A stretch of 64,000 nt of DNA from NCBI RefSeq assembly GCF_000787835.1, contig NZ_BBPP01000007.1, positions 87,292-151,291 of the forward strand, in the 5' to 3' direction. Of the stretch, positions 1 through 64,000 are shown piece after piece. Every line of letters starts with the position of its first letter. Position 1 is the first letter of the stretch. The DNA is from Streptacidiphilus melanogenes. GTDB lineage: Bacteria; Actinomycetota; Actinomycetes; Streptomycetales; Streptomycetaceae. A program made the translations under genes and the position numbers. Below the pieces are notes generated by a model, which saw only the letters and a program-made list of their open reading frames with translations, was not told where the DNA came from and made no database searches.

Positions 1-2
1 CC

Positions 3-1403
3 CTCACGATTGTCTTCCTGCTCGCGGTCGTGACCCTGCAGCCGATGGCGAAGTACGCGGGCGCCGAGCAGACGATCATCGTCCTGGTCTCCCTGCTGGT
101 CGCGCTGATCCCGACCACGATCGGCGCGCTGCTCTCGGCGATCGGCATCGCCGGCATGGACCGGCTGGTGCAGCGCAACGTGCTGGCGATGTCCGGCCGC
201 GCCGTCGAAGCCGCGGGCGACGTCTCCACCCTGCTGCTCGACAAGACCGGCACCATCACCTTCGGCAACCGCCAGGCCGCCGAGTTCCTGACGGTCGGCC
301 AGGTCACCGAGGCGGACCTCGCGAACGCCGCCCAGCTGTCCTCGCTCGCGGACGAGACCCCGGAGGGCCGCTCCATCGTGGTCCTCGCGAAGGAGAAGTA
401 CGACCTGCGCGAGCGCGCCCAGGGCGAGCTCACCCACGCCACCTGGATCGAGTTCACCGCCCAGACCCGCATGTCCGGTGTCGACCTGGACGAGAAGGAC
501 GGCGTCCACTCCACCCGCAAGGGCGCGGCCGCGGCCGTGGCCAACTGGGTCAAGGAGAACGGCGGCGAGACCGACAACGAGCTCGACGTCGCGGTCGAGC
601 GGATCTCCAACCTCGGCGGCACCCCGCTCGTCGTGGCGGAGAAGAAGGGCAGCGCCCCGGCGCGCGTCCTCGGCGTCATCTACCTCAAGGACGTCGTCAA
701 GCCGGGCATCCGTGAGCGCTTCGCGGAGATGCGCGCCATGGGCATCAAGACCGTCATGATCACGGGCGACAACCCACTGACGGCCGCCGCCATCGCCGAG
801 GAGGCCGGCGTCGACGACTACCTCGCGGAGGCCACTCCCGAGGACAAGATGGCGCTGATCAAGAAGGAGCAGGAGGGCGGCCGCCTGGTCGCCATGACCG
901 GCGACGGCACCAACGACGCCCCCGCGCTCGCGCAGGCCGACGTCGGCGTGGCGATGAACACCGGTACCTCGGCCGCCAAGGAGGCCGGGAACATGGTGGA
1001 CCTGGACTCCAACCCCACCAAGCTCATCGAGATCGTCGAGATCGGCAAGCAGCTCCTGATCACCCGAGGCGCGCTGACCACGTTCTCGATCGCCAACGAC
1101 GTTGCGAAGTACTTCGCGATCATCCCCGCGATGTTCGCGGTCGTGTACCCGGGCCTGGGCAAGCTCAACATCATGCACCTGCACAGCCCGATGTCGGCGA
1201 TCACCTCGGCGATCATCTTCAACGCCCTGATCATCATCGGCCTGATCCCGCTGGCTCTGCGCGGTGTGCAGTACAAGCCGTCCTCGTCGCAGTCGCTGCT
1301 GCGCCGCAACCTGGGGATCTACGGCGTCGGCGGTCTGATCCTGCCGTTCGTCGGCATCAAGGCGATCGACCTGATCGTCCAGTTCATCCCCGGCCTGCAC
1401 TGA
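3..1403 (+). CDS. kdpB: Potassium-transporting P-type ATPase subunit KdpB (5' end outside window)
   Basis: C-terminal two thirds of the catalytic subunit of the KdpFABC high-affinity K+ pump in the cytoplasmic membrane. The frame is open from base 3, so the true start lies upstream. The phosphorylation motif DKTGTIT has its aspartate codon at about 240. The hinge motif [20 protein letters not shown] lies near 900-955, and [17 protein letters not shown] near 765-810. Hydrophobic C-terminal segments follow. Only 21 nt separate it from kdpC, and kdpD and kdpE follow on the same strand, so it is part of a kdp operon whose kdpA would lie off the left edge. Family assignment is secure. Confidence 0.97.
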
Positions 1404-1424
1404 GACAAGAAGAGAGTGATTCAG

Positions 1425-2054
1425 ATGTCCAAGCCTCTTCCGACCGCGGTGCGCAACCACCTGACGGGTCTGCGGATCCTGCTGCTGTTCACGGTGATCT
1501 GCGGCCTCGCGTACCCGCTGCTGATCACCGGCGTCTCGCAGGTCGCGTTCCACAGCCAGGCCAACGGCTCGCTGGTCAAGAACGCCTCCGGTCAGGTCGT
1601 CGGGTCCTCGCTGCTCGGGCAGAACTTCACGATCGTCTCCAAGGACGGCAAGTCCCAGACGCCCGACCCGAAGTTCTTCCAGTCCCGCCCCTCCGCCGCC
1701 GGCGCCCTGGGCTACGACCCGACCGCGTCGGGCGGCACCAACAAGGGCACCAACGACGCCGGTCTGGTGACCACCTACACCCAGCTCAAGTCCGACATCG
1801 CCAAGTTCAACGGCGTCCCGGAGAGCCAGGTGCCCGCGGACGCGATCACCTCGTCCGCGTCGGGCCTCGACCCGGACATCAGCCCCGCCTACGCCGCCAT
1901 CCAGGTGAACCGTGTCGCCAAGGCGCGCGGCCTGAGTGTCGACAAGGTCCAGGCGCTGGTGAAGCAGTACACCCAGGACCGCACCCTCGGCTTCCTCGGC
2001 GAGCCCCGGGTCAACGTCCTCCAGCTCAACCTGGCCCTGTCCAAGCTGGGCTGA
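1425..2054 (+). CDS. kdpC: Potassium-transporting ATPase subunit KdpC
   Basis: Small accessory subunit of the Kdp K+ pump, 209 aa from this start. One N-terminal membrane segment (roughly residues 15-37, GLRILLLFTVICGLAYPLLI) is followed by a periplasmic domain with the typical KdpC motifs FFQSRPSAAG and SASGLDPDISPAYA. A GTG at 1416 is also in frame, but the purine-rich AAGAAGAGAG lies directly against it. The ATG at 1425 has that sequence about 9 nt upstream, so I chose the ATG. It lies between kdpB and kdpD in the usual order. Confidence 0.95.
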   Translation: MSKPLPTAVRNHLTGLRILLLFTVICGLAYPLLITGVSQVAFHSQANGSLVKNASGQVVGSSLLGQNFTIVSKDGKSQTPDPKFFQSRPSAAGALGYDPTASGGTNKGTNDAGLVTTYTQLKSDIAKFNGVPESQVPADAITSSASGLDPDISPAYAAIQVNRVAKARGLSVDKVQALVKQYTQDRTLGFLGEPRVNVLQLNLALSKLG

Positions 2055-2157
2055 CTGGCTCCCAGACAGGCATACCCGGTCCGGCCGCGCACCGTGCGCG
2101 GCCGGACCTCGGCGACAGTCCGCCCCACGAGCGGGGCGGGGACATGGAGATCAGGTC

Positions 2158-4728
2158 GTGGCAGCGCAAGCCCCCCAACCCCCGCCGCCCGCACGCGGCT
2201 ACGGCCGGGGCACGCTCAAGGTCTTCCTCGGCTCCGCGCCGGGTGTCGGCAAGACCTTCAAGATGCTGGACGAGGCCCACCGCCGTGCCGAGCGCGGCAC
2301 GGACGTAGTCGTCGCCTACGTTGAGTGCCACGGCCGCCCCCGCACGGAGCAAATCCTTGCGGGGCTGGAGGTCGTGCCCCGGCTCTCCCGGGAGTACCGG
2401 GGTACCTCGTTCACGGAACTGGACACGGACGCGGTGATCGCACGGCGCCCGGAAGTCGCCGTGGTGGACGAGCTCGCCCACACCAACATCCCCGGCGGCC
2501 GCCACGCCAAGCGCTGGCAGGACATCGACGACATCCTCGACGCCGGCATCGACGTGCTGACCACCGTCAACGTGCAGCACCTCGAATCGCTCAACGACGT
2601 CGTCCAGAAGATCACCGGCGTCCCGCAGCGCGAGACCGTCCCCGACGAGGTCGTCCGCCGCGCCGACCAGATCGAACTGGTCGACATGGCCCCCGAGGGC
2701 CTGCGCCGCCGGATGGCCCACGGCAACGTCTACGCCGCCGAGAAGGTCGACGCGGCGCTGTCCAACTACTTCCGCGTCGGCAACCTCACCGCCCTGCGCG
2801 AACTCGCCCTGCTCTGGCTCGCCGGGCGCGTGGACGAGGGCCTCAAGCGGTACCGCGCCGCCCACGACATCAGCAAAGTCTGGGAGACCCGCGAACGCGT
2901 CGTCGTCGCCCTGACCGGCGGCCCCGAGGGCGAGACACTGATCCGCCGCGCCGCCCGCATCGCCGACCGCGCCGGCAGCGGCGCCCTCCTCGCCGTGCAC
3001 GTCGCCCGAAGCGACGGCCTCGCCGACGCCGACCCCGCCGCACTGGCCGAGCAACGGCACCTGGTCGAGTCCATCGGCGGCACCTACCACTCGGTGGTCG
3101 GCGACAACGTCCCCCAGGCGCTGCTCGACTTCGCCCGCGCCGAGAACGCCACCCAGCTCGTGCTGGGCACCAGCCGCCGCAGCACCGTGCGCCGGGCCCT
3201 GTCCGCAGGCCGGGGCATCGGCGAGACAACGATCGAGCTCTCCGGTGACATCGACGTCCACATGGTCACCCACGAGCGCTCCGGGCGTGGACGCCCCCGG
3301 GCGAGGGGGCGACTGAGCCCGACCGGACGCCTGATCACCGGCCTCGCCGCCGGCCTCGTGCTGCCGACGCTCCTCACGCTCGTGCTCACGCACTCCCGCC
3401 ACACCATCAACCTGACCAGCGACGCCCTGCTGTTCCTGGCCCTGGTCGTCGGCATCTCGCTGCTCGGTGGCATCACCTCGGCGCTGGTCGCCTCGCTGGT
3501 GGCGTCCCTGCTGCTGAACTACTACTTCATCCCGCCGCTGCACAAGTTCACCATCGCCGAGCCCAACAACGTGCTCGCGCTCTTCGTGTTCGCGATCGTC
3601 GCGATCGTCGTCGCCTGGATCGTCGACACCGCACGGCAACTCTCAGGGCGCGCTGCCCGCGCCACCGCAGAGGCCGAGACGCTGTCGGCGCTCGCGGGCA
3701 GCGTGCTACGAGGTGATCAGGCTGTTCCCGCCCTGCTCGCCCGGCTGCGCGAGACCTTCACCATGGACAGCGTCCAACTCGTCGACGGAATCCCCCAGCC
3801 CGAGCCGGGGGAGGAGGTCGTCCCGGTCGGCGACAACGCCGCCCTCGTCCTGTGCGGCCGGCCCCTGCCCGCCTCCGACCGCAGGGTGCTGGCCGCGTTC
3901 GCCGCCCACGTCCAGGTCGCCCTCGAACGTGCCCGACTGGCCGAGGTCGCCGCCGAGATCGAGCCGGTCAAGGCCGCCGACCGCCTGCGCACCGCGCTCC
4001 TGGCCGCCGTCAGCCACGACCTGCGCACCCCCCTTGCCGTGGCGCTTGCCTCCGTCAGTTCCCTGCGCAGCGACGACGTCCAGTTCACCCCCGAGGACCA
4101 GGCCGACCTGCTCGCGACCGCCGAGGAATCGCTCGGCAAACTCTCCCGCCTGGTGGAGAACCTCCTCGACATGAGCCGCCTCCAAGCCGGCGCGCTCACC
4201 TTGGATCTTCAACCCACCGCCGTCGAGGACGTGTGGGCCAGCGCGGTCGGCTCGCTGACCACCCCGGCCGACGACGTCGAAGTCCACGGCATGAATGCGG
4301 CACCACCCGTCCTGGCCGATGCCCCGTTGCTGGAGCGGGTCCTGGCGAACCTGGTCACCAACGCCCTGCGGCACGCAGCCGGCTCCCCGGTCCTCGTCTC
4401 GGTGAGCGCCCTCGCGGACGCGGTGCAGATCCGCGTCGTCGACCGCGGCCCCGGGCTGCCCGAGGCCGACCGGGACCGGGTCTTCCAGCCCTTCCAGCGA
4501 CTCGGCGACACCGACAACACCAGCGGTGTCGGACTGGGCCTGGCCCTGTCCCGCGGTCTGACCGAGGCCATGGGCGGCACCCTCACCCCCGAGGACACCC
4601 CCGGCGGTGGCCTCACCATGGTGCTCACCCTGCCCGCCCACACCCTCGACGAGGAGACGGACGGGCCCGACGGCTCGGCCGCGCCTCACCCCATCCGTCC
4701 CTCCTCGTCCGGAGAATCACTGACGTGA
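2158..4728 (+). CDS. kdpD: Osmosensitive K+ channel histidine kinase KdpD
   Basis: Membrane sensor kinase that controls kdp expression, 856 aa, normal full length. Order of domains: N-terminal KdpD domain with Walker-like GSAPGVGKT (residues 25-33); a universal-stress-like domain about residues 240-380; a four-helix DUF4118 membrane region about 390-480 (LITGLAAGLVLPTLLTLVLT onward); a GAF-like linker; HisKA with phospho-acceptor His620 in AAVSHDLRTPLAV; and an HATPase domain with N and G boxes (LVTNALRHAAG, DRGPGLPEADR, GVGLGLALSRGL). The GTG start has GGAGATCAGG just upstream. It follows kdpC by 103 nt, and its stop overlaps the start of kdpE (GTGA). Confidence 0.96.
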   Translation: MAAQAPQPPPPARGYGRGTLKVFLGSAPGVGKTFKMLDEAHRRAERGTDVVVAYVECHGRPRTEQILAGLEVVPRLSREYRGTSFTELDTDAVIARRPEVAVVDELAHTNIPGGRHAKRWQDIDDILDAGIDVLTTVNVQHLESLNDVVQKITGVPQRETVPDEVVRRADQIELVDMAPEGLRRRMAHGNVYAAEKVDAALSNYFRVGNLTALRELALLWLAGRVDEGLKRYRAAHDISKVWETRERVVVALTGGPEGETLIRRAARIADRAGSGALLAVHVARSDGLADADPAALAEQRHLVESIGGTYHSVVGDNVPQALLDFARAENATQLVLGTSRRSTVRRALSAGRGIGETTIELSGDIDVHMVTHERSGRGRPRARGRLSPTGRLITGLAAGLVLPTLLTLVLTHSRHTINLTSDALLFLALVVGISLLGGITSALVASLVASLLLNYYFIPPLHKFTIAEPNNVLALFVFAIVAIVVAWIVDTARQLSGRAARATAEAETLSALAGSVLRGDQAVPALLARLRETFTMDSVQLVDGIPQPEPGEEVVPVGDNAALVLCGRPLPASDRRVLAAFAAHVQVALERARLAEVAAEIEPVKAADRLRTALLAAVSHDLRTPLAVALASVSSLRSDDVQFTPEDQADLLATAEESLGKLSRLVENLLDMSRLQAGALTLDLQPTAVEDVWASAVGSLTTPADDVEVHGMNAAPPVLADAPLLERVLANLVTNALRHAAGSPVLVSVSALADAVQIRVVDRGPGLPEADRDRVFQPFQRLGDTDNTSGVGLGLALSRGLTEAMGGTLTPEDTPGGGLTMVLTLPAHTLDEETDGPDGSAAPHPIRPSSSGESLT

Positions 4729-5417
4729 CCAAGATCCTGGTCGTCGACGACGAGCCCCAGATGCTGCGGGCCCTGAAGATCAACCTCCAGGCCCGCCAAT
4801 ACGAGATCACAACGGCCGCGGACGGCGCCGAGGCCATCCGCGAGACCGCGCGCATCGCACCCGACGCGGTCATCCTCGACCTCGGCCTGCCCGACATGGA
4901 CGGCCTCAAGGTCATCCAGGCTGTCCGCGGCTGGAGCAGCGTCCCCATCATCGTGCTCTCCGGCCGGGCCGACGCCGCCGAGAAAGTCGCGGCCCTGGAC
5001 GCGGGCGCGGACGACTACGTCACCAAGCCGTTCGCCATGAACGAGCTCCTCGCCCGCCTGCGCGCCGCCCTGCGCCGCCCGACCGCCGAGGGAACAGGGA
5101 GCGTCACCGCCGTCATCGGAGGGTGGACCATCGACCTCGCCTCCCACACCATCCGCCCCACCGACGACGCCGACTCCCTGGCGCCACTGCGGCTCACGCC
5201 GACCGAGTGGAAGATCCTCACCGTGATGCTCCAGCACCCCGGTCGCCTGGTGACGGCCGGTCACCTGCTCAACAGCGTCTGGGGCCCCGGACACGAGCAC
5301 AACACCAACTACCTGCGCGTCTACTTCACCGGCCTGCGCCGCAAACTCGAACCCGACCCGTCCCGCCCCCGCCACCTGATCACCGAACCCGGCATGGGCT
5401 ACCGCTACCAGCCCTGA
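4725..5417 (+). CDS. kdpE: Two-component response regulator KdpE (OmpR family)
   Basis: Partner of KdpD that activates kdp transcription. 230 aa. The receiver domain begins MTKILVVDDEPQML with acidic pair Asp9/Asp10, phospho-acceptor Asp52 in ILDLGLPDMDG, and the conserved lysine in DYVTKPFAMNELLARL. A winged-helix OmpR output domain follows (LTPTEWKILTVML and LRVYFTGLRRKLEPDP). The GTG start overlaps the kdpD stop by 4 nt and has GGAG 10 nt upstream, so the two are translationally coupled. An open frame extends far upstream of this start but is a shadow of kdpD. Confidence 0.96.
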   Translation: MTKILVVDDEPQMLRALKINLQARQYEITTAADGAEAIRETARIAPDAVILDLGLPDMDGLKVIQAVRGWSSVPIIVLSGRADAAEKVAALDAGADDYVTKPFAMNELLARLRAALRRPTAEGTGSVTAVIGGWTIDLASHTIRPTDDADSLAPLRLTPTEWKILTVMLQHPGRLVTAGHLLNSVWGPGHEHNTNYLRVYFTGLRRKLEPDPSRPRHLITEPGMGYRYQP

Positions 5418-5461
5418 CGAGCCGAACGGCACCGGGGGGCGTGACGGGTCTCGCGGCCCTG

Positions 5462-5692
5462 TCAGCCCTTCCTCACCGGCCTGGCCCAGGTCACCGCCCC
5501 GCAGGAAGGGCAGCGCAGCAGCTTCTGCCCCATGCGGTGGTGCGCCAACGCGGCGAGAAGAGGCGAGATGCCGAATGATTCGCCGCAGTGCGTGCACTGG
5601 TAGTGGTACAGACTTGTCCGACCTCGCTGCACGAGAAACAGCGCGAGGAAGCCGGCCATGACGACGATCAGCGGCAGCAGGTCCTTCCGCAC
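5462..5692 (-). CDS. Small membrane-anchored zinc-ribbon protein
   Basis: 76-aa protein with an N-terminal membrane helix (LLPLIVVMAGFLALFLV) followed by two CxxC knuckles, YQCTHCGESF and LLRCPSCGAVTW, which would form one zinc ribbon. The GTG start at 5692 is preferred because GGGGGAGG sits 4-5 nt upstream; an in-frame ATG at 5731 would read through that ribosome binding site. It converges with kdpE, with 44 nt between the stops. Function unknown; zinc binding is inferred from the cysteines. Confidence 0.7.
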   Translation of the reverse strand: MRKDLLPLIVVMAGFLALFLVQRGRTSLYHYQCTHCGESFGISPLLAALAHHRMGQKLLRCPSCGAVTWARPVRKG

Positions 5693-5958
5693 GGCGCCTC
5701 CCCCAAGTTCTGCAGCACCACGCGAGGGCATGGCCGGTCGGTCCGGTGCCCTTTGCGTGCCTGGTGCCGACAGGATCGGTGTTGTGCCCAGGGTTCGGCC
5801 AGGGCCGTCTGGCTCTCCTTGTGCAGGACGGCGAGGTCGGTGTGGGCCGGATTCTTCGCGAGCAAGGCCGGCGTGCGGAGCTTACGTGCCGTCACCTGCG
5901 CCAGGAGATGAACCTCGCGTCCGGCCCCGGCGCTCAAGGAGGCCGAGGACCGGCGAGG

Positions 5959-7086
5959 CTACTGGACGTGGGCCGGTGGCCTGACGAGTTCGCCGTTCAT
6001 GGCGGCGTCGACGGTGTCGGCGAGCTCGGCCCAGCCGGCCACGGCCGCCGCCAGACTTCGTCGTGCCAGGGTCTCGGCCACCGCCTCCACGTCGAGCCCG
6101 AGCGCGGCGGCCTCGTCCATCACCTCGCGGGCTGCCGGAAACCGGCCGAGCAGCACGTGGTCCGCGCCAGGTCCGTGTGAGGCGAGCGCCCGCAAGGTGG
6201 CCTCGGGCAACAAGGTGATCGTGCCGGGCAGGGACAGGCTCTCGGCGCGCCGCGCGTCGTCGTGAGCGGGATTGCGGGGATGAGCGGGGTCGCGGCGGGG
6301 GACGGTGAAAACGTGCCAGAGCAAACGCTCCGCGCGCAGGCCGGTGTGAGCGAGTGACTGCCAGCGTTCGTGGGCCAGCCGGGCGGTGGCGATTGCGATC
6401 TGGCCGCGAAGACGCTCGGCCCGTGCGGTGCCCACGCGTGCCAGGAAGACGTCGGCAGCCTGGTCGAGGTGACCGACCGCGAACGAGGCGAAGGCCGCTG
6501 CGCTCGCGGGACCGCGCCCTGCCCGGACCGCCTGTTCCAGCCCGGCCTGGAAGGCTTCATGGACCCGAAGCAACCGGCTGGGGGAGAAGACCCGGGTAGC
6601 GTGCACGCCGATCCCTTCGGCGAGACAGGTGCGCATGGCCTGCAGTCCCGCGTTCGTTGCCGGGATCTCGACGACGAGGTTGGGGCGGCCCACGAGCTGC
6701 CGCACAGCGTGCGCCTCGGCCACGGTGTGCAGGGCGTCGTGGGCGGGACGGGGGTCCATGCCGACCGAGACCCAGCCGTCCATGCCGGCGGATGCCTGGT
6801 GCAGTGGGCGCAGGACGTCGCAGGCCCACCGGGCGTTGCAGGCGATGAGCGAGCGCAGCGCGTCCTCGGCGGTGACGCCGGAGGCCGCGCACTGCGCGAG
6901 CTCACGGTCGTACTGCTGGGTCGAGTTGATCGGCCACGCAAGGCACGCGGGTCCGGTGACCGCTCCGCTGACGCCGTAGAGCGCCGCCATGCGGGCGAAG
7001 GTGCCGCCGCGGAGCAGATCCCGTCCGACGCCGTCCAGCCACACGGAAGTGTCGGCTCTGGTCAGTCTGCCGAGGGGAACGGTCAT
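5959..7086 (-). CDS. Transaldolase-like protein without the Schiff-base lysine
   Basis: 375 aa, with transaldolase family features along its length: an N-terminal SVWLDGVGRDLLRGG block, SVGMDPRPAHD, and the strand that normally carries the catalytic lysine. In active transaldolases that strand reads roughly K-I-P-A-T; here residues 136-144 read NLVVEIPAT, with Glu140 at the lysine position. Schiff-base chemistry on sedoheptulose 7-phosphate or fructose 6-phosphate is therefore unlikely by the standard mechanism. It is flanked by ion-transport genes rather than pentose-phosphate genes. It may be a catalytically dead or repurposed paralogue. The ATG start follows a purine-rich CAGAAGGGGCA stretch. 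Confidence 0.8.
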   Translation of the reverse strand: MTVPLGRLTRADTSVWLDGVGRDLLRGGTFARMAALYGVSGAVTGPACLAWPINSTQQYDRELAQCAASGVTAEDALRSLIACNARWACDVLRPLHQASAGMDGWVSVGMDPRPAHDALHTVAEAHAVRQLVGRPNLVVEIPATNAGLQAMRTCLAEGIGVHATRVFSPSRLLRVHEAFQAGLEQAVRAGRGPASAAAFASFAVGHLDQAADVFLARVGTARAERLRGQIAIATARLAHERWQSLAHTGLRAERLLWHVFTVPRRDPAHPRNPAHDDARRAESLSLPGTITLLPEATLRALASHGPGADHVLLGRFPAAREVMDEAAALGLDVEAVAETLARRSLAAAVAGWAELADTVDAAMNGELVRPPAHVQ

Positions 7087-7270
7087 CGGCTGCCCCTTCT
7101 GAGGGCTCCGGGCTACTCCAGCGGCAGTCCTTTGCTCAGAGCAATCCTTGTTCGACGCCGTAGACGCGGCAACAGCTCAGGCGACGCGCAGGCGCACGGC
7201 GGGAAGCCGAACCAAGGGGTCACCACTGAGTGGGGCGCCGAGGTCGGGCGGGGCGCGCTCGCTGCCGTGG

Positions 7271-8677
7271 TCACTGTCCCGACTCGGCTTCGGCTGCGAC
7301 GTCGCGGATGCCACGTGGGCGTCCGGCCTTGACCCACATCCGGTACAGCACGCCCGCGATGATGACGGCGGCGGCCAGGGAGGCGATGGGCTCGCCCCGG
7401 GACAGGTTGACGACGAGGACGAAGGCGACGGCGACGGCTCCGACGAGGTTCACGATGGCGTGGCCGAACTGGCGGTCGCGCAGGGAGAAGCGGGCCATGG
7501 CGATCAGGCCGGCGAGGAAGGCCATGAAGACGGAGACGGCGTAGAAGAGGACCAGGCGCTGGTCGTCGCCGCCCGCGGCGACGATGACCAGGGCGGAGAC
7601 GGCGAGGAAGAGGACGACGCCCCAGTAGGGGGTGTGGTGCTTGTTGGTGCGGCCCCACAGGGCGGGCAGGATGCCGGCGTCGCCGCCGTCGGCGCGGTGG
7701 TGGCGGGCGAGGGCCTTGAGCAGGCCGGGGCCGGCGGCGAAGGAGGAGGACGCGGCCGAGAGCAGCAGCAGTGCGGTGAGCAGCTGGAACAGCGCGTAGA
7801 GGGGGCCGGAGGCCGCGGCGTGGGCGAGGTCGGCGATCTGGGTGCTGTCGGGGGCGGGGATACCGATGCGCAGATGCACGGCCTCGGCGGTCAGGCCCAT
7901 GGTGATGCCGCCGACCAGGAGCAGCGTGAGCCAGAGGGTGACGCGTCCGAAGCGGCGGCGTCCCGCGTCGTCGAGCTGGCCCAGCTGGGCGATGGCGGAG
8001 GAGGGGGCCTCGACGCCGGTGGCCAGCGCCATCGCGACGGGGAAGGCCACCGCCACGGCGATCGGAGCCCAGTGGCCGGCGCTGTGGGTGATGGTGCCGC
8101 TCGGGTGCACGGGGGCGGTCAGCCCGCCCCACAGCACGGCGACCGTGACGGCGATGAAGACCAGCGTCATCAGCGCGAACACCGCACGCCCGAGGTGGCC
8201 GAACCAGGTCAGTCCCGCCACCAGCGCGGTCAGGACGAGCGCGAGCGGGATCCGCCACGGCGCGGCGGCGGGCAGGTAGGCGATGATCGCGGACGCTCCG
8301 GCCGCGGAGGAGATCGCGATGGTCAGCACAAAGTCGACAATCAGGGCCCCGATCGGCACGAACGCGGCGGCCTCACCGAAGGCGTCCCCGGCGGCGGCAG
8401 CAGCGCCGCCGCCCTGCGGGTAGCGGGCGACGAGCTGGTGGTAGTTGACGATGACCAGCGCGATCAGGCCGACGACCAGGCCCATCGTCGGCAGCAGCAG
8501 ATCCAGGTCCCCGTGCAGGGCCCGCAGGGCGGCCTCGATGGCGTAGGCGACGGAGGAGACCGGGTCGGCCATCACCGCGAACGCGAACGCGATCAGCAGC
8601 ACCGGCCGGGCATGCAACGCGGCCCGCCAGCGCCCGGGGTGTTCGGCGGTGGGCTGAGACGTGGGTCGGCTGGTCAC
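7271..8677 (-). CDS. APC-superfamily permease (amino acid/cation type)
   Basis: 468 aa integral membrane protein with about 12 hydrophobic helices. The first helix region ARPVLLIAFAFAVMADPVSSVAYAIEAAL and the following YPQGGGAAAAAGDAFGEAA are typical of APC permeases, including those related to K+ importers. Substrate cannot be read from sequence; the Kdp and Na+/H+ neighbours favour ion or osmotic roles. An ATG at 8743 is in frame but lies inside the leader element shared with the antiporter gene, so I place the start at GTG 8677. No strong Shine-Dalgarno sequence is visible before either start. Confidence 0.85.
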   Translation of the reverse strand: MTSRPTSQPTAEHPGRWRAALHARPVLLIAFAFAVMADPVSSVAYAIEAALRALHGDLDLLLPTMGLVVGLIALVIVNYHQLVARYPQGGGAAAAAGDAFGEAAAFVPIGALIVDFVLTIAISSAAGASAIIAYLPAAAPWRIPLALVLTALVAGLTWFGHLGRAVFALMTLVFIAVTVAVLWGGLTAPVHPSGTITHSAGHWAPIAVAVAFPVAMALATGVEAPSSAIAQLGQLDDAGRRRFGRVTLWLTLLLVGGITMGLTAEAVHLRIGIPAPDSTQIADLAHAAASGPLYALFQLLTALLLLSAASSSFAAGPGLLKALARHHRADGGDAGILPALWGRTNKHHTPYWGVVLFLAVSALVIVAAGGDDQRLVLFYAVSVFMAFLAGLIAMARFSLRDRQFGHAIVNLVGAVAVAFVLVVNLSRGEPIASLAAAVIIAGVLYRMWVKAGRPRGIRDVAAEAESGQ

Positions 8678-8756
8678 GGGGCGGACTGCTTTCGCTGGCA
8701 GGGGCAACAGGGGTACTGCATCGCCGACCAGACTTCCCGGCACACCAGACCGGGAG
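8678..8756 (-). promoter_or_regulatory. Leader with conserved hairpin element upstream of permease gene
   Basis: The minus-strand leader holds a stem CCCGG/CCGGG closing a loop with GGTGTG, followed by AAGTCTGGTCGGCG. Positions 8722-8747 are identical over 26 nt to 11057-11082, in the leader of the Na+/H+ antiporter gene, although sequences on both sides differ. This suggests a shared structured cis-regulatory RNA, possibly an ion- or second-messenger-responsive riboswitch. I cannot assign it to a named class. Confidence 0.55.
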
Positions 8757-8758
8757 CC

Positions 8759-8787
8759 TAGCTAAGAATCCGCTAGGCAGCCGTCAA
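8759..8787 (-). promoter_or_regulatory. Sigma70-like promoter for the permease gene
   Basis: On the minus strand, TTGACG (plus-strand 8782-8787) and TAGCTA (8759-8764) are separated by 17 nt. A transcript from here would begin near 8752, at the first arm of the conserved leader hairpin. Confidence 0.5.
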
Positions 8788-8942
8788 GAACGCGTCAAAA
8801 TCCGCAATCCTGGCGACTGGTCGCCGGGCCCCGGACCGCCCGCCCGCGCAGCCACAGGACCTGTTCGCCCGAGCGACCGTGTCAAGGCGTGGTTAAGGTG
8901 AACGGGTAAGGCACGTGCGGAAGGGCCGTGGGGAGGCGGGCG

Positions 8943-9401
8943 ATGGCGCGGTGGATCAGCCGTCCGGAGCGGGTTCTTCGCCGCGCCGGGGCCGGGATCG
9001 CGGTGCTCGCCCTGGCCGAGCTGGCCACGCTCCTGGCCGTGTCCGGGCGAGAGCGGCTGATCATGGCCGGCGCCCTGGTGGGAGCCTGCCTGTCGCTGGC
9101 GGTCGTCGCCTTCGGCATCCTGCGGCTGCGCCACGTAGTGGGCGCCGCCGAGGTTCCGCATCCGCAGGCCGGCGTGGCGCGGTCGTGGGTGCCGGCGGCG
9201 ATGCTCGAAGGCTTCCCCATGGACCAGCTGCGTCCGGCTTTGCTGGCCGACCCGGACCGGCTCGACCTGGACCTGCTCTACACGGCCTGGACCAGTGCGG
9301 TCCTAGGCCGGGACGCGGCATGGATCCAGGAGCGGTTCCGGTTGGATCCGTGGGTCGCCGACCTGCTGGTGCGGGCGGCGCGAGCGTCCGCCGACTCCTG
9401 A
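8943..9401 (+). CDS. Small membrane protein, unknown function
   Basis: 152 aa from the ATG at 8943, which has GGAGG 6 nt upstream; an in-frame GTG at 8928 lacks one. Two N-terminal hydrophobic segments (AGIAVLALAELATLLAV and LIMAGALVGACLSLAVVAFGIL) precede a soluble acidic tail with DLDLLYTAWTSAVLGRDAAWI. I do not recognise the family. It converges with the antiporter gene 27 nt downstream. Confidence 0.6.
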   Translation: MARWISRPERVLRRAGAGIAVLALAELATLLAVSGRERLIMAGALVGACLSLAVVAFGILRLRHVVGAAEVPHPQAGVARSWVPAAMLEGFPMDQLRPALLADPDRLDLDLLYTAWTSAVLGRDAAWIQERFRLDPWVADLLVRAARASADS

Positions 9402-9428
9402 CCGCCTGCCCGGCTCCGCGCCACGACG

Positions 9429-10988
9429 TCAGCTTCCGCCCAGGCCCGTTTCCTCCAGGTCGAGTTCGTGCTGGAGGCGGCGCCGGGTGGTGTCACTGAT
9501 CTCGTGGTCCTCGTAGAGGCGGCGTAGCTCCGCACGCTGCACGGTGATCACCTCGCGGCGCAGCTCGCGGTAGGCGTCGAGCACGCTGCGACCTCCGGGC
9601 GCGCCCGTGTCGTCCGGGTCGGTGCCGTGGTCGAGCTGGGCGTCGAGGCGGCGGCGGACCCGGTCGAGCGCCGCGGTGGGCATGGTCTCCAGGTCGGTGA
9701 TCTCGTCGAGATGGACCAAGGCGGTGCGGGTGAGGGTGTCGCGGGTGTCCGTTTCCTCGCGGGCGGTGTGCTCGGGTTCCAGAGCCAGGCCGGAGCGGTT
9801 GACGACGGCGGCGAGGGACAGGCCCTGGACGACGAGGGTGAAGATGACGACAGCGGTGGTCAGGGTGAGGACCAGGGCGCGTCCCTGCAGCGGCTGGTGG
9901 TCGGCGGTAGTGAGCGGGATGGACAGGGCGGCGGCCAGCGGCATGACGCCGCGGGTGCCGGCCCAGGAGGCGACGGCGGCCAGCCGCCAGGAGGGGCGGC
10001 GGGTGGTGGGCTTGAGTGCGGCCGACAGGGGCAGCATCCACGCCAGTCTCAGTGCGATCAGAGCCAGGGCGATGACCAGGGCCTGGAGCGGCCAGGCGCC
10101 GGTGCCGGCCGGGAGGTCGCGGACCAGGGTCGGCAGTTCCAGGCCCACGATGGCGAAGACGACGCTTTCCAGCAGGAAGATCACGACGGCGTAGACGGCC
10201 TGGAGCTGGAGCCGGATACGAGCGTCGGTGAGCCGGTGACTGGAGCGGCCGAGCAGAACTCCGGCGATGACCACGCAGGTGACGCCCGAGGTGTGCAGTT
10301 CCTCGGCGAGGACGTAGGCGGCGTACGGGGTGACCAGGGCGATGACGGTCTCCAGCACCGGGTCGGTGGTGCGGCGCCGGATCAGGGCGACGATGCCGGC
10401 CACCGCCGCGCCGACGAGGGTGCCGCCGCCGGCCAGCAGGAAGAACTCGCCCCCGGCGCGGGTCCAGCTGACCGCGGTGGTGGACACGGCCACCGCGACG
10501 GCGACCTTGAACATCACCAGCGAGGTGGCGTCGTTGAACAGGCTCTCGCCCTGCACCAGGACCTGCACGCGGCCGGGCAGAGCCAGGCGGCGGCCCAGCG
10601 CGGTCACCGCGACCGGGTCGGTACTGGCCAGCACCGTGCCCAGCACGAACGCCATAGCGCCGCTGAGCGGGGTGAGCCAGGCCCCGAGCAGGCCGATCAC
10701 CGCCGCCGAGGCGAGAACCAGGCCGAAGGCGAGGACGATCACCGGCTTCCACACGGTGCGCAAGTCCCGGACCGACAACTCCTCCGCCGAGGCGTACAGC
10801 AGCGGCGGCAGCACCACGAGGCCGATGGTCTGCGGGGCGATGTGCAGGGCGGGAGTGCCGGGTATCAGCGCGACGGCGAGGCCGACCAGCACCAGCAGCG
10901 AGGGCGCGGGGATGCGCCACCGTTTGGCGCCCGTGGCCACCGCGGTGGCCAGGACGACGAGGAGGAGGACGGTGCCCACGGCGCGCAT
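9429..10988 (-). CDS. Na+/H+ antiporter, CPA1 family (NhaP-like)
   Basis: 519 aa. About 12 membrane helices, with the CPA1 signature LASTDPVAVTALGRRL and GESLFNDATSLVMFKVAVAVAV, which contain the acidic residues used for ion binding and proton exchange. A cytoplasmic tail of about 110 residues (after VVQGLSLAAVVNRSGL) is rich in charged residues and helical, and is probably regulatory. It exchanges Na+ or K+ for protons across the cytoplasmic membrane. ATG start with GGGAGC upstream. The leader shares a conserved element with the permease gene, so the two are probably co-regulated. Confidence 0.9.
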   Translation of the reverse strand: MRAVGTVLLLVVLATAVATGAKRWRIPAPSLLVLVGLAVALIPGTPALHIAPQTIGLVVLPPLLYASAEELSVRDLRTVWKPVIVLAFGLVLASAAVIGLLGAWLTPLSGAMAFVLGTVLASTDPVAVTALGRRLALPGRVQVLVQGESLFNDATSLVMFKVAVAVAVSTTAVSWTRAGGEFFLLAGGGTLVGAAVAGIVALIRRRTTDPVLETVIALVTPYAAYVLAEELHTSGVTCVVIAGVLLGRSSHRLTDARIRLQLQAVYAVVIFLLESVVFAIVGLELPTLVRDLPAGTGAWPLQALVIALALIALRLAWMLPLSAALKPTTRRPSWRLAAVASWAGTRGVMPLAAALSIPLTTADHQPLQGRALVLTLTTAVVIFTLVVQGLSLAAVVNRSGLALEPEHTAREETDTRDTLTRTALVHLDEITDLETMPTAALDRVRRRLDAQLDHGTDPDDTGAPGGRSVLDAYRELRREVITVQRAELRRLYEDHEISDTTRRRLQHELDLEETGLGGS

Positions 10989-11091
10989 TGAAGAGGGTGC
11001 TCCCAGGTCTCACCGGAGGACGCCAGCCGCGCGTTCGCGACCGGTCACTGCCCCCGCGCCGACCAGACTTCCCGGCACACCATGACGGGAC
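10989..11091 (-). promoter_or_regulatory. Leader with the same conserved hairpin element, upstream of antiporter gene
   Basis: The minus-strand leader contains TCCCG/CGGGA arms closing a TCATGGTGTG loop, then AAGTCTGGTCGGCG. Positions 11057-11082 match 8722-8747 exactly. About 68 nt of further GC-rich leader with self-complementary stretches (GTCGCGAACGCGCG) precede the antiporter start. An AT-rich patch GTTGATAAAG near 11090-11100 may hold the -10 box. Confidence 0.5.
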
Positions 11092-11167
11092 TTTATCAAC
11101 GCTTTAACCAGTTCTCGGGGTCGGGAGCGTTGCCGATGCGTTTCGCGGCCCCGCAGGGTCGCCGCCG

Positions 11168-11186
11168 GTCCCGCTGGAAGCGGGAC
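11168..11186 (-). terminator. Hairpin terminator downstream of universal stress gene
   Basis: Perfect 7-bp stem GTCCCGC / GCGGGAC with a TGGAA loop. It sits 30 nt past the stop of the universal stress gene. There is no T-tract, which is common for streptomycete terminators. Confidence 0.5.
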
Positions 11187-11215
11187 AGCCGCCGTTGGGG
11201 CCCCGTGCGTGGGGA

Positions 11216-12091
11216 TCACGGCGGGGGCACGACGGCCACCGGGCAGTGGGCGTATTGGACGACGGTCTGGCCGACCGAGCCCAGGCGGCCGAGCGGTCCG
11301 GTGGGGTGGCCGTGGCGGCCGACGACGACCAGGCGGGCCTGCTGCGAGAGGGCGACCAGGTACTTGGCCGGAGTGGAGTGGACCGTCTCGGGACGCAGCT
11401 GCACCTGCGGGTAGCGCTCGATCCACGGGTCGAGCAGACGGTTGAGGACGCGGTCCTGCTCGGCGGGGATCCGGGCCTCGTCCGCCAGCGGGCCGACGTG
11501 GTCGGAGCCGCCGGTGAGGGTGTGGTGCCAGGCGTGCACGACACGGAGCCGGGCGGGCTCGCGCTGGGCGGTCTCGAAGGAGAACGCCAGGCAGGCGTCC
11601 GCACGGTCGGGTCCGTCGACGCCCACCACCACCTGCCCGTCCCCTCTGTCAGGGGGCTCCGACCCGCTGCCGGGCACGACCACGACGGGACAGTCCGCCG
11701 TGGCGGCGATGCGCAGCGCGGTCGAACCGACCAGAAGACCCGGGAAGCCACCCGTCCCACGCGCCCCGACGACCAGCAGCCGCGCGTCGGCGCTGCGCCG
11801 CTGCAGCGCCTCGTGCGCGTCCGCATCGTCGGCCGTGGTGGTGACTTTCAGCCCGGGGTTCCAGTGCCCCAGCTCCCCGGCGAGCGCGTCGAGGCCGCGC
11901 CGCACGCCGTCCTGGAGGAATCCCTCGCGCAGCAGGTGCGAGTCTCCGTGGGCGGCGCCGATCCAGCCGGTGACCAGGAGCAGGGGAGCGTCGCGCAGGA
12001 CGGCCTCCTGCGCGGCCCAGGCGACCGCCGGGGTGTGCTGGGCGGGGTAGTCGACACCGGCGACCACGGCGGAGGACGGCGGACTGGACAT
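11216..12091 (-). CDS. Tandem universal stress protein
   Basis: 291 aa containing two UspA-type domains, about residues 8-145 and 155-290. The nucleotide-binding loop of domain 1 is GARGTGGFPGLLVGSTALRI, close to the G-x2-G-x9-G-S/T pattern of ATP-binding USPs. The equivalent in domain 2, GRHGHPTGPLGRLGSVGQTV, also keeps the spacing. Each domain ends in a CPV-V-VVP strand. It is a cytoplasmic stress protein, often linked to ion or oxygen stress. ATG start with AAGGAGCG upstream, divergent from the TetR gene. Confidence 0.9.
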   Translation of the reverse strand: MSSPPSSAVVAGVDYPAQHTPAVAWAAQEAVLRDAPLLLVTGWIGAAHGDSHLLREGFLQDGVRRGLDALAGELGHWNPGLKVTTTADDADAHEALQRRSADARLLVVGARGTGGFPGLLVGSTALRIAATADCPVVVVPGSGSEPPDRGDGQVVVGVDGPDRADACLAFSFETAQREPARLRVVHAWHHTLTGGSDHVGPLADEARIPAEQDRVLNRLLDPWIERYPQVQLRPETVHSTPAKYLVALSQQARLVVVGRHGHPTGPLGRLGSVGQTVVQYAHCPVAVVPPP

Positions 12092-12304
12092 GGCGCTCCT
12101 TCACGCGCCGCCCGCGCCCGACAAGGCCCGCGCGGTGCCGATGCCGGCGGCGCTTGGGACGTTCGCTCGGGCAGCTGTCCCCCTCATCGTGGGGCACCGC
12201 ACCGAGCCCCGCCCGCCGCGCGGACGGGGACGGCGTCCGTTCGAGGTGCCTCACCCGCTGAACCGCCACCGCTTCCGCCGACTCGGCCGCAGCCCCTCTG
12301 GACG

Positions 12305-12348
12305 TTGACTGAACAAGTGTTTAGCATGCTGTACATGCGTTCAGTCAA
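12305..12348. promoter_or_regulatory. Inverted repeat / TetR operator
   Basis: Perfect 10-bp inverted repeat TTGACTGAAC (12305-12314) and GTTCAGTCAA (12339-12348) with a 24-nt spacer that includes the TetR start codon. A nested palindrome TGAACA-AG-TGTTTA lies at 12310-12323. The arms read as -35-like TTGACT on either strand. Probably an autoregulatory site for the downstream TetR protein. Confidence 0.5.
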
Positions 12349-12970
12349 GGACGATCGGACCGCCCGTGCGGTCATCCGGGACGAGGCCTTGCGGCTGTTC
12401 GGCGCGCACGGCCCCGACGGGGTGTCGGTGCGGCAGATCGCTGCCGCGGCCGGGGTGTCGCCGGCGCTGGTCGTCCATCACTTCGGTTCGAAGGAGGGCT
12501 TGCGCGAAGTGGTCGACCAACACGTGCTCGACACGTTCGACGAGGCGCTGGCCGAAATGACCCAGCCGGGCGCCCCGGACCTGTACGACCCGGCCGCCAC
12601 CGGCTCGCTGGCGGAGGCGGTCCTACGCCACTTGCCGTCGGACTCGCCGCTGCCCGGCTATCTGCGGCGCCTGCTGCTCGACGACAGCGAGGCGGGCCGC
12701 ATCCTGTTCAGGCGCCTGTTCACCGTGAGCCAGGGCGTCCTGTCCACCCTGTCGCAGGCGGGACTGGCCAGTGAGGGCAACGACCCGGCCGTGCGCGCCG
12801 CCTTCCTGATGGCCAACGACCTGGCCGTGCTGCTCCTTCGCGACCGCCTCACCGAAGTGCTCGGAGTGGACCCCTTCTCGCCGGACGGGATGCGGCGGTG
12901 GGCGTCCGAGGTGCTCGCCGTCTACGGATCCGGCCTGCTGGCCGCCGCACCGCGCCAGGAGGAGCCGTGA
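12335..12970 (+). CDS. TetR/AcrR family transcriptional regulator
   Basis: 211 aa. The N-terminal HTH (DEALRLFGAHGPDGVSVRQI, then AGVSPALVVHHFGSKEGLREVV) is a canonical TetR DNA-binding domain, followed by an all-helical ligand domain. An in-frame ATG also lies at 12326, but both lie inside a palindromic operator and the transcript may be nearly leaderless. The open frame continues upstream only as a shadow of the universal stress gene. The stop overlaps the start of the ABC ATPase (GTGA), so it heads a three-gene operon and probably represses it. Confidence 0.85.
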   Translation: MRSVKDDRTARAVIRDEALRLFGAHGPDGVSVRQIAAAAGVSPALVVHHFGSKEGLREVVDQHVLDTFDEALAEMTQPGAPDLYDPAATGSLAEAVLRHLPSDSPLPGYLRRLLLDDSEAGRILFRRLFTVSQGVLSTLSQAGLASEGNDPAVRAAFLMANDLAVLLLRDRLTEVLGVDPFSPDGMRRWASEVLAVYGSGLLAAAPRQEEP

Positions 12971-13620
12971 CCGCGATCCTCGTCGCCGAGGGCCTGCACA
13001 AGTCCTACGGCCGCCACCGAGTCCTCAGCGGTACGGACCTGAGCGTGGACCGGGGCCAACTGGTCGCCGTGGTCGGCGAGAACGGCGCGGGCAAGTCGAC
13101 CCTGCTTAAGGCGCTCGCCGGAACACTCAAGACCGACGCCGGAACCGTGCGACTGTCGGGCACGCTGGGCTACTGCCCCCAGGAAGCCGTCCTCTCTGAC
13201 AACCTGACCGTGGGCCAGCACCTGCGCTACTTCGCCGCCGCGTACCGCCTGGCCGACCTCGGCCGCGGAGAGGAGCTGATGCAGCGGCTCGGCCTGGCCA
13301 AGTTCCGCGACACCAGCGCCGGGGCCCTGTCCGGCGGCACCCGGCAGAAACTCAACCTCGTCCTCTCCCTGCTGCACGACCCCGACGTGCTCCTGCTCGA
13401 CGAGCCCTACCAGGGCTTCGACTGGGAGACCTATCTCCGGTTCTGGGACCTGGTCGGCGACCTGCGCGCCCGGGGCAAGGCCATCGTGCTCATCACCCAC
13501 CTGGTGTTCGAGCAGGACCGGTTCGACGTCCTGGCCGACCTCGTCGACGGTCGGCTGCACCTGCGCGGCACCACCACGGTCGCCACGAACACGCCGGGAG
13601 CCGACGATGACCGTCTCTGA
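12967..13620 (+). CDS. ABC transporter ATP-binding protein
   Basis: 217 aa nucleotide-binding subunit. Walker A GENGAGKSTLL near residues 38-48, Q-loop YCPQEAVL, signature GALSGGTRQKLNL (LSGGT core), Walker B VLLLDEPYQGFDW, and switch histidine in VLITHLV. The protein is short, with no C-terminal extension. It overlaps the TetR gene by 4 nt and the permease gene by 14 nt, so it forms an exporter with the next gene under TetR control. Substrate unknown. Confidence 0.9.
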   Translation: MTAILVAEGLHKSYGRHRVLSGTDLSVDRGQLVAVVGENGAGKSTLLKALAGTLKTDAGTVRLSGTLGYCPQEAVLSDNLTVGQHLRYFAAAYRLADLGRGEELMQRLGLAKFRDTSAGALSGGTRQKLNLVLSLLHDPDVLLLDEPYQGFDWETYLRFWDLVGDLRARGKAIVLITHLVFEQDRFDVLADLVDGRLHLRGTTTVATNTPGADDDRL

Positions 13621-14452
13621 CCTCGCCGCCGTTCCCTCCGGCCGATCGAGCGCTCCGGCCGTCCGGCAGTTCGGCGCCGCCCTGCGTTTCGCCCTGCGCA
13701 ACCAGACCCGCAACCGGCTGGCCGCGCTGCTGCTGGTCGGCTTCGTGCCCACCTGGTACGGCCTGATGCAGGCGATGGCCGGCCACCAGCAGCTCAGCTT
13801 CAAGCTGTTCGCCACCGGCCGCACGCTGACCGTCGACGGCGGAGAGCTCACCTTGATCAGCGCGGGCCTCAACGCACTGTCACTGATCGTCGGCTTCGCC
13901 GTCTTCGACGCGATCCGCAGAACCCTGGCCTTCGACCGACGCCTGGTGTTCGCGGGATTCCGCCAGCCCACCCTGATCGGCGCGAAGACACTGTCGATCA
14001 CGGTGATCTCCGCCGCGGTCGCCCTCTACGCCGCACTCGTCCTGCTCGGCTTCTGGCGCCCGAGCCCCGCGGGATGGTTCGCGATCCTGGCCGGCTACGC
14101 CGTGATCGCCCTCACCTACGGCGCCTTCGGCCTGCTGCTCGGCGTCCTCGTCAAGGGCGATCTGGAAGGCTTCTTCCTGATCATCATGGGCGGGCTGATG
14201 GACACGTTCCTGCAGAACCCGCTCGGCAACCCGCTGGCCAACAAGCCGGTCCTGCAGTGGTTTCCCTCCTTCGGGCCGATGCAGTTCGCCGTCGCCGGCT
14301 CCTTCGGCCACACGGCGTTGTGGGGGCACCTCGCCCTCGGGCTCGCGTGGGCCGCCGGGTTCGCCGCCTGCGGACTGATCGTCTTCCAGATCAAGACCCG
14401 CACCCGCCGACACGAGCCCCACCGCGGCAACGTTTCGGGGCCCGTGGGATAG
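13607..14452 (+). CDS. ABC-2 type permease subunit
   Basis: 281 aa with six predicted membrane helices (for example LAALLLVGFVPTWYGLMQAM, ALSLIVGFAVFDAI, ITVISAAVALYAALVLLGFW, YAVIALTYGAFGLLLGVLV, and the last near LALGLAWAAGFAACGLIVFQ). A conserved motif, MGGLMDTFLQNPLGNPLANK, precedes the last helices. Together with the ATPase gene it would form an efflux pump. Start ATG lies 14 nt before the ATPase stop. Confidence 0.85.
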   Translation: MTVSDLAAVPSGRSSAPAVRQFGAALRFALRNQTRNRLAALLLVGFVPTWYGLMQAMAGHQQLSFKLFATGRTLTVDGGELTLISAGLNALSLIVGFAVFDAIRRTLAFDRRLVFAGFRQPTLIGAKTLSITVISAAVALYAALVLLGFWRPSPAGWFAILAGYAVIALTYGAFGLLLGVLVKGDLEGFFLIIMGGLMDTFLQNPLGNPLANKPVLQWFPSFGPMQFAVAGSFGHTALWGHLALGLAWAAGFAACGLIVFQIKTRTRRHEPHRGNVSGPVG

Positions 14453-14499
14453 GTCGGTCTTCGTCTCGTGCGCGGATGGCCGGGGCAGGTGGGGTGAGG

Positions 14500-15369
14500 T
14501 CACCGGTGGTTGCGGTAGGCGCGCATGGTGAGCGGCGCGAAGATGGCGGTCAGGGCAGCGGAGGCGGCCAGGACGATGCCGACCTGTCCCGGTGTCACCG
14601 TTCCGTCCATGGCGGCCCGAGTGGTGGTGACCAGACCGGTGACCGGGTTGACGCGGACGAAGGCGCGCAGCCAGCCGGGCATGGTGTGCGGGTCGACGAA
14701 GGCGTTGCTGGCCAAGGTGAGCGGGAAGAGCACCACCACGGCCAGGCTCATGATGGCGTTGGAGGAGCGCACAACAAGGCCCAGAAGGGTGAAGACCCAG
14801 GAGAAGGCCAGCGCGAACACGACGACGAGCGCGATGGCCAGCAGCATCCCTGGCGCGCCACCGCCCGGCCGATAGCCCAGCAGCAGACCGAGACCACCGA
14901 CGAGGGCGGAAGCGAGCAGGTACCGCAAGGCGTCTCCGACCAGCGCGCCGACGATCGGGGCGGGCTGCCAGATCCGAAGTGTGCGGAAGCGGTCGTAGAC
15001 GCCCTTGCCGAGGTCGGCGTTGAGGTTCACCCCCGTGTACATGGTGGCCAGCAGGACAGCCATGACCAGGGTGCCGGGCAGCAGGAACTGCAGGTAGCCG
15101 TGCGGGGATCCGGCCAGCGCGCCGCCGAACAGGTATGTGAACAGCAGGGTGAAGACGATGGGGACGGCGATCACGTCGGACATCTGCTCGGGGATCCGGC
15201 GGATCTTCAGCAGCGCCCGCCAGGCGAAGGTGAGCGAGGCGGACACGCGTCCCGGCGGCGCGGGACGCGGCTTCCGCGCGAGCACCGAGCCGGGGTCGTG
15301 CAGCGCGGCCGCGGGCTGCGTCGTGATGTCAGGTCCGCCGGCGGGGCTGGGGATCGGGGCCGTGGTCAT
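14500..15369 (-). CDS. ABC-2 type exporter permease, DrrB family
   Basis: 289 aa. DrrB features: a soluble N-terminus, then WRALLKIRRIPEQMSDVIAVPIVFTLLFTYLFGGA and LPGTLVMAVLLATMYTGVNLNADLGKGVYDRFRTL, the typical DrrB/NodJ block. Six membrane helices. The ATG start overlaps the stop of the ATPase gene (ATGA). The frame extends upstream to 15477 but that part is a shadow of the ATPase gene. Likely drug or lipid export; the true substrate is not known. Confidence 0.9.
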   Translation of the reverse strand: MTTAPIPSPAGGPDITTQPAAALHDPGSVLARKPRPAPPGRVSASLTFAWRALLKIRRIPEQMSDVIAVPIVFTLLFTYLFGGALAGSPHGYLQFLLPGTLVMAVLLATMYTGVNLNADLGKGVYDRFRTLRIWQPAPIVGALVGDALRYLLASALVGGLGLLLGYRPGGGAPGMLLAIALVVVFALAFSWVFTLLGLVVRSSNAIMSLAVVVLFPLTLASNAFVDPHTMPGWLRAFVRVNPVTGLVTTTRAAMDGTVTPGQVGIVLAASAALTAIFAPLTMRAYRNHR

Positions 15370-16337
15370 GCCGCGTGCTCCTTCGAAGAGTCCTGGATGC
15401 GGGCGGTGAGGGCCAGGAAGACCTCGTCGAGGCTCGGCCGGGCCAGTGCGAACGCAGCGACCGGGATGCCGTTGCATTCCAGGTGAGCGACGGCCAACGC
15501 GGCCTGGTCGGCTGCCGGCCCGGCCACCGAAAGGCTGCCCGGCTCCGTATCGGGGTGGACCGGCAGGTCCAGTAGGTGGGCCAGTGCCGCCTGGGCCTGC
15601 TCGCCCTGGCCGGGTGAGGCAAGCTGGATGTGAAGGTGTCCGGCGCCGGTTTCGGCCTTGAGCTCGCCGGGCGTGCCCTCGGCGATCACTCGGCCGTGGT
15701 CGATGACGGCGATCCGGGAGGCAAGCCGGTCGGCTTCGTCGAGGTATTGGGTGGTCAGCAGCACGGTCGTGCCGGCGTCGGCGAGGGCCTGAACCGTGTC
15801 CCAGACCTGGAGGCGGCTGGCTGGGTCGAGACCGGTGCTGGGCTCGTCGAGGAACAGCAGGTCGGGGGTGGTGATCAGGCTCGCGGCCAGGTCCAGGCGC
15901 CTGCGCATGCCGCCCGACCAGGTCTTGACGGGACGATCAGTTACGTCGGCGAGGTTGAAGGCGTCGAGCAGTTCCTGCGCACGGGCATGCGCGGCCCGTC
16001 CACGGTTGCCGACGAGGCGGGCGAGGATGCGCAGGTTCTCGCGTGCCGTCAGATCCTCGTCCAAGCAAGCGAACTGGCCCGTGAGGCTGATCCGCGCGCG
16101 TACCGCCTCCGGCTCGCGGACCACGTCATGGCCCAGGACGCGGGCGGTGCCGGCGTCCGGGCGCAGCAAGGTGGCCAGGATACGCAGGGTGGTGGTCTTG
16201 CCGGCCCCATTGGGGCCGAGGAACCCGTAGACCGTCCCGGCGGGAACGGCCAGGTCGAGTCCGTCCAGGGCCAGGGTCGATCCGAAGCGCTTGGTCAGTC
16301 CGGTGGCATGGACGGCGAGGTCGGAGATCGCTTCCAC
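15366..16337 (-). CDS. ABC exporter ATP-binding protein, DrrA family
   Basis: 323 aa. Walker A GPNGAGKTTTLRIL, Q-loop SLTGQFACLDEDLTARENL (the DrrA form), signature WSGGMRRRLDLAASLI, Walker B LLFLDEPSTGLDPASR, switch region VLLTTQYLDEADRLA, then the DrrA C-terminal regulatory domain ending in a RPSLDEVFLALT motif. GTG start. Transcribed away from a TetR gene, with the shared 136-nt region carrying palindromic operators. Confidence 0.93.
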   Translation of the reverse strand: MEAISDLAVHATGLTKRFGSTLALDGLDLAVPAGTVYGFLGPNGAGKTTTLRILATLLRPDAGTARVLGHDVVREPEAVRARISLTGQFACLDEDLTARENLRILARLVGNRGRAAHARAQELLDAFNLADVTDRPVKTWSGGMRRRLDLAASLITTPDLLFLDEPSTGLDPASRLQVWDTVQALADAGTTVLLTTQYLDEADRLASRIAVIDHGRVIAEGTPGELKAETGAGHLHIQLASPGQGEQAQAALAHLLDLPVHPDTEPGSLSVAGPAADQAALAVAHLECNGIPVAAFALARPSLDEVFLALTARIQDSSKEHAA

Positions 16338-16428
16338 AGCAGGTCTTCTCTCATGAGGTGTTGCGAAGACATCGCGGGACTCACGCCGTCGTCAGGGCAT
16401 GCAGTGACGCACTGAGCGGCGCTAACTC

Positions 16429-16479
16429 TGACAGTAATGTCCAAGTTACGCGCGCCCGCTATGATTGACAACCGTGTCA
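16429..16479. promoter_or_regulatory. Two TetR-type operators in the divergent drrA-like/tetR region
   Basis: Two short palindromes share one architecture: TGACA-GTAA-TGTCC at 16429-16442 and TGACA-ACCG-TGTCA at 16466-16479. A -10-like TATGAT at 16460-16465 sits between them, and the second overlaps the regulator's start. Binding would block both directions. Confidence 0.5.
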
Positions 16480-17076
16480 GAGCTAAGGTCCGGTCAGTCC
16501 TCCCGCCCGCGCCGTGCGGACGCGCGGCGCAGTATCGCCACGATCCTGGACGCCGCCTCCCGCGTCCTGGCCCGCAGGCCGGACGCGTCGATGGACGAGA
16601 TCGCCAAGGAAGCCGGGACCGCCCGCCAGACCATCTACGCGCACTTCCCGTCCCGCGACGCCCTGATCAGCGCGCTCGTCGACCGCGCCACGGAGCGCGT
16701 CCTTGCCGCGATCGACGCTGCCGACCTTGACAGCGGACCTGCCGACGCGGCCCTGGTCCGCCTGTTGGAGGCCGGCTGGGAGGCTTTCGACACCGATCCG
16801 TTCCTGCTCCACCTCGCCCAACCCGATGTCACGCCCGAGCGGGACCGGGAACGGCACGAGCCCGTGATGGCGCGTCTGGAGCGTGTCATCGTGCGCGGGC
16901 AACGCGACGGTGACCTCGACCCAGACCTGCCGGTCTCCTGGATCCTCGCCGCCGTGCTCGGCCTGGCCCATGCCGCGGGCGAGGAGGTCCGCGTCGGACG
17001 CATGACCTCAGACCAGGCCGTCCGGATCCTGCGCGTCAGCATTCCCCGCCTGGTCCAGCCCGGCCAAGTCGACTGA
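16474..17076 (+). CDS. TetR family regulator of the DrrAB-type exporter
   Basis: 200 aa. Arg-rich N-terminus then TetR HTH: ILDAASRVLARRPDASMDEI and AGTARQTIYAHFPSRDALISAL. I chose GTG 16474 because the TATGAT box ends at 16465, which would place transcription start at or very near this codon (leaderless). A TTG at 16465 is in frame but overlaps the -10 box. Divergent from the DrrAB-type genes, with two matching operators in between, so probably their repressor. Confidence 0.85.
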   Translation: MSELRSGQSSRPRRADARRSIATILDAASRVLARRPDASMDEIAKEAGTARQTIYAHFPSRDALISALVDRATERVLAAIDAADLDSGPADAALVRLLEAGWEAFDTDPFLLHLAQPDVTPERDRERHEPVMARLERVIVRGQRDGDLDPDLPVSWILAAVLGLAHAAGEEVRVGRMTSDQAVRILRVSIPRLVQPGQVD

Positions 17077-17376
17077 GGCCCGGCAGACCAGCTCCCGTCG
17101 CCTCATCCGAGTGTCAGCGACTGCGGCCGCGTGTGCGGAAGGTCCGGACGGCTATCGAGCTCCGGGGCGCAGACGGATCGATTGACCTCCCCGCGCGGTT
17201 GACGGCCGGCGATGTTGACGTGGAGGCTCTCGGCGAACGTCCACGGGTTGCGATGGCGGGCAGGTACTGATCGAGTGAGGCGGTGGTGTCGGCCCTCGCG
17301 GGAGCTGTGGAAGTCGATGGCCCGCGTCTTCCTCAACCTGCGCAACCTCGAACCAGATGGAAGGAGGGCAGATTCA
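17077..17376. other. Intergenic, no gene recognised
   Basis: 300 nt between the TetR gene and the oxidoreductase gene. Short open frames exist on both strands, but none has a convincing start or a family I recognise. The promoter and ribosome binding site of the oxidoreductase lie at its right end. Confidence 0.5.
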
Positions 17377-18294
17377 ATGAAAGCGATCGTGGTAACCGAC
17401 CAGGCCGCGGGAACAGCTGGGATGACGCTCACGGAGCGACCTGAGCCGCTCGCAGCGATCAACGACGTGATCGTTCAGATTCATGCGTCGGGCTTCGTAT
17501 CGACTGAGATGGACTGGCCATCGACCTGGACCGATCGCGCCGGCCACGACAAGACACCGTCGATCCCCGGCCACGAACTGGCCGGAGTGGTCACCGCCCT
17601 CGGCTACGGCACGACGGGGCTGTCGCTCGGGCAGCGAGTGTTCGGCCTCGCCGACTGGCACCGCGACGGCACCCTGGCCGAGTACGTGGCGATCGAGGCA
17701 CGCAACCTCGCACCGCTGCCCGGGGACGTCGACTTCACTGTAGGCGCGTCCCTGCCGATCTCAGGCCTGACCGCGTGGCAGGGGCTGTTCCAGCACGGCC
17801 GCCTTCAGGCCGGCCAGACCGTCCTCGCCCATGGCGCGGCCGGGGCGGTCGGGACGATGGTGACCCAGCTCGCACGTGAGGCCGGCGCCTACGTCATCGG
17901 CACCGGTCGCGCCGCCGACCGTGAGATGGCACTCGACTTCGGCGCGCATGAGTTCGTCGACCTCGACAACGACGCCCTGAAAGACGTCGGCGACGTCGAC
18001 CTGGTCTTCGACGTCATCGGCGGCGACGTTCAAAAGCAGTCCGCTGCCCTGATCAGGCCCGGAGGAACGCTGGTGTCCATCGTCGGCCCGGCTGAGGCGC
18101 AGCCCACTGACGGCCTGGCGGTGGATTTCGTCGTCGAGGCCAATCGCGCGGAACTGGGTGAGATCGTGCAGCGGGTGCGGGACGGACGACTGCGGACAAA
18201 CATCGGTCACATCGCGAGCCTCGACGACGCCGTCGGTGCCCTTAACCCGACCATGCGACGCCGCGGGAAGACAGTCATCCGCGTACGACCCTAG
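17377..18294 (+). CDS. Zinc-independent MDR oxidoreductase (quinone reductase-like)
   Basis: 305 aa medium-chain dehydrogenase/reductase. GroES-like N-terminal domain (IPGHELAGVVTALGYGTTGL) and Rossmann domain with the nucleotide motif AHGAAGAVGTMVTQLAREAG (A-x-G-A-x2-A-V-G). The structural-zinc cysteine cluster and catalytic zinc cysteine are absent, as in NADPH:quinone reductases and enoyl reductases. AGGAGG lies 9 nt before the ATG. Stand-alone gene; substrate unknown. Confidence 0.88.
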   Translation: MKAIVVTDQAAGTAGMTLTERPEPLAAINDVIVQIHASGFVSTEMDWPSTWTDRAGHDKTPSIPGHELAGVVTALGYGTTGLSLGQRVFGLADWHRDGTLAEYVAIEARNLAPLPGDVDFTVGASLPISGLTAWQGLFQHGRLQAGQTVLAHGAAGAVGTMVTQLAREAGAYVIGTGRAADREMALDFGAHEFVDLDNDALKDVGDVDLVFDVIGGDVQKQSAALIRPGGTLVSIVGPAEAQPTDGLAVDFVVEANRAELGEIVQRVRDGRLRTNIGHIASLDDAVGALNPTMRRRGKTVIRVRP

Positions 18295-18299
18295 AGGGG

Positions 18300-18503
18300 T
18301 ATGGCCCGCTGTCCGGCTGGCGGGTCATCCTCAGGGTGTACGAGACGAAGCGACCCGGCCGTGGTGCCGCCGAACTCATCGCGCTCGCAGACGTCTTGAT
18401 CAAGCGGGCGGACCCACCCATCGAGGGCTTGGTCTTCGAGTTGATCGACTCCTGCGGCTTCCCGCAGAGCACTCCGGACAATCCCCAAGAGGGCTCCAGC
18501 TGA
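18300..18503 (+). pseudogene. Short protein-like fragment of unknown family
   Basis: The frame reads as a plausible protein (GAAELIALADVLIKRADPP then EGLVFELIDSCGFPQSTPDN) up to TGA at 18501. It has no good start except a GTG at 18336 without a ribosome binding site. Probably the 3' end of a gene truncated at the edge of module A, or a 55-aa gene. I do not recognise the family. Confidence 0.3.
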
Positions 18504-18839
18504 GGACGGTGACTCCAGAGAGGACTCGACGCCCCAGCCGTACTCGCTGGACGGGGCGCCGGTTGAGCCCAAGTCCGTTGCTCGTTGTTAAGCGACGTCG
18601 ACGCACCTGGGCAGGGGTGGGAGCGCGTGTTCAACCGCCGGTCGTATGAGCCGTTGTCCTGTCAGTTCAGTCCACTTCGTCCGTGTGCTCTATGACTCTC
18701 CCTAGGTACGCATGCGCGAATGGGCGCGGCGGCTCTTTGACCTGGGGTGATTAAAGAGCGCCGAGCGCTTCGATCGCTCGCGCGTCCAAGGCGGACTCGG
18801 AGCAGTTGGGCGATGCTTGATCGGCTACGGGGCGGCTTG

Positions 18840-19086
18840 TTGGCCCCGAATTGGCCCCGAGGTGTTCCCTGTTCGCTCAGATAGCTGTCTGACCTGCGGC
18901 GTTGCAGGGCGGCGGACGAGTCGGCCATATACGCCGGGTTCTTCCGCCCTACCTTTCCGACCTGCACCGATGGGGTAGCGAACCGGTCGTGACCTGCGGG
19001 AAGGGCAGTCAGAGGCAGTCAGAGGGCGTCACAGGCAGTCAGTCTGCTTGGCCCCCGATTGGCCCCGCTGGCCCCCGATTGGCCCC
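18840..19086. repeat. Iteron-like TTGGCCCC repeats, module A control region
   Basis: TTGGCCCC at 18840, 18851, 19048, 19059 and 19079, with a variant TGGCCCCC at 19069, spaced mostly 10-11 bp apart so that they face one side of the helix. Between the two clusters GGCAGTCAG recurs at 19004, 19014 and 19034. The stretch about 18905-19310 is nearly identical to module B. Candidate origin, centromere or operator region for the module's HTH or ParA-linked proteins. The 500-600 nt before the HTH gene hold no other gene I can support. Confidence 0.55.
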
Positions 19087-19329
19087 GGGCTGATGCTGTG
19101 AGCGCAGGCCTGCCTCCGAGCAGTGCCGGACATACGAATGCCCCCAGGAGTGGAGTCCTGGAGGCTTCGCTGGCACCGATTGGAGGTCGGTTCCGGGCAC
19201 CACCCGCGGTTTTGACGGGCCTCGGTGGTGGTGTCCACGTCCTTGCGAGACACGACCAGGATGCCATCTCCTGTCTTCCCTCGGCAGCGGTCCGAGGAAG
19301 AGCCCGCAACCCAGTCTCATCGCCTGCAG

Positions 19330-20793
19330 GTGGGCGCACCCGACGGGCTCGGGCTGGGCAGCCTGCCGCCGGCGGCGGCTGATCTGATCCTGCTGGGTGA
19401 TCTCGGCGGCCGGTACGCGACCGGCGCCTATTCCCGGCTCGGCGGCGACGGGGCGGTCCGGCCGCGGGAGCGGCGGCAGGCGGAGTCCGAGCAGGGTCAC
19501 CGGATCACGGCGGCGATCGCCTGCCACGTGGCCCGCGCCGGCGGGACGGTCGAGCAGCTGACCCGGCTGCTGATGCATCCGGAGCACGAGGGCGGCCGAC
19601 ACGCGCAGGTGATCGCGCTGCGGTCCGGGCACGCCCGCGCCCAGGGGTACGTCGAACGTGTCTGGGCCAGCGCCACAGCCCTGGTCGAGGGCACCACGGA
19701 TGTCGGATCCCGCGAGGGAGCGCATGAGGGTCTCGCGCGGCTGCGGGAGCGGATCGAGACCACCGCGTGGCGTGGTGAGCGCGGCCGGACCGCGCTGCGG
19801 GTCCTGCGGGCGCACCTGAACTTCGCCCAGGCCGCCGGTGGCCGTCTGCACTTCGCGAGCGAGCGGCAGGCGGCGGAGGAGGCCGGGATCTCCCGGCAGA
19901 CCCTTCGGCAGGCCTATGAGCTGGTGCTGAAGCCGGGCGGCTGGCTGCGCCGGCTCCGCGTCGGGTACGGCACGGAGGGTTCGACCTGGTACCTCGCGGA
20001 CGGACCTGCAGACCTGCAGCGCGCTGGTGTGTCTCGTGATCAGCCCAGTCAGTGCCCCCCCGACGGGGAGCTTGGGGAGTGGACCACCCCTGAGACGGAC
20101 ACCGGGGCTGACGTCGATTCCCGGGTCATCGGCCTGCTCATGGGGCACGACGCCTTCGCCCACCACGCCCTCGGGTCTTCCGCACTGATGGTCATCGGTG
20201 CCCTGCACGCCCGCCCCGGCCAGACACCCGCCGAGCTCACCATCTCCGCGTCGCTGTCGCGGGCGACCGCCTACCGCACCATCGCCCGCCTGCAAGGCCA
20301 CGGCCTCCTCCAGCGGTCCGGCGCGGGCTGGGCACTCACCACCCAGGCGCTGCGGGGGATCGGTAACAGCGTCCCGGAGGCTGCTACCGCCCCTGCGCCC
20401 GAGCCCGAGCCCGCCGTTGTCGGGTGGGACGTCCTCGCGACCGCCTACGGCACCGCGGGCGTCGCGGCTGCCCGGCGGGCCCTGCACGCGGCGGAGCGCG
20501 CCGCCTACCGCGCCGCCCTCGCGGCCCTGGACGAACGACGCAGCCCCGCCCTGACGGCCGTGGTCGACGGCCGAACCGTGTTGGTGCCTGGTCCTCGCGC
20601 CGACGAGATCCCCACCGGCTGGCACGGCCCGGATGGAACGGTCCTGGACCCGGTCACCGGACGGGCCGTGTCGGGCTGGCAGGTCGCCACCGACGGCCGC
20701 CTCATCCTCCTCAGCCCCGACGACGACCGCAGCTACGACGAACTCGTCGCCGCCCACACCACCGCCCTGCACGCATGGGAGACCGCAGCATGA
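19330..20793 (+). CDS. Large HTH DNA-binding protein of the plasmid-type module (copy A)
   Basis: About 487 aa. Two helix-turn-helix regions are visible: FASERQAAEEAGISRQTLRQ in the middle, and a winged HTH near residues 290-340 (LMVIGALHARPGQTPAEL, then SLSRATAYRTIARLQGHGLL). The C-terminal part is Ala/Arg-rich and ends with ITG-like GWQVATDGRLILLSP. Could be a replication initiator or master regulator. In-frame starts also exist at 19225 and 19261, but an indel relative to copy B before 19330 shows that DNA need not be coding. No clear ribosome binding site. The stop overlaps the next gene (ATGA). Confidence 0.7.
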   Translation: MGAPDGLGLGSLPPAAADLILLGDLGGRYATGAYSRLGGDGAVRPRERRQAESEQGHRITAAIACHVARAGGTVEQLTRLLMHPEHEGGRHAQVIALRSGHARAQGYVERVWASATALVEGTTDVGSREGAHEGLARLRERIETTAWRGERGRTALRVLRAHLNFAQAAGGRLHFASERQAAEEAGISRQTLRQAYELVLKPGGWLRRLRVGYGTEGSTWYLADGPADLQRAGVSRDQPSQCPPDGELGEWTTPETDTGADVDSRVIGLLMGHDAFAHHALGSSALMVIGALHARPGQTPAELTISASLSRATAYRTIARLQGHGLLQRSGAGWALTTQALRGIGNSVPEAATAPAPEPEPAVVGWDVLATAYGTAGVAAARRALHAAERAAYRAALAALDERRSPALTAVVDGRTVLVPGPRADEIPTGWHGPDGTVLDPVTGRAVSGWQVATDGRLILLSPDDDRSYDELVAAHTTALHAWETAA

Positions 20794-21359
20794 CCACCAC
20801 ACCCGCCCGCCCCACCGGCTGGAGCCCGGCCCGCCAGCGCCAGGCACTCGACCTGGCCGCCCGCTACCGCCACGGAGAGACCGTGCGCGAGCTCGCCACC
20901 GCCACCGGCCTGTCCCGCGCGACCATCTTGAACCGGCTGCGGATGGTCGACACCCCCATGCGCACCGCACAGCAGACCCGCGCACGTCGCCAGGGCCCCG
21001 ACCGTGCCCGCCTGGCCAACCAGCTGCGCACCGCCTACGAGGCCGGGTCCACGGTCACCGCCCTCGCCGAAGCCCACGGACTGTCAGCGCGCACGGTCCG
21101 GCGGCTCCTGGGCGAGGCCGGAACCGTCCTGCGCTCCAGCGCCGAGACCCGCCGGCTCACCCGCGCCGGGCACGAGGCCGAGCGCCGGCGGCAGATGGAC
21201 GAGCTGCGCCGCTGGTACGAGGCGGGGGTCAGCGTGCCCGCCCTGGCCGCCGTGCACGAGTGCTCACCGTCGACCGTCTACCGGCTGCTGCACCGCGCAG
21301 GTACCACCCTGCGCCCACGTGGCCGAACCATCGCCGGCCCCGCCACGGCACCCCCATGA
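20790..21359 (+). CDS. Three-HTH small DNA-binding protein (copy A)
   Basis: 189 aa made of three successive helix-turn-helix units, each of the form Y-x2-G-x-T/S-V-x2-L-A-x3-G-L-S-x2-T-V/I: RHGETVRELATATGLSRATI, AGSTVTALAEAHGLSARTVR, and AGVSVPALAAVHECSPSTVY. This resembles resolvase/transposase-type or Hin-like HTH repeats without a catalytic domain. Translationally coupled to the upstream gene. Likely binds repeated DNA sites such as the iterons upstream; that is inference. Confidence 0.8.
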   Translation: MTTTPARPTGWSPARQRQALDLAARYRHGETVRELATATGLSRATILNRLRMVDTPMRTAQQTRARRQGPDRARLANQLRTAYEAGSTVTALAEAHGLSARTVRRLLGEAGTVLRSSAETRRLTRAGHEAERRRQMDELRRWYEAGVSVPALAAVHECSPSTVYRLLHRAGTTLRPRGRTIAGPATAPP

Positions 21360-21430
21360 CCGGGAAACCGATGCGGCCACTCAGCGCCGCCCGCCGACAA
21401 CCCCTCGCACCCAACCAAGGGAACCAACTC

Positions 21431-22073
21431 GTGATCATTGCTCACATCAGCCCGCGAACCGGCGGCAAGACCACCTCCGTCGGATGGCACAGCCACGCGC
21501 TGCACGAACGCGGCCATCAGGTGGCGGCGTTCGAGGCCGACTACAGCCGTCAGCTCGCCGAATGGGACGCCTGCGCGGGCGGGTTCCCCTTCCCGGTGCT
21601 GCAGCTGGCCTCCCCGCTGTTCTACAAGAACGCCCCACACGTGATGCGGCCCGGCCAGATCGGCGTCGTGGACTGCGGCCACGCCGAGGACCACCGCACC
21701 ATCGTCCAGTCCGTCCTGCGCGTCGCCGACCTGGCCATCCTCAACACCGCGCCCACCATCGCCGACATCGACCGGATCGAGCGCCTGCCGATGGACCAGC
21801 TCATCGACGACGTCGCCGTCCTTCGCCCAGACGGGAAGCCGCCCGCGACATGGGTGCTCCTCAACCGGACTTCCGCCGGGGCCAAGCCACCAACGACCAC
21901 CGCAACTATCTGCGCGACCGCGGCTGGAACGTGTTCACCACCACCATCCCCAACCCCAGCTCTACGCCCAGTCCATGCTGCGACCCGTCACGGCCCGCGG
22001 CTCCGCCTACGACGAACTCGTCACCGAGATGACCCACCTCGGCCTGCTGCCCCCGATCGGAGACCTGTCGTGA
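21431..22073 (+). pseudogene. ParA-like ATPase, frameshifted (copy A)
   Basis: Starts like its intact paralogue (43411-44055): MIIAHISPRTGGKTTSVGWH with a deviant Walker A (SPRTGGKTTS), and GVVDCGHAEDHR. Two single-base deletions relative to copy B, near 21886 (GCCAAG-CCACC versus GCCAAGGCCACC) and near 21953 (AAC-CCCAG versus AACGCCCAG), throw the last third out of frame. The open frame then runs on into the next gene. GTG start with AAGGGA upstream. Confidence 0.8.
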
Positions 22074-23161
22074 CCCCCACCGACCGCAGCGCGCCCCTGC
22101 GCGCCCGCACCACCGACGCGGCGGCCGTCCGTTCCGACGCGACGATCCCCATGGCGCCCACGGCCAGGCCGGCGGATCTGGTGATCACCAGCGAGCTGAT
22201 CCCCACGCCGGTGGACGGGCGGGCGAGCGGCCTGCTGAGCGAGGTCGAGCTCCACGACCTCGGCGTGTGCGAGCGCGCGGTGGAGAACCTCGCGACCGCC
22301 ACCTGGCTCGCGGGCAAGGCCCTGCAGTCCATCCGCGACGGGAAGCTCTACCGCCACACCCACGCCCGCTTCGAGGACTACGTCACCGAGCGCTGGGAGA
22401 TCAGCGAGCGCGCCGCCTACCAGATGATCGAGGAATGGCCGCTCGCCGAACGCCTCAACCAGGCCTACGGCAAGCCCGTCACCGCCTCCCACATCCGCGC
22501 CCTGCTCCCCGTCACCACCCGCTTCGGCCTCGACGCCGCCACCGAGCTCTACCAGCAGCTCCGCACCCGCGCCCAGGCGGATGGAGTGCGCCTCACGGCA
22601 CAGATCACCGGTCAGATCGCCAAGGCGGTCCTCAGGCGCGCCGGCCAGCAAGCCGAGCACATCGAGTTCACCCAGGCAGCACGGCAGTTGATCACAGCTC
22701 AGCCCTCACTGGCCGAAACGCGAGCGGAACGCCCTCGGTCGGGTGTCACAGGTGACCGGCTGGCCGTGGCTGCTGCCGACCCAGACCTGCAAAATTTCGC
22801 AGGACATCACGCGGAGATAACGGCGGTGCGGCCCGCTGCGCAGCCGGGACCACTGATCGCGGACAACTCCGGAGCCGCGCAAGCCGGTCCGGCGGCGGCG
22901 AGCTCCGCGCCCACGGATGACAGGGCGTCCAGCGGAGAGCTCGGTGCAGCCCCCGTCACGGATCCGAACTTGGGCACGGCGAGGACCGCGGTCGGGCTGT
23001 ACCGGGACATCGTCAGCCACATCTTGGCCATCGAGCAGCTCGCAATCTCGCCGTGCCTCGTACCGAGCGGACCTGACGAGGAGGCCGAGTTCGACCACCT
23101 CCACGTGCAGATCACCACCAGGCTCACCCAAATCCTGGACTCGCTTACCGCCGAGGGTTGA
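22070..23161 (+). CDS. Conserved module protein of unknown function (copy A)
   Basis: 363 aa. A conserved helical core, residues about 60-200 (VERAVENLATATWLAGKALQ region, then YVTERWEISERAAYQMIEEW and TASHIRALLP), followed by a Pro/Ala-rich variable linker and a conserved tail GLYRDIVSHILAIEQLA to LTQILDSLTAEG. The core resembles plasmid proteins found next to ParA-like genes; a ParB-like or regulator role is inferred only from position. GTG start at the ParA stop. The paralogue in module B is 405 aa with a different tail. Confidence 0.7.
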   Translation: MTPTDRSAPLRARTTDAAAVRSDATIPMAPTARPADLVITSELIPTPVDGRASGLLSEVELHDLGVCERAVENLATATWLAGKALQSIRDGKLYRHTHARFEDYVTERWEISERAAYQMIEEWPLAERLNQAYGKPVTASHIRALLPVTTRFGLDAATELYQQLRTRAQADGVRLTAQITGQIAKAVLRRAGQQAEHIEFTQAARQLITAQPSLAETRAERPRSGVTGDRLAVAAADPDLQNFAGHHAEITAVRPAAQPGPLIADNSGAAQAGPAAASSAPTDDRASSGELGAAPVTDPNLGTARTAVGLYRDIVSHILAIEQLAISPCLVPSGPDEEAEFDHLHVQITTRLTQILDSLTAEG

Positions 23162-23247
23162 ACTCACGTTGCCGTGGTCCTGCCAATGCCAATCTGCGGA
23201 CCACGGCAACCCTCGTTCACCAGCCTGCATCTACTCGGAGCAAGGTC

Positions 23248-23922
23248 ATGTCGAACAAGCCCCCACCGCCAACCGACCCGCCAACGTCGCCCTCGGTCGG
23301 CACGAGGGCTGAGCAGTTGTCTCTGCTCGGCCCCAGGGACCCCGGCCCCGGGGCGGTTGGCGCTGTCCAACTCTCGTTGCTGGGGCGGCCAGTCGCTGTC
23401 CGGCTGCCAGCGGAGCTCTGGCGGTCCTGGCTCGACAGTCCCATCGTGGTCGCACGCTTCGAGGCCAAGCGCTACGTCCGTCGGGACAGCGACTGCTGGC
23501 CGTGGCTTGGCGCGGTCAGCGACACCGGACACGGCAGCTTCCGAGCGGCGAGTCTCCCGGGAGTGTCCCGGCGTGGAACCGTCCCGACGCACCTCTTCGC
23601 CTACCAGCTGGTCCATGGCGTCATACCGCGACTGGGCTGGTCGGAATCGGAGGACTCGGTCGTGTGCCACCGCTGCGATTCCCACGGCTGCGTCAACCCG
23701 TACCACCTACGCCTCGGCACCGCCGCCGAGAACCGAGCCGAGTGGGCACGCCGCCACCGCGACCCTGGCGGGCCACTGGCGGACGTGCGCGGCCCAGCCG
23801 GCCGAACCCGTGCCATCGCTCGCGCCGTCCGGACCGGCTTAGCGCTCGCTGAAGGTCGCGACCTCGTAGATGAGCGGATCCGCGCTGCTGAGCTCGAAGG
23901 CCTCCCACTCACCTTGTGGTGA
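23248..23922 (+). CDS. HNH endonuclease-like protein
   Basis: 224 aa. A zinc-bound HNH core can be read: CWPWLGAVSDTGHGSF, then HLFAYQLVHG and VVCHRCDSHGCVNPYHLRLG with the C-x2-C/C-x-N-P-x-H-L pattern typical of phage-type HNH_3 nucleases, then TAAENRAEW. ATG start with GGAG 7 nt upstream. It begins the cargo segment of module A. A partial copy of its 3' part (about 77 nt, 88 percent identical) lies at 29280-29356. Confidence 0.8.
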   Translation: MSNKPPPPTDPPTSPSVGTRAEQLSLLGPRDPGPGAVGAVQLSLLGRPVAVRLPAELWRSWLDSPIVVARFEAKRYVRRDSDCWPWLGAVSDTGHGSFRAASLPGVSRRGTVPTHLFAYQLVHGVIPRLGWSESEDSVVCHRCDSHGCVNPYHLRLGTAAENRAEWARRHRDPGGPLADVRGPAGRTRAIARAVRTGLALAEGRDLVDERIRAAELEGLPLTLW

Positions 23923-24106
23923 TGGTTGCTGCCGGTGGATTCGGGTGGTGCTCGGCGCAGCCAGCACCGGTTCGTTAGAGATCTTGATCGTCCCCACCCG
24001 GAAGGATACGATCACGGCCTTCACCGAGTGTCGCGCAGCGAGTACTTACGGCTTCTGTACGGCCGATGGGTGGGCGGCACTTCTGGGCCGACGTGTGGGG
24101 GTGGCC

Positions 24107-25078
24107 ATGCCGGAGAGCGCTGTAGCCGTGGCGGCTGGGGTGCCCCCAATCAACTTCGTGGCGCACCAGCTGCGTACGGGCGGCATGGGTGGAGCGCGGG
24201 ACGACTTCGAGGCGATGATCAGCGAGCTGGCTGCCTCCACAACGCCGAACGTCCGCATGATCTCTGCGAACCCTGGGGACTGGGGCATCGATGCCTTTGC
24301 CGGGGACCTCGGTGGGGCCATCACGGTCTGGCAGTCCAAATACTTCCACCCGGCCACAACCGCCGCCCATCAGCAGAGCATTCGCGACTCCTTCGCTTCC
24401 GCCTTGAAGGCAGCGGAAGCCAACGGGCACAAGGTCGAGATCTGGATTCTGTGCATCCCGTCCAGCATGGATGGGCCGACCGCGAAGTGGTGGGACGGCT
24501 GGAAGAAACGGCAAGAGAGAGACCACGGACTTGTCGTCAGACTGTGGGATGAGACGGAGCTCAGGAAGGCCCTGCACAGTCCCGAAGGCGACCACGTGCG
24601 CCGCGCCTACTACGAGCCCTTCACGCCTGCCCCGGTGCAGGAGCAGACGCGTGCGGTTGTCGAAGTTGATGACCAGCGGGCCGCGGAGTTCGACTCGGCT
24701 TTGTTCGTGCGGCAACTGATCGAGGCCGGCCATGTCGAGTTGGACTCTGCGAAGCAGCAGTTCTTCAACGCTGATCTCGTAGCCCGGGAGATCGCGCACA
24801 AGGCCGTTCTCACCGAAGTCGCCGCACTGACCAGCGCCGACGCGACGCTGCACGGCCTGTGGGAGATGAACTTCAACGAGTGCTGTGCGGAAGACGCTCT
24901 CCCCGCCCTGCACGGACGGGTCTGGCGCGAGGTCCGCAATGAGCACCCGAACCTGCCAAAGGTGCTCCGCCTGGAACTGGCCCACTCATGGGGCCTTGTC
25001 CACCGGCTGGTCGACAACCGCAAAGCTGGGTGGGTCAAACACTGGCGGCAGATCGCTATAGACCACGCCGAACCTTGA
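24107..25078 (+). CDS. ABC-3C-type defence protein with PD-(D/E)XK nuclease domain
   Basis: 323 aa. The N-terminal domain shows a restriction-endonuclease-like core: FEAMISELA helix, then GDWGIDAFAGDL (Asp62) and AITVWQSKYF (Gln76-x-Lys78). The rest, from about residue 185 (LFVRQLIEAGHVELDSAKQQFFN), resembles the C-terminal domain shared by first components of ABC-three-component (ABC-3C) conflict systems. It is followed by a middle-component gene and a DUF3732 ATPase gene, the expected trio. GGGGGTGG precedes the ATG. Predicted role: DNA-cleaving effector triggered by the ATPase; catalytic use is inference. Confidence 0.72.
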   Translation: MPESAVAVAAGVPPINFVAHQLRTGGMGGARDDFEAMISELAASTTPNVRMISANPGDWGIDAFAGDLGGAITVWQSKYFHPATTAAHQQSIRDSFASALKAAEANGHKVEIWILCIPSSMDGPTAKWWDGWKKRQERDHGLVVRLWDETELRKALHSPEGDHVRRAYYEPFTPAPVQEQTRAVVEVDDQRAAEFDSALFVRQLIEAGHVELDSAKQQFFNADLVAREIAHKAVLTEVAALTSADATLHGLWEMNFNECCAEDALPALHGRVWREVRNEHPNLPKVLRLELAHSWGLVHRLVDNRKAGWVKHWRQIAIDHAEP

Positions 25079-25123
25079 GCTGCGCCGCCGACGACAACCT
25101 GACGACCTTCGAGGGGGACCAGA

Positions 25124-25702
25124 GTGCAAGCCAACCGACCGGTAGCCATGCCGGAGGATGAGGTGCCCTTCCGGCTTGCTCAGCTCCTTCTGTTGCTGGA
25201 TGCCGTCGCCGATCAGTCCCCAGGCGGAGTCAGTCTGGAGCGGATCGGCTACTACGACTTCCTCTCCGCCAACCCCTTTCTCGTAGTCCCGTCTGACAGT
25301 CGTGAAGCCAGCCTTCTACGGCTGGCAGGCTTCGACCCGCAGGTCTTGTCGTACGCCTCCTCGTCCCAACGGTTCACCAGTCGTCGCGAACGCCTTCAAC
25401 ACGACCTGGCACTCCTCGTCGCGTATGGGTGCTGCCAAGTCAACAACCAGAGTGGTTCCTTGACGTATGCCATCAGCCCAGAGGGCAGGACGCTGGGCGC
25501 ACAGTTCACCGCCACGTACGCAACCTCCTTCAGCACGGCAGCCGCCATCGTGGTTCGTCAGTTGCGCAGGCTCAGCGACAAGGCACTGCGAGACCAGACC
25601 GCCCAGTGGCTGCGCCCGGCCGGACACGCCGGACCCGCCGCGGTACTGCTGAGCGTTCTCGGTGCCGGTCCGCACCACTCCGACGTGTCCTGGGAAGGTT
25701 GA
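25124..25702 (+). CDS. ABC-3C system middle component
   Basis: 192 aa with the pattern EVPFRLAQLLLLLDAVADQ ... RIGYYDFLSANPFLVV, a winged-helix-like protein typical of the middle component of ABC-three-component systems, thought to bridge effector and ATPase. GTG start with GAGGGGG upstream; an ATG at 25148 is an alternative. It lies 45 nt after the nuclease gene and 4 nt before the ATPase gene, so it is one operon. Assignment rests on pattern and context. Confidence 0.7.
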   Translation: MQANRPVAMPEDEVPFRLAQLLLLLDAVADQSPGGVSLERIGYYDFLSANPFLVVPSDSREASLLRLAGFDPQVLSYASSSQRFTSRRERLQHDLALLVAYGCCQVNNQSGSLTYAISPEGRTLGAQFTATYATSFSTAAAIVVRQLRRLSDKALRDQTAQWLRPAGHAGPAAVLLSVLGAGPHHSDVSWEG

Positions 25703-25706
25703 TCAC

Positions 25707-27725
25707 ATGCAGGCGCCACAAGGCATCAGGGTGCGCCGGCTGCGCCTGGCTGGCATCGACCGCAGCTACGACGTCGACTTCACAGTCGACGGGCGCGTAA
25801 GAGGTCTATCCGTCGTCGCAGGGGCGTTCAGCTCCGGCAAGACCGCCGTCCTTGAGTTCATCGCCTATGGCTTGGGCGCCCGCAGGCACCCCCGCCATCA
25901 AGAAGTGCTCCGGAAGGTCCGGTCCTGCCTCCTTGAGGTCGAGCTCTCCGGACAGTCGCATGTCATCGAGCGTTCCGTGGGCGAGCCATCGAAACTTGCA
26001 TACGTGCGTCGCGGCACCCTGGCGCAGCCGGCCTCCACCATGGCCGAACCACGTACGCTGGAGCCCGCCGGAGCAGCGGACAGCCTCTCCACTTTGCTGT
26101 TGAGTCACTGCAAACTCGAAGGCGTTCAGCTGCGTGAAGCGCCCACCAACCGTGAGTCGCGCACGGACCCGCTCAGCATCCGTGACCTCATGTGGCTCGC
26201 CTTCCTGCCGAACGAACGCGTCGCCGACAAGAACTTCCTCTTCGAGAACGACCGCGCCCGCAAGCACAAGCTCCGGCAGGTCGTCGACGTTGTGTTTGGC
26301 GTGCATGACGATCGAGCCATCGAACTCGGCAACCGCATCCAGGAACTCGACCGGCGTCTGGCTCAGGCCCGCGGCGAGCTGGCAGCGGCCCGAGCGTTCG
26401 TCGCGGAGCAGGACCCCTCCGCGCTTGACGACACACCCGTGCAGGGAGAGTCGGAGCAAGAACTGGCTGAGATAACAGAGCAGTTGGCCGTCCTGGATTT
26501 GCAAGCTCAGTCGGCCACAGACTTCGCTGCCCGATTGCGCCGGGAACATCAGGAGGCTGCGAAGGCGGCACGAACCGCGGCGGCGGTCCTACGTGACCAC
26601 GAAACCCAGATCGCGCGACTTCTCCCCTTGCGCGCCCAATATGCTGATGATCTCCTCAAGCTCGGCATGCTGGCCCAAGCCAGGCAACTCTTCGATCCGC
26701 TACGGGTGACGACCTGCCCGGCCTGCCTGCACCGGCTGGCCCAGACGCCTACCGCAATGAACGGGCAGTGCAGTCTGTGCCATCACGAACTGGGTGCCCC
26801 CGAAGGCGATGCGCCGGCTGGCTCCATGGATGACCGACACGGAGCCGAGGATGGACAACTCGATGTTGCGGCGGAGATCAGGTCCACCAGGGCCCGCCTC
26901 AAGGAGATCACCACTTACATCGAAGATCTCGACTCCTCCATGGAGACGCTGAAGCTCCGAGCCGAGGAGGCCAGCCTGGACGAGCAACGGGCCGCCGCGA
27001 TCCTCGACCAAGCCACGTCGCCAGCGGTCTCCACCTTCCTCGTGGCCCGCGACGACCTCTATCGCCGCCGGGAGCAGGCCCTACACCGACTCGAACTGAC
27101 CCAAAACACCGTCAAGCTGCAGGAAGGCCTCGCCAAGCGAGCCAGCGCTGTTGACCGCCAGCAAGCCCAGGTGGCGCGCCTGCGCGAGGAGCTCGCCGAC
27201 CTCGGCGACGCCACACGGGACCGCGACGCCATCATCGCTCAGATCAGCAGCCGATACGCCGCGCTGCTAAGCGATTGGCGCTACCCGAAACTCAGCAACC
27301 CCTACATCGACACCGCCCTCACACCATTCGTCAGGGGAGAGCGCTACCAGGAGGCATCCTCAGGTGCCCGCACACTGATCACCCTCGCCTGGCAGCTGGC
27401 CGTCTTCGAAGTCGCCACCGAACTGGGCGCTGCACACCCAGGTTTCCTCATGATCGACAGCCCTCAGAAGAACCTCGGTCACGGCGGCACGCTCGACGTC
27501 ACGATCGCGGATGCCGTCACCATCGACGACTTCTACCATCACCTGTCCACCTGGCTTGCCGAACGAGGCTCGGGGGCGCAGCTCATCATCGCCGACAACA
27601 GCCCACCGCTCATCGCTGAAGGCGACGTCGTGGTCCGATACAGCCGGAGCGAAGACCGGCCGCCGTACGGCCTGATCGATGATGAGACCAGCTCGGAGGA
27701 GGCACCCGCCACTTCTCACGGGTGA
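25707..27725 (+). CDS. SMC/Rad50-like ABC ATPase, DUF3732 family (ABC-3C)
   Basis: 672 aa. Walker A GAFSSGKT at residues 39-46, long coiled-coil arms (about 205-330 and 370-530) separated by a zinc-hook-like double CxxC (Cys337/Cys340 and Cys355/Cys358), ABC signature ASSGARTLITLAWQLAVFEV, and Walker B FLMIDSPQKN with Asp584. DUF3732 ATPases are the motor or sensor of ABC-3C systems. ATG start with GGAAGG 9 nt upstream. A decayed copy of its last 450 nt remains in module B at 51013-51460. Confidence 0.85.
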   Translation: MQAPQGIRVRRLRLAGIDRSYDVDFTVDGRVRGLSVVAGAFSSGKTAVLEFIAYGLGARRHPRHQEVLRKVRSCLLEVELSGQSHVIERSVGEPSKLAYVRRGTLAQPASTMAEPRTLEPAGAADSLSTLLLSHCKLEGVQLREAPTNRESRTDPLSIRDLMWLAFLPNERVADKNFLFENDRARKHKLRQVVDVVFGVHDDRAIELGNRIQELDRRLAQARGELAAARAFVAEQDPSALDDTPVQGESEQELAEITEQLAVLDLQAQSATDFAARLRREHQEAAKAARTAAAVLRDHETQIARLLPLRAQYADDLLKLGMLAQARQLFDPLRVTTCPACLHRLAQTPTAMNGQCSLCHHELGAPEGDAPAGSMDDRHGAEDGQLDVAAEIRSTRARLKEITTYIEDLDSSMETLKLRAEEASLDEQRAAAILDQATSPAVSTFLVARDDLYRRREQALHRLELTQNTVKLQEGLAKRASAVDRQQAQVARLREELADLGDATRDRDAIIAQISSRYAALLSDWRYPKLSNPYIDTALTPFVRGERYQEASSGARTLITLAWQLAVFEVATELGAAHPGFLMIDSPQKNLGHGGTLDVTIADAVTIDDFYHHLSTWLAERGSGAQLIIADNSPPLIAEGDVVVRYSRSEDRPPYGLIDDETSSEEAPATSHG

Positions 27726-27771
27726 TTGAAGCGCGAGACTATTGCCCCGGGTTGGGTTCTGCCGCGCCTGC

Positions 27772-27777
27772 TAGCGT
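27772..27777 (+). promoter_or_regulatory. -10 box giving leaderless start of endonuclease VII-like gene A
   Basis: TAGCGT ends 7 nt before the ATG at 27785, so transcription should begin at the A of the start codon. The same box and spacing precede the paralogue at 51915. Confidence 0.45.
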
Positions 27778-27784
27778 GCCGGGC

Positions 27785-29137
27785 ATGCCCTACCGTGCTA
27801 CCCCGCGCCGCGTAGACGGCGTCTTGTCCTTGGCAGGCGCGGACGCCTTGTGGGCTGAGCTGATGGCCAGCAGCGCAGTCCCGGTCACTCTGGGAGCATT
27901 CACCCGCCCCCCTGCCGATCCGCGTACCGGCTACGTACTGCTCGGCGCACGCGTTGTTCAGGTGACGGAGCGGGCCGACGGTGCGTGGAACGTCCGTGAG
28001 GCTGACGTACGCCGGGCGGCGGTGGAACTGAGCGCGTTCCAGGTCAACACGAGTGGTCTGGTCCGTGTTGCTCCGTTCCACGGTTCACTGAGAGCGGGAC
28101 AGGATGACGCGCGGGCGCTGCGGTGGCGTCAGCGCCTTGGCCAGGAATGGGTCCGCGAACGTACTGGCGTTGCTCCTGGGCCGCCAGCTGGCGTTGGCGA
28201 CCATCTGCCGCACCTGGCGGGGGTGGACTGGCGCCGGGCTCTCGTCACGCGGAGGGGAGCGGGCACAGGCGACATGTGGTGGCTGCCCCGCGCGCTGGTG
28301 AAATTGCTGGACACGGCTGAGCATGCTGAGGCGCAGTGGTCGCTGGCCGTGCGGACCTGCCAGAGGTGCGGGGCCGTGGCGGACCAGCCCGACCAGTGGC
28401 GCGTCCGAACCGACAACGGCCAGCAGACGGTCTGCCCCAGCTGCCGCACCACCACGCTGCGCCAGTACAAGGGGGAGCTGAATGGGCACCGATACTCGGT
28501 GCTCAGCAAGAAGCGCGCCGCGCTGGAGGTCTCCGGGTGGATCTGCGCCGTCTGCCGGGACGCACCAGCCGCCGTGCTGGACCACTGCCACGAGCACGGC
28601 TACGTCCGCGCTCCCGCGTGCCAACCCTGTAACACGCGAGAACGGCCCAACTACCTCTACAGCAACGACGTCTACGTGACAGGCCGCTATGTGCCACTGT
28701 TCCGCACCCAAGTCCAGGACTGGCTGCGGCACTGGCACCGCTGCGACGGCTGCCGCGCCCGTACCACGCTGCCACTGCCGCACTTGGCCGCACTGACCGC
28801 CATCCTGGTCGGCGAACCACTGCGCCCGACCCACCGCGACGCTGGCAGCTCTCGTGGGCGAAGGCCCTGCGGTGAACTGCGCGCCTCCTGGACCGGCAGC
28901 CATCACGCTCCAGGCTCGTGCATGATCAAGCTGAGCGTGGACTACTGCCCCAGTGGAGAGCACCGCACCTTGGCCCAGGTCATGTACCGAGAGGCCGTCG
29001 ACCGGTTTGGCACTTGGCTGGCCGAGACCGCGCCCGCAGTGGCTGCAGCGGCCGGCGCGGGAAGACATGAGGCGATCCCTGCCCAGTTCCGACCCGTTAT
29101 TCCGGACGCCAGCGGCGAGGGACAGGGCCTGTTCTGA
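27785..29137 (+). CDS. Recombination endonuclease VII-like protein (copy A)
   Basis: 450 aa. The N-terminal 200 residues have no fold I recognise. Next comes a zinc knuckle (CQRCGAVADQ ... CPSC). The endonuclease VII/HNH-like core follows: ICAVCRDAPAAVLDHCHEHG then YVRAPACQPCNTRERPNYLY, matching the C-x2-C ... D-H-C-H ... C-x2-C-N signature. After it come more cysteines (RCDGCRARTTLP). Probable Mg2+-dependent DNA nuclease. It starts 60 nt after the DUF3732 gene but has its own leaderless promoter. Same length as the module B copy. Confidence 0.8.
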   Translation: MPYRATPRRVDGVLSLAGADALWAELMASSAVPVTLGAFTRPPADPRTGYVLLGARVVQVTERADGAWNVREADVRRAAVELSAFQVNTSGLVRVAPFHGSLRAGQDDARALRWRQRLGQEWVRERTGVAPGPPAGVGDHLPHLAGVDWRRALVTRRGAGTGDMWWLPRALVKLLDTAEHAEAQWSLAVRTCQRCGAVADQPDQWRVRTDNGQQTVCPSCRTTTLRQYKGELNGHRYSVLSKKRAALEVSGWICAVCRDAPAAVLDHCHEHGYVRAPACQPCNTRERPNYLYSNDVYVTGRYVPLFRTQVQDWLRHWHRCDGCRARTTLPLPHLAALTAILVGEPLRPTHRDAGSSRGRRPCGELRASWTGSHHAPGSCMIKLSVDYCPSGEHRTLAQVMYREAVDRFGTWLAETAPAVAAAAGAGRHEAIPAQFRPVIPDASGEGQGLF

Positions 29138-29279
29138 GCTGCCCATCTGGGCAGCCGATGCATGTCTTGGATTCGACGCGACGCCGGCGTCGGCGACTGC
29201 ACAATCCGCACCGCCGATGGCGCGCTCAGCCCGCACGCGTGGGTGCCGCCGGCCGACGATTGCCTCTGCGGGCGGCGCA

Positions 29280-29356
29280 CTGGCGGAGGTGCGCGGCCCG
29301 GCTGGCCGAGCCCGCGCCATCGCTCGTGCCGTCCGGAACGGCTAATCGCTCGCTGA
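29280..29356 (+). repeat. Partial copy of the HNH gene 3' end
   Basis: 77 nt match 23775-23851 with about nine mismatches, encoding RGPAGRARAIARAVRNG in place of RGPAGRTRAIARAVRTG. No upstream HNH core accompanies it, so it is a remnant marking the right edge of the cargo of module A. Confidence 0.6.
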
Positions 29357-29492
29357 CCCGTCGCCGCCCCGTCCGCGGGAGCAGTGGCCGTAGCGCGGAT
29401 GTACGAAACCCACCCCGCGTGTGACCGTCAATCACCCGGCGACTGCGAACACCACGGCTCTGACCTGGGGCTTACCAGCTGTACCGGCACTG

Positions 29493-30263
29493 TCAAACCC
29501 GGTGGCTCCGCTCGGCGCCCGCCCACGCGGCCTGCAGTGACCTGGCGAGCCGCTCGGGTTCGATCCGGTGGGGCGGGTCGAAGTGGTGCCGGTCTTCGAA
29601 GGTCTCCAGTTGGAACTCCGGGAAGACCTTCGACAGCCGCATGGCCACTTCCCCGTAGTCGTCGGGGTTGCTCAGGCCGCCGAGTGCGAAGTACACGGGC
29701 TTGTCGAAGGCGGCGAGTCGGTTGCGGTCCAGGTCGTAGGTCTTGAACGTCTTCAGGAACGCCCGGATCCCGGCCGGCCGCTTGGCCATCCAGGGCGGCG
29801 GGGGACCGGGAGGCGGCGGAGGCAGGACCACCTCGGGTTTGACTCCCAGCCGCATGAACCCGGCCATGAACTCCTGCGGCGGCAGCCCCTCCAACTCGTC
29901 GTACTGCGCCCACAGTGCCGTGTGCTCCGGGCTCCAGTCCCAGCTCCCGGCCCAGGCGGGTTCCAGCAGCGCCAGGCTTGCCAGTCGCTCGGGGTGCCGT
30001 TGGGCGAAGGCCAGCGCCGCGGCGCCCCCGCCCGAATAGCCCACGAGATGGAACGTGTCCCACCCACGTGCGTCGGCTTCGCGCAGCACACCCGTGACCT
30101 CGGTGTCCAGGCTGTAGTCGGCCGGCGGCTCGTCCGCCTCGTACAGCTCCAGGCCCTTGGCCACCGCGTCGGTGTCAGGGCCCAGAGCGGTGATCAGGGC
30201 ACCGTAGGCGAGGTCCGCCGGGAGCACGCTGCCGGGGAGCAGGATGACTCGGTGGAGCTTCAA
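29493..30263 (-). CDS. Alpha/beta hydrolase
   Basis: 256 aa. The oxyanion region VILLPGSVLPA is followed by nucleophile elbow GYSGGGAAALAFA (G-x-S-x-G), then a cap with a proline run (VVLPPPPPGPPPPW), and a late acidic/His pair (FEDRHHFDPPHRI) supplying the catalytic histidine. I chose TTG 30263 because AAGGAGG precedes it by a few bases; the ATG at 30290 would read through that ribosome binding site. Substrate unknown. First gene of the inter-module region. Confidence 0.82.
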   Translation of the reverse strand: MKLHRVILLPGSVLPADLAYGALITALGPDTDAVAKGLELYEADEPPADYSLDTEVTGVLREADARGWDTFHLVGYSGGGAAALAFAQRHPERLASLALLEPAWAGSWDWSPEHTALWAQYDELEGLPPQEFMAGFMRLGVKPEVVLPPPPPGPPPPWMAKRPAGIRAFLKTFKTYDLDRNRLAAFDKPVYFALGGLSNPDDYGEVAMRLSKVFPEFQLETFEDRHHFDPPHRIEPERLARSLQAAWAGAERSHRV

Positions 30264-30389
30264 GACTTCCTCCTTGGCATGGGCCGGCACGCTGCCACCA
30301 GCGTCGAGGCGCCCGCGCGTCGGCTGGTCGCGGCAACTCCGGACGGGCTGCGTCGTGCCGAGGGCGCGCCGATGGACGTAGCCGACCGG

Positions 30390-30686
30390 CTAGTCGGTCA
30401 CCACGTTGAACGCCTGGTAGACGGCCGGTTCACCCATGGGCATTCCGGCCTTCTCCATCAGTGGCGCGAGCTTCTTCCCGAACTTCGCAAACGCGTCTTC
30501 GGACTCCCAGACGTCCGTCACGAACCATCCCGTGGGGCTGGGTCCGGCCGCGTGGGAGATCAGGCCGGGGACCGGCCAGTCCTTCCGGTTCCGCACCAGG
30601 CCGCGTCCGCCTGTCATCTCATTGGTGACCTGCTCGTACTGGGCCTGTGTCCCGCCAGGGATGTCGAAGACGGTGATGATCGCCAT
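30390..30686 (-). CDS. Dimeric alpha/beta-barrel (ABM-like) protein
   Basis: 98 aa ferredoxin-like fold: FDIPGGTQAQYEQVTNEM, GLISHAAGPSPTGWFVTDVW, then ESEDAFAKFGKKLAPLM. This is the pattern of antibiotic-biosynthesis-monooxygenase/EthD-type barrels, which act as cofactor-free oxygenases or bind small ligands. The frame extends upstream without ribosome binding site; ATG 30686 chosen. A relative lies at 37381-37683. Confidence 0.75.
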   Translation of the reverse strand: MAIITVFDIPGGTQAQYEQVTNEMTGGRGLVRNRKDWPVPGLISHAAGPSPTGWFVTDVWESEDAFAKFGKKLAPLMEKAGMPMGEPAVYQAFNVVTD

Positions 30687-31077
30687 GTTGGACCCGCTCT
30701 CGTCGGAGTGCCGTGACTGACGGTTCTCAGTGGAGCAGGGCAGGGAGCGGGCCGCGCGGGCGATGCGGCCATTCGGGCCCATCGTTTCAGGCGCGGGGGC
30801 GAGGGCAGGGGCGACGCCGACCACATCGGCGCCCATGGCACCAGGTGCTGTTCTCGCAGCGCCATTCGGGTACCAGCGGGACGCCGGCGCTGCTTGCTTC
30901 CCTTGCGGCCAAGATGCGCCCCCGGATCGTGCGGAGCCGACCGGTACGGCGATCGGGTCACGACCGCACGGTCATCCGTGTCAGGGTCCGCGAGGCGACG
31001 CGCACGACGCCCGAGTCTGGCGGACGCTGGAGGAAGCAGCCAGCTGCCGTGCCGCTGAGTCAAGGAGGAGGCGAGCG
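30687..31077. other. Intergenic, divergent promoters
   Basis: 391 nt between two divergently transcribed barrel-protein genes. Only shadow frames were seen. AAGGAGGAG of the right-hand gene lies at its end. No palindrome stood out. Confidence 0.4.
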
Positions 31078-31380
31078 ATGAAGTTCGTTCAGATCATCGA
31101 GTGCAAGACCAGTCGCATTGACGAGTTCAATGCCCTGCTGGACGCCTGGGTCGAAAAGAACGCGGGCAACCGTATGGCGTCGCGGGCCCTGCAGGCCCGC
31201 GACCGTGACAAGGAGAACGTGTACCTGAACATCGTGGAGTTCCCGTCGTACGAGCAGGCGATGGACAACTCCAACCGCCCGGAGACGACAGAGTTCGCGG
31301 CACAGCTCGCGGCGCTGTGCGACGGCCCCCCGGCGTTCCGCAACCTGGACCTGCTGAACGAACGGAACTTCCAGGACTGA
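31078..31380 (+). CDS. Small barrel-fold protein, unknown function
   Basis: 100 aa: MKFVQIIECKTSRIDEFNAL, then VYLNIVEFPSYEQAMDNSNR. The beta-alpha-beta spacing fits a dimeric ferredoxin-like barrel related to ABM or NIPSNAP proteins. AAGGAGGAG precedes the ATG. Ligand unknown. It is followed by a GC-rich tandem repeat at 31386-31430. Confidence 0.75.
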   Translation: MKFVQIIECKTSRIDEFNALLDAWVEKNAGNRMASRALQARDRDKENVYLNIVEFPSYEQAMDNSNRPETTEFAAQLAALCDGPPAFRNLDLLNERNFQD

Positions 31381-31385
31381 GCCGG

Positions 31386-31430
31386 GGCGGACACCGGGGC
31401 GGACCCCGGAGCGGCCCCCGGAGCGGGCCA
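31386..31430. repeat. Short GC-rich tandem repeat
   Basis: Four imperfect units of about 12 nt of the form CGGGGCGGACAC / CGGAGCGGCCCC directly after a stop codon. It may act as a terminator or be simple slippage. Confidence 0.4.
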
Positions 31431-31543
31431 GCCTGCCGACTCGCCCAGGGGCACCGCCCGTGTGGGACCGCCTCTTCCGCTCACGCCTCCGCGCGCATCC
31501 CCGCCCGGCTTCCAGTCTCTCCGACAACCTGTATCCCCTGCGG

Positions 31544-32011
31544 TCAGGTACCGAGCCGGAATCCCGTGACGATCTCGGGGTGGATGCGGATGGTGCGGTC
31601 CATCGTGTGGTCGGTCCAAGGGCGCAGCAAGGTGGCGTAGTCGGCCAGTTCCTCGGGGTCGGTGACCAGGGTCGCGTAGCCGGTGACGACGACGCTCCAG
31701 CCGGTGCGGCTGGTGGGGTCGATCTCGTCGGCTTCGTAGGCGACCACCACGCCCACGGAGCCGGAGGCGTTCGCGGCGTTGACCAGGTCTGCGCCGTCGT
31801 GGCTGCGGATGATGATGTCGCCCTGGTGGACGATGTGGTTGACCGGGCGGATCGCTGGCAGGGCGTGCTGGGTGAACACCACGCGGCCGATCGGTGTGCC
31901 GGCGAGTAGCCGAAGTGCCTGCCCGGGCGGCAGGGCCTGCATGTGTCGGGCGCTTCCGCCATCCACGGCTGTGGCCACAGTTGCCCTGTCTTGTGGGCCG
32001 ATGGTGGTCAT
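31544..32011 (-). CDS. Pyridoxamine 5'-phosphate oxidase-like flavin-binding protein
   Basis: 155 aa split-barrel protein: LAGTPIGRVVFTQHALPAIRP, VNHIVHQGDIIIRSHDGADL, then VGVVVAYEADEIDPTSRTGW and VVVTGYATLVTDPEEL. This is the Streptomyces PNPOx-like family (FMN or F420 binding) often seen with stress genes. Strong AGGAGG before ATG 32011; the frame to 32185 is an upstream extension without support. Divergent from the TetR gene. Confidence 0.85.
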   Translation of the reverse strand: MTTIGPQDRATVATAVDGGSARHMQALPPGQALRLLAGTPIGRVVFTQHALPAIRPVNHIVHQGDIIIRSHDGADLVNAANASGSVGVVVAYEADEIDPTSRTGWSVVVTGYATLVTDPEELADYATLLRPWTDHTMDRTIRIHPEIVTGFRLGT

Positions 32012-32327
32012 GGCGCCTCCTGCCGCCGGGGTACAGTCACGCCGATCATGTGGCTTCCGGTGCCGTCCGCGATAGGGCCGACCGGCCCCAGCCGCTGGGG
32101 GCGGTGCGGCGGAGAGTTGGCAATCAACCCGGCTGCGTCGAGTGCGGGCCGCGCCGCCCGGCGCCAGGGGCCAGCTTGACCGCACCAGGACTGGCGCTCG
32201 CTGGCTGCCATCGGTGCGAGGATCGTGCAGATCGCCTCATCGGTGGGACTGAGGCGGTGGACCCGGCGGCCGAGGGCCGGGCGCTGTGGAGACTCGTACC
32301 GCGTCGAGTGTGATCCTTGACAAAGCT

Positions 32328-32369
32328 TAGGACAGCTGTCCTAGGATCGAGTTAGGACCGTCGTCCTAA
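32328..32369. promoter_or_regulatory. Paired palindromic operators before a TetR gene
   Basis: TAGGACAG-CTGTCCTA at 32328-32343 is a perfect 16-bp palindrome, and TTAGGAC-CGTC-GTCCTAA at 32352-32369 has perfect 7-bp arms. Both share TAGGAC-N4-GTCCTA. A -35-like TTGACA lies just upstream at 32317-32322, so binding would occlude the promoter. Likely the autoregulatory site of the TetR protein and its two downstream genes. Confidence 0.6.
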
Positions 32370-32410
32370 ATCTGGCTGGGTTGACGGCAGGGACGCGGGC
32401 GAGGAGGAGC

Positions 32411-32986
32411 ATGAACGTGCGAGGCGGGGCGACCCGGGCCCAGATCGTCGACGCGGCGGACCGGCTCTTCTACCGGCAGGGATACGAGCACACGTCCTTC
32501 GCGGCGATCGCCGAGGCCGTGCGCATCTCGCGGGGCAACTTCTACCACCACTTCAAGTCGAAGGACCTCATCCTCGACGCCGTGATCGAGGCTCGGCTCG
32601 CCGACGCCAGACGGATGCTGGAGCAGTGGGAGACCGAGCACGCCGACCCCGGTGACCGCGTCCGCCGGTTCGTCGAGATCCTGCTCGCCAACCGGGCCGA
32701 CATCCAAAGCTACGGCTGCCCCGTCGGCACCCTGACCAGCGAACTGGCCAAGCTCGACCACGCCGCGCTCGGCGAGGCGAACAGCCTGTTCACACTCTTC
32801 CGCGCATGGCTCCGAGACCAGTTCACGCTCCTGGGGCACGCGGAGGAGGCCGACGCGCTGGCGATGCACGTCCTCGCCATGACCCAGGGCGTCGCCACGC
32901 TCGCGAACGCCTTCAAGGACGAGGACTTCATCCGGCGCGAGGTCCGCCGGATCAACGACTGGCTGGACACCTACACAACCACCTGA
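32411..32986 (+). CDS. TetR/AcrR family regulator
   Basis: 191 aa. HTH: IVDAADRLFYRQGYEHTSFA then VRISRGNFYHHFKSKDLIL, the AcrR-type DNA-binding domain. The C-terminal domain contains CPVGTLTSELAKLDH, seen in many thiol- or quinone-related TetR proteins. ATG 32411 has GAGGAGG immediately upstream; TTG 32381 is possible. Eleven nt before the YciI-like gene, so probably one operon. Two matching operators precede it. Confidence 0.87.
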   Translation: MNVRGGATRAQIVDAADRLFYRQGYEHTSFAAIAEAVRISRGNFYHHFKSKDLILDAVIEARLADARRMLEQWETEHADPGDRVRRFVEILLANRADIQSYGCPVGTLTSELAKLDHAALGEANSLFTLFRAWLRDQFTLLGHAEEADALAMHVLAMTQGVATLANAFKDEDFIRREVRRINDWLDTYTTT

Positions 32987-32996
32987 AGGGGAACCC

Positions 32997-33284
32997 ATGT
33001 TCGTCGTGCTGCTGCGCTTCTCCGCCAACAAGGCCGCCGCCGGCCAGTACATGGACGGCCACCAGCAGTGGATCCAGCAAGGCCTCGACAACGGCGTCTT
33101 CCTGCTCGTCGGCAGCATCCAGCCCGGCCTCGGCGGCGCCGTCCTCGCCCACGGCATCGACAAGGAGGAACTGGAGCGGCGCGTGCAGGCCGACCCGTTC
33201 GTCGCTCAGGACGTCGTCAGCGCCGAGATCATCGAGATAGCCCCGGGCATGGCCGATGACCGCCTGAAGTTCCTGCTCCCCTGA
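32997..33284 (+). CDS. YciI-like protein
   Basis: 95 aa YCII domain: MFVVLLRFSANKAAAGQYMD, HQQWIQQGLDNGVFLLVGSI, then VQADPFVAQDVVSAEIIEI. The conserved His of the family (in DGHQQWIQ) and Asp-Pro-Phe are present. YCII proteins are small ferredoxin-like dimers of uncertain catalytic role. AAGGGGA precedes the ATG. Co-transcribed with the TetR gene upstream and the glycosylase gene downstream. Confidence 0.85.
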   Translation: MFVVLLRFSANKAAAGQYMDGHQQWIQQGLDNGVFLLVGSIQPGLGGAVLAHGIDKEELERRVQADPFVAQDVVSAEIIEIAPGMADDRLKFLLP

Positions 33285-33301
33285 CCGAGGACCACGATCC
33301 G

Positions 33302-33910
33302 ATGACCAGCATGACGCCCGACCTCGACCTGCCCCGCTGCCCGTGGAGCTACGCCGCACCGGAGTTCCTGGCCTACCACGACACCGAGTGGGGCTTCCCC
33401 GTCGCCGACGACCGGCGCCTGTTCGAGAAGCTCAGCCTGGAAGGCTTCCAGTCCGGCCTCAGCTGGCGCACCATCCTGGCCAAGCGCGACAACTTCCGCG
33501 CCGCGTTCGCCGGCTTCGACATCGCCCGGGTCGCCCGCTACGGCGAACGCGACGTCGAGCGCCTGCTTCAGAACTCCGGCATCGTCCGTCATCGGGGCAA
33601 GATCGAGGCGGTCATCAACAACGCCCAGCGCGCCGAGACGTTGGTGGAGCGCGACGGATCACTGGCCAACTTCGTTTGGCGCTACGAGCCTGATCCGGCA
33701 GAGGTGCCCGAACCGCAGACGATGTCGACCTCGCCCACCTCCGTCATCCTTTCCAAGGAGCTGCGCAAGCTAGGCTGGAAGTTCGTCGGGCCGACCACTG
33801 TCTTCGCCTTCATGCAGGCCATGGGACTGATCAACGACCACACCAACACCTGCGCGATCCGGCCCGAGGCCCAGCGTCAGCGGTCGAGGTTCACGCGCCC
33901 TGGCCGGTGA
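33302..33910 (+). CDS. tag: DNA-3-methyladenine glycosylase I
   Basis: 202 aa, typical length. Removes 3-methyladenine from alkylated DNA. Family features: N-terminal RCPW with the first zinc cysteine, YHDTEWGFPV with a zinc histidine, FEKLSLEGFQSGLSWRTIL (E and W of the base pocket), LQNSGIVRHRGKIEAVINNA, and a C-terminal INDHTNTC with the last zinc ligands. Starts 17 nt after the YciI-like gene, same operon. Its presence fits a stress operon. Confidence 0.93.
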   Translation: MTSMTPDLDLPRCPWSYAAPEFLAYHDTEWGFPVADDRRLFEKLSLEGFQSGLSWRTILAKRDNFRAAFAGFDIARVARYGERDVERLLQNSGIVRHRGKIEAVINNAQRAETLVERDGSLANFVWRYEPDPAEVPEPQTMSTSPTSVILSKELRKLGWKFVGPTTVFAFMQAMGLINDHTNTCAIRPEAQRQRSRFTRPGR

Positions 33911-33934
33911 CGGTCTCGTCCGAACGAAAACCGG

Positions 33935-33951
33935 TCGCGCGCAGCGCGCGA
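33935..33951 (+). terminator. GC-rich palindrome after tag
   Basis: TCGCGCGC-A-GCGCGCGA, eight-base complementary arms around one base, 24 nt after the tag stop. It would form a stable hairpin with the inner pairs opened; no T-tract. Confidence 0.4.
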
Positions 33952-34057
33952 GGCCCGGGACGGCCGCTACATCGACCGCGGCCGTGCTGGTGGCGACGTG
34001 AAGGCAAGCGACGGACAGCAGCTCGCGATCAAGAACGGGCGAGCCGATCCACGCCGG

Positions 34058-34915
34058 TCAGCGGCGGGAGAAGGTGGTCTGTGGATGCTCTTGGAGGATT
34101 CCGTCGACGTAGATGTCGACGAACTCGTTGTAGAAGGCCACCCGGTCACGTATCGGCTCGACAGCCGGAAGCGGCTCGGGGTAGCTCCAGACCACGCTCC
34201 TGCGCTCCGCGTCCGTGCCCCGGAAGGACCAGTACTGCGCAACGCCCTTGTAGGGGCAGCGCGTCGTCAGGTTCACGCGGTGGAGCAGGTCCCAGTCCAC
34301 ATCGTCGCGGGGAATGTAGTACCGGGTCGGGAGCCTGGTCTCGAACAGCAGCACCGGATCCGAGGTCTCGGCCAGGACCTGCCCGTCCGCCTCGACGCGC
34401 ACCCGGCGGGTGCTGTGCAGCGCGTCGACTCTCTTGTAGGGGTCTCGTGGATGGACGAAGATCTCTTCCTCCTCCTCGAACCAGCGATCGAGGGAACGCG
34501 GTGCCCGACCCTCCAAGCCGAACCACTCGAAGCCGATGTGGCCTCCGAGCTCGTCACCCGGGTAGGACCACGCGGCCCTCGGCAGAACCTCGTCGTCGAC
34601 CGTCAGGTCGTAAAAGACCGTGGAGCCGGCGTGGACGCTGCCGCTGGGGACGGCGGCCGGGGTGAGCAGATCGGTGCGCACATCCCCGGCCGGAAAGACA
34701 TAGAGAGGGACCGGCATTCCGGGCTCCCACACCAGACGCGGCTTCCTGCTGTCGACCACGAGGGTGTCTCCCCTGAAGCCGCGCACCCACCGCTCACTCG
34801 GCTCCCAGGTGAGCTCGTCGTCCGGCAGCTGCCCACGCCGCGACACGCGAGGCATCGCAGTGCCCCTGCGGCCCGAGGGCGCGGTGTCATGCCGCGGTTC
34901 TTCCGCTCGGCTCAA
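34058..34915 (-). CDS. Tandem DUF427 protein
   Basis: 285 aa with two DUF427 beta-barrel units: residues about 40-150 (VVDSRKPRLVWEPGMPVPLY ... TVFYDLTVDDEVLPRAAWSY) and about 170-280 (VRVEADGQVLAETSDPVLLF ... CPYKGVAQYWSF, then VVWSYPEPLP and VAFYNEFVDIYVDG). TTG 34915 chosen because AAGGAGAG lies 6 nt upstream; ATG 34987 and ATG 34855 are alternatives. Function of the family is unknown. Confidence 0.85.
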   Translation of the reverse strand: MSRAEEPRHDTAPSGRRGTAMPRVSRRGQLPDDELTWEPSERWVRGFRGDTLVVDSRKPRLVWEPGMPVPLYVFPAGDVRTDLLTPAAVPSGSVHAGSTVFYDLTVDDEVLPRAAWSYPGDELGGHIGFEWFGLEGRAPRSLDRWFEEEEEIFVHPRDPYKRVDALHSTRRVRVEADGQVLAETSDPVLLFETRLPTRYYIPRDDVDWDLLHRVNLTTRCPYKGVAQYWSFRGTDAERRSVVWSYPEPLPAVEPIRDRVAFYNEFVDIYVDGILQEHPQTTFSRR

Positions 34916-35082
34916 GGTGGGCTCTCCTTGGCTTGACCCCGCGGAACCTGCTCGCAGGCGCGGTGGCAATTCTGGGGTAAACGCCAACGATCAGCGCGTC
35001 CGTGAGAAGCGGCTCCCATCACTCCCACACTACGCCGACGGCCGGGAGGCGTCGGGGTGCCGCCGATCGCTCCCGCGGGGCT

Positions 35083-35391
35083 TCACCTGTCGAGTGGTTC
35101 GCGTCCCTGTCTGTGGCGGGTCCAGGCGACGGTCGCTATCACGGTCCACCACGCGGCAGCGGAAAACAGGACCACCGCGGACAAGAGGAGCAGATCGGCA
35201 TTGCGAAGCCCGAGCGCTACCGCAAGCAGGGCAATTCCCACGAGCGACATCCACCATGACATGCGCCGACCGACTCGTGGTGGTGCGGCCTGTTGGCTGA
35301 ACCGGGTCAGTAGCAGTTCGAGGTCCGGCGCCTGCTCACGCAGTTGCTCCTCGATCGAGGCCAGATTCCGTCGATCGTGCTCCGAGAGCAT
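35083..35391 (-). CDS. DUF3040 membrane protein
   Basis: 102 aa. Starts with the DUF3040 signature LSEHDRRNLASIEEQLREQAP, then two membrane helices (MSLVGIALLAVALGL and LLLSAVVLFSAAAWWTVIA). DUF3040 proteins are common in actinomycetes and often stress-induced. A GTG one codon upstream is possible. The first 265 nt upstream to the SRPBCC gene hold no gene. Confidence 0.88.
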   Translation of the reverse strand: MLSEHDRRNLASIEEQLREQAPDLELLLTRFSQQAAPPRVGRRMSWWMSLVGIALLAVALGLRNADLLLLSAVVLFSAAAWWTVIATVAWTRHRQGREPLDR

Positions 35392-35659
35392 CACGGTCCA
35401 CCTATCCCTCCTCTTGAGGCATGCCCGCTCGCGCCGTGCACCCCACGGACCCGGGAGCTTTTGGCAGCGGCTCTCGTCGCGGACGGGACAGCCGGCGGGT
35501 TGAGTTCTGTTGCCGGGTCAACTTCTTGGGGCCGGGCGCGGTCGTGCCGCTGGCGTCGCTCGGGGCCGTCGTGTGCAATGTTGACGAGCCGCGATGGGCA
35601 GCGCGCGGAAGCTGCTGAGACGATCAAGGCATGTTGCTTGATCTAACCCCGTGTCGCCG

Positions 35660-36106
35660 TCAGTCGCCGCGTTCGAGGATCTCCTTCAACCGCTGCTCGT
35701 TCCGAGGCAGTTCCTTGCGCACGCTCGGGCGGACGACCAGGGGCGTGAGCACCTTGCCCGTGCCGTGGCTCTCGAAGTCGAGCGAGATGGTGACGCGCGA
35801 GCGCGCGCCTTCGTCGAGCGGCTCGACGGTGGTGGTGACCGTCGGCCGGACGGGACCGTCGATACAGTGCGACCGGAAGCTCCGTGGCGGGTCCATCTGG
35901 TCGATCTGGGTGGTCATGGTCATCTCGCGCCGGTGGACGTGACGCGTCACCACGGTCCTGGAGCCGACGTGGGCTGGGGTGTCGTCGTCGGGCCGGACGG
36001 AGACCACGCTTTCCTGCCACTCGCCCATGTGGGCCGGGTCGGTCATGTAGGCGTAGACGTCCTCGGGACGACGCGCTATCTCGACAGTTCCTTTGATCGC
36101 GGACAT
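35660..36106 (-). CDS. SRPBCC-family protein (polyketide cyclase/START-like)
   Basis: 148 aa. GTVEIARRPEDVYAYMTDPAHMGEWQ is the typical SRPBCC N-terminus (ligand-binding helix-grip fold), with later VTTTVEPLDEGARSRVTISL and a C-terminal helix with RLKEILE. Binds a hydrophobic ligand; which one is unknown. AAGGGGGC before ATG 36106. Divergent from the carboxymuconolactone decarboxylase-like gene. Confidence 0.87.
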   Translation of the reverse strand: MSAIKGTVEIARRPEDVYAYMTDPAHMGEWQESVVSVRPDDDTPAHVGSRTVVTRHVHRREMTMTTQIDQMDPPRSFRSHCIDGPVRPTVTTTVEPLDEGARSRVTISLDFESHGTGKVLTPLVVRPSVRKELPRNEQRLKEILERGD

Positions 36107-36428
36107 CGCTGCCCCCTTAGGAATGGGTGAGATCAAACAAATGATCTCACCGCGGGGTGAAGCATGCAGCCCCCGAAGTCGTCACCCCCGCGTGGTCGGC
36201 GGGGCAAGCCAGCCGGTGCCGGGGCGAGCGCGAGGGTGCCACGCAGCTGACGTGTCAGGTCGATGGCGGGGGTGTTCATCGGTGCCTAGGCTGGTGGGTG
36301 AGGTTCGGGTGCCTACCGCTCGCATCCACCGTGAGGTTTCGTGCGTGCCTCCACGGGCGGGTGCTCCTCAGCCCACGACAAGCGCGGGCGGCCCCGCTCC
36401 GGCGCTCGGGACCTCCGAGGAGGCCGGT
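36107..36428. other. Intergenic, divergent promoters
   Basis: 322 nt between the SRPBCC gene and the AhpD-like gene. An AT-rich patch with repeated GATCTCACC / GATCAAACAAATGATCTCACC (36127-36152) contains ATGA-TCTCAC direct repeats. No gene seen; only shadow frames cross it. Confidence 0.4.
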
Positions 36429-36830
36429 ATGACCACGACCCCGGTGAGCCGCGCCGAGGTGGAAGCGGACATCAAGGAGACCCTGGGCCTGGTGCCGCAC
36501 TTCTTCCAGTCCATCCCGACCGAGTTGCTCGGCCCGGAGTGGGAGATCTTCAAGCGGATCGAGCTCGGCGAGACCTTGATCCCGAACAAGTACAAGGAAC
36601 TGATCGGCGTCGGGCTGCACGCCGAGACGAAGTGCCGCTACTGCAGCCTGTTCCACACCGAGGCCGCGAAGCTGTTCGGCGCGACCGACGAGGAGATCCA
36701 GGAGGCCGTCCACTACGCGAAGGCCAGCCTGGGCTGGAGCGCGTACATCAACGGCATGCAGGAGGACTACGACCAGTTCGCCGCCGAACTCGCCCAGGTC
36801 GCGGACTACGTTCGCTCCAAGGCCGGCTGA
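36429..36830 (+). CDS. Carboxymuconolactone decarboxylase / AhpD-like protein
   Basis: 133 aa all-helical protein. The redox core AETKCRYCSLFHTEAAKLFG carries the CxxC...H pattern of the AhpD family, which reduces peroxidatic partners by a thiol relay. GAGGAGG precedes the ATG; the frame upstream is non-coding. The stop overlaps the next start by one base. Fits the oxidative or xenobiotic-stress character of the region. Confidence 0.87.
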   Translation: MTTTPVSRAEVEADIKETLGLVPHFFQSIPTELLGPEWEIFKRIELGETLIPNKYKELIGVGLHAETKCRYCSLFHTEAAKLFGATDEEIQEAVHYAKASLGWSAYINGMQEDYDQFAAELAQVADYVRSKAG

Positions 36831-37021
36831 TGGAACTCGAACGGGTCCGACCATTGGTGCTCCGGGGCACCTTCCATGCCTACGAGCTCGCCGCGTTGGT
36901 TGCGGCGGCCCGCTACGTGGTGGATTCCGCGCCCGCCGAGGTCCCCCAGGAGGGACTCGACCAGCTCTCCCGCTTGCTGGCCGACTACGACCAGCAGGTC
37001 CGCGAACTGGCCACACCGTAG
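36830..37021 (+). CDS. Small helical protein, unknown function
   Basis: 63 aa, start ATG sharing its first base with the stop of the AhpD-like gene (TGATG), so translation is coupled. The sequence is two amphipathic helices (HAYELAALVAAARYVVDSAP and GLDQLSRLLADYDQQVREL). No known domain recognised. Confidence 0.6.
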   Translation: MELERVRPLVLRGTFHAYELAALVAAARYVVDSAPAEVPQEGLDQLSRLLADYDQQVRELATP

Positions 37022-37113
37022 CGCCCTGGGAGTGCCCGGGGCGCTGCACTGCCATGTGCGGACCGCGCCGACCCTGCGGATCGCACATGCCACGTGACAG
37101 CTGACCGCGGACG

Positions 37114-37308
37114 GTGTGGATCAAGGTCGAGTACGAGTTCCGTGCCGTTCTGGCGTGGCACGTCGTTCCCGAGGGCAGTCGCCGGAGCCTGTGCGGGCGC
37201 CCGCTGGCGCCGGCGGCGACGACCCGACCGATCGGTGACCCCGGGCTGGTGGCGCACCACTGCTACGCGTGTGAAGCCATTTATTCGCTGCGCGCCGTCC
37301 TCACGTAG
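37114..37308 (+). CDS. Small zinc-finger-like protein
   Basis: 64 aa: EYEFRAVLAWHVVPEGSRRS, LCGRPL, then HHCYACEAIYSLRAVLT. One Cys plus His upstream (WHVV...LCGRPL) and a CxxC near the C-terminus (HCYAC) could bind zinc. This pattern is common in small streptomycete proteins of unknown role. GTG start; GGACGGT upstream is a weak ribosome binding site. Confidence 0.55.
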   Translation: MWIKVEYEFRAVLAWHVVPEGSRRSLCGRPLAPAATTRPIGDPGLVAHHCYACEAIYSLRAVLT

Positions 37309-37380
37309 GAACGCGTCCGGATGTCGTACCGGCCCCCCGGCTGGCGCGGGCCGGTACGACAAGGATCATTCGCCCAGGAC

Positions 37381-37683
37381 TCAGCTGGCAGCGCCCGACA
37401 CGCCGGGGGCGATGAAGCGGCGGTGCAGGGGCCTGAAGGTGGTCTTTGGCTCACCCTCGATGCCGGCCTCCTTGATCGCGGCTGCGAGCCGGTCGTTGAA
37501 GAAGCGCTCGAAGTCTGCCTCGGACTGCCACACGTCGGTCACGTGCAACGCACCGGCCTCGAAGGAGCACACGTGCAGCTGTGCGCCGTCCGGTGTGTTC
37601 TCCTCCCAGCGGACCATGTCGCGCACCTGGTCGTACTGCTGCGGCGTCACGCCGTCCCAACGCATCGTCATCACAACAGACAT
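37381..37683 (-). CDS. Dimeric alpha/beta-barrel (ABM-like) protein
   Basis: 100 aa: MSVVMTMRWDGVTPQQYDQV, then HVCSFEAGALHVTDVWQSEA and DFERFFNDRLAAAIKEAGIE. Same fold and length class as the gene at 30390-30686, with the shared T-D-V-W-x-S/E-x-A/D motif. ATG 37683 with GAAAGGTGAT upstream. Ligand unknown. Confidence 0.78.
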   Translation of the reverse strand: MSVVMTMRWDGVTPQQYDQVRDMVRWEENTPDGAQLHVCSFEAGALHVTDVWQSEADFERFFNDRLAAAIKEAGIEGEPKTTFRPLHRRFIAPGVSGAAS

Positions 37684-37987
37684 GTTCAATCATCACCTTT
37701 CGAGTTGACCGGCCCCATCGACAGCAGATACCGACCCGCCGAGCACCGCACTCTGAAGGGGTCCGTTCGCGCGCACCCCGGATCGGTGGGTCACGCCCGC
37801 CCTGCGGCCGCCCGGCTGTTGCTGCGGTGGCACTGCGGCCGGTGACCTTGTTCCCTTCGGGCGGCTCGCCCGCGTAGTCGCTTGGCCGCGCCGTGATCCG
37901 GCTACAGGCGCCCGTGGCGGGCCTGGTCCAATGCGCGCTCAAGGCGGAGGTGAGCATCGTGGTGATCTGGACGCAGCAGGGGCCCCG
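37684..37987. other. Intergenic, no gene recognised
   Basis: 304 nt between the ABM-like and NTF2-like genes. GC-rich; only weak frames without start signals. The promoter of the minus-strand ABM-like gene is presumably at its left end. Confidence 0.4.
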
Positions 37988-38353
37988 TCACTCGTCCCAT
38001 GCCTCGATCATGATCTGCTTGGAGATCTTGCCGTCGCGCAGCGTGATCATCGATTCGGACAGGACGCGCAGCCCGTCCGGGTACTCGCACGATTCGCTGT
38101 AGGCGACGGTGTCGCCCTGGACCACGCACTGTTCCAGCTTGTGCGTCATGTTGCGGCTGTAGACATCGGTGAGCATCGCGCCGATCGCGTCCCGGCCGGT
38201 CAGGACCTTGGGGTGGCTCGGCGTGGCGTCCCGGTTGACCAGCCGGATTTCGGCGTCGTCCTGGTAGAGGGACAAGAGCGTCTCCGGAGTGTGCCCTTCG
38301 ATGCCTCGACGCAGTGTGTCGCCGTCGAAGGTGGGATGTGCCGCAGTGCCCAT
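37988..38353 (-). CDS. NTF2-like (SnoaL-type) protein
   Basis: 121 aa cone-shaped alpha+beta barrel: IEGHTPETLLSLYQDDAEIR, VNRDATPSHPKVLTGRDAIG, MLTDVY, then VVQGDTVAYSESCEYPDG and ESMITLRDGKISKQIMIEAW. AAGGAGG 5 nt before ATG 38353, so the upstream ATG at 38371 is rejected. Family includes SnoaL cyclases and ketosteroid isomerase; exact activity not predictable. Confidence 0.87.
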   Translation of the reverse strand: MGTAAHPTFDGDTLRRGIEGHTPETLLSLYQDDAEIRLVNRDATPSHPKVLTGRDAIGAMLTDVYSRNMTHKLEQCVVQGDTVAYSESCEYPDGLRVLSESMITLRDGKISKQIMIEAWDE

Positions 38354-38435
38354 AGTGGCCTCCTTCGTCACCTTCGAGACTCCTCTGCCCCAGCGACCTC
38401 AGCAAGCGCGGGAGCCTTCGTACGTCCAGTCTGGA

Positions 38436-38543
38436 GTCGACGGCATCATTGGCGAGTTCACCGTCAGCCCCGACGGCACCCTGACCCAGTTCGGCGTCGT
38501 GAACATCCCGGGCGGTGGCAGCGAGGGCATCTCCGCCACTTGA
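38436..38543 (+). pseudogene. 3' remnant of a beta-propeller (lactonase-type) gene
   Basis: The frame reads VDGIIGEFTVSPDGTLTQFG then VVNIPGGGSEGISAT and a stop, which is the last blade of a seven-bladed lactonase-family propeller. Nothing matching lies upstream, so most of the gene is gone. Confidence 0.6.
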
Positions 38544-38595
38544 CCCGGTGCGCGTCGTGCCCTGCGAATCGGCGTGTGTGTCCGATCCGCGCAGA

Positions 38596-39312
38596 TCAGC
38601 GGTGTTCGGGGTTTTCGGAATCGAATCGGCAGCCGGCGTCCCACTCGGAGCGTTGGTTGCCGTGGGCGGGGATGCCGCCGGCGTCCTTGAGGATGCGCGC
38701 CAGGTGGAGCTGGTTCCAGGTCATGAAGGTCGTGTTGCGGTTGGTGAAGTCGTTCTGCGGTCCGCCCGAGCCCTCGTCGAGGTAGGAGGGGCCAGGACCG
38801 GCCTCGCCGACCCAACCTGCGTCGGCCTGCGGCGGGATGGTGTACCCGAGGTGCTGCAGGCTGTAGAGGACATTCATCGCGCAGTGCTTGGCGCCGTCCT
38901 CGTTGCCGGTGATCAGGCAGCCGCCCACCCGGCCGTAGTAGGCGTACTGGCCGTGCTCGTTGAGCAACGAAGAGCAGGCGTAGAGACGCTCGATGACCCG
39001 CTTCATCACCGAGGAGTTGTCGCCGAGCCAGACCGGTCCGGCCAGGGTGAGGATGTCGGCGGCCATCACCTTCTCGTACACGCCCGGCCACGCGTCGGAC
39101 TGCCAGCCGTGCTCGGTCATGTCCGGCCACACCCCGGTCGCGATGTCGAGGTCCACCGCGCGCAGCACCTCCACCTGGACGCCCTGTCGTTCCAAGATGG
39201 TGCGGCTGAGGTCGATCAGCCCCTGAGTGTGGCTGCGCTCCGGGGAACGCTTCAGCGTGCAGTTGACGACCAGCGCGCGCAGGTCGGCGTAGGAGGTGGC
39301 GGGGACCGTCAT
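38596..39312 (-). CDS. NAD(P)H-dependent FMN reductase / flavodoxin-fold protein
   Basis: 238 aa. LRALVVNCTLKRSPERSHTQ (FMN phosphate loop), then ILTLAGPVWLGDNSSVMKRV and GGCLITGNEDGAKHC in the WrbA/NQO-like arrangement. Likely reduces quinones or flavins using NAD(P)H. ATG 39312 with AAGGGAAGGG upstream. The frame upstream to 39567 is unsupported. Confidence 0.87.
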   Translation of the reverse strand: MTVPATSYADLRALVVNCTLKRSPERSHTQGLIDLSRTILERQGVQVEVLRAVDLDIATGVWPDMTEHGWQSDAWPGVYEKVMAADILTLAGPVWLGDNSSVMKRVIERLYACSSLLNEHGQYAYYGRVGGCLITGNEDGAKHCAMNVLYSLQHLGYTIPPQADAGWVGEAGPGPSYLDEGSGGPQNDFTNRNTTFMTWNQLHLARILKDAGGIPAHGNQRSEWDAGCRFDSENPEHR

Positions 39313-39625
39313 AGGTGGGCCTTCCCTTGGAATGGGCAAGCTCGATCTCACGTCCACTCCACCAGGTCGGCCTCCCGTGTGCTGACGGAGTCGGGGAGAC
39401 ACGACCGTGCGTAGCCCGAAGCGCGTAGCGCGCCGCTCAGCGGTCCAAGCGGCCCAGTCCCGGGAGCCGGTGTCCAACCCGCTGGCGCGAGTGCACGGCG
39501 CACACCGGTATTCGCTTCGGCGGGCATCCGGGTCGGCTGAAGTCGAGGCCGGTCCCTTCCAGCCCAAATGGCGCCGGAAGTGGCATCAGATGGGGTTGTG
39601 TCGTCCCCCTGCTGTTCGTCGAACG
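39313..39625. other. Intergenic, no gene recognised
   Basis: 313 nt between two minus-strand genes. A 98-aa plus-strand frame crosses it (39407-39703) but overlaps the methyltransferase 3' end and looks like a shadow. Confidence 0.4.
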
Positions 39626-40252
39626 TCAGCCAGGAGACACGGCGATGCCGAGAGAGTCGGCACCCAGGGGCTTCGGGGCGCCCTTCTCGTAGAAAACATC
39701 TAGGTCGGTGATGACGAAGCCCGCTGTGGTCAGCATGTCGACGATCGGCCGGGTCAGATGGCATCCGTCGAAGAGCCGCTGCTCCATGGGGTCGAGCCGC
39801 TGCTGCCAGCGGCGCACGCTCTCGTCCCCGGCCGGGGCCAGGCCGTGTTCGACAAAGTGCAGCGTCCCGCCCGGCTTGAGCACACGCCGCACCTCATGCA
39901 GAGCGGCATCGGCGTCCGGAATGGTGCACAGAGTCCAGGTCGACAAGGCGGCGTCGAAACTGTGGTCGGCGAACGGCAGTACCTGGCCGTCCAGGCCGGT
40001 GCGCTCCACACGGACCGGCGTCGCCGCGAGGCGCTTGCCTGCGAGCTTCCATCCGACGTCGGAGGGCTCGACCGCGTCCACCCGCGTGACGGCCTCCGGA
40101 TAGAACGGCACGTTCAGCCCCGAGCCGAACCCGATCTCCAGGACATCGCCCTCAAGGCCTTCGCAGACCCGGCGCCGAAGATTCTCGGCTTCCTTCATTC
40201 CGCAGGCGACGTTGATGATCCGCGGGACGACCTGCTTGGCATAGAAGCCCAT
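39626..40252 (-). CDS. Class I SAM-dependent methyltransferase
   Basis: 208 aa. Motif I VLEIGFGSGLNVPFY, motif II VDAVEPSD, motif post-I/IV FAAALSTWTLCTIPD-like (seen as DAALSTWTLCTIPDADAALH), and VLKPGGTLHFVEHGL. This is the UbiE/TehB-like small-molecule methyltransferase layout. ATG 40252 chosen; upstream codons to 40414 have low coding likelihood. Closest in type to phospholipid or quinone methyltransferases; substrate unknown. Confidence 0.88.
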   Translation of the reverse strand: MGFYAKQVVPRIINVACGMKEAENLRRRVCEGLEGDVLEIGFGSGLNVPFYPEAVTRVDAVEPSDVGWKLAGKRLAATPVRVERTGLDGQVLPFADHSFDAALSTWTLCTIPDADAALHEVRRVLKPGGTLHFVEHGLAPAGDESVRRWQQRLDPMEQRLFDGCHLTRPIVDMLTTAGFVITDLDVFYEKGAPKPLGADSLGIAVSPG

Positions 40253-40788
40253 GGCAACCGACCTCCGTCCTTCGTGACAAGTCTCGCATCGAGTCCGGCC
40301 CGACGCCCGGCGCGCGGGCCGTACCCGCCAACCGGCAGGTCGGGAGGGACAGGGGCGTGGGTGGATGGTCGTTGGTCTGCTGAGGTCGGAACCGTCGGCG
40401 CGGATCCTGGCCACACCGCCCTACCTCCCACCCAGCGCTTGCTTCGCGTCTGAAGCGCACGCACGACACGCTCATTGGCCGGGCGCAGCTGCCGACGGCC
40501 GGCCATGATCGCTATTCACGGCCTGCGGATGGCCCTGTGGATAAGAGAGATCGGCGCACTCGCACAGGGTGGGAATCCGTGTTCGCCGACCGGTCGTATG
40601 AGCCGTCGCCCCGTCGGTTCTGTCCTCTTCGGCCGTGCTGCCCTCGCGACCGCGGCTTGAGCAAGCGGAGTGCGGGGTGGCGGCCACTTGACCTGCATCT
40701 ATGTAGAGAGCGGCGCACTCGTGGGGCTCGGGCGCCCTCGGCAGTTGGGGCTGACAAGCCCTGCTTGATCGGCAGAGGGGGTGGTCCG

Positions 40789-41041
40789 TTGGCCCCGGAT
40801 TGGCCCCACAGCGTTCCCTGTGTACTCAGGCAACTGCCTGAACTGCGGGGATGCTGAGCGGCGGACGAGTCGGCCATATACGCCGGGTTCTTCCGCCCTA
40901 CCTTTCCGACCTGCACCGATGGGGTAGCGAACCGGTCGTGACCTGCGGGAAAGGCAGTCAGAGGCAGTCAGAGGGATTCACAGGCAGTCACCCTGCTTGG
41001 CCCCCGATTGGCCCCCAGATTGTTGGCCCCCGTTTGGCCCC
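40789..41041. repeat. Iteron-like TTGGCCCC repeats, module B control region
   Basis: TTGGCCCC at 40789, 40800, 40997, 41008, 41023 and 41034, mostly 11 bp apart, in the same two-plus-four layout as module A. GGCAGTCA repeats lie between the clusters. About 40857-41255 is nearly identical to 18908-19312. From 40253 to 41408 I see no gene I can support. Confidence 0.55.
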
Positions 41042-41408
41042 GGGCTGATGCTGTGAGCGCAGGCCTGCCTCCGAGCAGTGCCGGACGTACGAATGCCCCC
41101 AGGAGTGGAGTCCTGGAGGCTTCGCTGGCACCGATTGGAGGTCGGTTCCGGGCACCACCCGCGGTTTTGACGGGCCTCGGTGGTGGTGTCCACGTCCTTG
41201 CGAGACACGACCAGGATGCCATCTCCTGTCTTCCCTCGGCAGCGGTCCGAGGAATGCGCCCCCAACCCAGTCCCGCCGTTCACAGACCTTCGGGTCCGAC
41301 GGTCTCGGGCTGGGTGGCCTCCCGCCGGCGGCGGCTGATCTGATCCTGCTGGGTGATCTCGGTGGCCGGTACGCGACCGGTGCCTACTCCCGGCTCGGCG
41401 GCGACGGT

Positions 41409-42758
41409 GTGGTTCGGCCGCGGGAGCGGCGGCAGGCGGAGTCCGAGCACGGTCACCGGATCACCGCGGCGATCGCGTGCCACGTGGCCCGCGCCGGCGG
41501 GACGGTCGAGCACCTGAACCGGCTGCTGTTCCATCCGGAGCACGAGGGCGGCCGCCACGCGCAGGTGATCGCGTTGCGGTCCGGGCACGCCCGCGCCCAG
41601 GGGTATGTCGAGCGCGTCTGGTCTAGCGCCACCGCCCTGGTCGAGAGCACCACGGATGTCGCATCCCGCGAGGGAGCGCACGAGGATCTCGCCCGATTGC
41701 GGGAGCGCATCGAGACCACGCCGTGGCGCGGCGAGCGCGGCCGGACCGCGCTGCGGGTGCTGCGCGCGCACCTGAACTTCGCCCAGGCCGCCGGGGGCCG
41801 CCTGCACTTCGCGAGCGAGCGGCAGGCGGCGGAGGAGGCCGGAATCTCCCGGCAGACCCTGCGGCAGGCCTACGAGCTGGTCCTCAAGCCGGGGGGTTGG
41901 CTGCGTCGGCTGCGGGTCGGTTACGGCACGGAGGGTTCGACCTGGTACCTCGCCGACGGCCCCGCCGACCTTCACACCGCTGGTGTGTCTCGTGATCAGC
42001 CCAGTCAGTGCCCCCCCGACGGGGAGCTTGGGGAGTGGACCACCCCTGAGACGGACACGGGGGCGGACGTCGATTCGCGGGTGATCGGCCTGCTGATGGG
42101 GCACGACGCCTTCGCCCACCATGCGCTGGGTTCCTCCGCGTTGATGGTCATCGGAGCGCTGCATGCCCGCCCCGGCCAGACCCCGGCCGAGCTGACCGTC
42201 TCCGCGTCGCTGTCGCGGGCGACCGCCTACCGCACCATCGCCCGCCTGGAAGGCCACGGTCTCGTCCAGCGATCCAGCGTGGGCTGGGCTCTCACCGCCG
42301 AGGCGCTGGGAGGCGTCGGTAACAGCCTCCCGCAGGCTGTTACCGCCCCCGCGCCGCCCGCTGCTGATCACCATCTGGCGGTCAGCGGTTGGGACGTGCT
42401 CGCGAAGGCCTACGGCACTGCTGGTGTCGCGGCGGCCCGACGGGCCCTGCACGCGGCGGAGCGTGCCGCGTACCGGGCGGTTCTCGCGGCCCTCGATGGG
42501 CGGCGCAGCCCTGCCCTGACGGCCGTGGTCGACGGCCGGACCGTGCCGGTGCCTGGCCAGCGCGCCGACGAGATCCCCTCCGGCTGGCGGGGCCCCGCCG
42601 GGAGCGTCCTGGACCCGGTCACCGGACGGGCCGTGTCGGGCTGGCAGGTCGCCACCGACGGCCGCCTCATCCTCCTCACTCCGGCCGACGAGCTCACCTA
42701 CGACGAACTGGTCGCCGCCCACACCTCGGCCCTGCACGAATGGGAGTCAGCAGCATGA
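41409..42758 (+). CDS. Large HTH DNA-binding protein of the plasmid-type module (copy B)
   Basis: 449 aa from GTG 41409, paralogue of 19330-20793 with the same two HTH regions (FASERQAAEEAGISRQTLRQ; ASLSRATAYRTIARLEGHGL). Codon-by-codon similarity to copy A, with mainly third-base changes, extends about 35 codons upstream of 41409 (PPAAADLILLGDLGGRYATG). No ATG, GTG or TTG occurs in frame there, so translation may start at a CTG, or the 5' end has been damaged. The stop overlaps the next gene. Confidence 0.7.
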   Translation: MVRPRERRQAESEHGHRITAAIACHVARAGGTVEHLNRLLFHPEHEGGRHAQVIALRSGHARAQGYVERVWSSATALVESTTDVASREGAHEDLARLRERIETTPWRGERGRTALRVLRAHLNFAQAAGGRLHFASERQAAEEAGISRQTLRQAYELVLKPGGWLRRLRVGYGTEGSTWYLADGPADLHTAGVSRDQPSQCPPDGELGEWTTPETDTGADVDSRVIGLLMGHDAFAHHALGSSALMVIGALHARPGQTPAELTVSASLSRATAYRTIARLEGHGLVQRSSVGWALTAEALGGVGNSLPQAVTAPAPPAADHHLAVSGWDVLAKAYGTAGVAAARRALHAAERAAYRAVLAALDGRRSPALTAVVDGRTVPVPGQRADEIPSGWRGPAGSVLDPVTGRAVSGWQVATDGRLILLTPADELTYDELVAAHTSALHEWESAA

Positions 42759-43327
42759 CCACCACACCCGCCCGACCCACCGGCTGGAGTCCGGCCCGCC
42801 AGCGCCAGGCCCTGGACCTGGCAGCCCGCTACCGCCACGGAGCGACTGTGCGCGAGCTCGCCACCGCCACCGGCCTGTCCCGCACGACGGTCCTGAACCG
42901 GCTGCGGATGGTGGACACCCCGATGCGCACCCAGCAGCAGACCCGCGCACTGCGCCAGGGCCCGGGCCGCGCCCGCCTGGCGAACCAGCTGCGCACCACC
43001 TACGAGAGCGGGGCCACGGTCACGGCCCTCGCCGACCGGCACGGTCTGTCGGCGCGGACGGTGCGCCGGCTGCTGCGCGCGGCCGGAACCGTTCTGCGCT
43101 CCAGCGCCGAGACCCGAAGGCTGACCCGCGCCCAGGACGAGACCGACCGCGAGCACCAGCGGATGCACGAGCTGCGCCGCTGGTACGAGGCCGGCGTCAG
43201 CGTGCCCGCCCTGGCCGCCGTGCACGACTGCTCACCGTCGACCGTCTACCGGCTGCTGCACCGCGCAGGCACCCCCCTGCGCCCTCGCGGCCGAACCATC
43301 AGCGGCCCCGCCACCGCACCCCCATGA
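42755..43327 (+). CDS. Three-HTH small DNA-binding protein (copy B)
   Basis: 190 aa, paralogue of 20790-21359 with the three HTH units conserved (RHGATVRELATATGLSRTTV; SGATVTALADRHGLSARTVR; AGVSVPALAAVHDCSPSTVY). The most C-terminal unit is best conserved. ATG overlaps the upstream stop. Together with the large HTH protein it is the candidate binder of the iteron region. Confidence 0.8.
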   Translation: MTTTPARPTGWSPARQRQALDLAARYRHGATVRELATATGLSRTTVLNRLRMVDTPMRTQQQTRALRQGPGRARLANQLRTTYESGATVTALADRHGLSARTVRRLLRAAGTVLRSSAETRRLTRAQDETDREHQRMHELRRWYEAGVSVPALAAVHDCSPSTVYRLLHRAGTPLRPRGRTISGPATAPP

Positions 43328-43410
43328 CCGGGAGACCGGTGCGGCCACTGAACGCCGCCCCGCCGCCCCCGCCGACAACTCCTCGCACCCAGCAGCGAAA
43401 GGACCACACC

Positions 43411-44055
43411 ATGATCATTGCTCACATCAGTCCGCGCACCGGCGGCAAGACCACCTCCGTCGGCTGGCACAGCCACGCGCTGCACGAGCGCGGCCACCAG
43501 GTGGCGGCGTTCGAGGCGGACTACAGCCGCCAGCTCGCCGAGTGGGATGCCTGCTCCGGCGGGTTCCCCTTCCCGGTGCTGCAGCAGGCGTCCCCGCTGT
43601 TCTACAAGAACGCTCCGCAGGCCCTGCGCCCTGGGCAGATCGGCGTCGTGGACTGCGGTCACGCCGAGGACCACCGCACCATCGTCCAGTCCGTCCTGCG
43701 CGTCGCCGATCTGGCCATCCTCAACACCGCGCCCACCATCGCCGACATCGACCGCATCGAGCGCTTGCCGATGGACCAGCTCATCGACGACGTCGCCGTC
43801 CTGCGGCCCGACGGGAAGCCGCCCGCGACATGGGTGCTCCTCAACCGGACTTCCGCCGGGGCCAAGGCCACCAACGACCACCGCAACTATCTGCGCGACC
43901 GCGGCTGGAACGTGTTCACCACCACCATCCCCAACGCCCAGCTCTACGCCCAGTCCATGCTGCGACCCGTCACGGCCCGCGGCTCCGCCTACGACGAACT
44001 CGTCACCGAGATGGCCCACCTCGGCCTGCTGCCCCCGATCGGAGACCAGCCGTGA
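43411..44055 (+). CDS. ParA-like ATPase (copy B, intact)
   Basis: 214 aa. Starts MIIAHISPRTGGKTTSVGWH, a deviant Walker A at the extreme N-terminus as in ParA/Soj proteins, then AAFEADYSRQLAEWDA and GVVDCGHAEDHRTIVQSVLR (Walker B-like), and VLLNRTSAGAKATNDHRNYL. ATG 43411 with GAAAGGA upstream chosen over ATG 43324. Predicted partition or positioning ATPase. Intact here but frameshifted in module A, so it could serve both. Confidence 0.78.
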   Translation: MIIAHISPRTGGKTTSVGWHSHALHERGHQVAAFEADYSRQLAEWDACSGGFPFPVLQQASPLFYKNAPQALRPGQIGVVDCGHAEDHRTIVQSVLRVADLAILNTAPTIADIDRIERLPMDQLIDDVAVLRPDGKPPATWVLLNRTSAGAKATNDHRNYLRDRGWNVFTTTIPNAQLYAQSMLRPVTARGSAYDELVTEMAHLGLLPPIGDQP

Positions 44056-45269
44056 CCCCCACCGACCGCAGCGGACCGCTGCGCGCCCGCATCAATGACG
44101 GGGCCGTCGCCCGCCAAAGTGCGGCAGTGCCGATGGCCGCGACGGCCCGGCCGGCGGACCTGGTGATCACCGCCGAGCTGATCCCTGCTCCGGCTGACGG
44201 GCTGGGGAGCGGACCGCTGAGCACGGTCGAGCTCCATGACCTCGGCGTGTGCGAGCGGGCGGTCGACAACCTCGCGACCGCCACCTGGCTGGCGGGTAAG
44301 GCCCTCCAGTCCATCCGCGACGGCAAGCTCTACCGGGAGACCCACCGGACATTCGAGGAGTACGTCACCGAGCGCTGGGAGATCGGTGAGCGCACCGCGT
44401 ACCAGATGATCGAGGAGTGGCCGCTCGCTGAGCGCCTGAACCAGGCCCTGGGTAAGCCGGCCACTGCCTCCCATACCCGGGCCCTGCTGCCGGTGGTCGC
44501 ACGGTTTGGCGCGGACGGATTGGATGCGGCCGCCGGCTTGTACGAGGAACTGCGAGACCGTGCGCAGGCCGAGGGAGTGCGGGTGACAGCTGCCTTGACC
44601 GGACAGATCGTCAAGGCGGTGCTGAAGGGCGCGGCCCGGCACACGGAGGCCACCGAGTTCCGGGCCGCCGCGCGACAGCTGATGGCAGCTGACTCCCTGC
44701 CACCGGCCATCGGGCGGGGAACGGCCTCGGCTCCGGCGACGGTCGTTCGCTCCGGCGAGGAGACACTCCCGCTCTCGGGCCAGCCGGATCCGGACCTGCG
44801 AAATTCCGCAGGAAATGGAGAAGCGGCGCCAGCCGCAGCAGCCCTCCTAGCCGCCCTGCCGGATGCCCCGCTCGCCCGAGGCGCGGGGGAGGAGCGTCCC
44901 GTGGTGACCGCCCTGCCGCAGTCGGGCACCGTGAGTACGCCCGAGAAGAGCCTGCGAAATTTCGCAGAAGATCACCGAGCGGTCTCGGCATCGGTCGACG
45001 GCGTCGTGCGTGAAGCGTCGGCCCCGCAGCCAGCGGCCGAGGCGGGACCTCCGCGCGCCGTCGACGTCCTGCGCGACGTCCTGCAGCGCGTCCACGACCT
45101 CCGACAGATGCTCAGCTCGCAGTCAGTGGTGGCCGCGCCCTCGACACCAGCCGAAGCCGATCAGTACTGCCGACTCGTGGACGAGATCGTGCAGCAGCTC
45201 CGCACCACAGCCGACGGCGCACCACCGTGCCGCACGGCCGACCACCCCGACCGCCTCAGCCGCTCGTGA
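44052..45269 (+). CDS. Conserved module protein of unknown function (copy B)
   Basis: 405 aa, paralogue of 22070-23161 in its core (LHDLGVCERAVDNLATATWL; EEYVTERWEIGERTAYQMIE; TASHTRALLP). The linker is longer and contains repeated DLRNSAGNGE / SLRNFAEDH motifs. The tail (VDVLRDVLQRVHDLRQMLSS) is diverged from copy A, whose own tail type survives as a separate fragment at 45968. GTG start at the ParA-like stop. Confidence 0.7.
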   Translation: MTPTDRSGPLRARINDGAVARQSAAVPMAATARPADLVITAELIPAPADGLGSGPLSTVELHDLGVCERAVDNLATATWLAGKALQSIRDGKLYRETHRTFEEYVTERWEIGERTAYQMIEEWPLAERLNQALGKPATASHTRALLPVVARFGADGLDAAAGLYEELRDRAQAEGVRVTAALTGQIVKAVLKGAARHTEATEFRAAARQLMAADSLPPAIGRGTASAPATVVRSGEETLPLSGQPDPDLRNSAGNGEAAPAAAALLAALPDAPLARGAGEERPVVTALPQSGTVSTPEKSLRNFAEDHRAVSASVDGVVREASAPQPAAEAGPPRAVDVLRDVLQRVHDLRQMLSSQSVVAAPSTPAEADQYCRLVDEIVQQLRTTADGAPPCRTADHPDRLSRS

Positions 45270-45276
45270 AACCACT

Positions 45277-45313
45277 GGGGCCTGGTGGCTGTGCACTTCA
45301 GCCACCAGCCCCC
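45277..45313 (+). terminator. Strong hairpin terminator after module B maintenance operon
   Basis: Perfect 10-bp stem CTGGTGGCTG / CAGCCACCAG with a 7-nt loop, extended by outer GGGG/CCCC pairs, 8 nt after the stop. Confidence 0.7.
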
Positions 45314-45483
45314 CGGAACCCCGAGGCAGTACAGGCTCCGGGGTGTTCAGCCGGCTGAGGCTGTTGGGGCAAGGCCCCGAAGTTAAGGGGGAACGGTGCA
45401 CGTCAAGTGGGTTGTAGGATCCGCGTCCTGGTGCCACACGTCCGCGCTGTGAACTTGGCATCCTTGCGAGTCCACGTTCCATG

Positions 45484-45693
45484 TCATCTTGATCGTTCCA
45501 GGTTTCGTGTCATTCCCCTGGGGCGGTGCCTTGAGCGGGGTGCTTCTCCTTCCGTGCGGGCCGCCAGTTCCTCGCGGAGCTCCTTCGGCGCTTCTTGCAG
45601 TTGATCGCGTTCGTTCTCGATCTCGTGCAGCCGGACGACGTCGTTACGGGCCACGGCTATGGGTGCACCGTGGACGGCCAACACCGTAGCCAA
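45484..45693 (-). CDS. Possible small coiled-coil protein
   Basis: 69 aa frame with heptad-like [23 protein letters not shown] 45693 has no clear ribosome binding site. May be a remnant; no family recognised. Confidence 0.25.
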
Positions 45694-45734
45694 GGCGCAA
45701 CGCCGCCTCAGCGCCCCGGCTACACTCCGACTTC

Positions 45735-45956
45735 ATGACGACGATCTACACGACCCAGGAGTGGAAAGGCCACGGGAAGCAGAACTACTACTGGAACGAG
45801 TACAGGCTCGAAGGCGACACCGTCGTCAAGTACAAGTGCCACCGGCAGAAGTTCTTCGACGGGGATGAGAACACCTGGCAGGAGGACGAATCGTTCCAGG
45901 AGTCCTGGGGACTTGACGAGCCGAGCATGCCCGACTGGCTGAGGCGGTATCTCTGA
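45735..45956 (+). CDS. Small acidic protein, unknown function
   Basis: 73 aa: [40 protein letters not shown], then [22 protein letters not shown] at 45721-45726 is a -10 box ending 8 nt before the ATG, so it is probably leaderless. Lower GC and aromatic-rich compared with neighbours, which fits a recently acquired gene. No family recognised. Confidence 0.65.
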
Positions 45957-45967
45957 TCGCGCCCCTA

Positions 45968-46135
45968 GGGCTCTACCGGGACATCGTCAGCCACATCCAG
46001 GCCATCGAGCGGCTCGCCAGCTCGCCGTGTCTCCTACCGAACGGACCTGACGAGGAAGCGCAGTTCGACCAGCTCCACGTGCAGATCACCACCCGGCTCA
46101 CCCAGATCCTGCACTCGCTCACGGCCGAGGCCTGA
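45968..46135 (+). pseudogene. Tail fragment of the module's conserved unknown gene (copy A type)
   Basis: In-frame, reads GLYRDIVSHIQAIERLASSP ... THQITTRLTQILHSLTAEA-type sequence ending in TGA at 46133. It matches 22994-23161 of module A closely, and similarity continues about 50 nt past the stop. There is no start. It is the left flank of the exchanged cargo. Confidence 0.8.
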
Positions 46136-46301
46136 GCTCACGTTGCCGTGGTCCGCCAACCTGCGGACCGCGGCTACCCCCGACCATTGGTGCAGGGCAG
46201 CAGTGCGGTGCGCCAGCTGCTGGCTTGTTGGGCGCTGCGGTGATTGCGAGCGGACGCCAACCTTGTGTCGCCGCAGGTCGGACCATGGGTCAAGCACTGG
46301 G

Positions 46302-49300
46302 CTACGGCTGCTTGTGCGGTCGGTCGATGACAAGCACCATGGCCTGCACGTGGATTGATAGTAGCCCGGCCAGGGTCGCGGCCTGGATCTGCAGCTTCTC
46401 TCGCAAGGACTCAGCCGAGTGCACCTTCGCCTTGGCCTTTCGGTCGTCGGATGCGGTCCACTGGTCGAGTGGGTACCAACCGACCAGGTAGACCCCAGCG
46501 TCGGTCGGGACTTCGGGGAGGTAGGTGCGCGCCAATTGTGTCTCCTGAGCAGTGAGAAGATCCTTGTTCCATGGGCCCTTCACTTCGATGACTAGCCGCA
46601 GTGTGTCGGGCGTTGGTGACACGCTGCCGCTGCGCGCGATGGACGTGGCCTGGACGAGGATGTCGACGCGTTCGCCTGCACCGTAGGCATCAGTGGGCTG
46701 GATAAGCACTTCCCGGTTCACCAAGACACCGTGCCCGCCGAGCCGTAGCTGCAGCACGTGCGCGAGATACGCGGACAGAGCCGCCTCGGGTTTGGGTCGC
46801 CAAACGTCTGGAATCGCGACCGCGCCTCCCAGCTTTGCCTTCGCTCTGGGCGACTTGCCTGGCGTCCTGTCCCACAGCAGTTCCCCGTGGGGTGCGACGT
46901 CGGCAGCGATCGCGTTGAGAGTGTCGACGACGACGTCCAGGAGACCACTGGTGGTGTTGATGAGGCGCCGCCGTGGATCGGTGAGGACTTGAACCAGGTC
47001 AGCCACGTCTGCCCGGACCCGGCTGGAGGCGTAGAACTGGGTTCTGGCACTGATGAGCGCCGCGCTCAGGGACAACTTGCCGGGATGCTGCTTCGTCAGG
47101 TTCAACAGCTGCAGAACGCTTTCCGCGGTGCCTCTACGGCTCAGTTCCCCAAGCACGGCGTTGCGCCACTGACGCCCCTGTTCGCGTGAGTCGACCGCTC
47201 GGACGCCAGGCATCCACACGTCCTGGTCCTGCGACCCGTACAGGCCGCTCAGCCACTGGTACATCTCTGCGAGGGCGGCTTCGTCCAGGGGCTGCGTCGG
47301 GACTTCGACGGTCGGCTGGGCGCAGGCTTCGGCCAGCCGCCGGCTGAAGTCGTCGCTGGTCTGTGTGAGGGGCTCGATGCGGGGCCAGAAGTGGGCCACG
47401 TCCTGGATCAGGAGCGCTCTGGCCGCACGAACCGAGATTTCCGGCGCGTCTTCGGCCCCAGCAGTCACCAAGGTCAGCGCCGCTTCGGCCAAGGTGAGGG
47501 CGCGCTGGCTCTGGGCTGCCAGCAGGTTGCTGACGATCGTGTCGCAGGTGCTCATTGCGGCTTGCTGGAATCCGTCCTCCTCAGGCAACTCCATCGGCCG
47601 CCCGTCGAGGTTTTCGAGTTCATCGGCGATGTCGTCAAGGTCCGTGGGAGGGTTGCCCGGTGCGGCACGGTGGAGTTGGCGGAACAGACTGACCGCGAGG
47701 TTCTCCAGCGTGTCCTGGATGCGGGATGACCAAAGCGGGTCGATATCTCTGGCCCGGTAAGCGGGGAAACCGCTGGCGATGTTCCGGCGAAAGAGCAGGT
47801 CGATGCAGCTGGCGAGGTGCTCAGGGGCGTGTTCAGCCGCCAGGTGCAACAGGTCGGCTCGGGTGTGCTGGGTGGCGGCATCCGGCCGGAGGTCGGTGTC
47901 GAGGATGGCTGCCGTCCAGGAACTCCATGCGGATGTGGGCACCTGGTCCAACCGGCCCCGTAGATGGAGATGTGTCAGGGCTACGTAGCCTGCCCAGGCC
48001 CGGTAGTCGATCCGGCTCTGCCCGAGCCATTCCTCCCCATGGTCATGGGCCGTGGCGAGGTAGTGCAGCGCAAGGTCGGAGAAGTCCGTGAAGCCGGGCC
48101 CGAGCACTGCGCTCCCAGGCCAGGTCTCGACGTCTGGGGTCAGTTTGCCGGGTTGGAGGGAGTACGGGTCCGCTCGCAGGGCCCAGAGCAGTTGCCAGAA
48201 ACCGTCGTTGTCGCCGGCGCGGGCGCGCGTAAGGCGATCTCGCTGCGCGGCTACGAAGGCTCCCGATTCGGGCCGTACCTGAGGGCTCCGCGCGTGGTAG
48301 TCCTCGCGCAGAGCCTGGGCGAGGGGACTGTCCAAGGCCATGGGCTCGTAGAGGTGCTTGAGGTGCGGCCATGCCGGGTGGTCGGGGTCGTAGGCCAGTT
48401 CGACAGCTTCAGCATCGTCGGGGCTGAAGAGCCATGCGCTCAGCTGGCCATACAGCTCAATAGAGGTCCTGTCCTGCTCCAGCGATGCAGCCTGTGTCCG
48501 CTCCAGGGCCCAGGCGAAGTCAGTGCTATCGAGGAGTCGGCGGCGTTCGTGTTGGGGTGGAATGAATCTCGTGCGGCGGCGCAGCAGGGTGGGTGCCTGC
48601 CAGTCGTGGATCACCATCCACAGGGAGTGGGTCGAACGGGCCGAGGACGCAGAGATCTCGTTGATCAGCGCTTCGGCCAGGGCGCGGCGCAATTTGGTGG
48701 TCTCGGGTGCTTCGTTGCCGTGTTCGTCGGGCTGGAGGGCGTCCGGGAAGTAGGTCGGGAGGTTGGCGTCGATGCGGGCGATGAGGATCGAGGCGAGTGC
48801 AGGGAGCCCTTCGGCGGCTTGTTCACTGTGCAGTGTTCGGTCCACCAGCGTGTTGATCATGGCGCTGTCCGGGAGGAAGCGGTTGGGGCGTGTCCGGACG
48901 GAGGGGGCCACGACGTGTCCGGTTGCCGGGTCGGCCTGGAAGTCGGGGAGGTCGTCAGTGGGCGAGGGCTGGACGTGCCAGGCTCTTGCTGCCCAGGCCA
49001 GGACCTCAGTCAGTTGATCTTCGTTGCAGTGGCGGGGCATAGCGTTCAGGAACGCGCCGTAGATGGCGAAGTCGTAGGGTCGCAGGGGCTGGCGCAGCGC
49101 CGCGATCATGGTTTCGGTTTCTAGATGGGCTGGCCACAGGAGGCCAAGGACAGTACCGCGCAGGCTGTCATCGGGGTCGACGCGCGCTGCGTGTTCGGGG
49201 TCGCTGAGAGAGTCCAGGATGGTCCGCAGCGCGGGTACGGCGGTGGCGGGGTCGCACGTGTGGGCCGCGGTGGCGGCGATGCGGCGCTCAGTGTGGAGCC

Positions 49301-50897
49301 ACTTCTCGTCCAGGGCCACGGCCAGCAGCGATGCTGCCAGGGCAGGATCGGGCGCGGCGGCGTCACGAGCTAGGCGCACGGCCAGGCGCACGCGGGCCTG
49401 GGTGGGCCAGTCCTGGGCGGCGCTTGCGGGCGCGGTGTCGAGGGCCTGGATGATCTGGGCGGCCAGGTCAGGGTGGTGGAGGTCCCAGTGGGACATCTGC
49501 CAGCGGATGTCGCTGAGTTCAACCTGCGCAGCGCGGTCCAGGAGTCGTTCGACGATAAGTTTGCGAATGGGGTCCGAGCGCACCAGGGCGCTGTGGGCAG
49601 CCAGACTCTCCGGGTCTGCTGTGGCCAGCCAGGCGGTGTGATCGGGCTCCAGGGCCACCAGCCAGGCGCCGGTCTCGCGCAGGTGGCCGGGGAGGCTGGC
49701 CGTGTCGTCGGCAGGATCACCGACGAGGAACAGGTCGCGCAGCTGTCGCGGGGGGACTTTGCGATCGGTCAGGTATGACGCGGCGAGGTAGGCGGCCAGG
49801 GACGAGTGCCTGAACGCGATTCTGTTGTCGCCCTGCTCTGTGAACAGGGCCGTCGCTAGCGTCTCGCGCACGCAGGCGGTACTTACCTGGAACTGTCCGG
49901 CCGCGGTGTGCTCGACGCCGTCGACAAGGGAGCCGACCGGCAGGTCCAGGTCGGCGATCTGCAGGCCCTTGCCGCTCCACAGGGTGCGGCGCCCGTTCAG
50001 GAGCATCCAGGCGGCGATCCGACCTGCCACCACCAGGCGCTGGGCGGGCGTGGTCGATACGTCGACGGAGGTGACCCGATCGGCATCGTGCTCTTCGACC
50101 AGGAGCTCCACGCCGCGGCGAAAGAGGTCGCGCGGCGCACCGGTCAGGCTGCCATCTGTCCGGTAGGTGAGAACCAGCAGTTCAAGGGTTAGCGGCACGC
50201 AGGCCAGCGCCTGTGCGCGTGCCTGCTCGGCAGCGGCTACTACGGCAGTGCCAGGTAGGCCGAGGCTGTCGACCAGGTTGACCGCGTCGCTTCGGCGCAG
50301 CGGGACGAGGTCGACGCGGTGGCAGACCTTGAACGCATCGCTCAGGACGCGGGTCATTCGCCCCGGGTAGTCCGCGGATCTGCACGCGATGAGCATTCTG
50401 ACTTGCGATACGTCCTGGCCTCGGAGCGAGCCGGCCAGGCGCGCGGGAAGCTGCTGGAGCATTCCGCTCTCGTCGGCTTGGTCCACCACGATGGTGAGCG
50501 TCCCGACGCCGCCCGACGCTTGGTTCAGATCGGTGAGGAGATGGCCGAGTTGGGCGTGGTAGGTGTGCTCGGTCAGGTCTGCTCCGGTTACCCATGCACA
50601 GGCGTCGGCTTCACCTGTCCAGGTACCGGCGAGCTGGGGGATGTCTGCGGTGAGTGCAGCGAGAACCGATGTCTTACCGCCTCCTGGCTCACCGAGCAGA
50701 ACCATCGCCCCGGCGGCGGCCACCGTTTCGGGGAGGGCAAGATCGCCCTCCTTGAGAGCGGCGGAGTCGGTCTGCAGTGCAGGGGCTTCATCGCCGAAGC
50801 CGTCCGCTCCCAGACCGTTGGCGTCGCCCGCGGGATCGCCGGTGCCCAGTACGCGGCAGAAGCGCGGGACATGCTGGTGGAACACCCCGGAACTCAT
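46302..50897 (-). CDS. Large P-loop NTPase with C-terminal PD-(D/E)XK nuclease-like domain
   Basis: 1531 aa. Walker A LLGEPGGGKTSV (Lys75), Walker B LTIVVDQADE (137-143 region) and sensor MLIACRSADYPG, a STAND/NACHT-like or AAA arrangement. There follows a very long, mostly helical repeat region (about 300-1380). The C-terminal domain reads GERVDILVQ (Asp1412) and LVIEVKGPWN (Glu1438-x-Lys1440) with LARTYLP and GVYLVGWYP, the core of a PD-(D/E)XK nuclease. GGAAGGA lies 7 nt before the ATG. Probable anti-phage sensor-effector in one chain; orientation is opposite to the module. I do not recognise a named family. Confidence 0.75.
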   Translation of the reverse strand: MSSGVFHQHVPRFCRVLGTGDPAGDANGLGADGFGDEAPALQTDSAALKEGDLALPETVAAAGAMVLLGEPGGGKTSVLAALTADIPQLAGTWTGEADACAWVTGADLTEHTYHAQLGHLLTDLNQASGGVGTLTIVVDQADESGMLQQLPARLAGSLRGQDVSQVRMLIACRSADYPGRMTRVLSDAFKVCHRVDLVPLRRSDAVNLVDSLGLPGTAVVAAAEQARAQALACVPLTLELLVLTYRTDGSLTGAPRDLFRRGVELLVEEHDADRVTSVDVSTTPAQRLVVAGRIAAWMLLNGRRTLWSGKGLQIADLDLPVGSLVDGVEHTAAGQFQVSTACVRETLATALFTEQGDNRIAFRHSSLAAYLAASYLTDRKVPPRQLRDLFLVGDPADDTASLPGHLRETGAWLVALEPDHTAWLATADPESLAAHSALVRSDPIRKLIVERLLDRAAQVELSDIRWQMSHWDLHHPDLAAQIIQALDTAPASAAQDWPTQARVRLAVRLARDAAAPDPALAASLLAVALDEKWLHTERRIAATAAHTCDPATAVPALRTILDSLSDPEHAARVDPDDSLRGTVLGLLWPAHLETETMIAALRQPLRPYDFAIYGAFLNAMPRHCNEDQLTEVLAWAARAWHVQPSPTDDLPDFQADPATGHVVAPSVRTRPNRFLPDSAMINTLVDRTLHSEQAAEGLPALASILIARIDANLPTYFPDALQPDEHGNEAPETTKLRRALAEALINEISASSARSTHSLWMVIHDWQAPTLLRRRTRFIPPQHERRRLLDSTDFAWALERTQAASLEQDRTSIELYGQLSAWLFSPDDAEAVELAYDPDHPAWPHLKHLYEPMALDSPLAQALREDYHARSPQVRPESGAFVAAQRDRLTRARAGDNDGFWQLLWALRADPYSLQPGKLTPDVETWPGSAVLGPGFTDFSDLALHYLATAHDHGEEWLGQSRIDYRAWAGYVALTHLHLRGRLDQVPTSAWSSWTAAILDTDLRPDAATQHTRADLLHLAAEHAPEHLASCIDLLFRRNIASGFPAYRARDIDPLWSSRIQDTLENLAVSLFRQLHRAAPGNPPTDLDDIADELENLDGRPMELPEEDGFQQAAMSTCDTIVSNLLAAQSQRALTLAEAALTLVTAGAEDAPEISVRAARALLIQDVAHFWPRIEPLTQTSDDFSRRLAEACAQPTVEVPTQPLDEAALAEMYQWLSGLYGSQDQDVWMPGVRAVDSREQGRQWRNAVLGELSRRGTAESVLQLLNLTKQHPGKLSLSAALISARTQFYASSRVRADVADLVQVLTDPRRRLINTTSGLLDVVVDTLNAIAADVAPHGELLWDRTPGKSPRAKAKLGGAVAIPDVWRPKPEAALSAYLAHVLQLRLGGHGVLVNREVLIQPTDAYGAGERVDILVQATSIARSGSVSPTPDTLRLVIEVKGPWNKDLLTAQETQLARTYLPEVPTDAGVYLVGWYPLDQWTASDDRKAKAKVHSAESLREKLQIQAATLAGLLSIHVQAMVLVIDRPHKQP

Positions 50898-51012
50898 CCT
50901 GGAATCCTTCCACGCGCCTGGCCGGCATCGACGCTGTTCCAGCGTGCCGCGACGTCAGGCTGTGCCCGTGATCCGGCTCCTGGGCGTCGCTGCACTGCCC
51001 ATCTGATGTCGC

Positions 51013-51460
51013 TGCCCAAAGAAACCCAGCAACCCCTACATCGACACGCCCTCACGCCATTCGTCAGGGGAGAGCGCTACCAAGAGGCGTCTTCAGGTGC
51101 GCTCGGACACTGATCATCCTCGCCTGGCAGTTCGCCGTCTTCGAAGTCGCCACCGAACTGGGCGCTGCACACCCTGACTTCCTCGTGATCGACAGCTCGC
51201 AGAAGGACCTCGGCCAAGGGGGCACCCTCGACGCCACGATCGCGGATGCCGTCACCATCGACGACTTCTACCATCACCTGTCCACCTGGCTTGCCGAGCG
51301 CGGCTTGGGGGCGCAGGTCATCATCGCCGACAACAGCCCGCCGCTCATCGTTGAAGACGACGTCGTGGTCCGATGCAGCAGGAGCGAAGACCGGCCGCCA
51401 TACGGCTTGATCGACGACGAGACCAGTTCGGAGAAGGCGCCCAGGACGTCAGCTGTGTAA
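51013..51460 (+). pseudogene. Decayed 3' end of a DUF3732 ATPase gene
   Basis: Homologous to 27283-27725 of module A (PYIDT...RGERYQEASSGA, then DLGQGGTLDATIADAVTIDD and IIADNSPPLIVEDDVVVRCS). A one-base deletion near 51048 and a two-base insertion near 51101 break the frame, and 1.5 kb of the 5' part is missing. It marks the right flank of the exchanged cargo and shows module B once held an ABC-3C-type cassette. Confidence 0.85.
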
Positions 51461-51500
51461 CGGCTAGGGGAGCGCAAGTCCGACTCGGTAGCATCGGGGC

Positions 51501-51716
51501 ATGCCCACGGGACGTTTGCACGACCGCGCCGTCAACAGCATCGTCAACGGTGAACTCACCCAGGAGATCTTCCCCTGCCGGTGCGTGATCGGCGAGGATC
51601 ACATCGAGGGTCCGGACTCGGTTGACCACGAGGAAGAGTCTGAGGACAACTCGTTCGCTGGAGCCGAGGAAATTTGGCTCTCCAGTGGCATGGATGAGGA
51701 CTACGACTTCCGCTAA
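51501..51716 (+). CDS. Small acidic protein, unknown function
   Basis: 71 aa: MPTGRLHDRAVNSIVNGELT then EEESEDNSFAGAEEIWLSSG. TAGCAT at 51489-51494 ends 6 nt before the ATG, so probably leaderless. Strongly acidic second half. Absent from module A. No family recognised. Confidence 0.55.
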   Translation: MPTGRLHDRAVNSIVNGELTQEIFPCRCVIGEDHIEGPDSVDHEEESEDNSFAGAEEIWLSSGMDEDYDFR

Positions 51717-51914
51717 CGACCGCAGGGCGACCCACCGCAGGCCCAGTACCGAGCTCGTGCTCGCCCGACAGGCCGCCTGCTCATCACCCAACAGTCGATC
51801 CGCCAGGCCAGCACGCCCCTAACTCAATCACTCCCGAGGGCGTAAAGAGCGCGTCGACGCCGAGCGGCAGGCTGAGACCTGGGGTGGCGTTATGGCCCTG
51901 CTAGCGTGCCGAGC

Positions 51915-53267
51915 ATGGCACACCGCGCTCAACCGCTCCGCGCAGACGCCCTGTTGCCCATGACCGCCGTGGACACGCTGTGGGCCGAGTTGACGGCCAA
52001 CAGTGCAGTCCCGGCCGCTCCCGGAGCGTTCACCCGTGCACCGTCTGATCCGCGTCTGGGGTACGTGCTGCTCGGCGCACGTGCGGTGTCGACGGCGAAG
52101 GGGGCCGGCGGCCGATGGACCGTTCAGGAGGTCGATGTCCGCCGGGCGGCCGAGGAGCTGCGGGCGGGCGGGGCCAACATGGATGGTCTGGTCTGCGTCG
52201 CTCCATTCCGCAGCTCGACGAGCGCGGGGAACAGCGACGTGTCGACGCTGCGGTGGCGACAGCGCCTTGGGCAGGAATGGGATCGCGTCCGCGCTACCGC
52301 TGGCCGTGAGCAGCACTCGGCCTACGACGGTGACCATCTGCCGCACTTGGCAGGGATCGACTGGCGTCGGACCCTGGTGGTGCGGCCCGGGGCAGGGCCC
52401 GTTCACACGTGGTGGCTGCCCCGCGCCCTGGTGAGAGTGCTGGACGCAGCTGAGCACGCTGAGGCGCAGTGGTTGCAGGCCGCGCGGACCTGCCACGTAT
52501 GCGGGGCCGTGGCAGAACAGGCTGAACAGTGGCGTGTCCAGACAAGCACCGGTTGGCAGACGAGGTGCCCAGACTGCCGTGTGACCGCACGACGCCCCTA
52601 CCGAGGCGAGTTGGATGACCACGTGTACGCGGTGCTCAGCAGGAAGCGTTCGCTGCAGGTGTCCGAGTGGCAGTGCGCCGTGTGCCAGGAAGCCCCCGCC
52701 TCCGTGATCGACCACTGCCACGAACACGGCTACGTTCGAGCCCCGGTCTGCGCCTCCTGCAACACGCGGGAACGGCCGAACTACGTCTACAGCAACGATG
52801 TCTACGTGACCAACCGCTACGCCAGCCTGTTCCAGCTGCGGGCTGAGGCCTGGCTCACGCACTGGCACCGGTGTTCTGGATGCCGCGCCCGCACTACGTT
52901 GCCACTCGCGCACCTGGCCGCGCTGACCGCTCTCCTGGCTGGCGAGCCGCGACGGTCGACTCACCGCGACCCCACCAGCTCACGCCGGCGCAGGCCCTGC
53001 GGGGAGTTGCGCGCGTCCTGGAAGGGCAGTGCCGCTGCCCCCGGCTCCTGCGTGATCACTGTCGGCGTGGACTTCTGTCCCAGCGGGGAGCACCGCGTTC
53101 TCGCGCAGGTCTCATATCGCGACGCTGTCAATATGTTCCGTGATTGGCTGACCGAGACTGCCCCGGGCCTGGCTGCGGTGGCCGGTCCCGGCCGCCACGA
53201 CAGGGTCCCCAGGCAGTTTCGTCCCGTCATCGCGGAAACCAGCGGCGAGGGCCCGGCGCTGTTCTAA
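51915..53267 (+). CDS. Recombination endonuclease VII-like protein (copy B)
   Basis: 450 aa, paralogue of 27785-29137 with identical length. Zinc knuckle CHVCGAVAEQ ... CPDC; core QCAVCQEAPASVIDHCHEHG then YVRAPVCASCNTRERPNYVY, C-x2-C ... D-H-C-H ... C-x2-C-N intact; then RCSGCRARTTLP. TAGCGT at 51902-51907 gives the same leaderless start geometry as copy A. Predicted structure-specific or nicking nuclease; link to the cargo is inferred from its fixed position. Confidence 0.8.
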   Translation: MAHRAQPLRADALLPMTAVDTLWAELTANSAVPAAPGAFTRAPSDPRLGYVLLGARAVSTAKGAGGRWTVQEVDVRRAAEELRAGGANMDGLVCVAPFRSSTSAGNSDVSTLRWRQRLGQEWDRVRATAGREQHSAYDGDHLPHLAGIDWRRTLVVRPGAGPVHTWWLPRALVRVLDAAEHAEAQWLQAARTCHVCGAVAEQAEQWRVQTSTGWQTRCPDCRVTARRPYRGELDDHVYAVLSRKRSLQVSEWQCAVCQEAPASVIDHCHEHGYVRAPVCASCNTRERPNYVYSNDVYVTNRYASLFQLRAEAWLTHWHRCSGCRARTTLPLAHLAALTALLAGEPRRSTHRDPTSSRRRRPCGELRASWKGSAAAPGSCVITVGVDFCPSGEHRVLAQVSYRDAVNMFRDWLTETAPGLAAVAGPGRHDRVPRQFRPVIAETSGEGPALF

Positions 53268-53314
53268 AAACGAAGGCCAGTGGCCGTGACGACCGGTCCA
53301 TCGTCGGTGACGGG

Positions 53315-53347
53315 CCGCTCTCTCCGTCATGCAGGGAGGAAGAGCGG
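53315..53347 (+). terminator. Hairpin after endonuclease VII-like gene B
   Basis: CCGCTCT (53315-53321) pairs with AGAGCGG (53341-53347), with partial inner pairing TCTCC/GGGA. Located 48 nt after the stop. Confidence 0.5.
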
Positions 53348-53480
53348 TCTGGCGATAGTTCTCCGTCGTTGATCAGACGTCAGCTGAGGTGCACGCGGCG
53401 GACGTAGCGGCGACGTGCTCTCAGGGCTGCCCATTGTGCAGAAGTCGTGTGTGGCGGGCGACGGTCCGGTAGTTTGCTGA

Positions 53481-53494
53481 CCCGATCAATCGGG
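53481..53494. promoter_or_regulatory. Palindrome before the coiled-coil membrane gene
   Basis: CCCGAT-CA-ATCGGG, 6-bp arms, 20 nt upstream of the GTG start at 53514. Possible operator. Confidence 0.35.
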
Positions 53495-53513
53495 ATGAGC
53501 GGGGAGTGCGCAC

Positions 53514-53903
53514 GTGACGCGTGGCCCAGTAGTACCAGCGGGTGAAGCGGGCGGGGGCGAAGAGCCTGAGGTCGTCGGCACAACAGAAGAGGCTCTGGCA
53601 TCCAAAGCCAAGCGCGTCAAGAACCTTCTCATCGGCGGACTCAGCTTCGCCCTCGTGGGCAGCACCGCAGCTGCTGTGGTGTTCGCGAAGCGATACAACG
53701 AGATGAAGGCCCAGAACGGCGAGCTGGAGTCCGAGCTTGGCGAGCTGCGGACTGAGAACAACGACCTGACCGCTCTGGCGGGCAGTCTCGTGGCTGAGGT
53801 GCTCGAAAAGATGGTGCAGATCGAATGGCTGCAGTCGCCCAGCGGCGCCGGGAAGACACTCAACGGCTACCGGGGACAGGCGGACGGAACACAAGAAGCG
53901 TAG
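53514..53903 (+). CDS. Single-pass membrane protein with coiled coil
   Basis: 129 aa. One membrane helix (NLLIGGLSFALVGSTAAAVVF, residues about 37-57) followed by a coiled coil (MKAQNGELESELGELRTENN, then DLTALAGSLVAEVLEKMVQI). GTG start with GGGGAG 8-10 nt upstream. It lies before the BRCT-nuclease gene on the same strand but 180 nt away. Could be a scaffold or an unrelated gene. Confidence 0.6.
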   Translation: MTRGPVVPAGEAGGGEEPEVVGTTEEALASKAKRVKNLLIGGLSFALVGSTAAAVVFAKRYNEMKAQNGELESELGELRTENNDLTALAGSLVAEVLEKMVQIEWLQSPSGAGKTLNGYRGQADGTQEA

Positions 53904-54083
53904 TCCGCGGGGCGGGGGCCTCCTCGGGGCGGCACGCCAGGAGAAAGACGTCGAACGGCCACTAGGGGCTGGACATTACCCGAGGTCCATGGATCACAAT
54001 GCGCGAAGCGGACTTTGACAGACCGAGGCGCCAAGCGTCTCCATCGCATGAGGTCCGCTCGGCTGTGGGGCGGGGGGGAGTCG

Positions 54084-54923
54084 ATGAACGGCAAGCTCTG
54101 CGACGGCTGGGTCCGATCGCTCGCCGGTGAGACGCTTTGCTTCACCGGCAAGGTGCTGATCGACGGCGTGTGGACGCTCCGGAAGGACTGCGTCGCGCGG
54201 GCGCACCACCGCGGTGCGAGTTGCAAGCCGGACTTCTCGCGCAAGATCACGATCTTCGTTCACGGCGATCTCGCCAGCCAGGTGGTGACCGATGAGCAGC
54301 GAGGTTACAGCCAGAAGTTGGTGGGTGCGGAGCGGGAGCGCCACCTGGGGCATCACGTCTGTGTGGTGGATGGGGACGGCTTCGCGGACCTGCTTGTAGG
54401 GCAGCCCGCGCGGTGCCGGGAGTTGCGTCGAGCCGCCGGTGGCAGTGACCAGGTGCTTGTGCTGCCGCAGGTGGGTGACGGAATCTTGGGCGGCCCCCTC
54501 CAGCGGCATCGGACTGTCCACCATGAGCTGTCCGCGCTGTCGCTCGACCTTGACAAGCTCGACAAGGGCACGGAGGCGCATGAAGCCACCGTTGCGGCTC
54601 TCATCAAGCATCTGGCAGCACGGCAGGTCGAGGTTCGGGGCCCCGGCCGCAACGCACCTCGATTCGATGCCGGCTGGTCGCGAGGCGACGAGGTGTTCAT
54701 CGCCGAGGTCAAGAGCCTGACCGGAGCTGGCGAGGACCAGCAGATCCGCCTCGGCGTCGGACAGGTGATCGACTATGCCCATCAGCTTCGTAGCCTGAAG
54801 ACCCACGGCCAGGTCCGCCCCGTCCTGGTTCTGGAAAAGCAGCCGGCCGACTCGCGGTGGACGGCGATGGCCCGGGACAACGGGATCATCCTGACCTGGG
54901 GCCCAGGCTTCGAAGGGTGCTGA
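54084..54923 (+). CDS. BRCT domain-PD-(D/E)XK nuclease fusion
   Basis: 279 aa. Residues about 12-104 read as one BRCT domain: SLAGETLCFTGKV, CVARAHHRGASCKPDFSRKI, TIFVHGDL, YSQKLVGAE, then HHVCVVDGDGFADLL, the order found in NAD-ligase and RFC-type BRCT domains. Residues about 160-275 form a restriction-like core: helix with Glu164/Glu167, PRFDAGW (Asp195), VFIAEVKS (Glu208-x-Lys210), then QIRLGVGQVIDYAHQL. ATG with GGGGGGAG 3 nt upstream; a TTG at 54015 lacks one. Followed after 226 nt by the kinase-helicase gene. BRCT fused to a nuclease is unusual. Confidence 0.7.
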   Translation: MNGKLCDGWVRSLAGETLCFTGKVLIDGVWTLRKDCVARAHHRGASCKPDFSRKITIFVHGDLASQVVTDEQRGYSQKLVGAERERHLGHHVCVVDGDGFADLLVGQPARCRELRRAAGGSDQVLVLPQVGDGILGGPLQRHRTVHHELSALSLDLDKLDKGTEAHEATVAALIKHLAARQVEVRGPGRNAPRFDAGWSRGDEVFIAEVKSLTGAGEDQQIRLGVGQVIDYAHQLRSLKTHGQVRPVLVLEKQPADSRWTAMARDNGIILTWGPGFEGC

Positions 54924-55149
54924 CGTGGGCCAGTCGCGAGGGCTCCGGTAGCTCTGCGCGGTTGAGCTTCGCGGTCCGCGGATGAACGACGGCGGCGTCC
55001 GTGCCTGCCCGTGTAGCCCCTCGGCCGATGCAAGCTCCCTGGATTGCGTTCTTCACGCATCCGCCGCGCCATGTCCATGGGATGATCACTGCTGGCGGGC
55101 CAGGACGGCGTGGGGTGGCCGCGAGCAAAGCTGGAGGAGAGGGACCAGG

Positions 55150-58100
55150 GTGGATCTTGACCGGGTCGCCGGCCGCTTCAAGGTGACCGGGCCGCTGGGC
55201 CGGGGCAACATGGGCGAGGTCTACCTCGCCGTCGATGAGAGCCTCCCGTCGGGCAGCCGCGATCAGCAGGTCGCAGTCAAGATCATCAGCCGTACCCGGT
55301 CCGGCGCCGCGGTCTCCGCCGCTGAAGCCGCCAAGGTAGCCGCGCGATTTGCCCGCGAGGTGCGGATCATGCGCCGGCTCCACCACCCGAACCTGCCCCG
55401 GATCATCGACGGCGGACTGGACGCCAGCATCGGCGACCTGCCCTTCCTGGTCATGGAGTATCTGGACGGGCAACCGCTGTCCTGGATGCTTCAGTCGTGC
55501 CGCGACACCCGGACAAACGTGCCGGTCTCGTGGGCGGCTGCCATCAGCGCGCAGATCGCCGCGGGCTTGCACGCTGCCCACCTGGCCGGCGTCGTGCACC
55601 GCGACCTCAAGCCGGGCAACGCGATGCTGCTGCGGGGTGGGGTGGTCAAGGTCCTCGACTTCGGGATGGGCCTGATCGTCGACGACCCGGACACGACCCG
55701 CTTGACCAGCACCGACGCGACGGTCGGCACCGCAATGTACATGGCCCCGGAGCAGGCACTGGGTCGCCCGGCGACGCCCGCGACCGACTTGTACGCGCTC
55801 GGCTGCGTGCTGTACGAGCTTCTCGCGAACGTTGCGCCCTTCACCGGCGGCTCGGGTTTCGAGCTGATGCGCAAGCACGTCGATCAGCCGCCGACACCGG
55901 TGCGGACCCTGCGCGGCGCGGTCCCCGCGGGGCTCGACGCGCTGGTCATGCGACTACTGGCGAAGGACCCCGCAGATCGACCGGCCGGCGCTGACGAGGT
56001 CCATCGCGAGCTGCTGGAGCTCGCCCTCGCAACACCAGCCGAGGCGCCTCCGGCAAGCCTGGAAGGCAGCGACCCCGTGGCGGCACTGCGCGCAGATGCG
56101 GATGCGGCGCGGAGCCCTGCGGAATTGTCAGCGCCGGGGTCTACCTTCCAGAGCACAGCTACTTCTTACGGTTCGAGCGAGCGAGGGCGGCACGCGGCGA
56201 TGGACGTGTTCACGGTTCACCAGCGTCTGATCGGCGACTACCGGGCGTTCACCGAGGGCGGCACGGTGATCCGCGATGGGCGCATCGAGAAGTTCGTGGA
56301 GGAGGACCTCGATGCCAAGTCGCAGTGGCCGGACCCGTGGCTCTCCCTCAACCCGTCCTTCGCGTCCGGCGGTGCGATCGGCGACCTGGTACGCGAGGGC
56401 GTGTTGCACCCGGAGTGCGAGCGGATCTTCCAGGTCGGCAAGAGCGAAGGCGGCCGGGTCTGCGACGGCCGTCCGCTGACGCTGCACCGTCACCAGCGCG
56501 ACGCGGTCGAGGTCGCCCGGACCGGCGCGTCGTACGTCCTGACCACGGGCACGGGCTCGGGCAAGTCGCTCGCCTACATCGTCCCCATCGTCGACCGAGT
56601 GCTGCGCGCACGGGAGGCCGACACGTCCAAGCGTGTCCGGGCGATCATTGTCTATCCCATGAACGCGCTCGCCAACAGCCAGCTCAACGAGCTGGGCAAG
56701 TTCCTGCGCGACGGCTACGGCGAGGGACACGAACCGGTGACCTTCGCCCGCTACACCGGGCAGGAGACGCAGGAGCAGCGCGAGGCGATCCGCAAGAATC
56801 CGCCGGACATCTTGCTGACGAACTACGTGATGCTGGAGCTGATGCTCACCCGGCCCGACGACCGGCGGTCGCTGATCCGGATGGCGCGTGGGCTGGAGTT
56901 CCTGGTCTTCGACGAGCTGCACACCTACCGGGGCCGGCAGGGCGCGGACGTTGCGATGCTGATCCGCCGGGTGCGTGACGCCTGCGCGGCGCCCTCGGTG
57001 CAGTGCGTGGGCACCTCGGCGACGATGGCGAGCGAAGATGTTGCCGCCGACCCGCGCTCCGTGGTCGCGGAGGTCGCGTCCGAGCTGTTCGGTACGACGG
57101 TGCCGCCGGAGCGGGTGATCGGGGAGACCCTGGTCCGCGCGACGCAGGATGTGCCGGGTCCGGTGCCCGCGACCCGGATCACGGCCCCGGACGCGCCCCG
57201 CGACTTCGCGGACCTGGTGCGTGACCCGCTGGCGTCATGGATCGAGTCCACGGTGGGACTGCGCCACGACGAGGCCACGGGCCGCCTGGTGCGGCAGCAC
57301 CCCCGCACGCTGGAGCAGGTCGCCGACCAGCTCAAGGCCGAGACCGGGATGCCGTTCCCGCAGTGCACGGCAGCGATCCAGCACACCCTGGAGGCCGGCG
57401 CCCAGGCCCAAGACCCGCAGACCGGTCGCCCGCTGTTCGCGTTCCGGCTGCACCAGTTCCTGTCCAAGGGCGACACCGTCTACGTCACCCTGGAAAACGA
57501 GTCGACCCGCCACCTGACCCGTGACTACCAGCTGGAGCAGCCCGATTCGGGCGGCAAGATCCTGCTGCCGCTGGCGTTCTGCCGCGAGTGCGGCCAGGAG
57601 TACCTGACGGTGTGGCGCACCGAGCGTAGCGGCGACATCGTCTACCAGCCGCGCCGCGATGCCACCGCCACCGGAGGCAAGGCCACCGACGGCTACCTTT
57701 ACGTCTCCTCCGACCTGCCGTGGCCGCACGACCCGCAGACGGCGGTGGCCGAGCGGCGGCTCCCGGACTCGTGGTTGGAGATCGACGAGCACGGGCAGGA
57801 GGCCGTGCGCCCTACGCTGCGGGACAAGCTGCCCCGCCCGGTCACGGTCGACGTCTACGGCACCGAGGGCCGAGGCGAACTGGAGGCCACCTACCTCCCC
57901 TCGCCGTTCCGGTTCTGCCTGCGCTGCGGCGTCTCCTACGAGCAGACCCGCGGCCGGGACTTCGCCAAGCTGGCCACCCTCGACCAGGAGGGCCGTTCCT
58001 CCGCCACGTCGCTGATCTCCTCCTCGATCCTGCGCGCGTTGCGGGACATCCCCGCCGACGCACTGTCGGCGAAGGCCCGCAAACTGCTCACGTTCGTCGA

Positions 58101-61100
58101 CAACCGGCAGGACGCGTCACTGCAGGCCGGCCACTTCAACGACTTCGTCCAGGTCACGCTGCTGCGCGGGGCCCTGTACCGGGCGCTGGCCCAGACCGGA
58201 CAGGAGGGACTGCGGCACGAGGAGCTGGCCGCGCGGGTCGTCGACGCGCTCGCTCTCGCCCCGCGCGACTACGCCAGGGAGCCGGACCAGGCCCCGGCGC
58301 TGGCCCGGCGTGCCGCCGCCGCGCTGCGCGATGTGATCGCCTTCCGTCTCTACCTGGACCTGGAGCGCGGCTGGCGCGTCACCATGCCGAACCTGGAGCA
58401 GACCGGCCTGCTGAAGATCGACTACGAGGACCTCGACTGGCTCGCGGCCGAGGAAGCCAAGTGGGCCGGCTGCCACGCAGCGCTGCGCGACGCCGAACCG
58501 GGCAAGCGCGCGGAGATCATGCGCGCGCTGCTGGACGAGCTGCGCCGCGCTCTGGCGATCGAGGTGGAGTGCTTCGGCGAGCAGGAGTTCGACTCGTTGC
58601 GCCTGGGCAGCGAGCAGCGGCTGATCGACGCCTGGGTGCTGTCCAAGAGCGACCGGCCGGAGGCCGGCACCGCCTACCCGCACTCGGCGGGGCGCGGGTC
58701 ACGCCGTGCGGACCTTTACATGTCCGGGCGCGGAAAGGTCGGCCGATACCTGCGCCGCAAGGGCCAGTTCCCTGGCCACCCGCACCCAGTCAGTTTGGAC
58801 GAGGCCCAGCAGCTGATCTCGGAAATGCTGGAGGTGCTGACCGGCGCCGGGCTGCTCGTCAAGATCATGCCGACCGCTGTCGAGGACCGGTTCCGCCGCG
58901 GCTCGGCCAGCCGCCGCTGGCAGACGGAGACCAGGCCCGGCTACCGCATCCCCGCCTCGGTGCTCGTCTGGCGAGCGGGCGACGGCACGGTCGGCGCCCT
59001 GGACCCGCTCTCGCGCACCTACAACGCCGACGACGCGCCCCGGGTGAACCCCTTCTTCCGCACCCTGTATCGCGACGCCGCGAGCGGCCTGGCCGGACTT
59101 TCCGCGCGCGAACACACCGCGCAGGTCCCCTCCGAGGTGCGCCAGGAACGCGAACGCGACTTCCGTGAGGCGAAGCTGAAGATGCTGTACTGCTCGCCCA
59201 CCATGGAACTGGGCGTGGACATCTCCGACCTCAACGCGGTGTCCATGCGCAACGTCCCGCCCACCCCGGCGAACTACGCGCAGCGCTCCGGCCGCGCCGG
59301 ACGCTCCGGCCAGCCCGCCCTGGTCACCACCTACTGCGCGACCGGCAACAGCCATGACCAGTACTACTTCCGCCGCTCGGACCGCATGGTGGCGGGGTCG
59401 GTCGCCCCTCCGCGCCTGGACCTCAGCAACGAGGACCTGATCCGCTCCCACGTGCACGCCATCTGGCTGGCCGAGACCGGCGTCAAGCTCGGCAGCGCCA
59501 TGGGCGACGTCATCGAGATTGACGTCCCCGACGAGACCGTGCGCCGCCCCAACCCCGCGCTGCGCCTGCACGACCACGTCCGCGCCGCGCTCGCCGACCA
59601 GGACGCCCAGCGCCGGGCCGCCGCGCACGCCCACTCGATCCTGGACAGCCTGCAGCAGGAGCTGTCGGCCACTTCGTGGTGGGAGCCGGACTGGATCGAG
59701 CGGACGGTTCGTCAGGCCCCGGAGTACTTCGAGCGTTCCTGCGACCGCTGGCGCACCTTGTACCGGGTGGCCCTGGTGGACCAGGCCGAACAGAACCGCC
59801 GCCGCCTGGACCACACCCTCACCCAGCGAGCCCGCGACGCCGCCGCGAGCCGCCGCCGCGAGGCCGAGACGCAGCTCGCGCTGCTCACCAACGAAGGCGC
59901 AGACGGCAACTCGATGCTGTCCGACTTCAACCCCTACCGCTACCTGGCCAGCGAAGGGTTCCTGCCCGGCTACTCCTTCCCGCGGCTGCCGCTGGCCGCC
60001 TACATCTCGGCTGCCGGCCGCTACCGGGACGGCGACTACCTGCAGCGCCCCCGCTTCCTGGCCATCCGCGAGTTCGGACCGAGCGCGCTGATCTACCACG
60101 AGGGCGCCCGCTACCAGGTCACCCGCATCCAGCTCCCGCCGGATCTCACCGGTGACGTGGTCACCGGCACCGCCAAGCGCTGCCAGCACTGCGGCTACCA
60201 CCACGCCGCCGAGGACAACGCGGACGTGTGCCAGATGTGCAACGAACTTCTCGGCGAGCCCACCACCGGCCTGCTGGAGCTGCACACCGTCTACACCACG
60301 CTGCGCGAGCGGATCTCCTCCGACGAGGAAGAGCGCCGTCGCGCCGGCTTCAAGCTGATCACCTCCTACCGGTTCCACGACCACGGAAACCGGCCCGGCC
60401 GGGTGGACGCCGCCGTCACCGACCAGGCGGGAACGCCGGTGGCCCGGCTCGCCTACGGGGACTCGGCGACCGTCCGCATCACCAACACCGGCCGCGCCCG
60501 CGCCAAGGAGGACGAGCAGCCCGGTTTCTGGCTGGACCCGGTCGAGGGGCGCTGGCTGACGGAGAAGCAGGCCCAGGAAGCTTCCGGCGACTCCAGCGAG
60601 ATGCCCGCACTGGAGGACTCCGGGCAGCGCCGCAAGGTCCGCGTCCAGCCCTATGTGCAGGACCGCCGCAACATCCTGGTCCTCCAGCTCGCCGAACCGG
60701 TCGCGAAGGAGACCGCGCTGTCGCTGATGTACGCGCTGGAGCGCGGCATCGAGGCCGAGTTCGAGCTGGAGGACTCCGAGCTCACCAGCGAACTGCTGCC
60801 CCCGGACGACGGACCACGCGACCGCATCCTGTTCGCCGAGTCGGCCGAAGGAGGCGCCGGGGTCCTGCGCCGTCTGCAGGCCGAACCCGACGCCCTCGCC
60901 CGCGCTGCCCGCGAAGCCCTGCGCATCGCCCACTTCAACGAGGAAGGCGGGGACCTGGGCGGTATCAACGGCCGCAAGTGCGCCCGCGGCTGCTACGACT
61001 GCCTGCTCACCTACGCCAACCAGCTCGACCACCAGGCCGTCGACCGCCACCTCATCCCCGGACTGCTGCTGCGCTTCGCGAACGGCACCGCGCTCGCCAG

Positions 61101-61470
61101 CGGCGGCGGTGAGACCCGCAGCGAGCAGCACCGCCGCCTCGCGGATCTAGCCGAATCCAGCCTCGAAGGCGAGTTCATCGACTTCCTCAAGGCTGGCGGC
61201 TACCGGCTCCCCGACGAGGCCCAGACCTACATCGAGGCCGCACAGGCACGCCCCGACTTCGTCTACCGCCTCCCTGGCGCCGACGTGGCTGTCTTCGTCG
61301 ACGGCCCCGTCCATGACCACGACGTCGTCGCGGTCCGGGACGCAGCCGCCGAGGAGCGCCTATTCGACCAGGGCTGGGATGTGATCCGGTTCCCCGTGGG
61401 CGCGGACTGGACCGCCATCGCCGCCCGCAAGGCCCGCTACTTCGGCACCGGCACCGGAGGCACCAGGTGA
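55150..61470 (+). CDS. Ser/Thr kinase - DEAD/DEAH-type helicase - DUF1998/MZB - nuclease-like fusion
   Basis: 2106 aa. (1) Kinase about 8-290: Gly loop LGRGNMGEV, Lys44, HRDLKPGN with Asp152, DFG Asp170, GTAMYMAPEQ; all catalytic residues are present. (2) Helicase from about 345: Walker A TGTGSGKS (Lys472), box II DELH (Asp588), GTSATM, and a C-terminal helicase core with LGVDISDLNAVSM and QRSGRAGRSGQPAL. (3) Zinc clusters FCRECGQEY, FCLRCGVSY, RCQHCG...CQMC. (4) MrfA/DUF1998-type MZB cysteines Cys1944, Cys1948, Cys1951 (KCARGCYDCLLTYANQ). (5) C-terminal VSR/DUF559-like strand RPDFVY...VAVFVDGPVHD. GTG 55150 has GGAGGAG 10 nt upstream; the ATG at 54982 would add 56 low-complexity residues. 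Confidence 0.85.
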   Translation: MDLDRVAGRFKVTGPLGRGNMGEVYLAVDESLPSGSRDQQVAVKIISRTRSGAAVSAAEAAKVAARFAREVRIMRRLHHPNLPRIIDGGLDASIGDLPFLVMEYLDGQPLSWMLQSCRDTRTNVPVSWAAAISAQIAAGLHAAHLAGVVHRDLKPGNAMLLRGGVVKVLDFGMGLIVDDPDTTRLTSTDATVGTAMYMAPEQALGRPATPATDLYALGCVLYELLANVAPFTGGSGFELMRKHVDQPPTPVRTLRGAVPAGLDALVMRLLAKDPADRPAGADEVHRELLELALATPAEAPPASLEGSDPVAALRADADAARSPAELSAPGSTFQSTATSYGSSERGRHAAMDVFTVHQRLIGDYRAFTEGGTVIRDGRIEKFVEEDLDAKSQWPDPWLSLNPSFASGGAIGDLVREGVLHPECERIFQVGKSEGGRVCDGRPLTLHRHQRDAVEVARTGASYVLTTGTGSGKSLAYIVPIVDRVLRAREADTSKRVRAIIVYPMNALANSQLNELGKFLRDGYGEGHEPVTFARYTGQETQEQREAIRKNPPDILLTNYVMLELMLTRPDDRRSLIRMARGLEFLVFDELHTYRGRQGADVAMLIRRVRDACAAPSVQCVGTSATMASEDVAADPRSVVAEVASELFGTTVPPERVIGETLVRATQDVPGPVPATRITAPDAPRDFADLVRDPLASWIESTVGLRHDEATGRLVRQHPRTLEQVADQLKAETGMPFPQCTAAIQHTLEAGAQAQDPQTGRPLFAFRLHQFLSKGDTVYVTLENESTRHLTRDYQLEQPDSGGKILLPLAFCRECGQEYLTVWRTERSGDIVYQPRRDATATGGKATDGYLYVSSDLPWPHDPQTAVAERRLPDSWLEIDEHGQEAVRPTLRDKLPRPVTVDVYGTEGRGELEATYLPSPFRFCLRCGVSYEQTRGRDFAKLATLDQEGRSSATSLISSSILRALRDIPADALSAKARKLLTFVDNRQDASLQAGHFNDFVQVTLLRGALYRALAQTGQEGLRHEELAARVVDALALAPRDYAREPDQAPALARRAAAALRDVIAFRLYLDLERGWRVTMPNLEQTGLLKIDYEDLDWLAAEEAKWAGCHAALRDAEPGKRAEIMRALLDELRRALAIEVECFGEQEFDSLRLGSEQRLIDAWVLSKSDRPEAGTAYPHSAGRGSRRADLYMSGRGKVGRYLRRKGQFPGHPHPVSLDEAQQLISEMLEVLTGAGLLVKIMPTAVEDRFRRGSASRRWQTETRPGYRIPASVLVWRAGDGTVGALDPLSRTYNADDAPRVNPFFRTLYRDAASGLAGLSAREHTAQVPSEVRQERERDFREAKLKMLYCSPTMELGVDISDLNAVSMRNVPPTPANYAQRSGRAGRSGQPALVTTYCATGNSHDQYYFRRSDRMVAGSVAPPRLDLSNEDLIRSHVHAIWLAETGVKLGSAMGDVIEIDVPDETVRRPNPALRLHDHVRAALADQDAQRRAAAHAHSILDSLQQELSATSWWEPDWIERTVRQAPEYFERSCDRWRTLYRVALVDQAEQNRRRLDHTLTQRARDAAASRRREAETQLALLTNEGADGNSMLSDFNPYRYLASEGFLPGYSFPRLPLAAYISAAGRYRDGDYLQRPRFLAIREFGPSALIYHEGARYQVTRIQLPPDLTGDVVTGTAKRCQHCGYHHAAEDNADVCQMCNELLGEPTTGLLELHTVYTTLRERISSDEEERRRAGFKLITSYRFHDHGNRPGRVDAAVTDQAGTPVARLAYGDSATVRITNTGRARAKEDEQPGFWLDPVEGRWLTEKQAQEASGDSSEMPALEDSGQRRKVRVQPYVQDRRNILVLQLAEPVAKETALSLMYALERGIEAEFELEDSELTSELLPPDDGPRDRILFAESAEGGAGVLRRLQAEPDALARAAREALRIAHFNEEGGDLGGINGRKCARGCYDCLLTYANQLDHQAVDRHLIPGLLLRFANGTALASGGGETRSEQHRRLADLAESSLEGEFIDFLKAGGYRLPDEAQTYIEAAQARPDFVYRLPGADVAVFVDGPVHDHDVVAVRDAAAEERLFDQGWDVIRFPVGADWTAIAARKARYFGTGTGGTR

Positions 61471-61540
61471 CCACGACGCCTGTCACCGCACCACCTCCAC
61501 GGCCTGACGACGAGACCCGAGAAGCACGGAAAGAAGCCCG

Positions 61541-64000
61541 ATGACGATCACGTACACCCCCGGATCTCTGGTCTCCACGCGCGGCCGGGAGTGGGTGGTG
61601 CTCCCCGACACCACCGACGACATGCTGGTGCTGCGCCCGCTCGGCGGCTCCGACGACGACATCGCCGCCGTCTTCCCCGCCTTCGAGCACGTCGAGGCCG
61701 CCCAGTTCGTCCGCCCCGAACCCGACGACATCGGTGACGCGCGCGCCGCCGGACTGCTGCGCGCCGCGCTGCGCATCGGCTTCCGCTCCGGTGCCGGCCC
61801 CTTCCGCTCCCTCGCCGGCATCGCTGTCGAACCGCGCGCCTACCAGCTCGTCCCGCTGCTCATGGCCTTGCGCCAGGACGTCGTGCGGCTGCTGATTGCC
61901 GACGACGTCGGCATCGGCAAGACCGTGGAGGCAGCGCTGATCGCCAGCGAACTCCTGGCCCAGGGTGAGGCGTCCGGGCTGGCCGTGCTGTGCTCCCCGG
62001 CGCTGGCCGAGCAGTGGCAGGACGAACTGCGCACCAAGTTCGGCATCGACGCCGAACTCGTGCTCTCCTCCACCGTGCCGCGCCTGGAGCGCGGCCTGAA
62101 CCTGGGCCAGTCCCTGTTCGACCGCTATCCGAACGTCATCGTCTCCCTCGACTTCATCAAGTCCGCCCGTCACCGCGAGGACTTCCTGCGGCATTGCCCC
62201 GACCTGGTCATCGTTGATGAGGCCCACACCTGTGTTGCGGCCGACCCGACCACCGCGGGCAAGCAGAGCCAGCTGCGCTACGAGCTGCTGCGCCGCCTCG
62301 CCGAGGACACCGACCGGCACCTGCTGCTGGTCACCGCCACCCCGCACTCGGGCAAGGTGGACGCCTTCCACAACCTCCTCGGCCTGCTCAAGCCGGAACT
62401 GGCGCACTCCGACATGAACCGGGAAGCCAGCCGCGTCGAGCTGGCCAAGCACTTCGTCCAGCGTCGCCGCGCCGACATCCGCCGTTTCCTCGACCAGGAC
62501 ACCGAGTTCCCGTCCGACCGCTTCTTCAAGGACGAGACCTACCGCCTCACCCCCGCCTACCGCGCGCTGCTCGACGACGCCATCGCCTACGCCGGAGAGC
62601 GCGTCACCGACGCGAACGGCGTCGGCAAGCGCGAGGCCCGCATCGCCTGGTGGTCCGCGATCGCGCTGCTGCGCTCGCTCGTCTCCTCCCCGCGCGCCGC
62701 CGCCCAAACGCTGCGGACCCGCTCCGCCTCCGCTGTCGCCGCCACCGCCGAAGAGGCCGACGAGCTCGGCCGCCCGCTCACCCACGACCTCGCCGACGAC
62801 GAGAACCTGGAAGGCCTCGACGCCGCCCCCGGCGCCGACGCCGGTGCCGCACAGCACCGCCTCGCCGAACTCGCCGACCGAGCCGATCAGTTGGAAGGCG
62901 CCGAGCACGACAAGAAGCTCGCCGCCCTCATCAAGCACCTCAAGGCCCTGCTCGCCGACGGCTACAACCCCATCGTCTTCTGCCGCTACATCCCCACCGC
63001 CGAGTACGTCGCCGATCACCTGGGCGGCGCCCTCGGCCGCAAGACCGTCGTCCGCGCCGTCACCGGCAGCATCTCCCCACAGCAGCGCATCGCCCGCATC
63101 GAGGAGCTGGCCGACGCCACCTCCGAGGACCCCGCCGCCCGCCGCGTCCTGGTCGCCACCGACTGCCTGTCCGAAGGCGTCAACCTCCAGCACCACTTCG
63201 ACGCCGTCGTCCACTACGACCTCGCCTGGAACCCCACCCGCCACGACCAGCGCGAAGGCCGCGTGGACCGGTTCGGGCAGCAGCGCGACGAAGTCCGCGT
63301 CATCACCCTCTACGGCAGCGACAACGGCATCGACGGCAAGGTCCTGGAGGTGCTGATCAAGAAGCACCGCCAGATCCGCAAGGACCTCGGCATCTCCGTT
63401 TCCGTTCCCGACGAGACCGCCAGCGGCGTCACCGACGCCATCATCGAGTGGCTGCTCATGCGAGACCAGCAGCTGGAGCAACTCCCGCTGTTCGAGGCGA
63501 CGATCGACCGGCACGCCGAGGCGCTGGAGGCCGACTGGAAGTCCACCGTCGAGCGCGAGCGCGCCTCCCGGTCCCGCTTCGCCCAACAGGCCATCCACCC
63601 CGAGGAAGTCGCCCGCGAAGTCTCCTCAATCCGTGCCGCGCTCGGCGCAACCGGCGAGGTCCGCACCTTCGTCCGCGACTCGCTGCGCGCGCTCGGCGCC
63701 GACCTGCGCGGCGGCACCCCCACCGACGGCGACTTCACCGCCGCCGTCGACGGCACCCCCGCAGGCCTGCGCGACGCCTTCGCCCCCTACGTAGGCGGCC
63801 TCGCGATCACGAGCGGCCGGCCCATCCCCTTCCGCACCACGCCGGCCATCGCCCGCGGCGAAGCGGCCCTCGTCCGCACCGACCCCGTTGTCGGCGCACT
63901 CGCCGGATACGTCCTCAACGCGGCCCTCGACCGCCAGTTGCCGGAGCCTCACCGCCCCGCCCGCCGCTGCGGCGTCATCCGCACCCACGCGGTCACCACC
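61541..64000 (+). CDS. DrmD-like SNF2/RapA-family helicase (3' end outside window)
   Basis: 820 codons, open to the last base. N-terminal SLVSTRGREWVVLPDTTDDM and VEPRAYQLVPLLMALRQDVV are typical of the DISARM helicase DrmD. Walker A DDVGIGKT (Lys127), DEAH box VIVDEAHT (Asp226), TATPHSGK motif, and C-terminal helicase motifs VATDCLSEGVNLQHHFDAVV and DLAWNPTRHDQREGRVDRFG. ATG start 70 nt after the fusion gene, with GGAAAGAAG upstream, so one operon. In class 1 DISARM, drmD is followed by a methyltransferase gene; whether that holds lies outside the window. Confidence 0.85.
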   Translation, partial: MTITYTPGSLVSTRGREWVVLPDTTDDMLVLRPLGGSDDDIAAVFPAFEHVEAAQFVRPEPDDIGDARAAGLLRAALRIGFRSGAGPFRSLAGIAVEPRAYQLVPLLMALRQDVVRLLIADDVGIGKTVEAALIASELLAQGEASGLAVLCSPALAEQWQDELRTKFGIDAELVLSSTVPRLERGLNLGQSLFDRYPNVIVSLDFIKSARHREDFLRHCPDLVIVDEAHTCVAADPTTAGKQSQLRYELLRRLAEDTDRHLLLVTATPHSGKVDAFHNLLGLLKPELAHSDMNREASRVELAKHFVQRRRADIRRFLDQDTEFPSDRFFKDETYRLTPAYRALLDDAIAYAGERVTDANGVGKREARIAWWSAIALLRSLVSSPRAAAQTLRTRSASAVAATAEEADELGRPLTHDLADDENLEGLDAAPGADAGAAQHRLAELADRADQLEGAEHDKKLAALIKHLKALLADGYNPIVFCRYIPTAEYVADHLGGALGRKTVVRAVTGSISPQQRIARIEELADATSEDPAARRVLVATDCLSEGVNLQHHFDAVVHYDLAWNPTRHDQREGRVDRFGQQRDEVRVITLYGSDNGIDGKVLEVLIKKHRQIRKDLGISVSVPDETASGVTDAIIEWLLMRDQQLEQLPLFEATIDRHAEALEADWKSTVERERASRSRFAQQAIHPEEVAREVSSIRAALGATGEVRTFVRDSLRALGADLRGGTPTDGDFTAAVDGTPAGLRDAFAPYVGGLAITSGRPIPFRTTPAIARGEAALVRTDPVVGALAGYVLNAALDRQLPEPHRPARRCGVIRTHAVTT

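What the first reader, a model, noticed from the sequence alone, without database searches (positions are those of the whole stretch)
55150..61470. Kinase fused directly to a DUF1998 helicase
The helicase part begins at about residue 350 with MDVFTVHQRLIGDYRAFTEG, which looks like a complete helicase N-terminus. An intact kinase with all catalytic residues (Lys44, Asp152, Asp170) has been joined in front, and the helicase's C-terminus carries a VSR-like nuclease strand. One chain therefore holds sensing or signalling, translocation and cleavage modules.
Basis: partly seen in the sequence, partly recalled or inferred. Interest (0 to 1): 0.82.

Follow-up and report, generated by a model that had tools for sequence, protein, structure and literature searches.

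The report
Protein kinase fused to antiphage helicase-nuclease
A single giant bacterial protein joins a working-looking protein kinase to the DNA helicase and nuclease of a recently described phage-defence system; the join is real and is kept across many actinobacteria, which makes phosphorylation control of this kind of defence directly testable.

Summary
Window 55150-61470 (+) is one open frame of 2106 aa: a Hanks-type Ser/Thr kinase, a short disordered linker, and a YprA/DUF1998 helicase ending in a Vsr/DUF559-like nuclease. It is no sequencing join: the same architecture stands in 43 of 100 loci and in 41 of 80 named loci, spread over 8 actinobacterial families (the sets overlap and were picked by similarity to the window). 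The kinase lysine, HRD and DFG residues are invariant in 43 of 43, and kinase dN/dS is 0.12-0.18 in 10 of 10 hand-picked pairs. In 7 of 100 and 5 of 80 loci a kinase is a separate, divergently transcribed neighbour. SNF2/BrxHII-like and PglX-like genes follow, the order of ARMADA Type I (PMC12458937), whose main text never mentions a kinase (supplements not readable). On helicase trees the fusions form one clade with one nested loss. Most likely the kinase is a phospho-switch that controls the ARMADA complex, as PglW is needed in Pgl/BREX-2; target and sign are unknown. New variant of a known kind.

The parts
55150..61470 (+). Kinase-YprA helicase-Vsr-like nuclease, 2106 aa, GTG start
55180..55986 (+). 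Hanks-type Ser/Thr kinase domain (K44, HRD D152, DFG D170)
   Evidence: well modelled but for two loops; closest solved folds M. tuberculosis PknB, TMt 0.88
56071..56112 (+). Post-kinase segment DPVAALR... (other fused and divergent kinases have W..xDP here; this copy lacks the W)
56110..56193 (+). Linker, residues 321-348, pLDDT under 50
56200..56202 (+). Conserved internal ATG (Met351), start of the helicase part; no Shine-Dalgarno enrichment
56488..57039 (+). DEAD/RecA1 domain (GTGSGKS, DELH)
59095..59310 (+). Helicase_C / RecA2
60724..61005 (+). MZB/DUF1998 zinc-binding domain
   Evidence: best fold match of the C-terminal model is MrfA 6znp, E 4e-7 with low TM-scores
61060..61467 (+). Vsr/DUF559-like PD-(D/E)xK nuclease domain (D2036 invariant in 35 of 35, D2051 in over 90%)
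61541..64000 (+). SNF2 (BrxHII/DrmD/DpdE-like) helicase gene, runs on to 64453 beyond the window

Best explanation
The gene encodes the YprA helicase-nuclease of an ARMADA Type I antiphage operon (YprA, then BrxHII-like SNF2 helicase, then PglX-like adenine methyltransferase; here followed by McrBC-like genes) that has gained an N-terminal Ser/Thr kinase. Most likely the helicase part engages foreign or replicating DNA and the Vsr-like domain cuts it, while methylation tells self from non-self. The kinase, held by a short flexible linker, phosphorylates the helicase itself or its two partner proteins and so switches the complex between a safe and a restricting state. Shown here: architecture, intact catalytic residues, purifying selection, operon context, one clade of fusions, split relatives. 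Inferred: every activity, the targets and the sign of the switch.
For: Single frame, supported start. Catalytic Lys, alpha-C Glu, HRD, Asn, DFG, APE, subdomain IX and XI residues are invariant in 43 of 43 fused and 8 of 8 separate kinases. dN/dS of the kinase is 0.12-0.18 in 10 of 10 hand-picked pairs (some share a member), of the first 900 helicase residues 0.08-0.18, of the linker 0.14-0.70. The SNF2 gene follows the helicase in 38 of 38 fused, 4 of 4 divergent and 26 of 27 kinase-less loci with room; the methyltransferase in 37 of 38, 4 of 4 and 25 of 26. Fusions form one clade, 100*. A W..xDP tail after the kinase is in 38 of 43 fused (30 of 41 in the named set) and 7 of 7 divergent neighbours (5 of 5 in the named set), against 0 of 56 other kinases. 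Precedent: PglW kinase activity is needed for Pgl defence, which also uses a PglX methyltransferase (PMC4365076, abstract and passages).
Against: No target, phosphosite or activity was tested. Kinase-less relatives with the same operon are common (34 of the best 80), so the core does not need a kinase. L197, nested in the fused clade, has no kinase. A coarse clustering of neighbours (22 largest clusters shown, not named by profiles) showed no evident phosphatase or FHA partner. In 5 of 15 fused proteins aligned the nuclease motif is altered (L185, L213, L204, L189, L203), so cleavage may be lost there. The window's own tail has lost the W of the tail motif.
Confidence: 0.58

Rival explanations
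1. The kinase is an effector, not a regulator: activated when the helicase meets phage DNA, it phosphorylates host or phage proteins and stops growth or phage development.
For: The kinase domain matches PADLOC PD-T4-6 kinase models (best E 4.7e-79) and mad6 (9.4e-66).
Against: Those models also hold a general kinase domain, so such matches say little about function. ARMADA Type II protects without growth arrest (PMC12458937, section read). A tether to the helicase favours local targets.
Confidence: 0.2
2. The kinase itself senses something (a phage protein or a metabolite), and the helicase is only its scaffold.
For: Kinase and helicase also occur as separate neighbour genes.
Against: Pfam finds no further domain between kinase and helicase, and residues 321-348 are modelled as disordered. 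Membrane segments were not looked for.
Confidence: 0.1
3. The fusion is incidental: a neighbouring housekeeping kinase gene was joined by chance and is tolerated.
For: This genome has 29 kinase matches, this one included. One loss is seen (L197).
Against: Purifying selection, invariant catalytic residues, and retention in relatives only 49-51% identical (L236, L205).
Confidence: 0.08
4. Sequencing or assembly error joined two genes.
For: None found.
Against: Same architecture in 43 of 100 and 41 of 80 loci, with a linker of 43-64 aa.
Confidence: 0.01

Closest known systems
ARMADA Type I (Bell et al. 2025, PMC12458937; abstract, Results parts 1-2 of 3, Conclusions and figure legends read)
   Same: YprA helicase with DUF1998 and C-terminal Vsr-type nuclease, then BrxHII-like helicase, then PglX-like methyltransferase, in the same order
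   Different: N-terminal kinase; 'kinase' occurs 0 times in that paper's main text
Druantia DruE
   Same: PADLOC's best match of the helicase part is DruE3, E 9e-103
   Different: The match is partial; no Druantia partner appears in the rows shown for the 6 neighbours scanned against PADLOC
DISARM (DrmD, DrmMI, DrmAB)
   Same: Downstream SNF2 and methyltransferase match DrmD and DrmMI models
   Different: Helicase and DUF1998 are one protein; the two NCBIfam DrmD scores are under their cut-offs (315 of 610, 116 of 950)
Dpd (DpdE, DpdJ)
   Same: The SNF2 protein matches one PADLOC model labelled DpdE over its whole length, 1565 bits
   Different: NCBIfam DpdE 182 bits of 500 and DpdJ 88 of 800; no deazapurine gene among the neighbours scanned. 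The PADLOC label may cover ARMADA proteins
Pgl / BREX-2 PglW
   Same: A kinase working with a PglX methyltransferase in actinobacteria
   Different: PglW is a separate NERD-kinase-wHTH protein (PMC12839542, passages); its model scores 45 bits against a cut-off of 990
MADS mad6 and PD-T4-6 kinases
   Same: Kinase domain similarity
   Different: NCBIfam MAD6 137 bits against a cut-off of 460

Membership tests
ARMADA Type I | YprA/DUF1998 helicase gene followed by BrxHII-like and PglX-like genes in that order | tested here: met
ARMADA Type I | C-terminal Vsr-type nuclease, predicted active | tested here: met
   Family by weak but repeated profile matches; acidic residues intact in the window copy. 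Activity not tested
ARMADA Type I | One zinc-binding insertion in the OB region (Type II has two) | tested here: inconclusive
   One pair of CxxC motifs (C1678/C1681, C1694/C1697) in the alignment; the OB fold was not delimited
ARMADA Type I | BrxA-like helical insert after RecA1 | not tested
   Helices are predicted there but were not compared with BrxA
ARMADA Type I | Place in the published YprA tree | not tested
   The reference sequences were not at hand and were not sought
ARMADA Type II | BrxHII and PglX genes before the YprA gene | tested here: not met
   YprA comes first
ARMADA Type II | RelE-GajB helicase after the YprA gene | tested here: not met
   SNF2 and methyltransferase follow, then McrB-like, McrC and OGG-like genes; genes further on were not all scanned
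DISARM | DUF1998 part encoded apart from the helicase (DrmB), PLD nuclease DrmC | tested here: not met
   One protein; no PLD match among the genes scanned
Dpd | Deazapurine DNA-modification genes | not tested
   Only the neighbours were scanned; none matched such a family
Pgl/BREX-2 | PglW and PglZ | tested here: not met
   PglW model far under its cut-off; no PglZ match in the genes scanned
Hanks-type Ser/Thr kinase | Catalytic Lys, HRD Asp, DFG Asp | tested here: met

The most novel reading that the evidence does not exclude
The helicase is the phage-DNA sensor and the fused kinase its output: engagement of foreign DNA moves or frees the tethered kinase onto its targets, so that a restriction motor directly drives a protein-phosphorylation signal inside one polypeptide.
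Probability: 0.25. Interest if true: 0.82.

Novelty: new variant of a known kind. Interest (0 to 1): 0.57.

Why it matters
Phosphorylation has been proposed as the control of a PglX-type defence in Streptomyces (PMC4365076), with the kinase as one protein among several. Here kinase, motor and nuclease are one chain in a three-gene core, with kinase-less and split relatives as natural controls, so the role of the kinase can be tested by one point mutation and one domain deletion.

Tried and rejected
Missed stop or frameshift at the junction: rejected by relatives. Internal translation start at the conserved Met351: 9 of 43 fused genes have a Shine-Dalgarno match of 4 or more there, against about 28% of random in-frame sites and 30 of 46 starts of unfused genes; not supported. 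A conserved upstream partner: the 302-aa gene at 54015-54923 has no match in the 49 other loci. Fused-specific Ser/Thr columns (14 at the thresholds used) may be ancestry only; no phosphosite is claimed. The 3170-aa frame in L248 is read as a frame error. L043_none in the tree is the second half of a broken fused gene, not a loss.

One or two kinase acquisitions: open. Against one: the divergent kinases are only 39-41% identical to the window kinase while free-standing kinases elsewhere in related genomes reach 46-49%; in a quick tree they group with two kinases of the window's own genome (97*); the careful tree also keeps them apart from the fused ones (89/81). For one: a single clade is not rejected (AU p 0.19) and both share the tail motif, which was noticed before it was counted.

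Rows dropped: the tree left out L050 and L060; kinase trees used 18 and 15 of 43 fused kinases; one search left out L232 and L248; folding used 41 of 71 and 40 of 68 relatives prepared, which itself left out L193, L232, L234 and L248. Two of ten nuclease dN/dS values rest on 14 and 20 codons.
Full report
OBSERVATION. The frame 54982-61470 (+) is open throughout. The start is most likely GTG 55150: it carries a ribosome site, as does a start at the same point in 42 of 43 fused relatives counted with the window, and the upstream ATG does not. The 2106-aa protein has Pkinase, DEAD, Helicase_C and MZB/DUF1998 domains (that call numbers from 54982, so subtract 56). Third-position GC over the frame is 0.91.

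IS IT AN ARTEFACT? No. A search of 297 genomes of the family gave 47 loci of this helicase at E below 1e-53: 35 with the kinase in the same frame (two of them, G075 and G121, broken further down), 4 with a separate divergent kinase, 7 without and one fragment. Order, class and phylum samples brought the set fetched to 100 loci: 43 fused, 7 divergent, 50 without a kinase in the DNA at hand (L060, broken just after the helicase start, is counted as fused). Of those 50, six had under 2.2 kb upstream to look at, several are fragments and three are distant helicases. Fused loci that were not fetched are not counted. A scan of named genomes kept the best 80 of 520 relatives: 41 fused, 5 divergent, 34 without. 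The sets overlap and favour the window's kin, so the counts must not be added or read as frequencies. Fused rows come from Streptomycetaceae, Micromonosporaceae, Nocardiaceae, Pseudonocardiaceae, Streptosporangiaceae, Thermomonosporaceae, Nocardiopsidaceae and Glycomycetaceae, plus two MAG contigs without a family, one labelled Melainabacteria and probably misbinned.

EVOLUTION. On helicase trees the fused rows form one clade (100*), next to the divergent-kinase rows (support 92, 100*; both FastTree, without bootstrap). One unfused row, L197 of Streptomyces sp. AC1-42W, is nested inside: a loss. Fused kinases are one clade (100/100, 15 rows) and divergent ones another (100/100, 7 rows). Whether both stem from one acquisition is open: sequence identity and the free trees speak against it, the AU test does not reject it (p 0.19), and a tail motif W..xDP just after the kinase domain speaks for it: 38 of 43 and 30 of 41 fused, 7 of 7 and 5 of 5 divergent neighbours, 0 of 56 other kinases (one of them counted twice); plain DP occurs in 30 of the 56, and four other, more distant kinases in these loci lack W..xDP. 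The window copy keeps DPVAALR without the W.

SELECTION. Catalytic positions are invariant in 43 fused and 8 separate kinases; of the glycine-rich loop, the first Gly is kept in 38 of 43 fused and the third in 7 of 8 separate ones. In 10 of 10 hand-picked close pairs kinase dN/dS is 0.12-0.18, like the helicase (0.08-0.18), while the linker ranges from 0.14 to 0.70. This says that the kinase is kept, most simply for its activity.

STRUCTURE. The kinase is modelled well; residues 176-186, in the activation segment, and the linker 321-348 are not, as for a flexible switch on a tether. Its nearest solved folds are mycobacterial PknB kinases. The C-terminal model matches the DUF1998 helicase MrfA (E 4e-7) and next DrmAB (1e-3), both with low TM-scores. 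The terminal 136 aa match DUF559 (27 of 35), MTES_1575 (26 of 35) and Vsr (7 of 35) at E of 1 or less; a profile search of the PDB gave a mismatch endonuclease (1cw0) only at E 1.5, behind unrelated chains. Asp2036 is invariant and Asp2051 nearly so. In 5 of 15 fused and in some kinase-less relatives the VDGP.H part is altered.

CONTEXT. Downstream lie a SNF2 helicase (61541-64453), an N6 methyltransferase with NPPW (64453-68487), an AAA gene that I read as McrB-like (68571-70478; its first 346 aa match Mrr_N), McrC (70475-71725) and an OGG-like glycosylase (71780-72469), close together on one strand. The SNF2 gene follows the helicase in 68 of 69 loci with room. McrB-like genes were seen in 6 of 49 other loci within the stretch at hand and are not core. 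The commonest neighbour cluster (22 of 40 fused loci of the first series) is a regulator-like gene on the other strand beyond the methyltransferase; I did not follow it up. The order is that of ARMADA Type I in PMC12458937 (sections read). The BrxA-like insert and the place in the published tree remain unchecked, the zinc insertion is inconclusive. The SNF2 protein's best PADLOC model is labelled DpdE, its NCBIfam matches are under the cut-offs.

MECHANISM. The Pgl system of Streptomyces needs the kinase activity of PglW, and its authors propose that phosphorylation leads to activation of the PglX methyltransferase (PMC4365076, abstract and passages). ARMADA has a PglX-like methyltransferase. 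I therefore think that the fused kinase sets the activity of the ARMADA complex. Rivals are listed. Every step after 'conserved, intact and selected' is inference.

LITERATURE. 'Kinase' occurs 0 times in the main text of PMC12458937. Searches for DUF1998 + kinase + helicase + defense, YprA + kinase domain + antiphage, threonine kinase + DISARM + helicase + Streptomyces + phage, ARMADA + kinase + others, 'kinase domain fused' + helicase + phage defense and DruE + kinase + DUF1998 + Streptomyces listed no paper that by title or abstract reports this fusion. The CoCoNuT paper (PMC11090510) names a DISARM-like cassette beside McrBC and kinases elsewhere, but not this fusion, in the passages seen. 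A 2026 BREX survey (PMC12839542) has no DUF1998 or YprA in its main text. Supplements and most subscription papers were not searchable, so it may be known there.

Noticed in passing
window 54015-54923 (+): 302-aa frame just upstream with no Pfam match and an EVKS stretch that might be a PD-(D/E)xK core; no match in 49 related loci.
   Followed up: partly
window 27722-29137 and 51906-53267 (+): Two separate genes with an Endonuclease VII domain.
   Followed up: no
L197 (Streptomyces sp. AC1-42W): Helicase nested in the fused clade but without kinase: an apparent natural deletion, useful as a control.
   Followed up: partly
L089, L220, L242, about 4.8-4.9 kb upstream of the helicase: A second, different kinase gene on the helicase strand beside divergent-kinase loci; a weaker, cut-off one in L052.
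   Followed up: no
L215, L220, L237, L238, L242 and L049-L052, L087-L089: Divergent kinases end in a strongly conserved tail, PWAEVDPLRPF..PMGP.ARPVR.WA, perhaps a docking element.
   Followed up: partly
first-series fused loci, beyond the methyltransferase (for example L038, L025): A regulator-like gene on the other strand in 22 of 40 loci, and an ATPase-like small gene in 7; they may be ordinary streptomycete genes.
   Followed up: no
plasmid hits H6-H15 (Deinococcus radiodurans): Relatives of this helicase without the kinase part of the match, on a plasmid of D. radiodurans, in some records in several pieces.
   Followed up: no
L005 2171-2860, that is 71780-72469 in window numbering beyond its end: OGG-like 8-oxoguanine glycosylase gene directly after McrC.
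   Followed up: no
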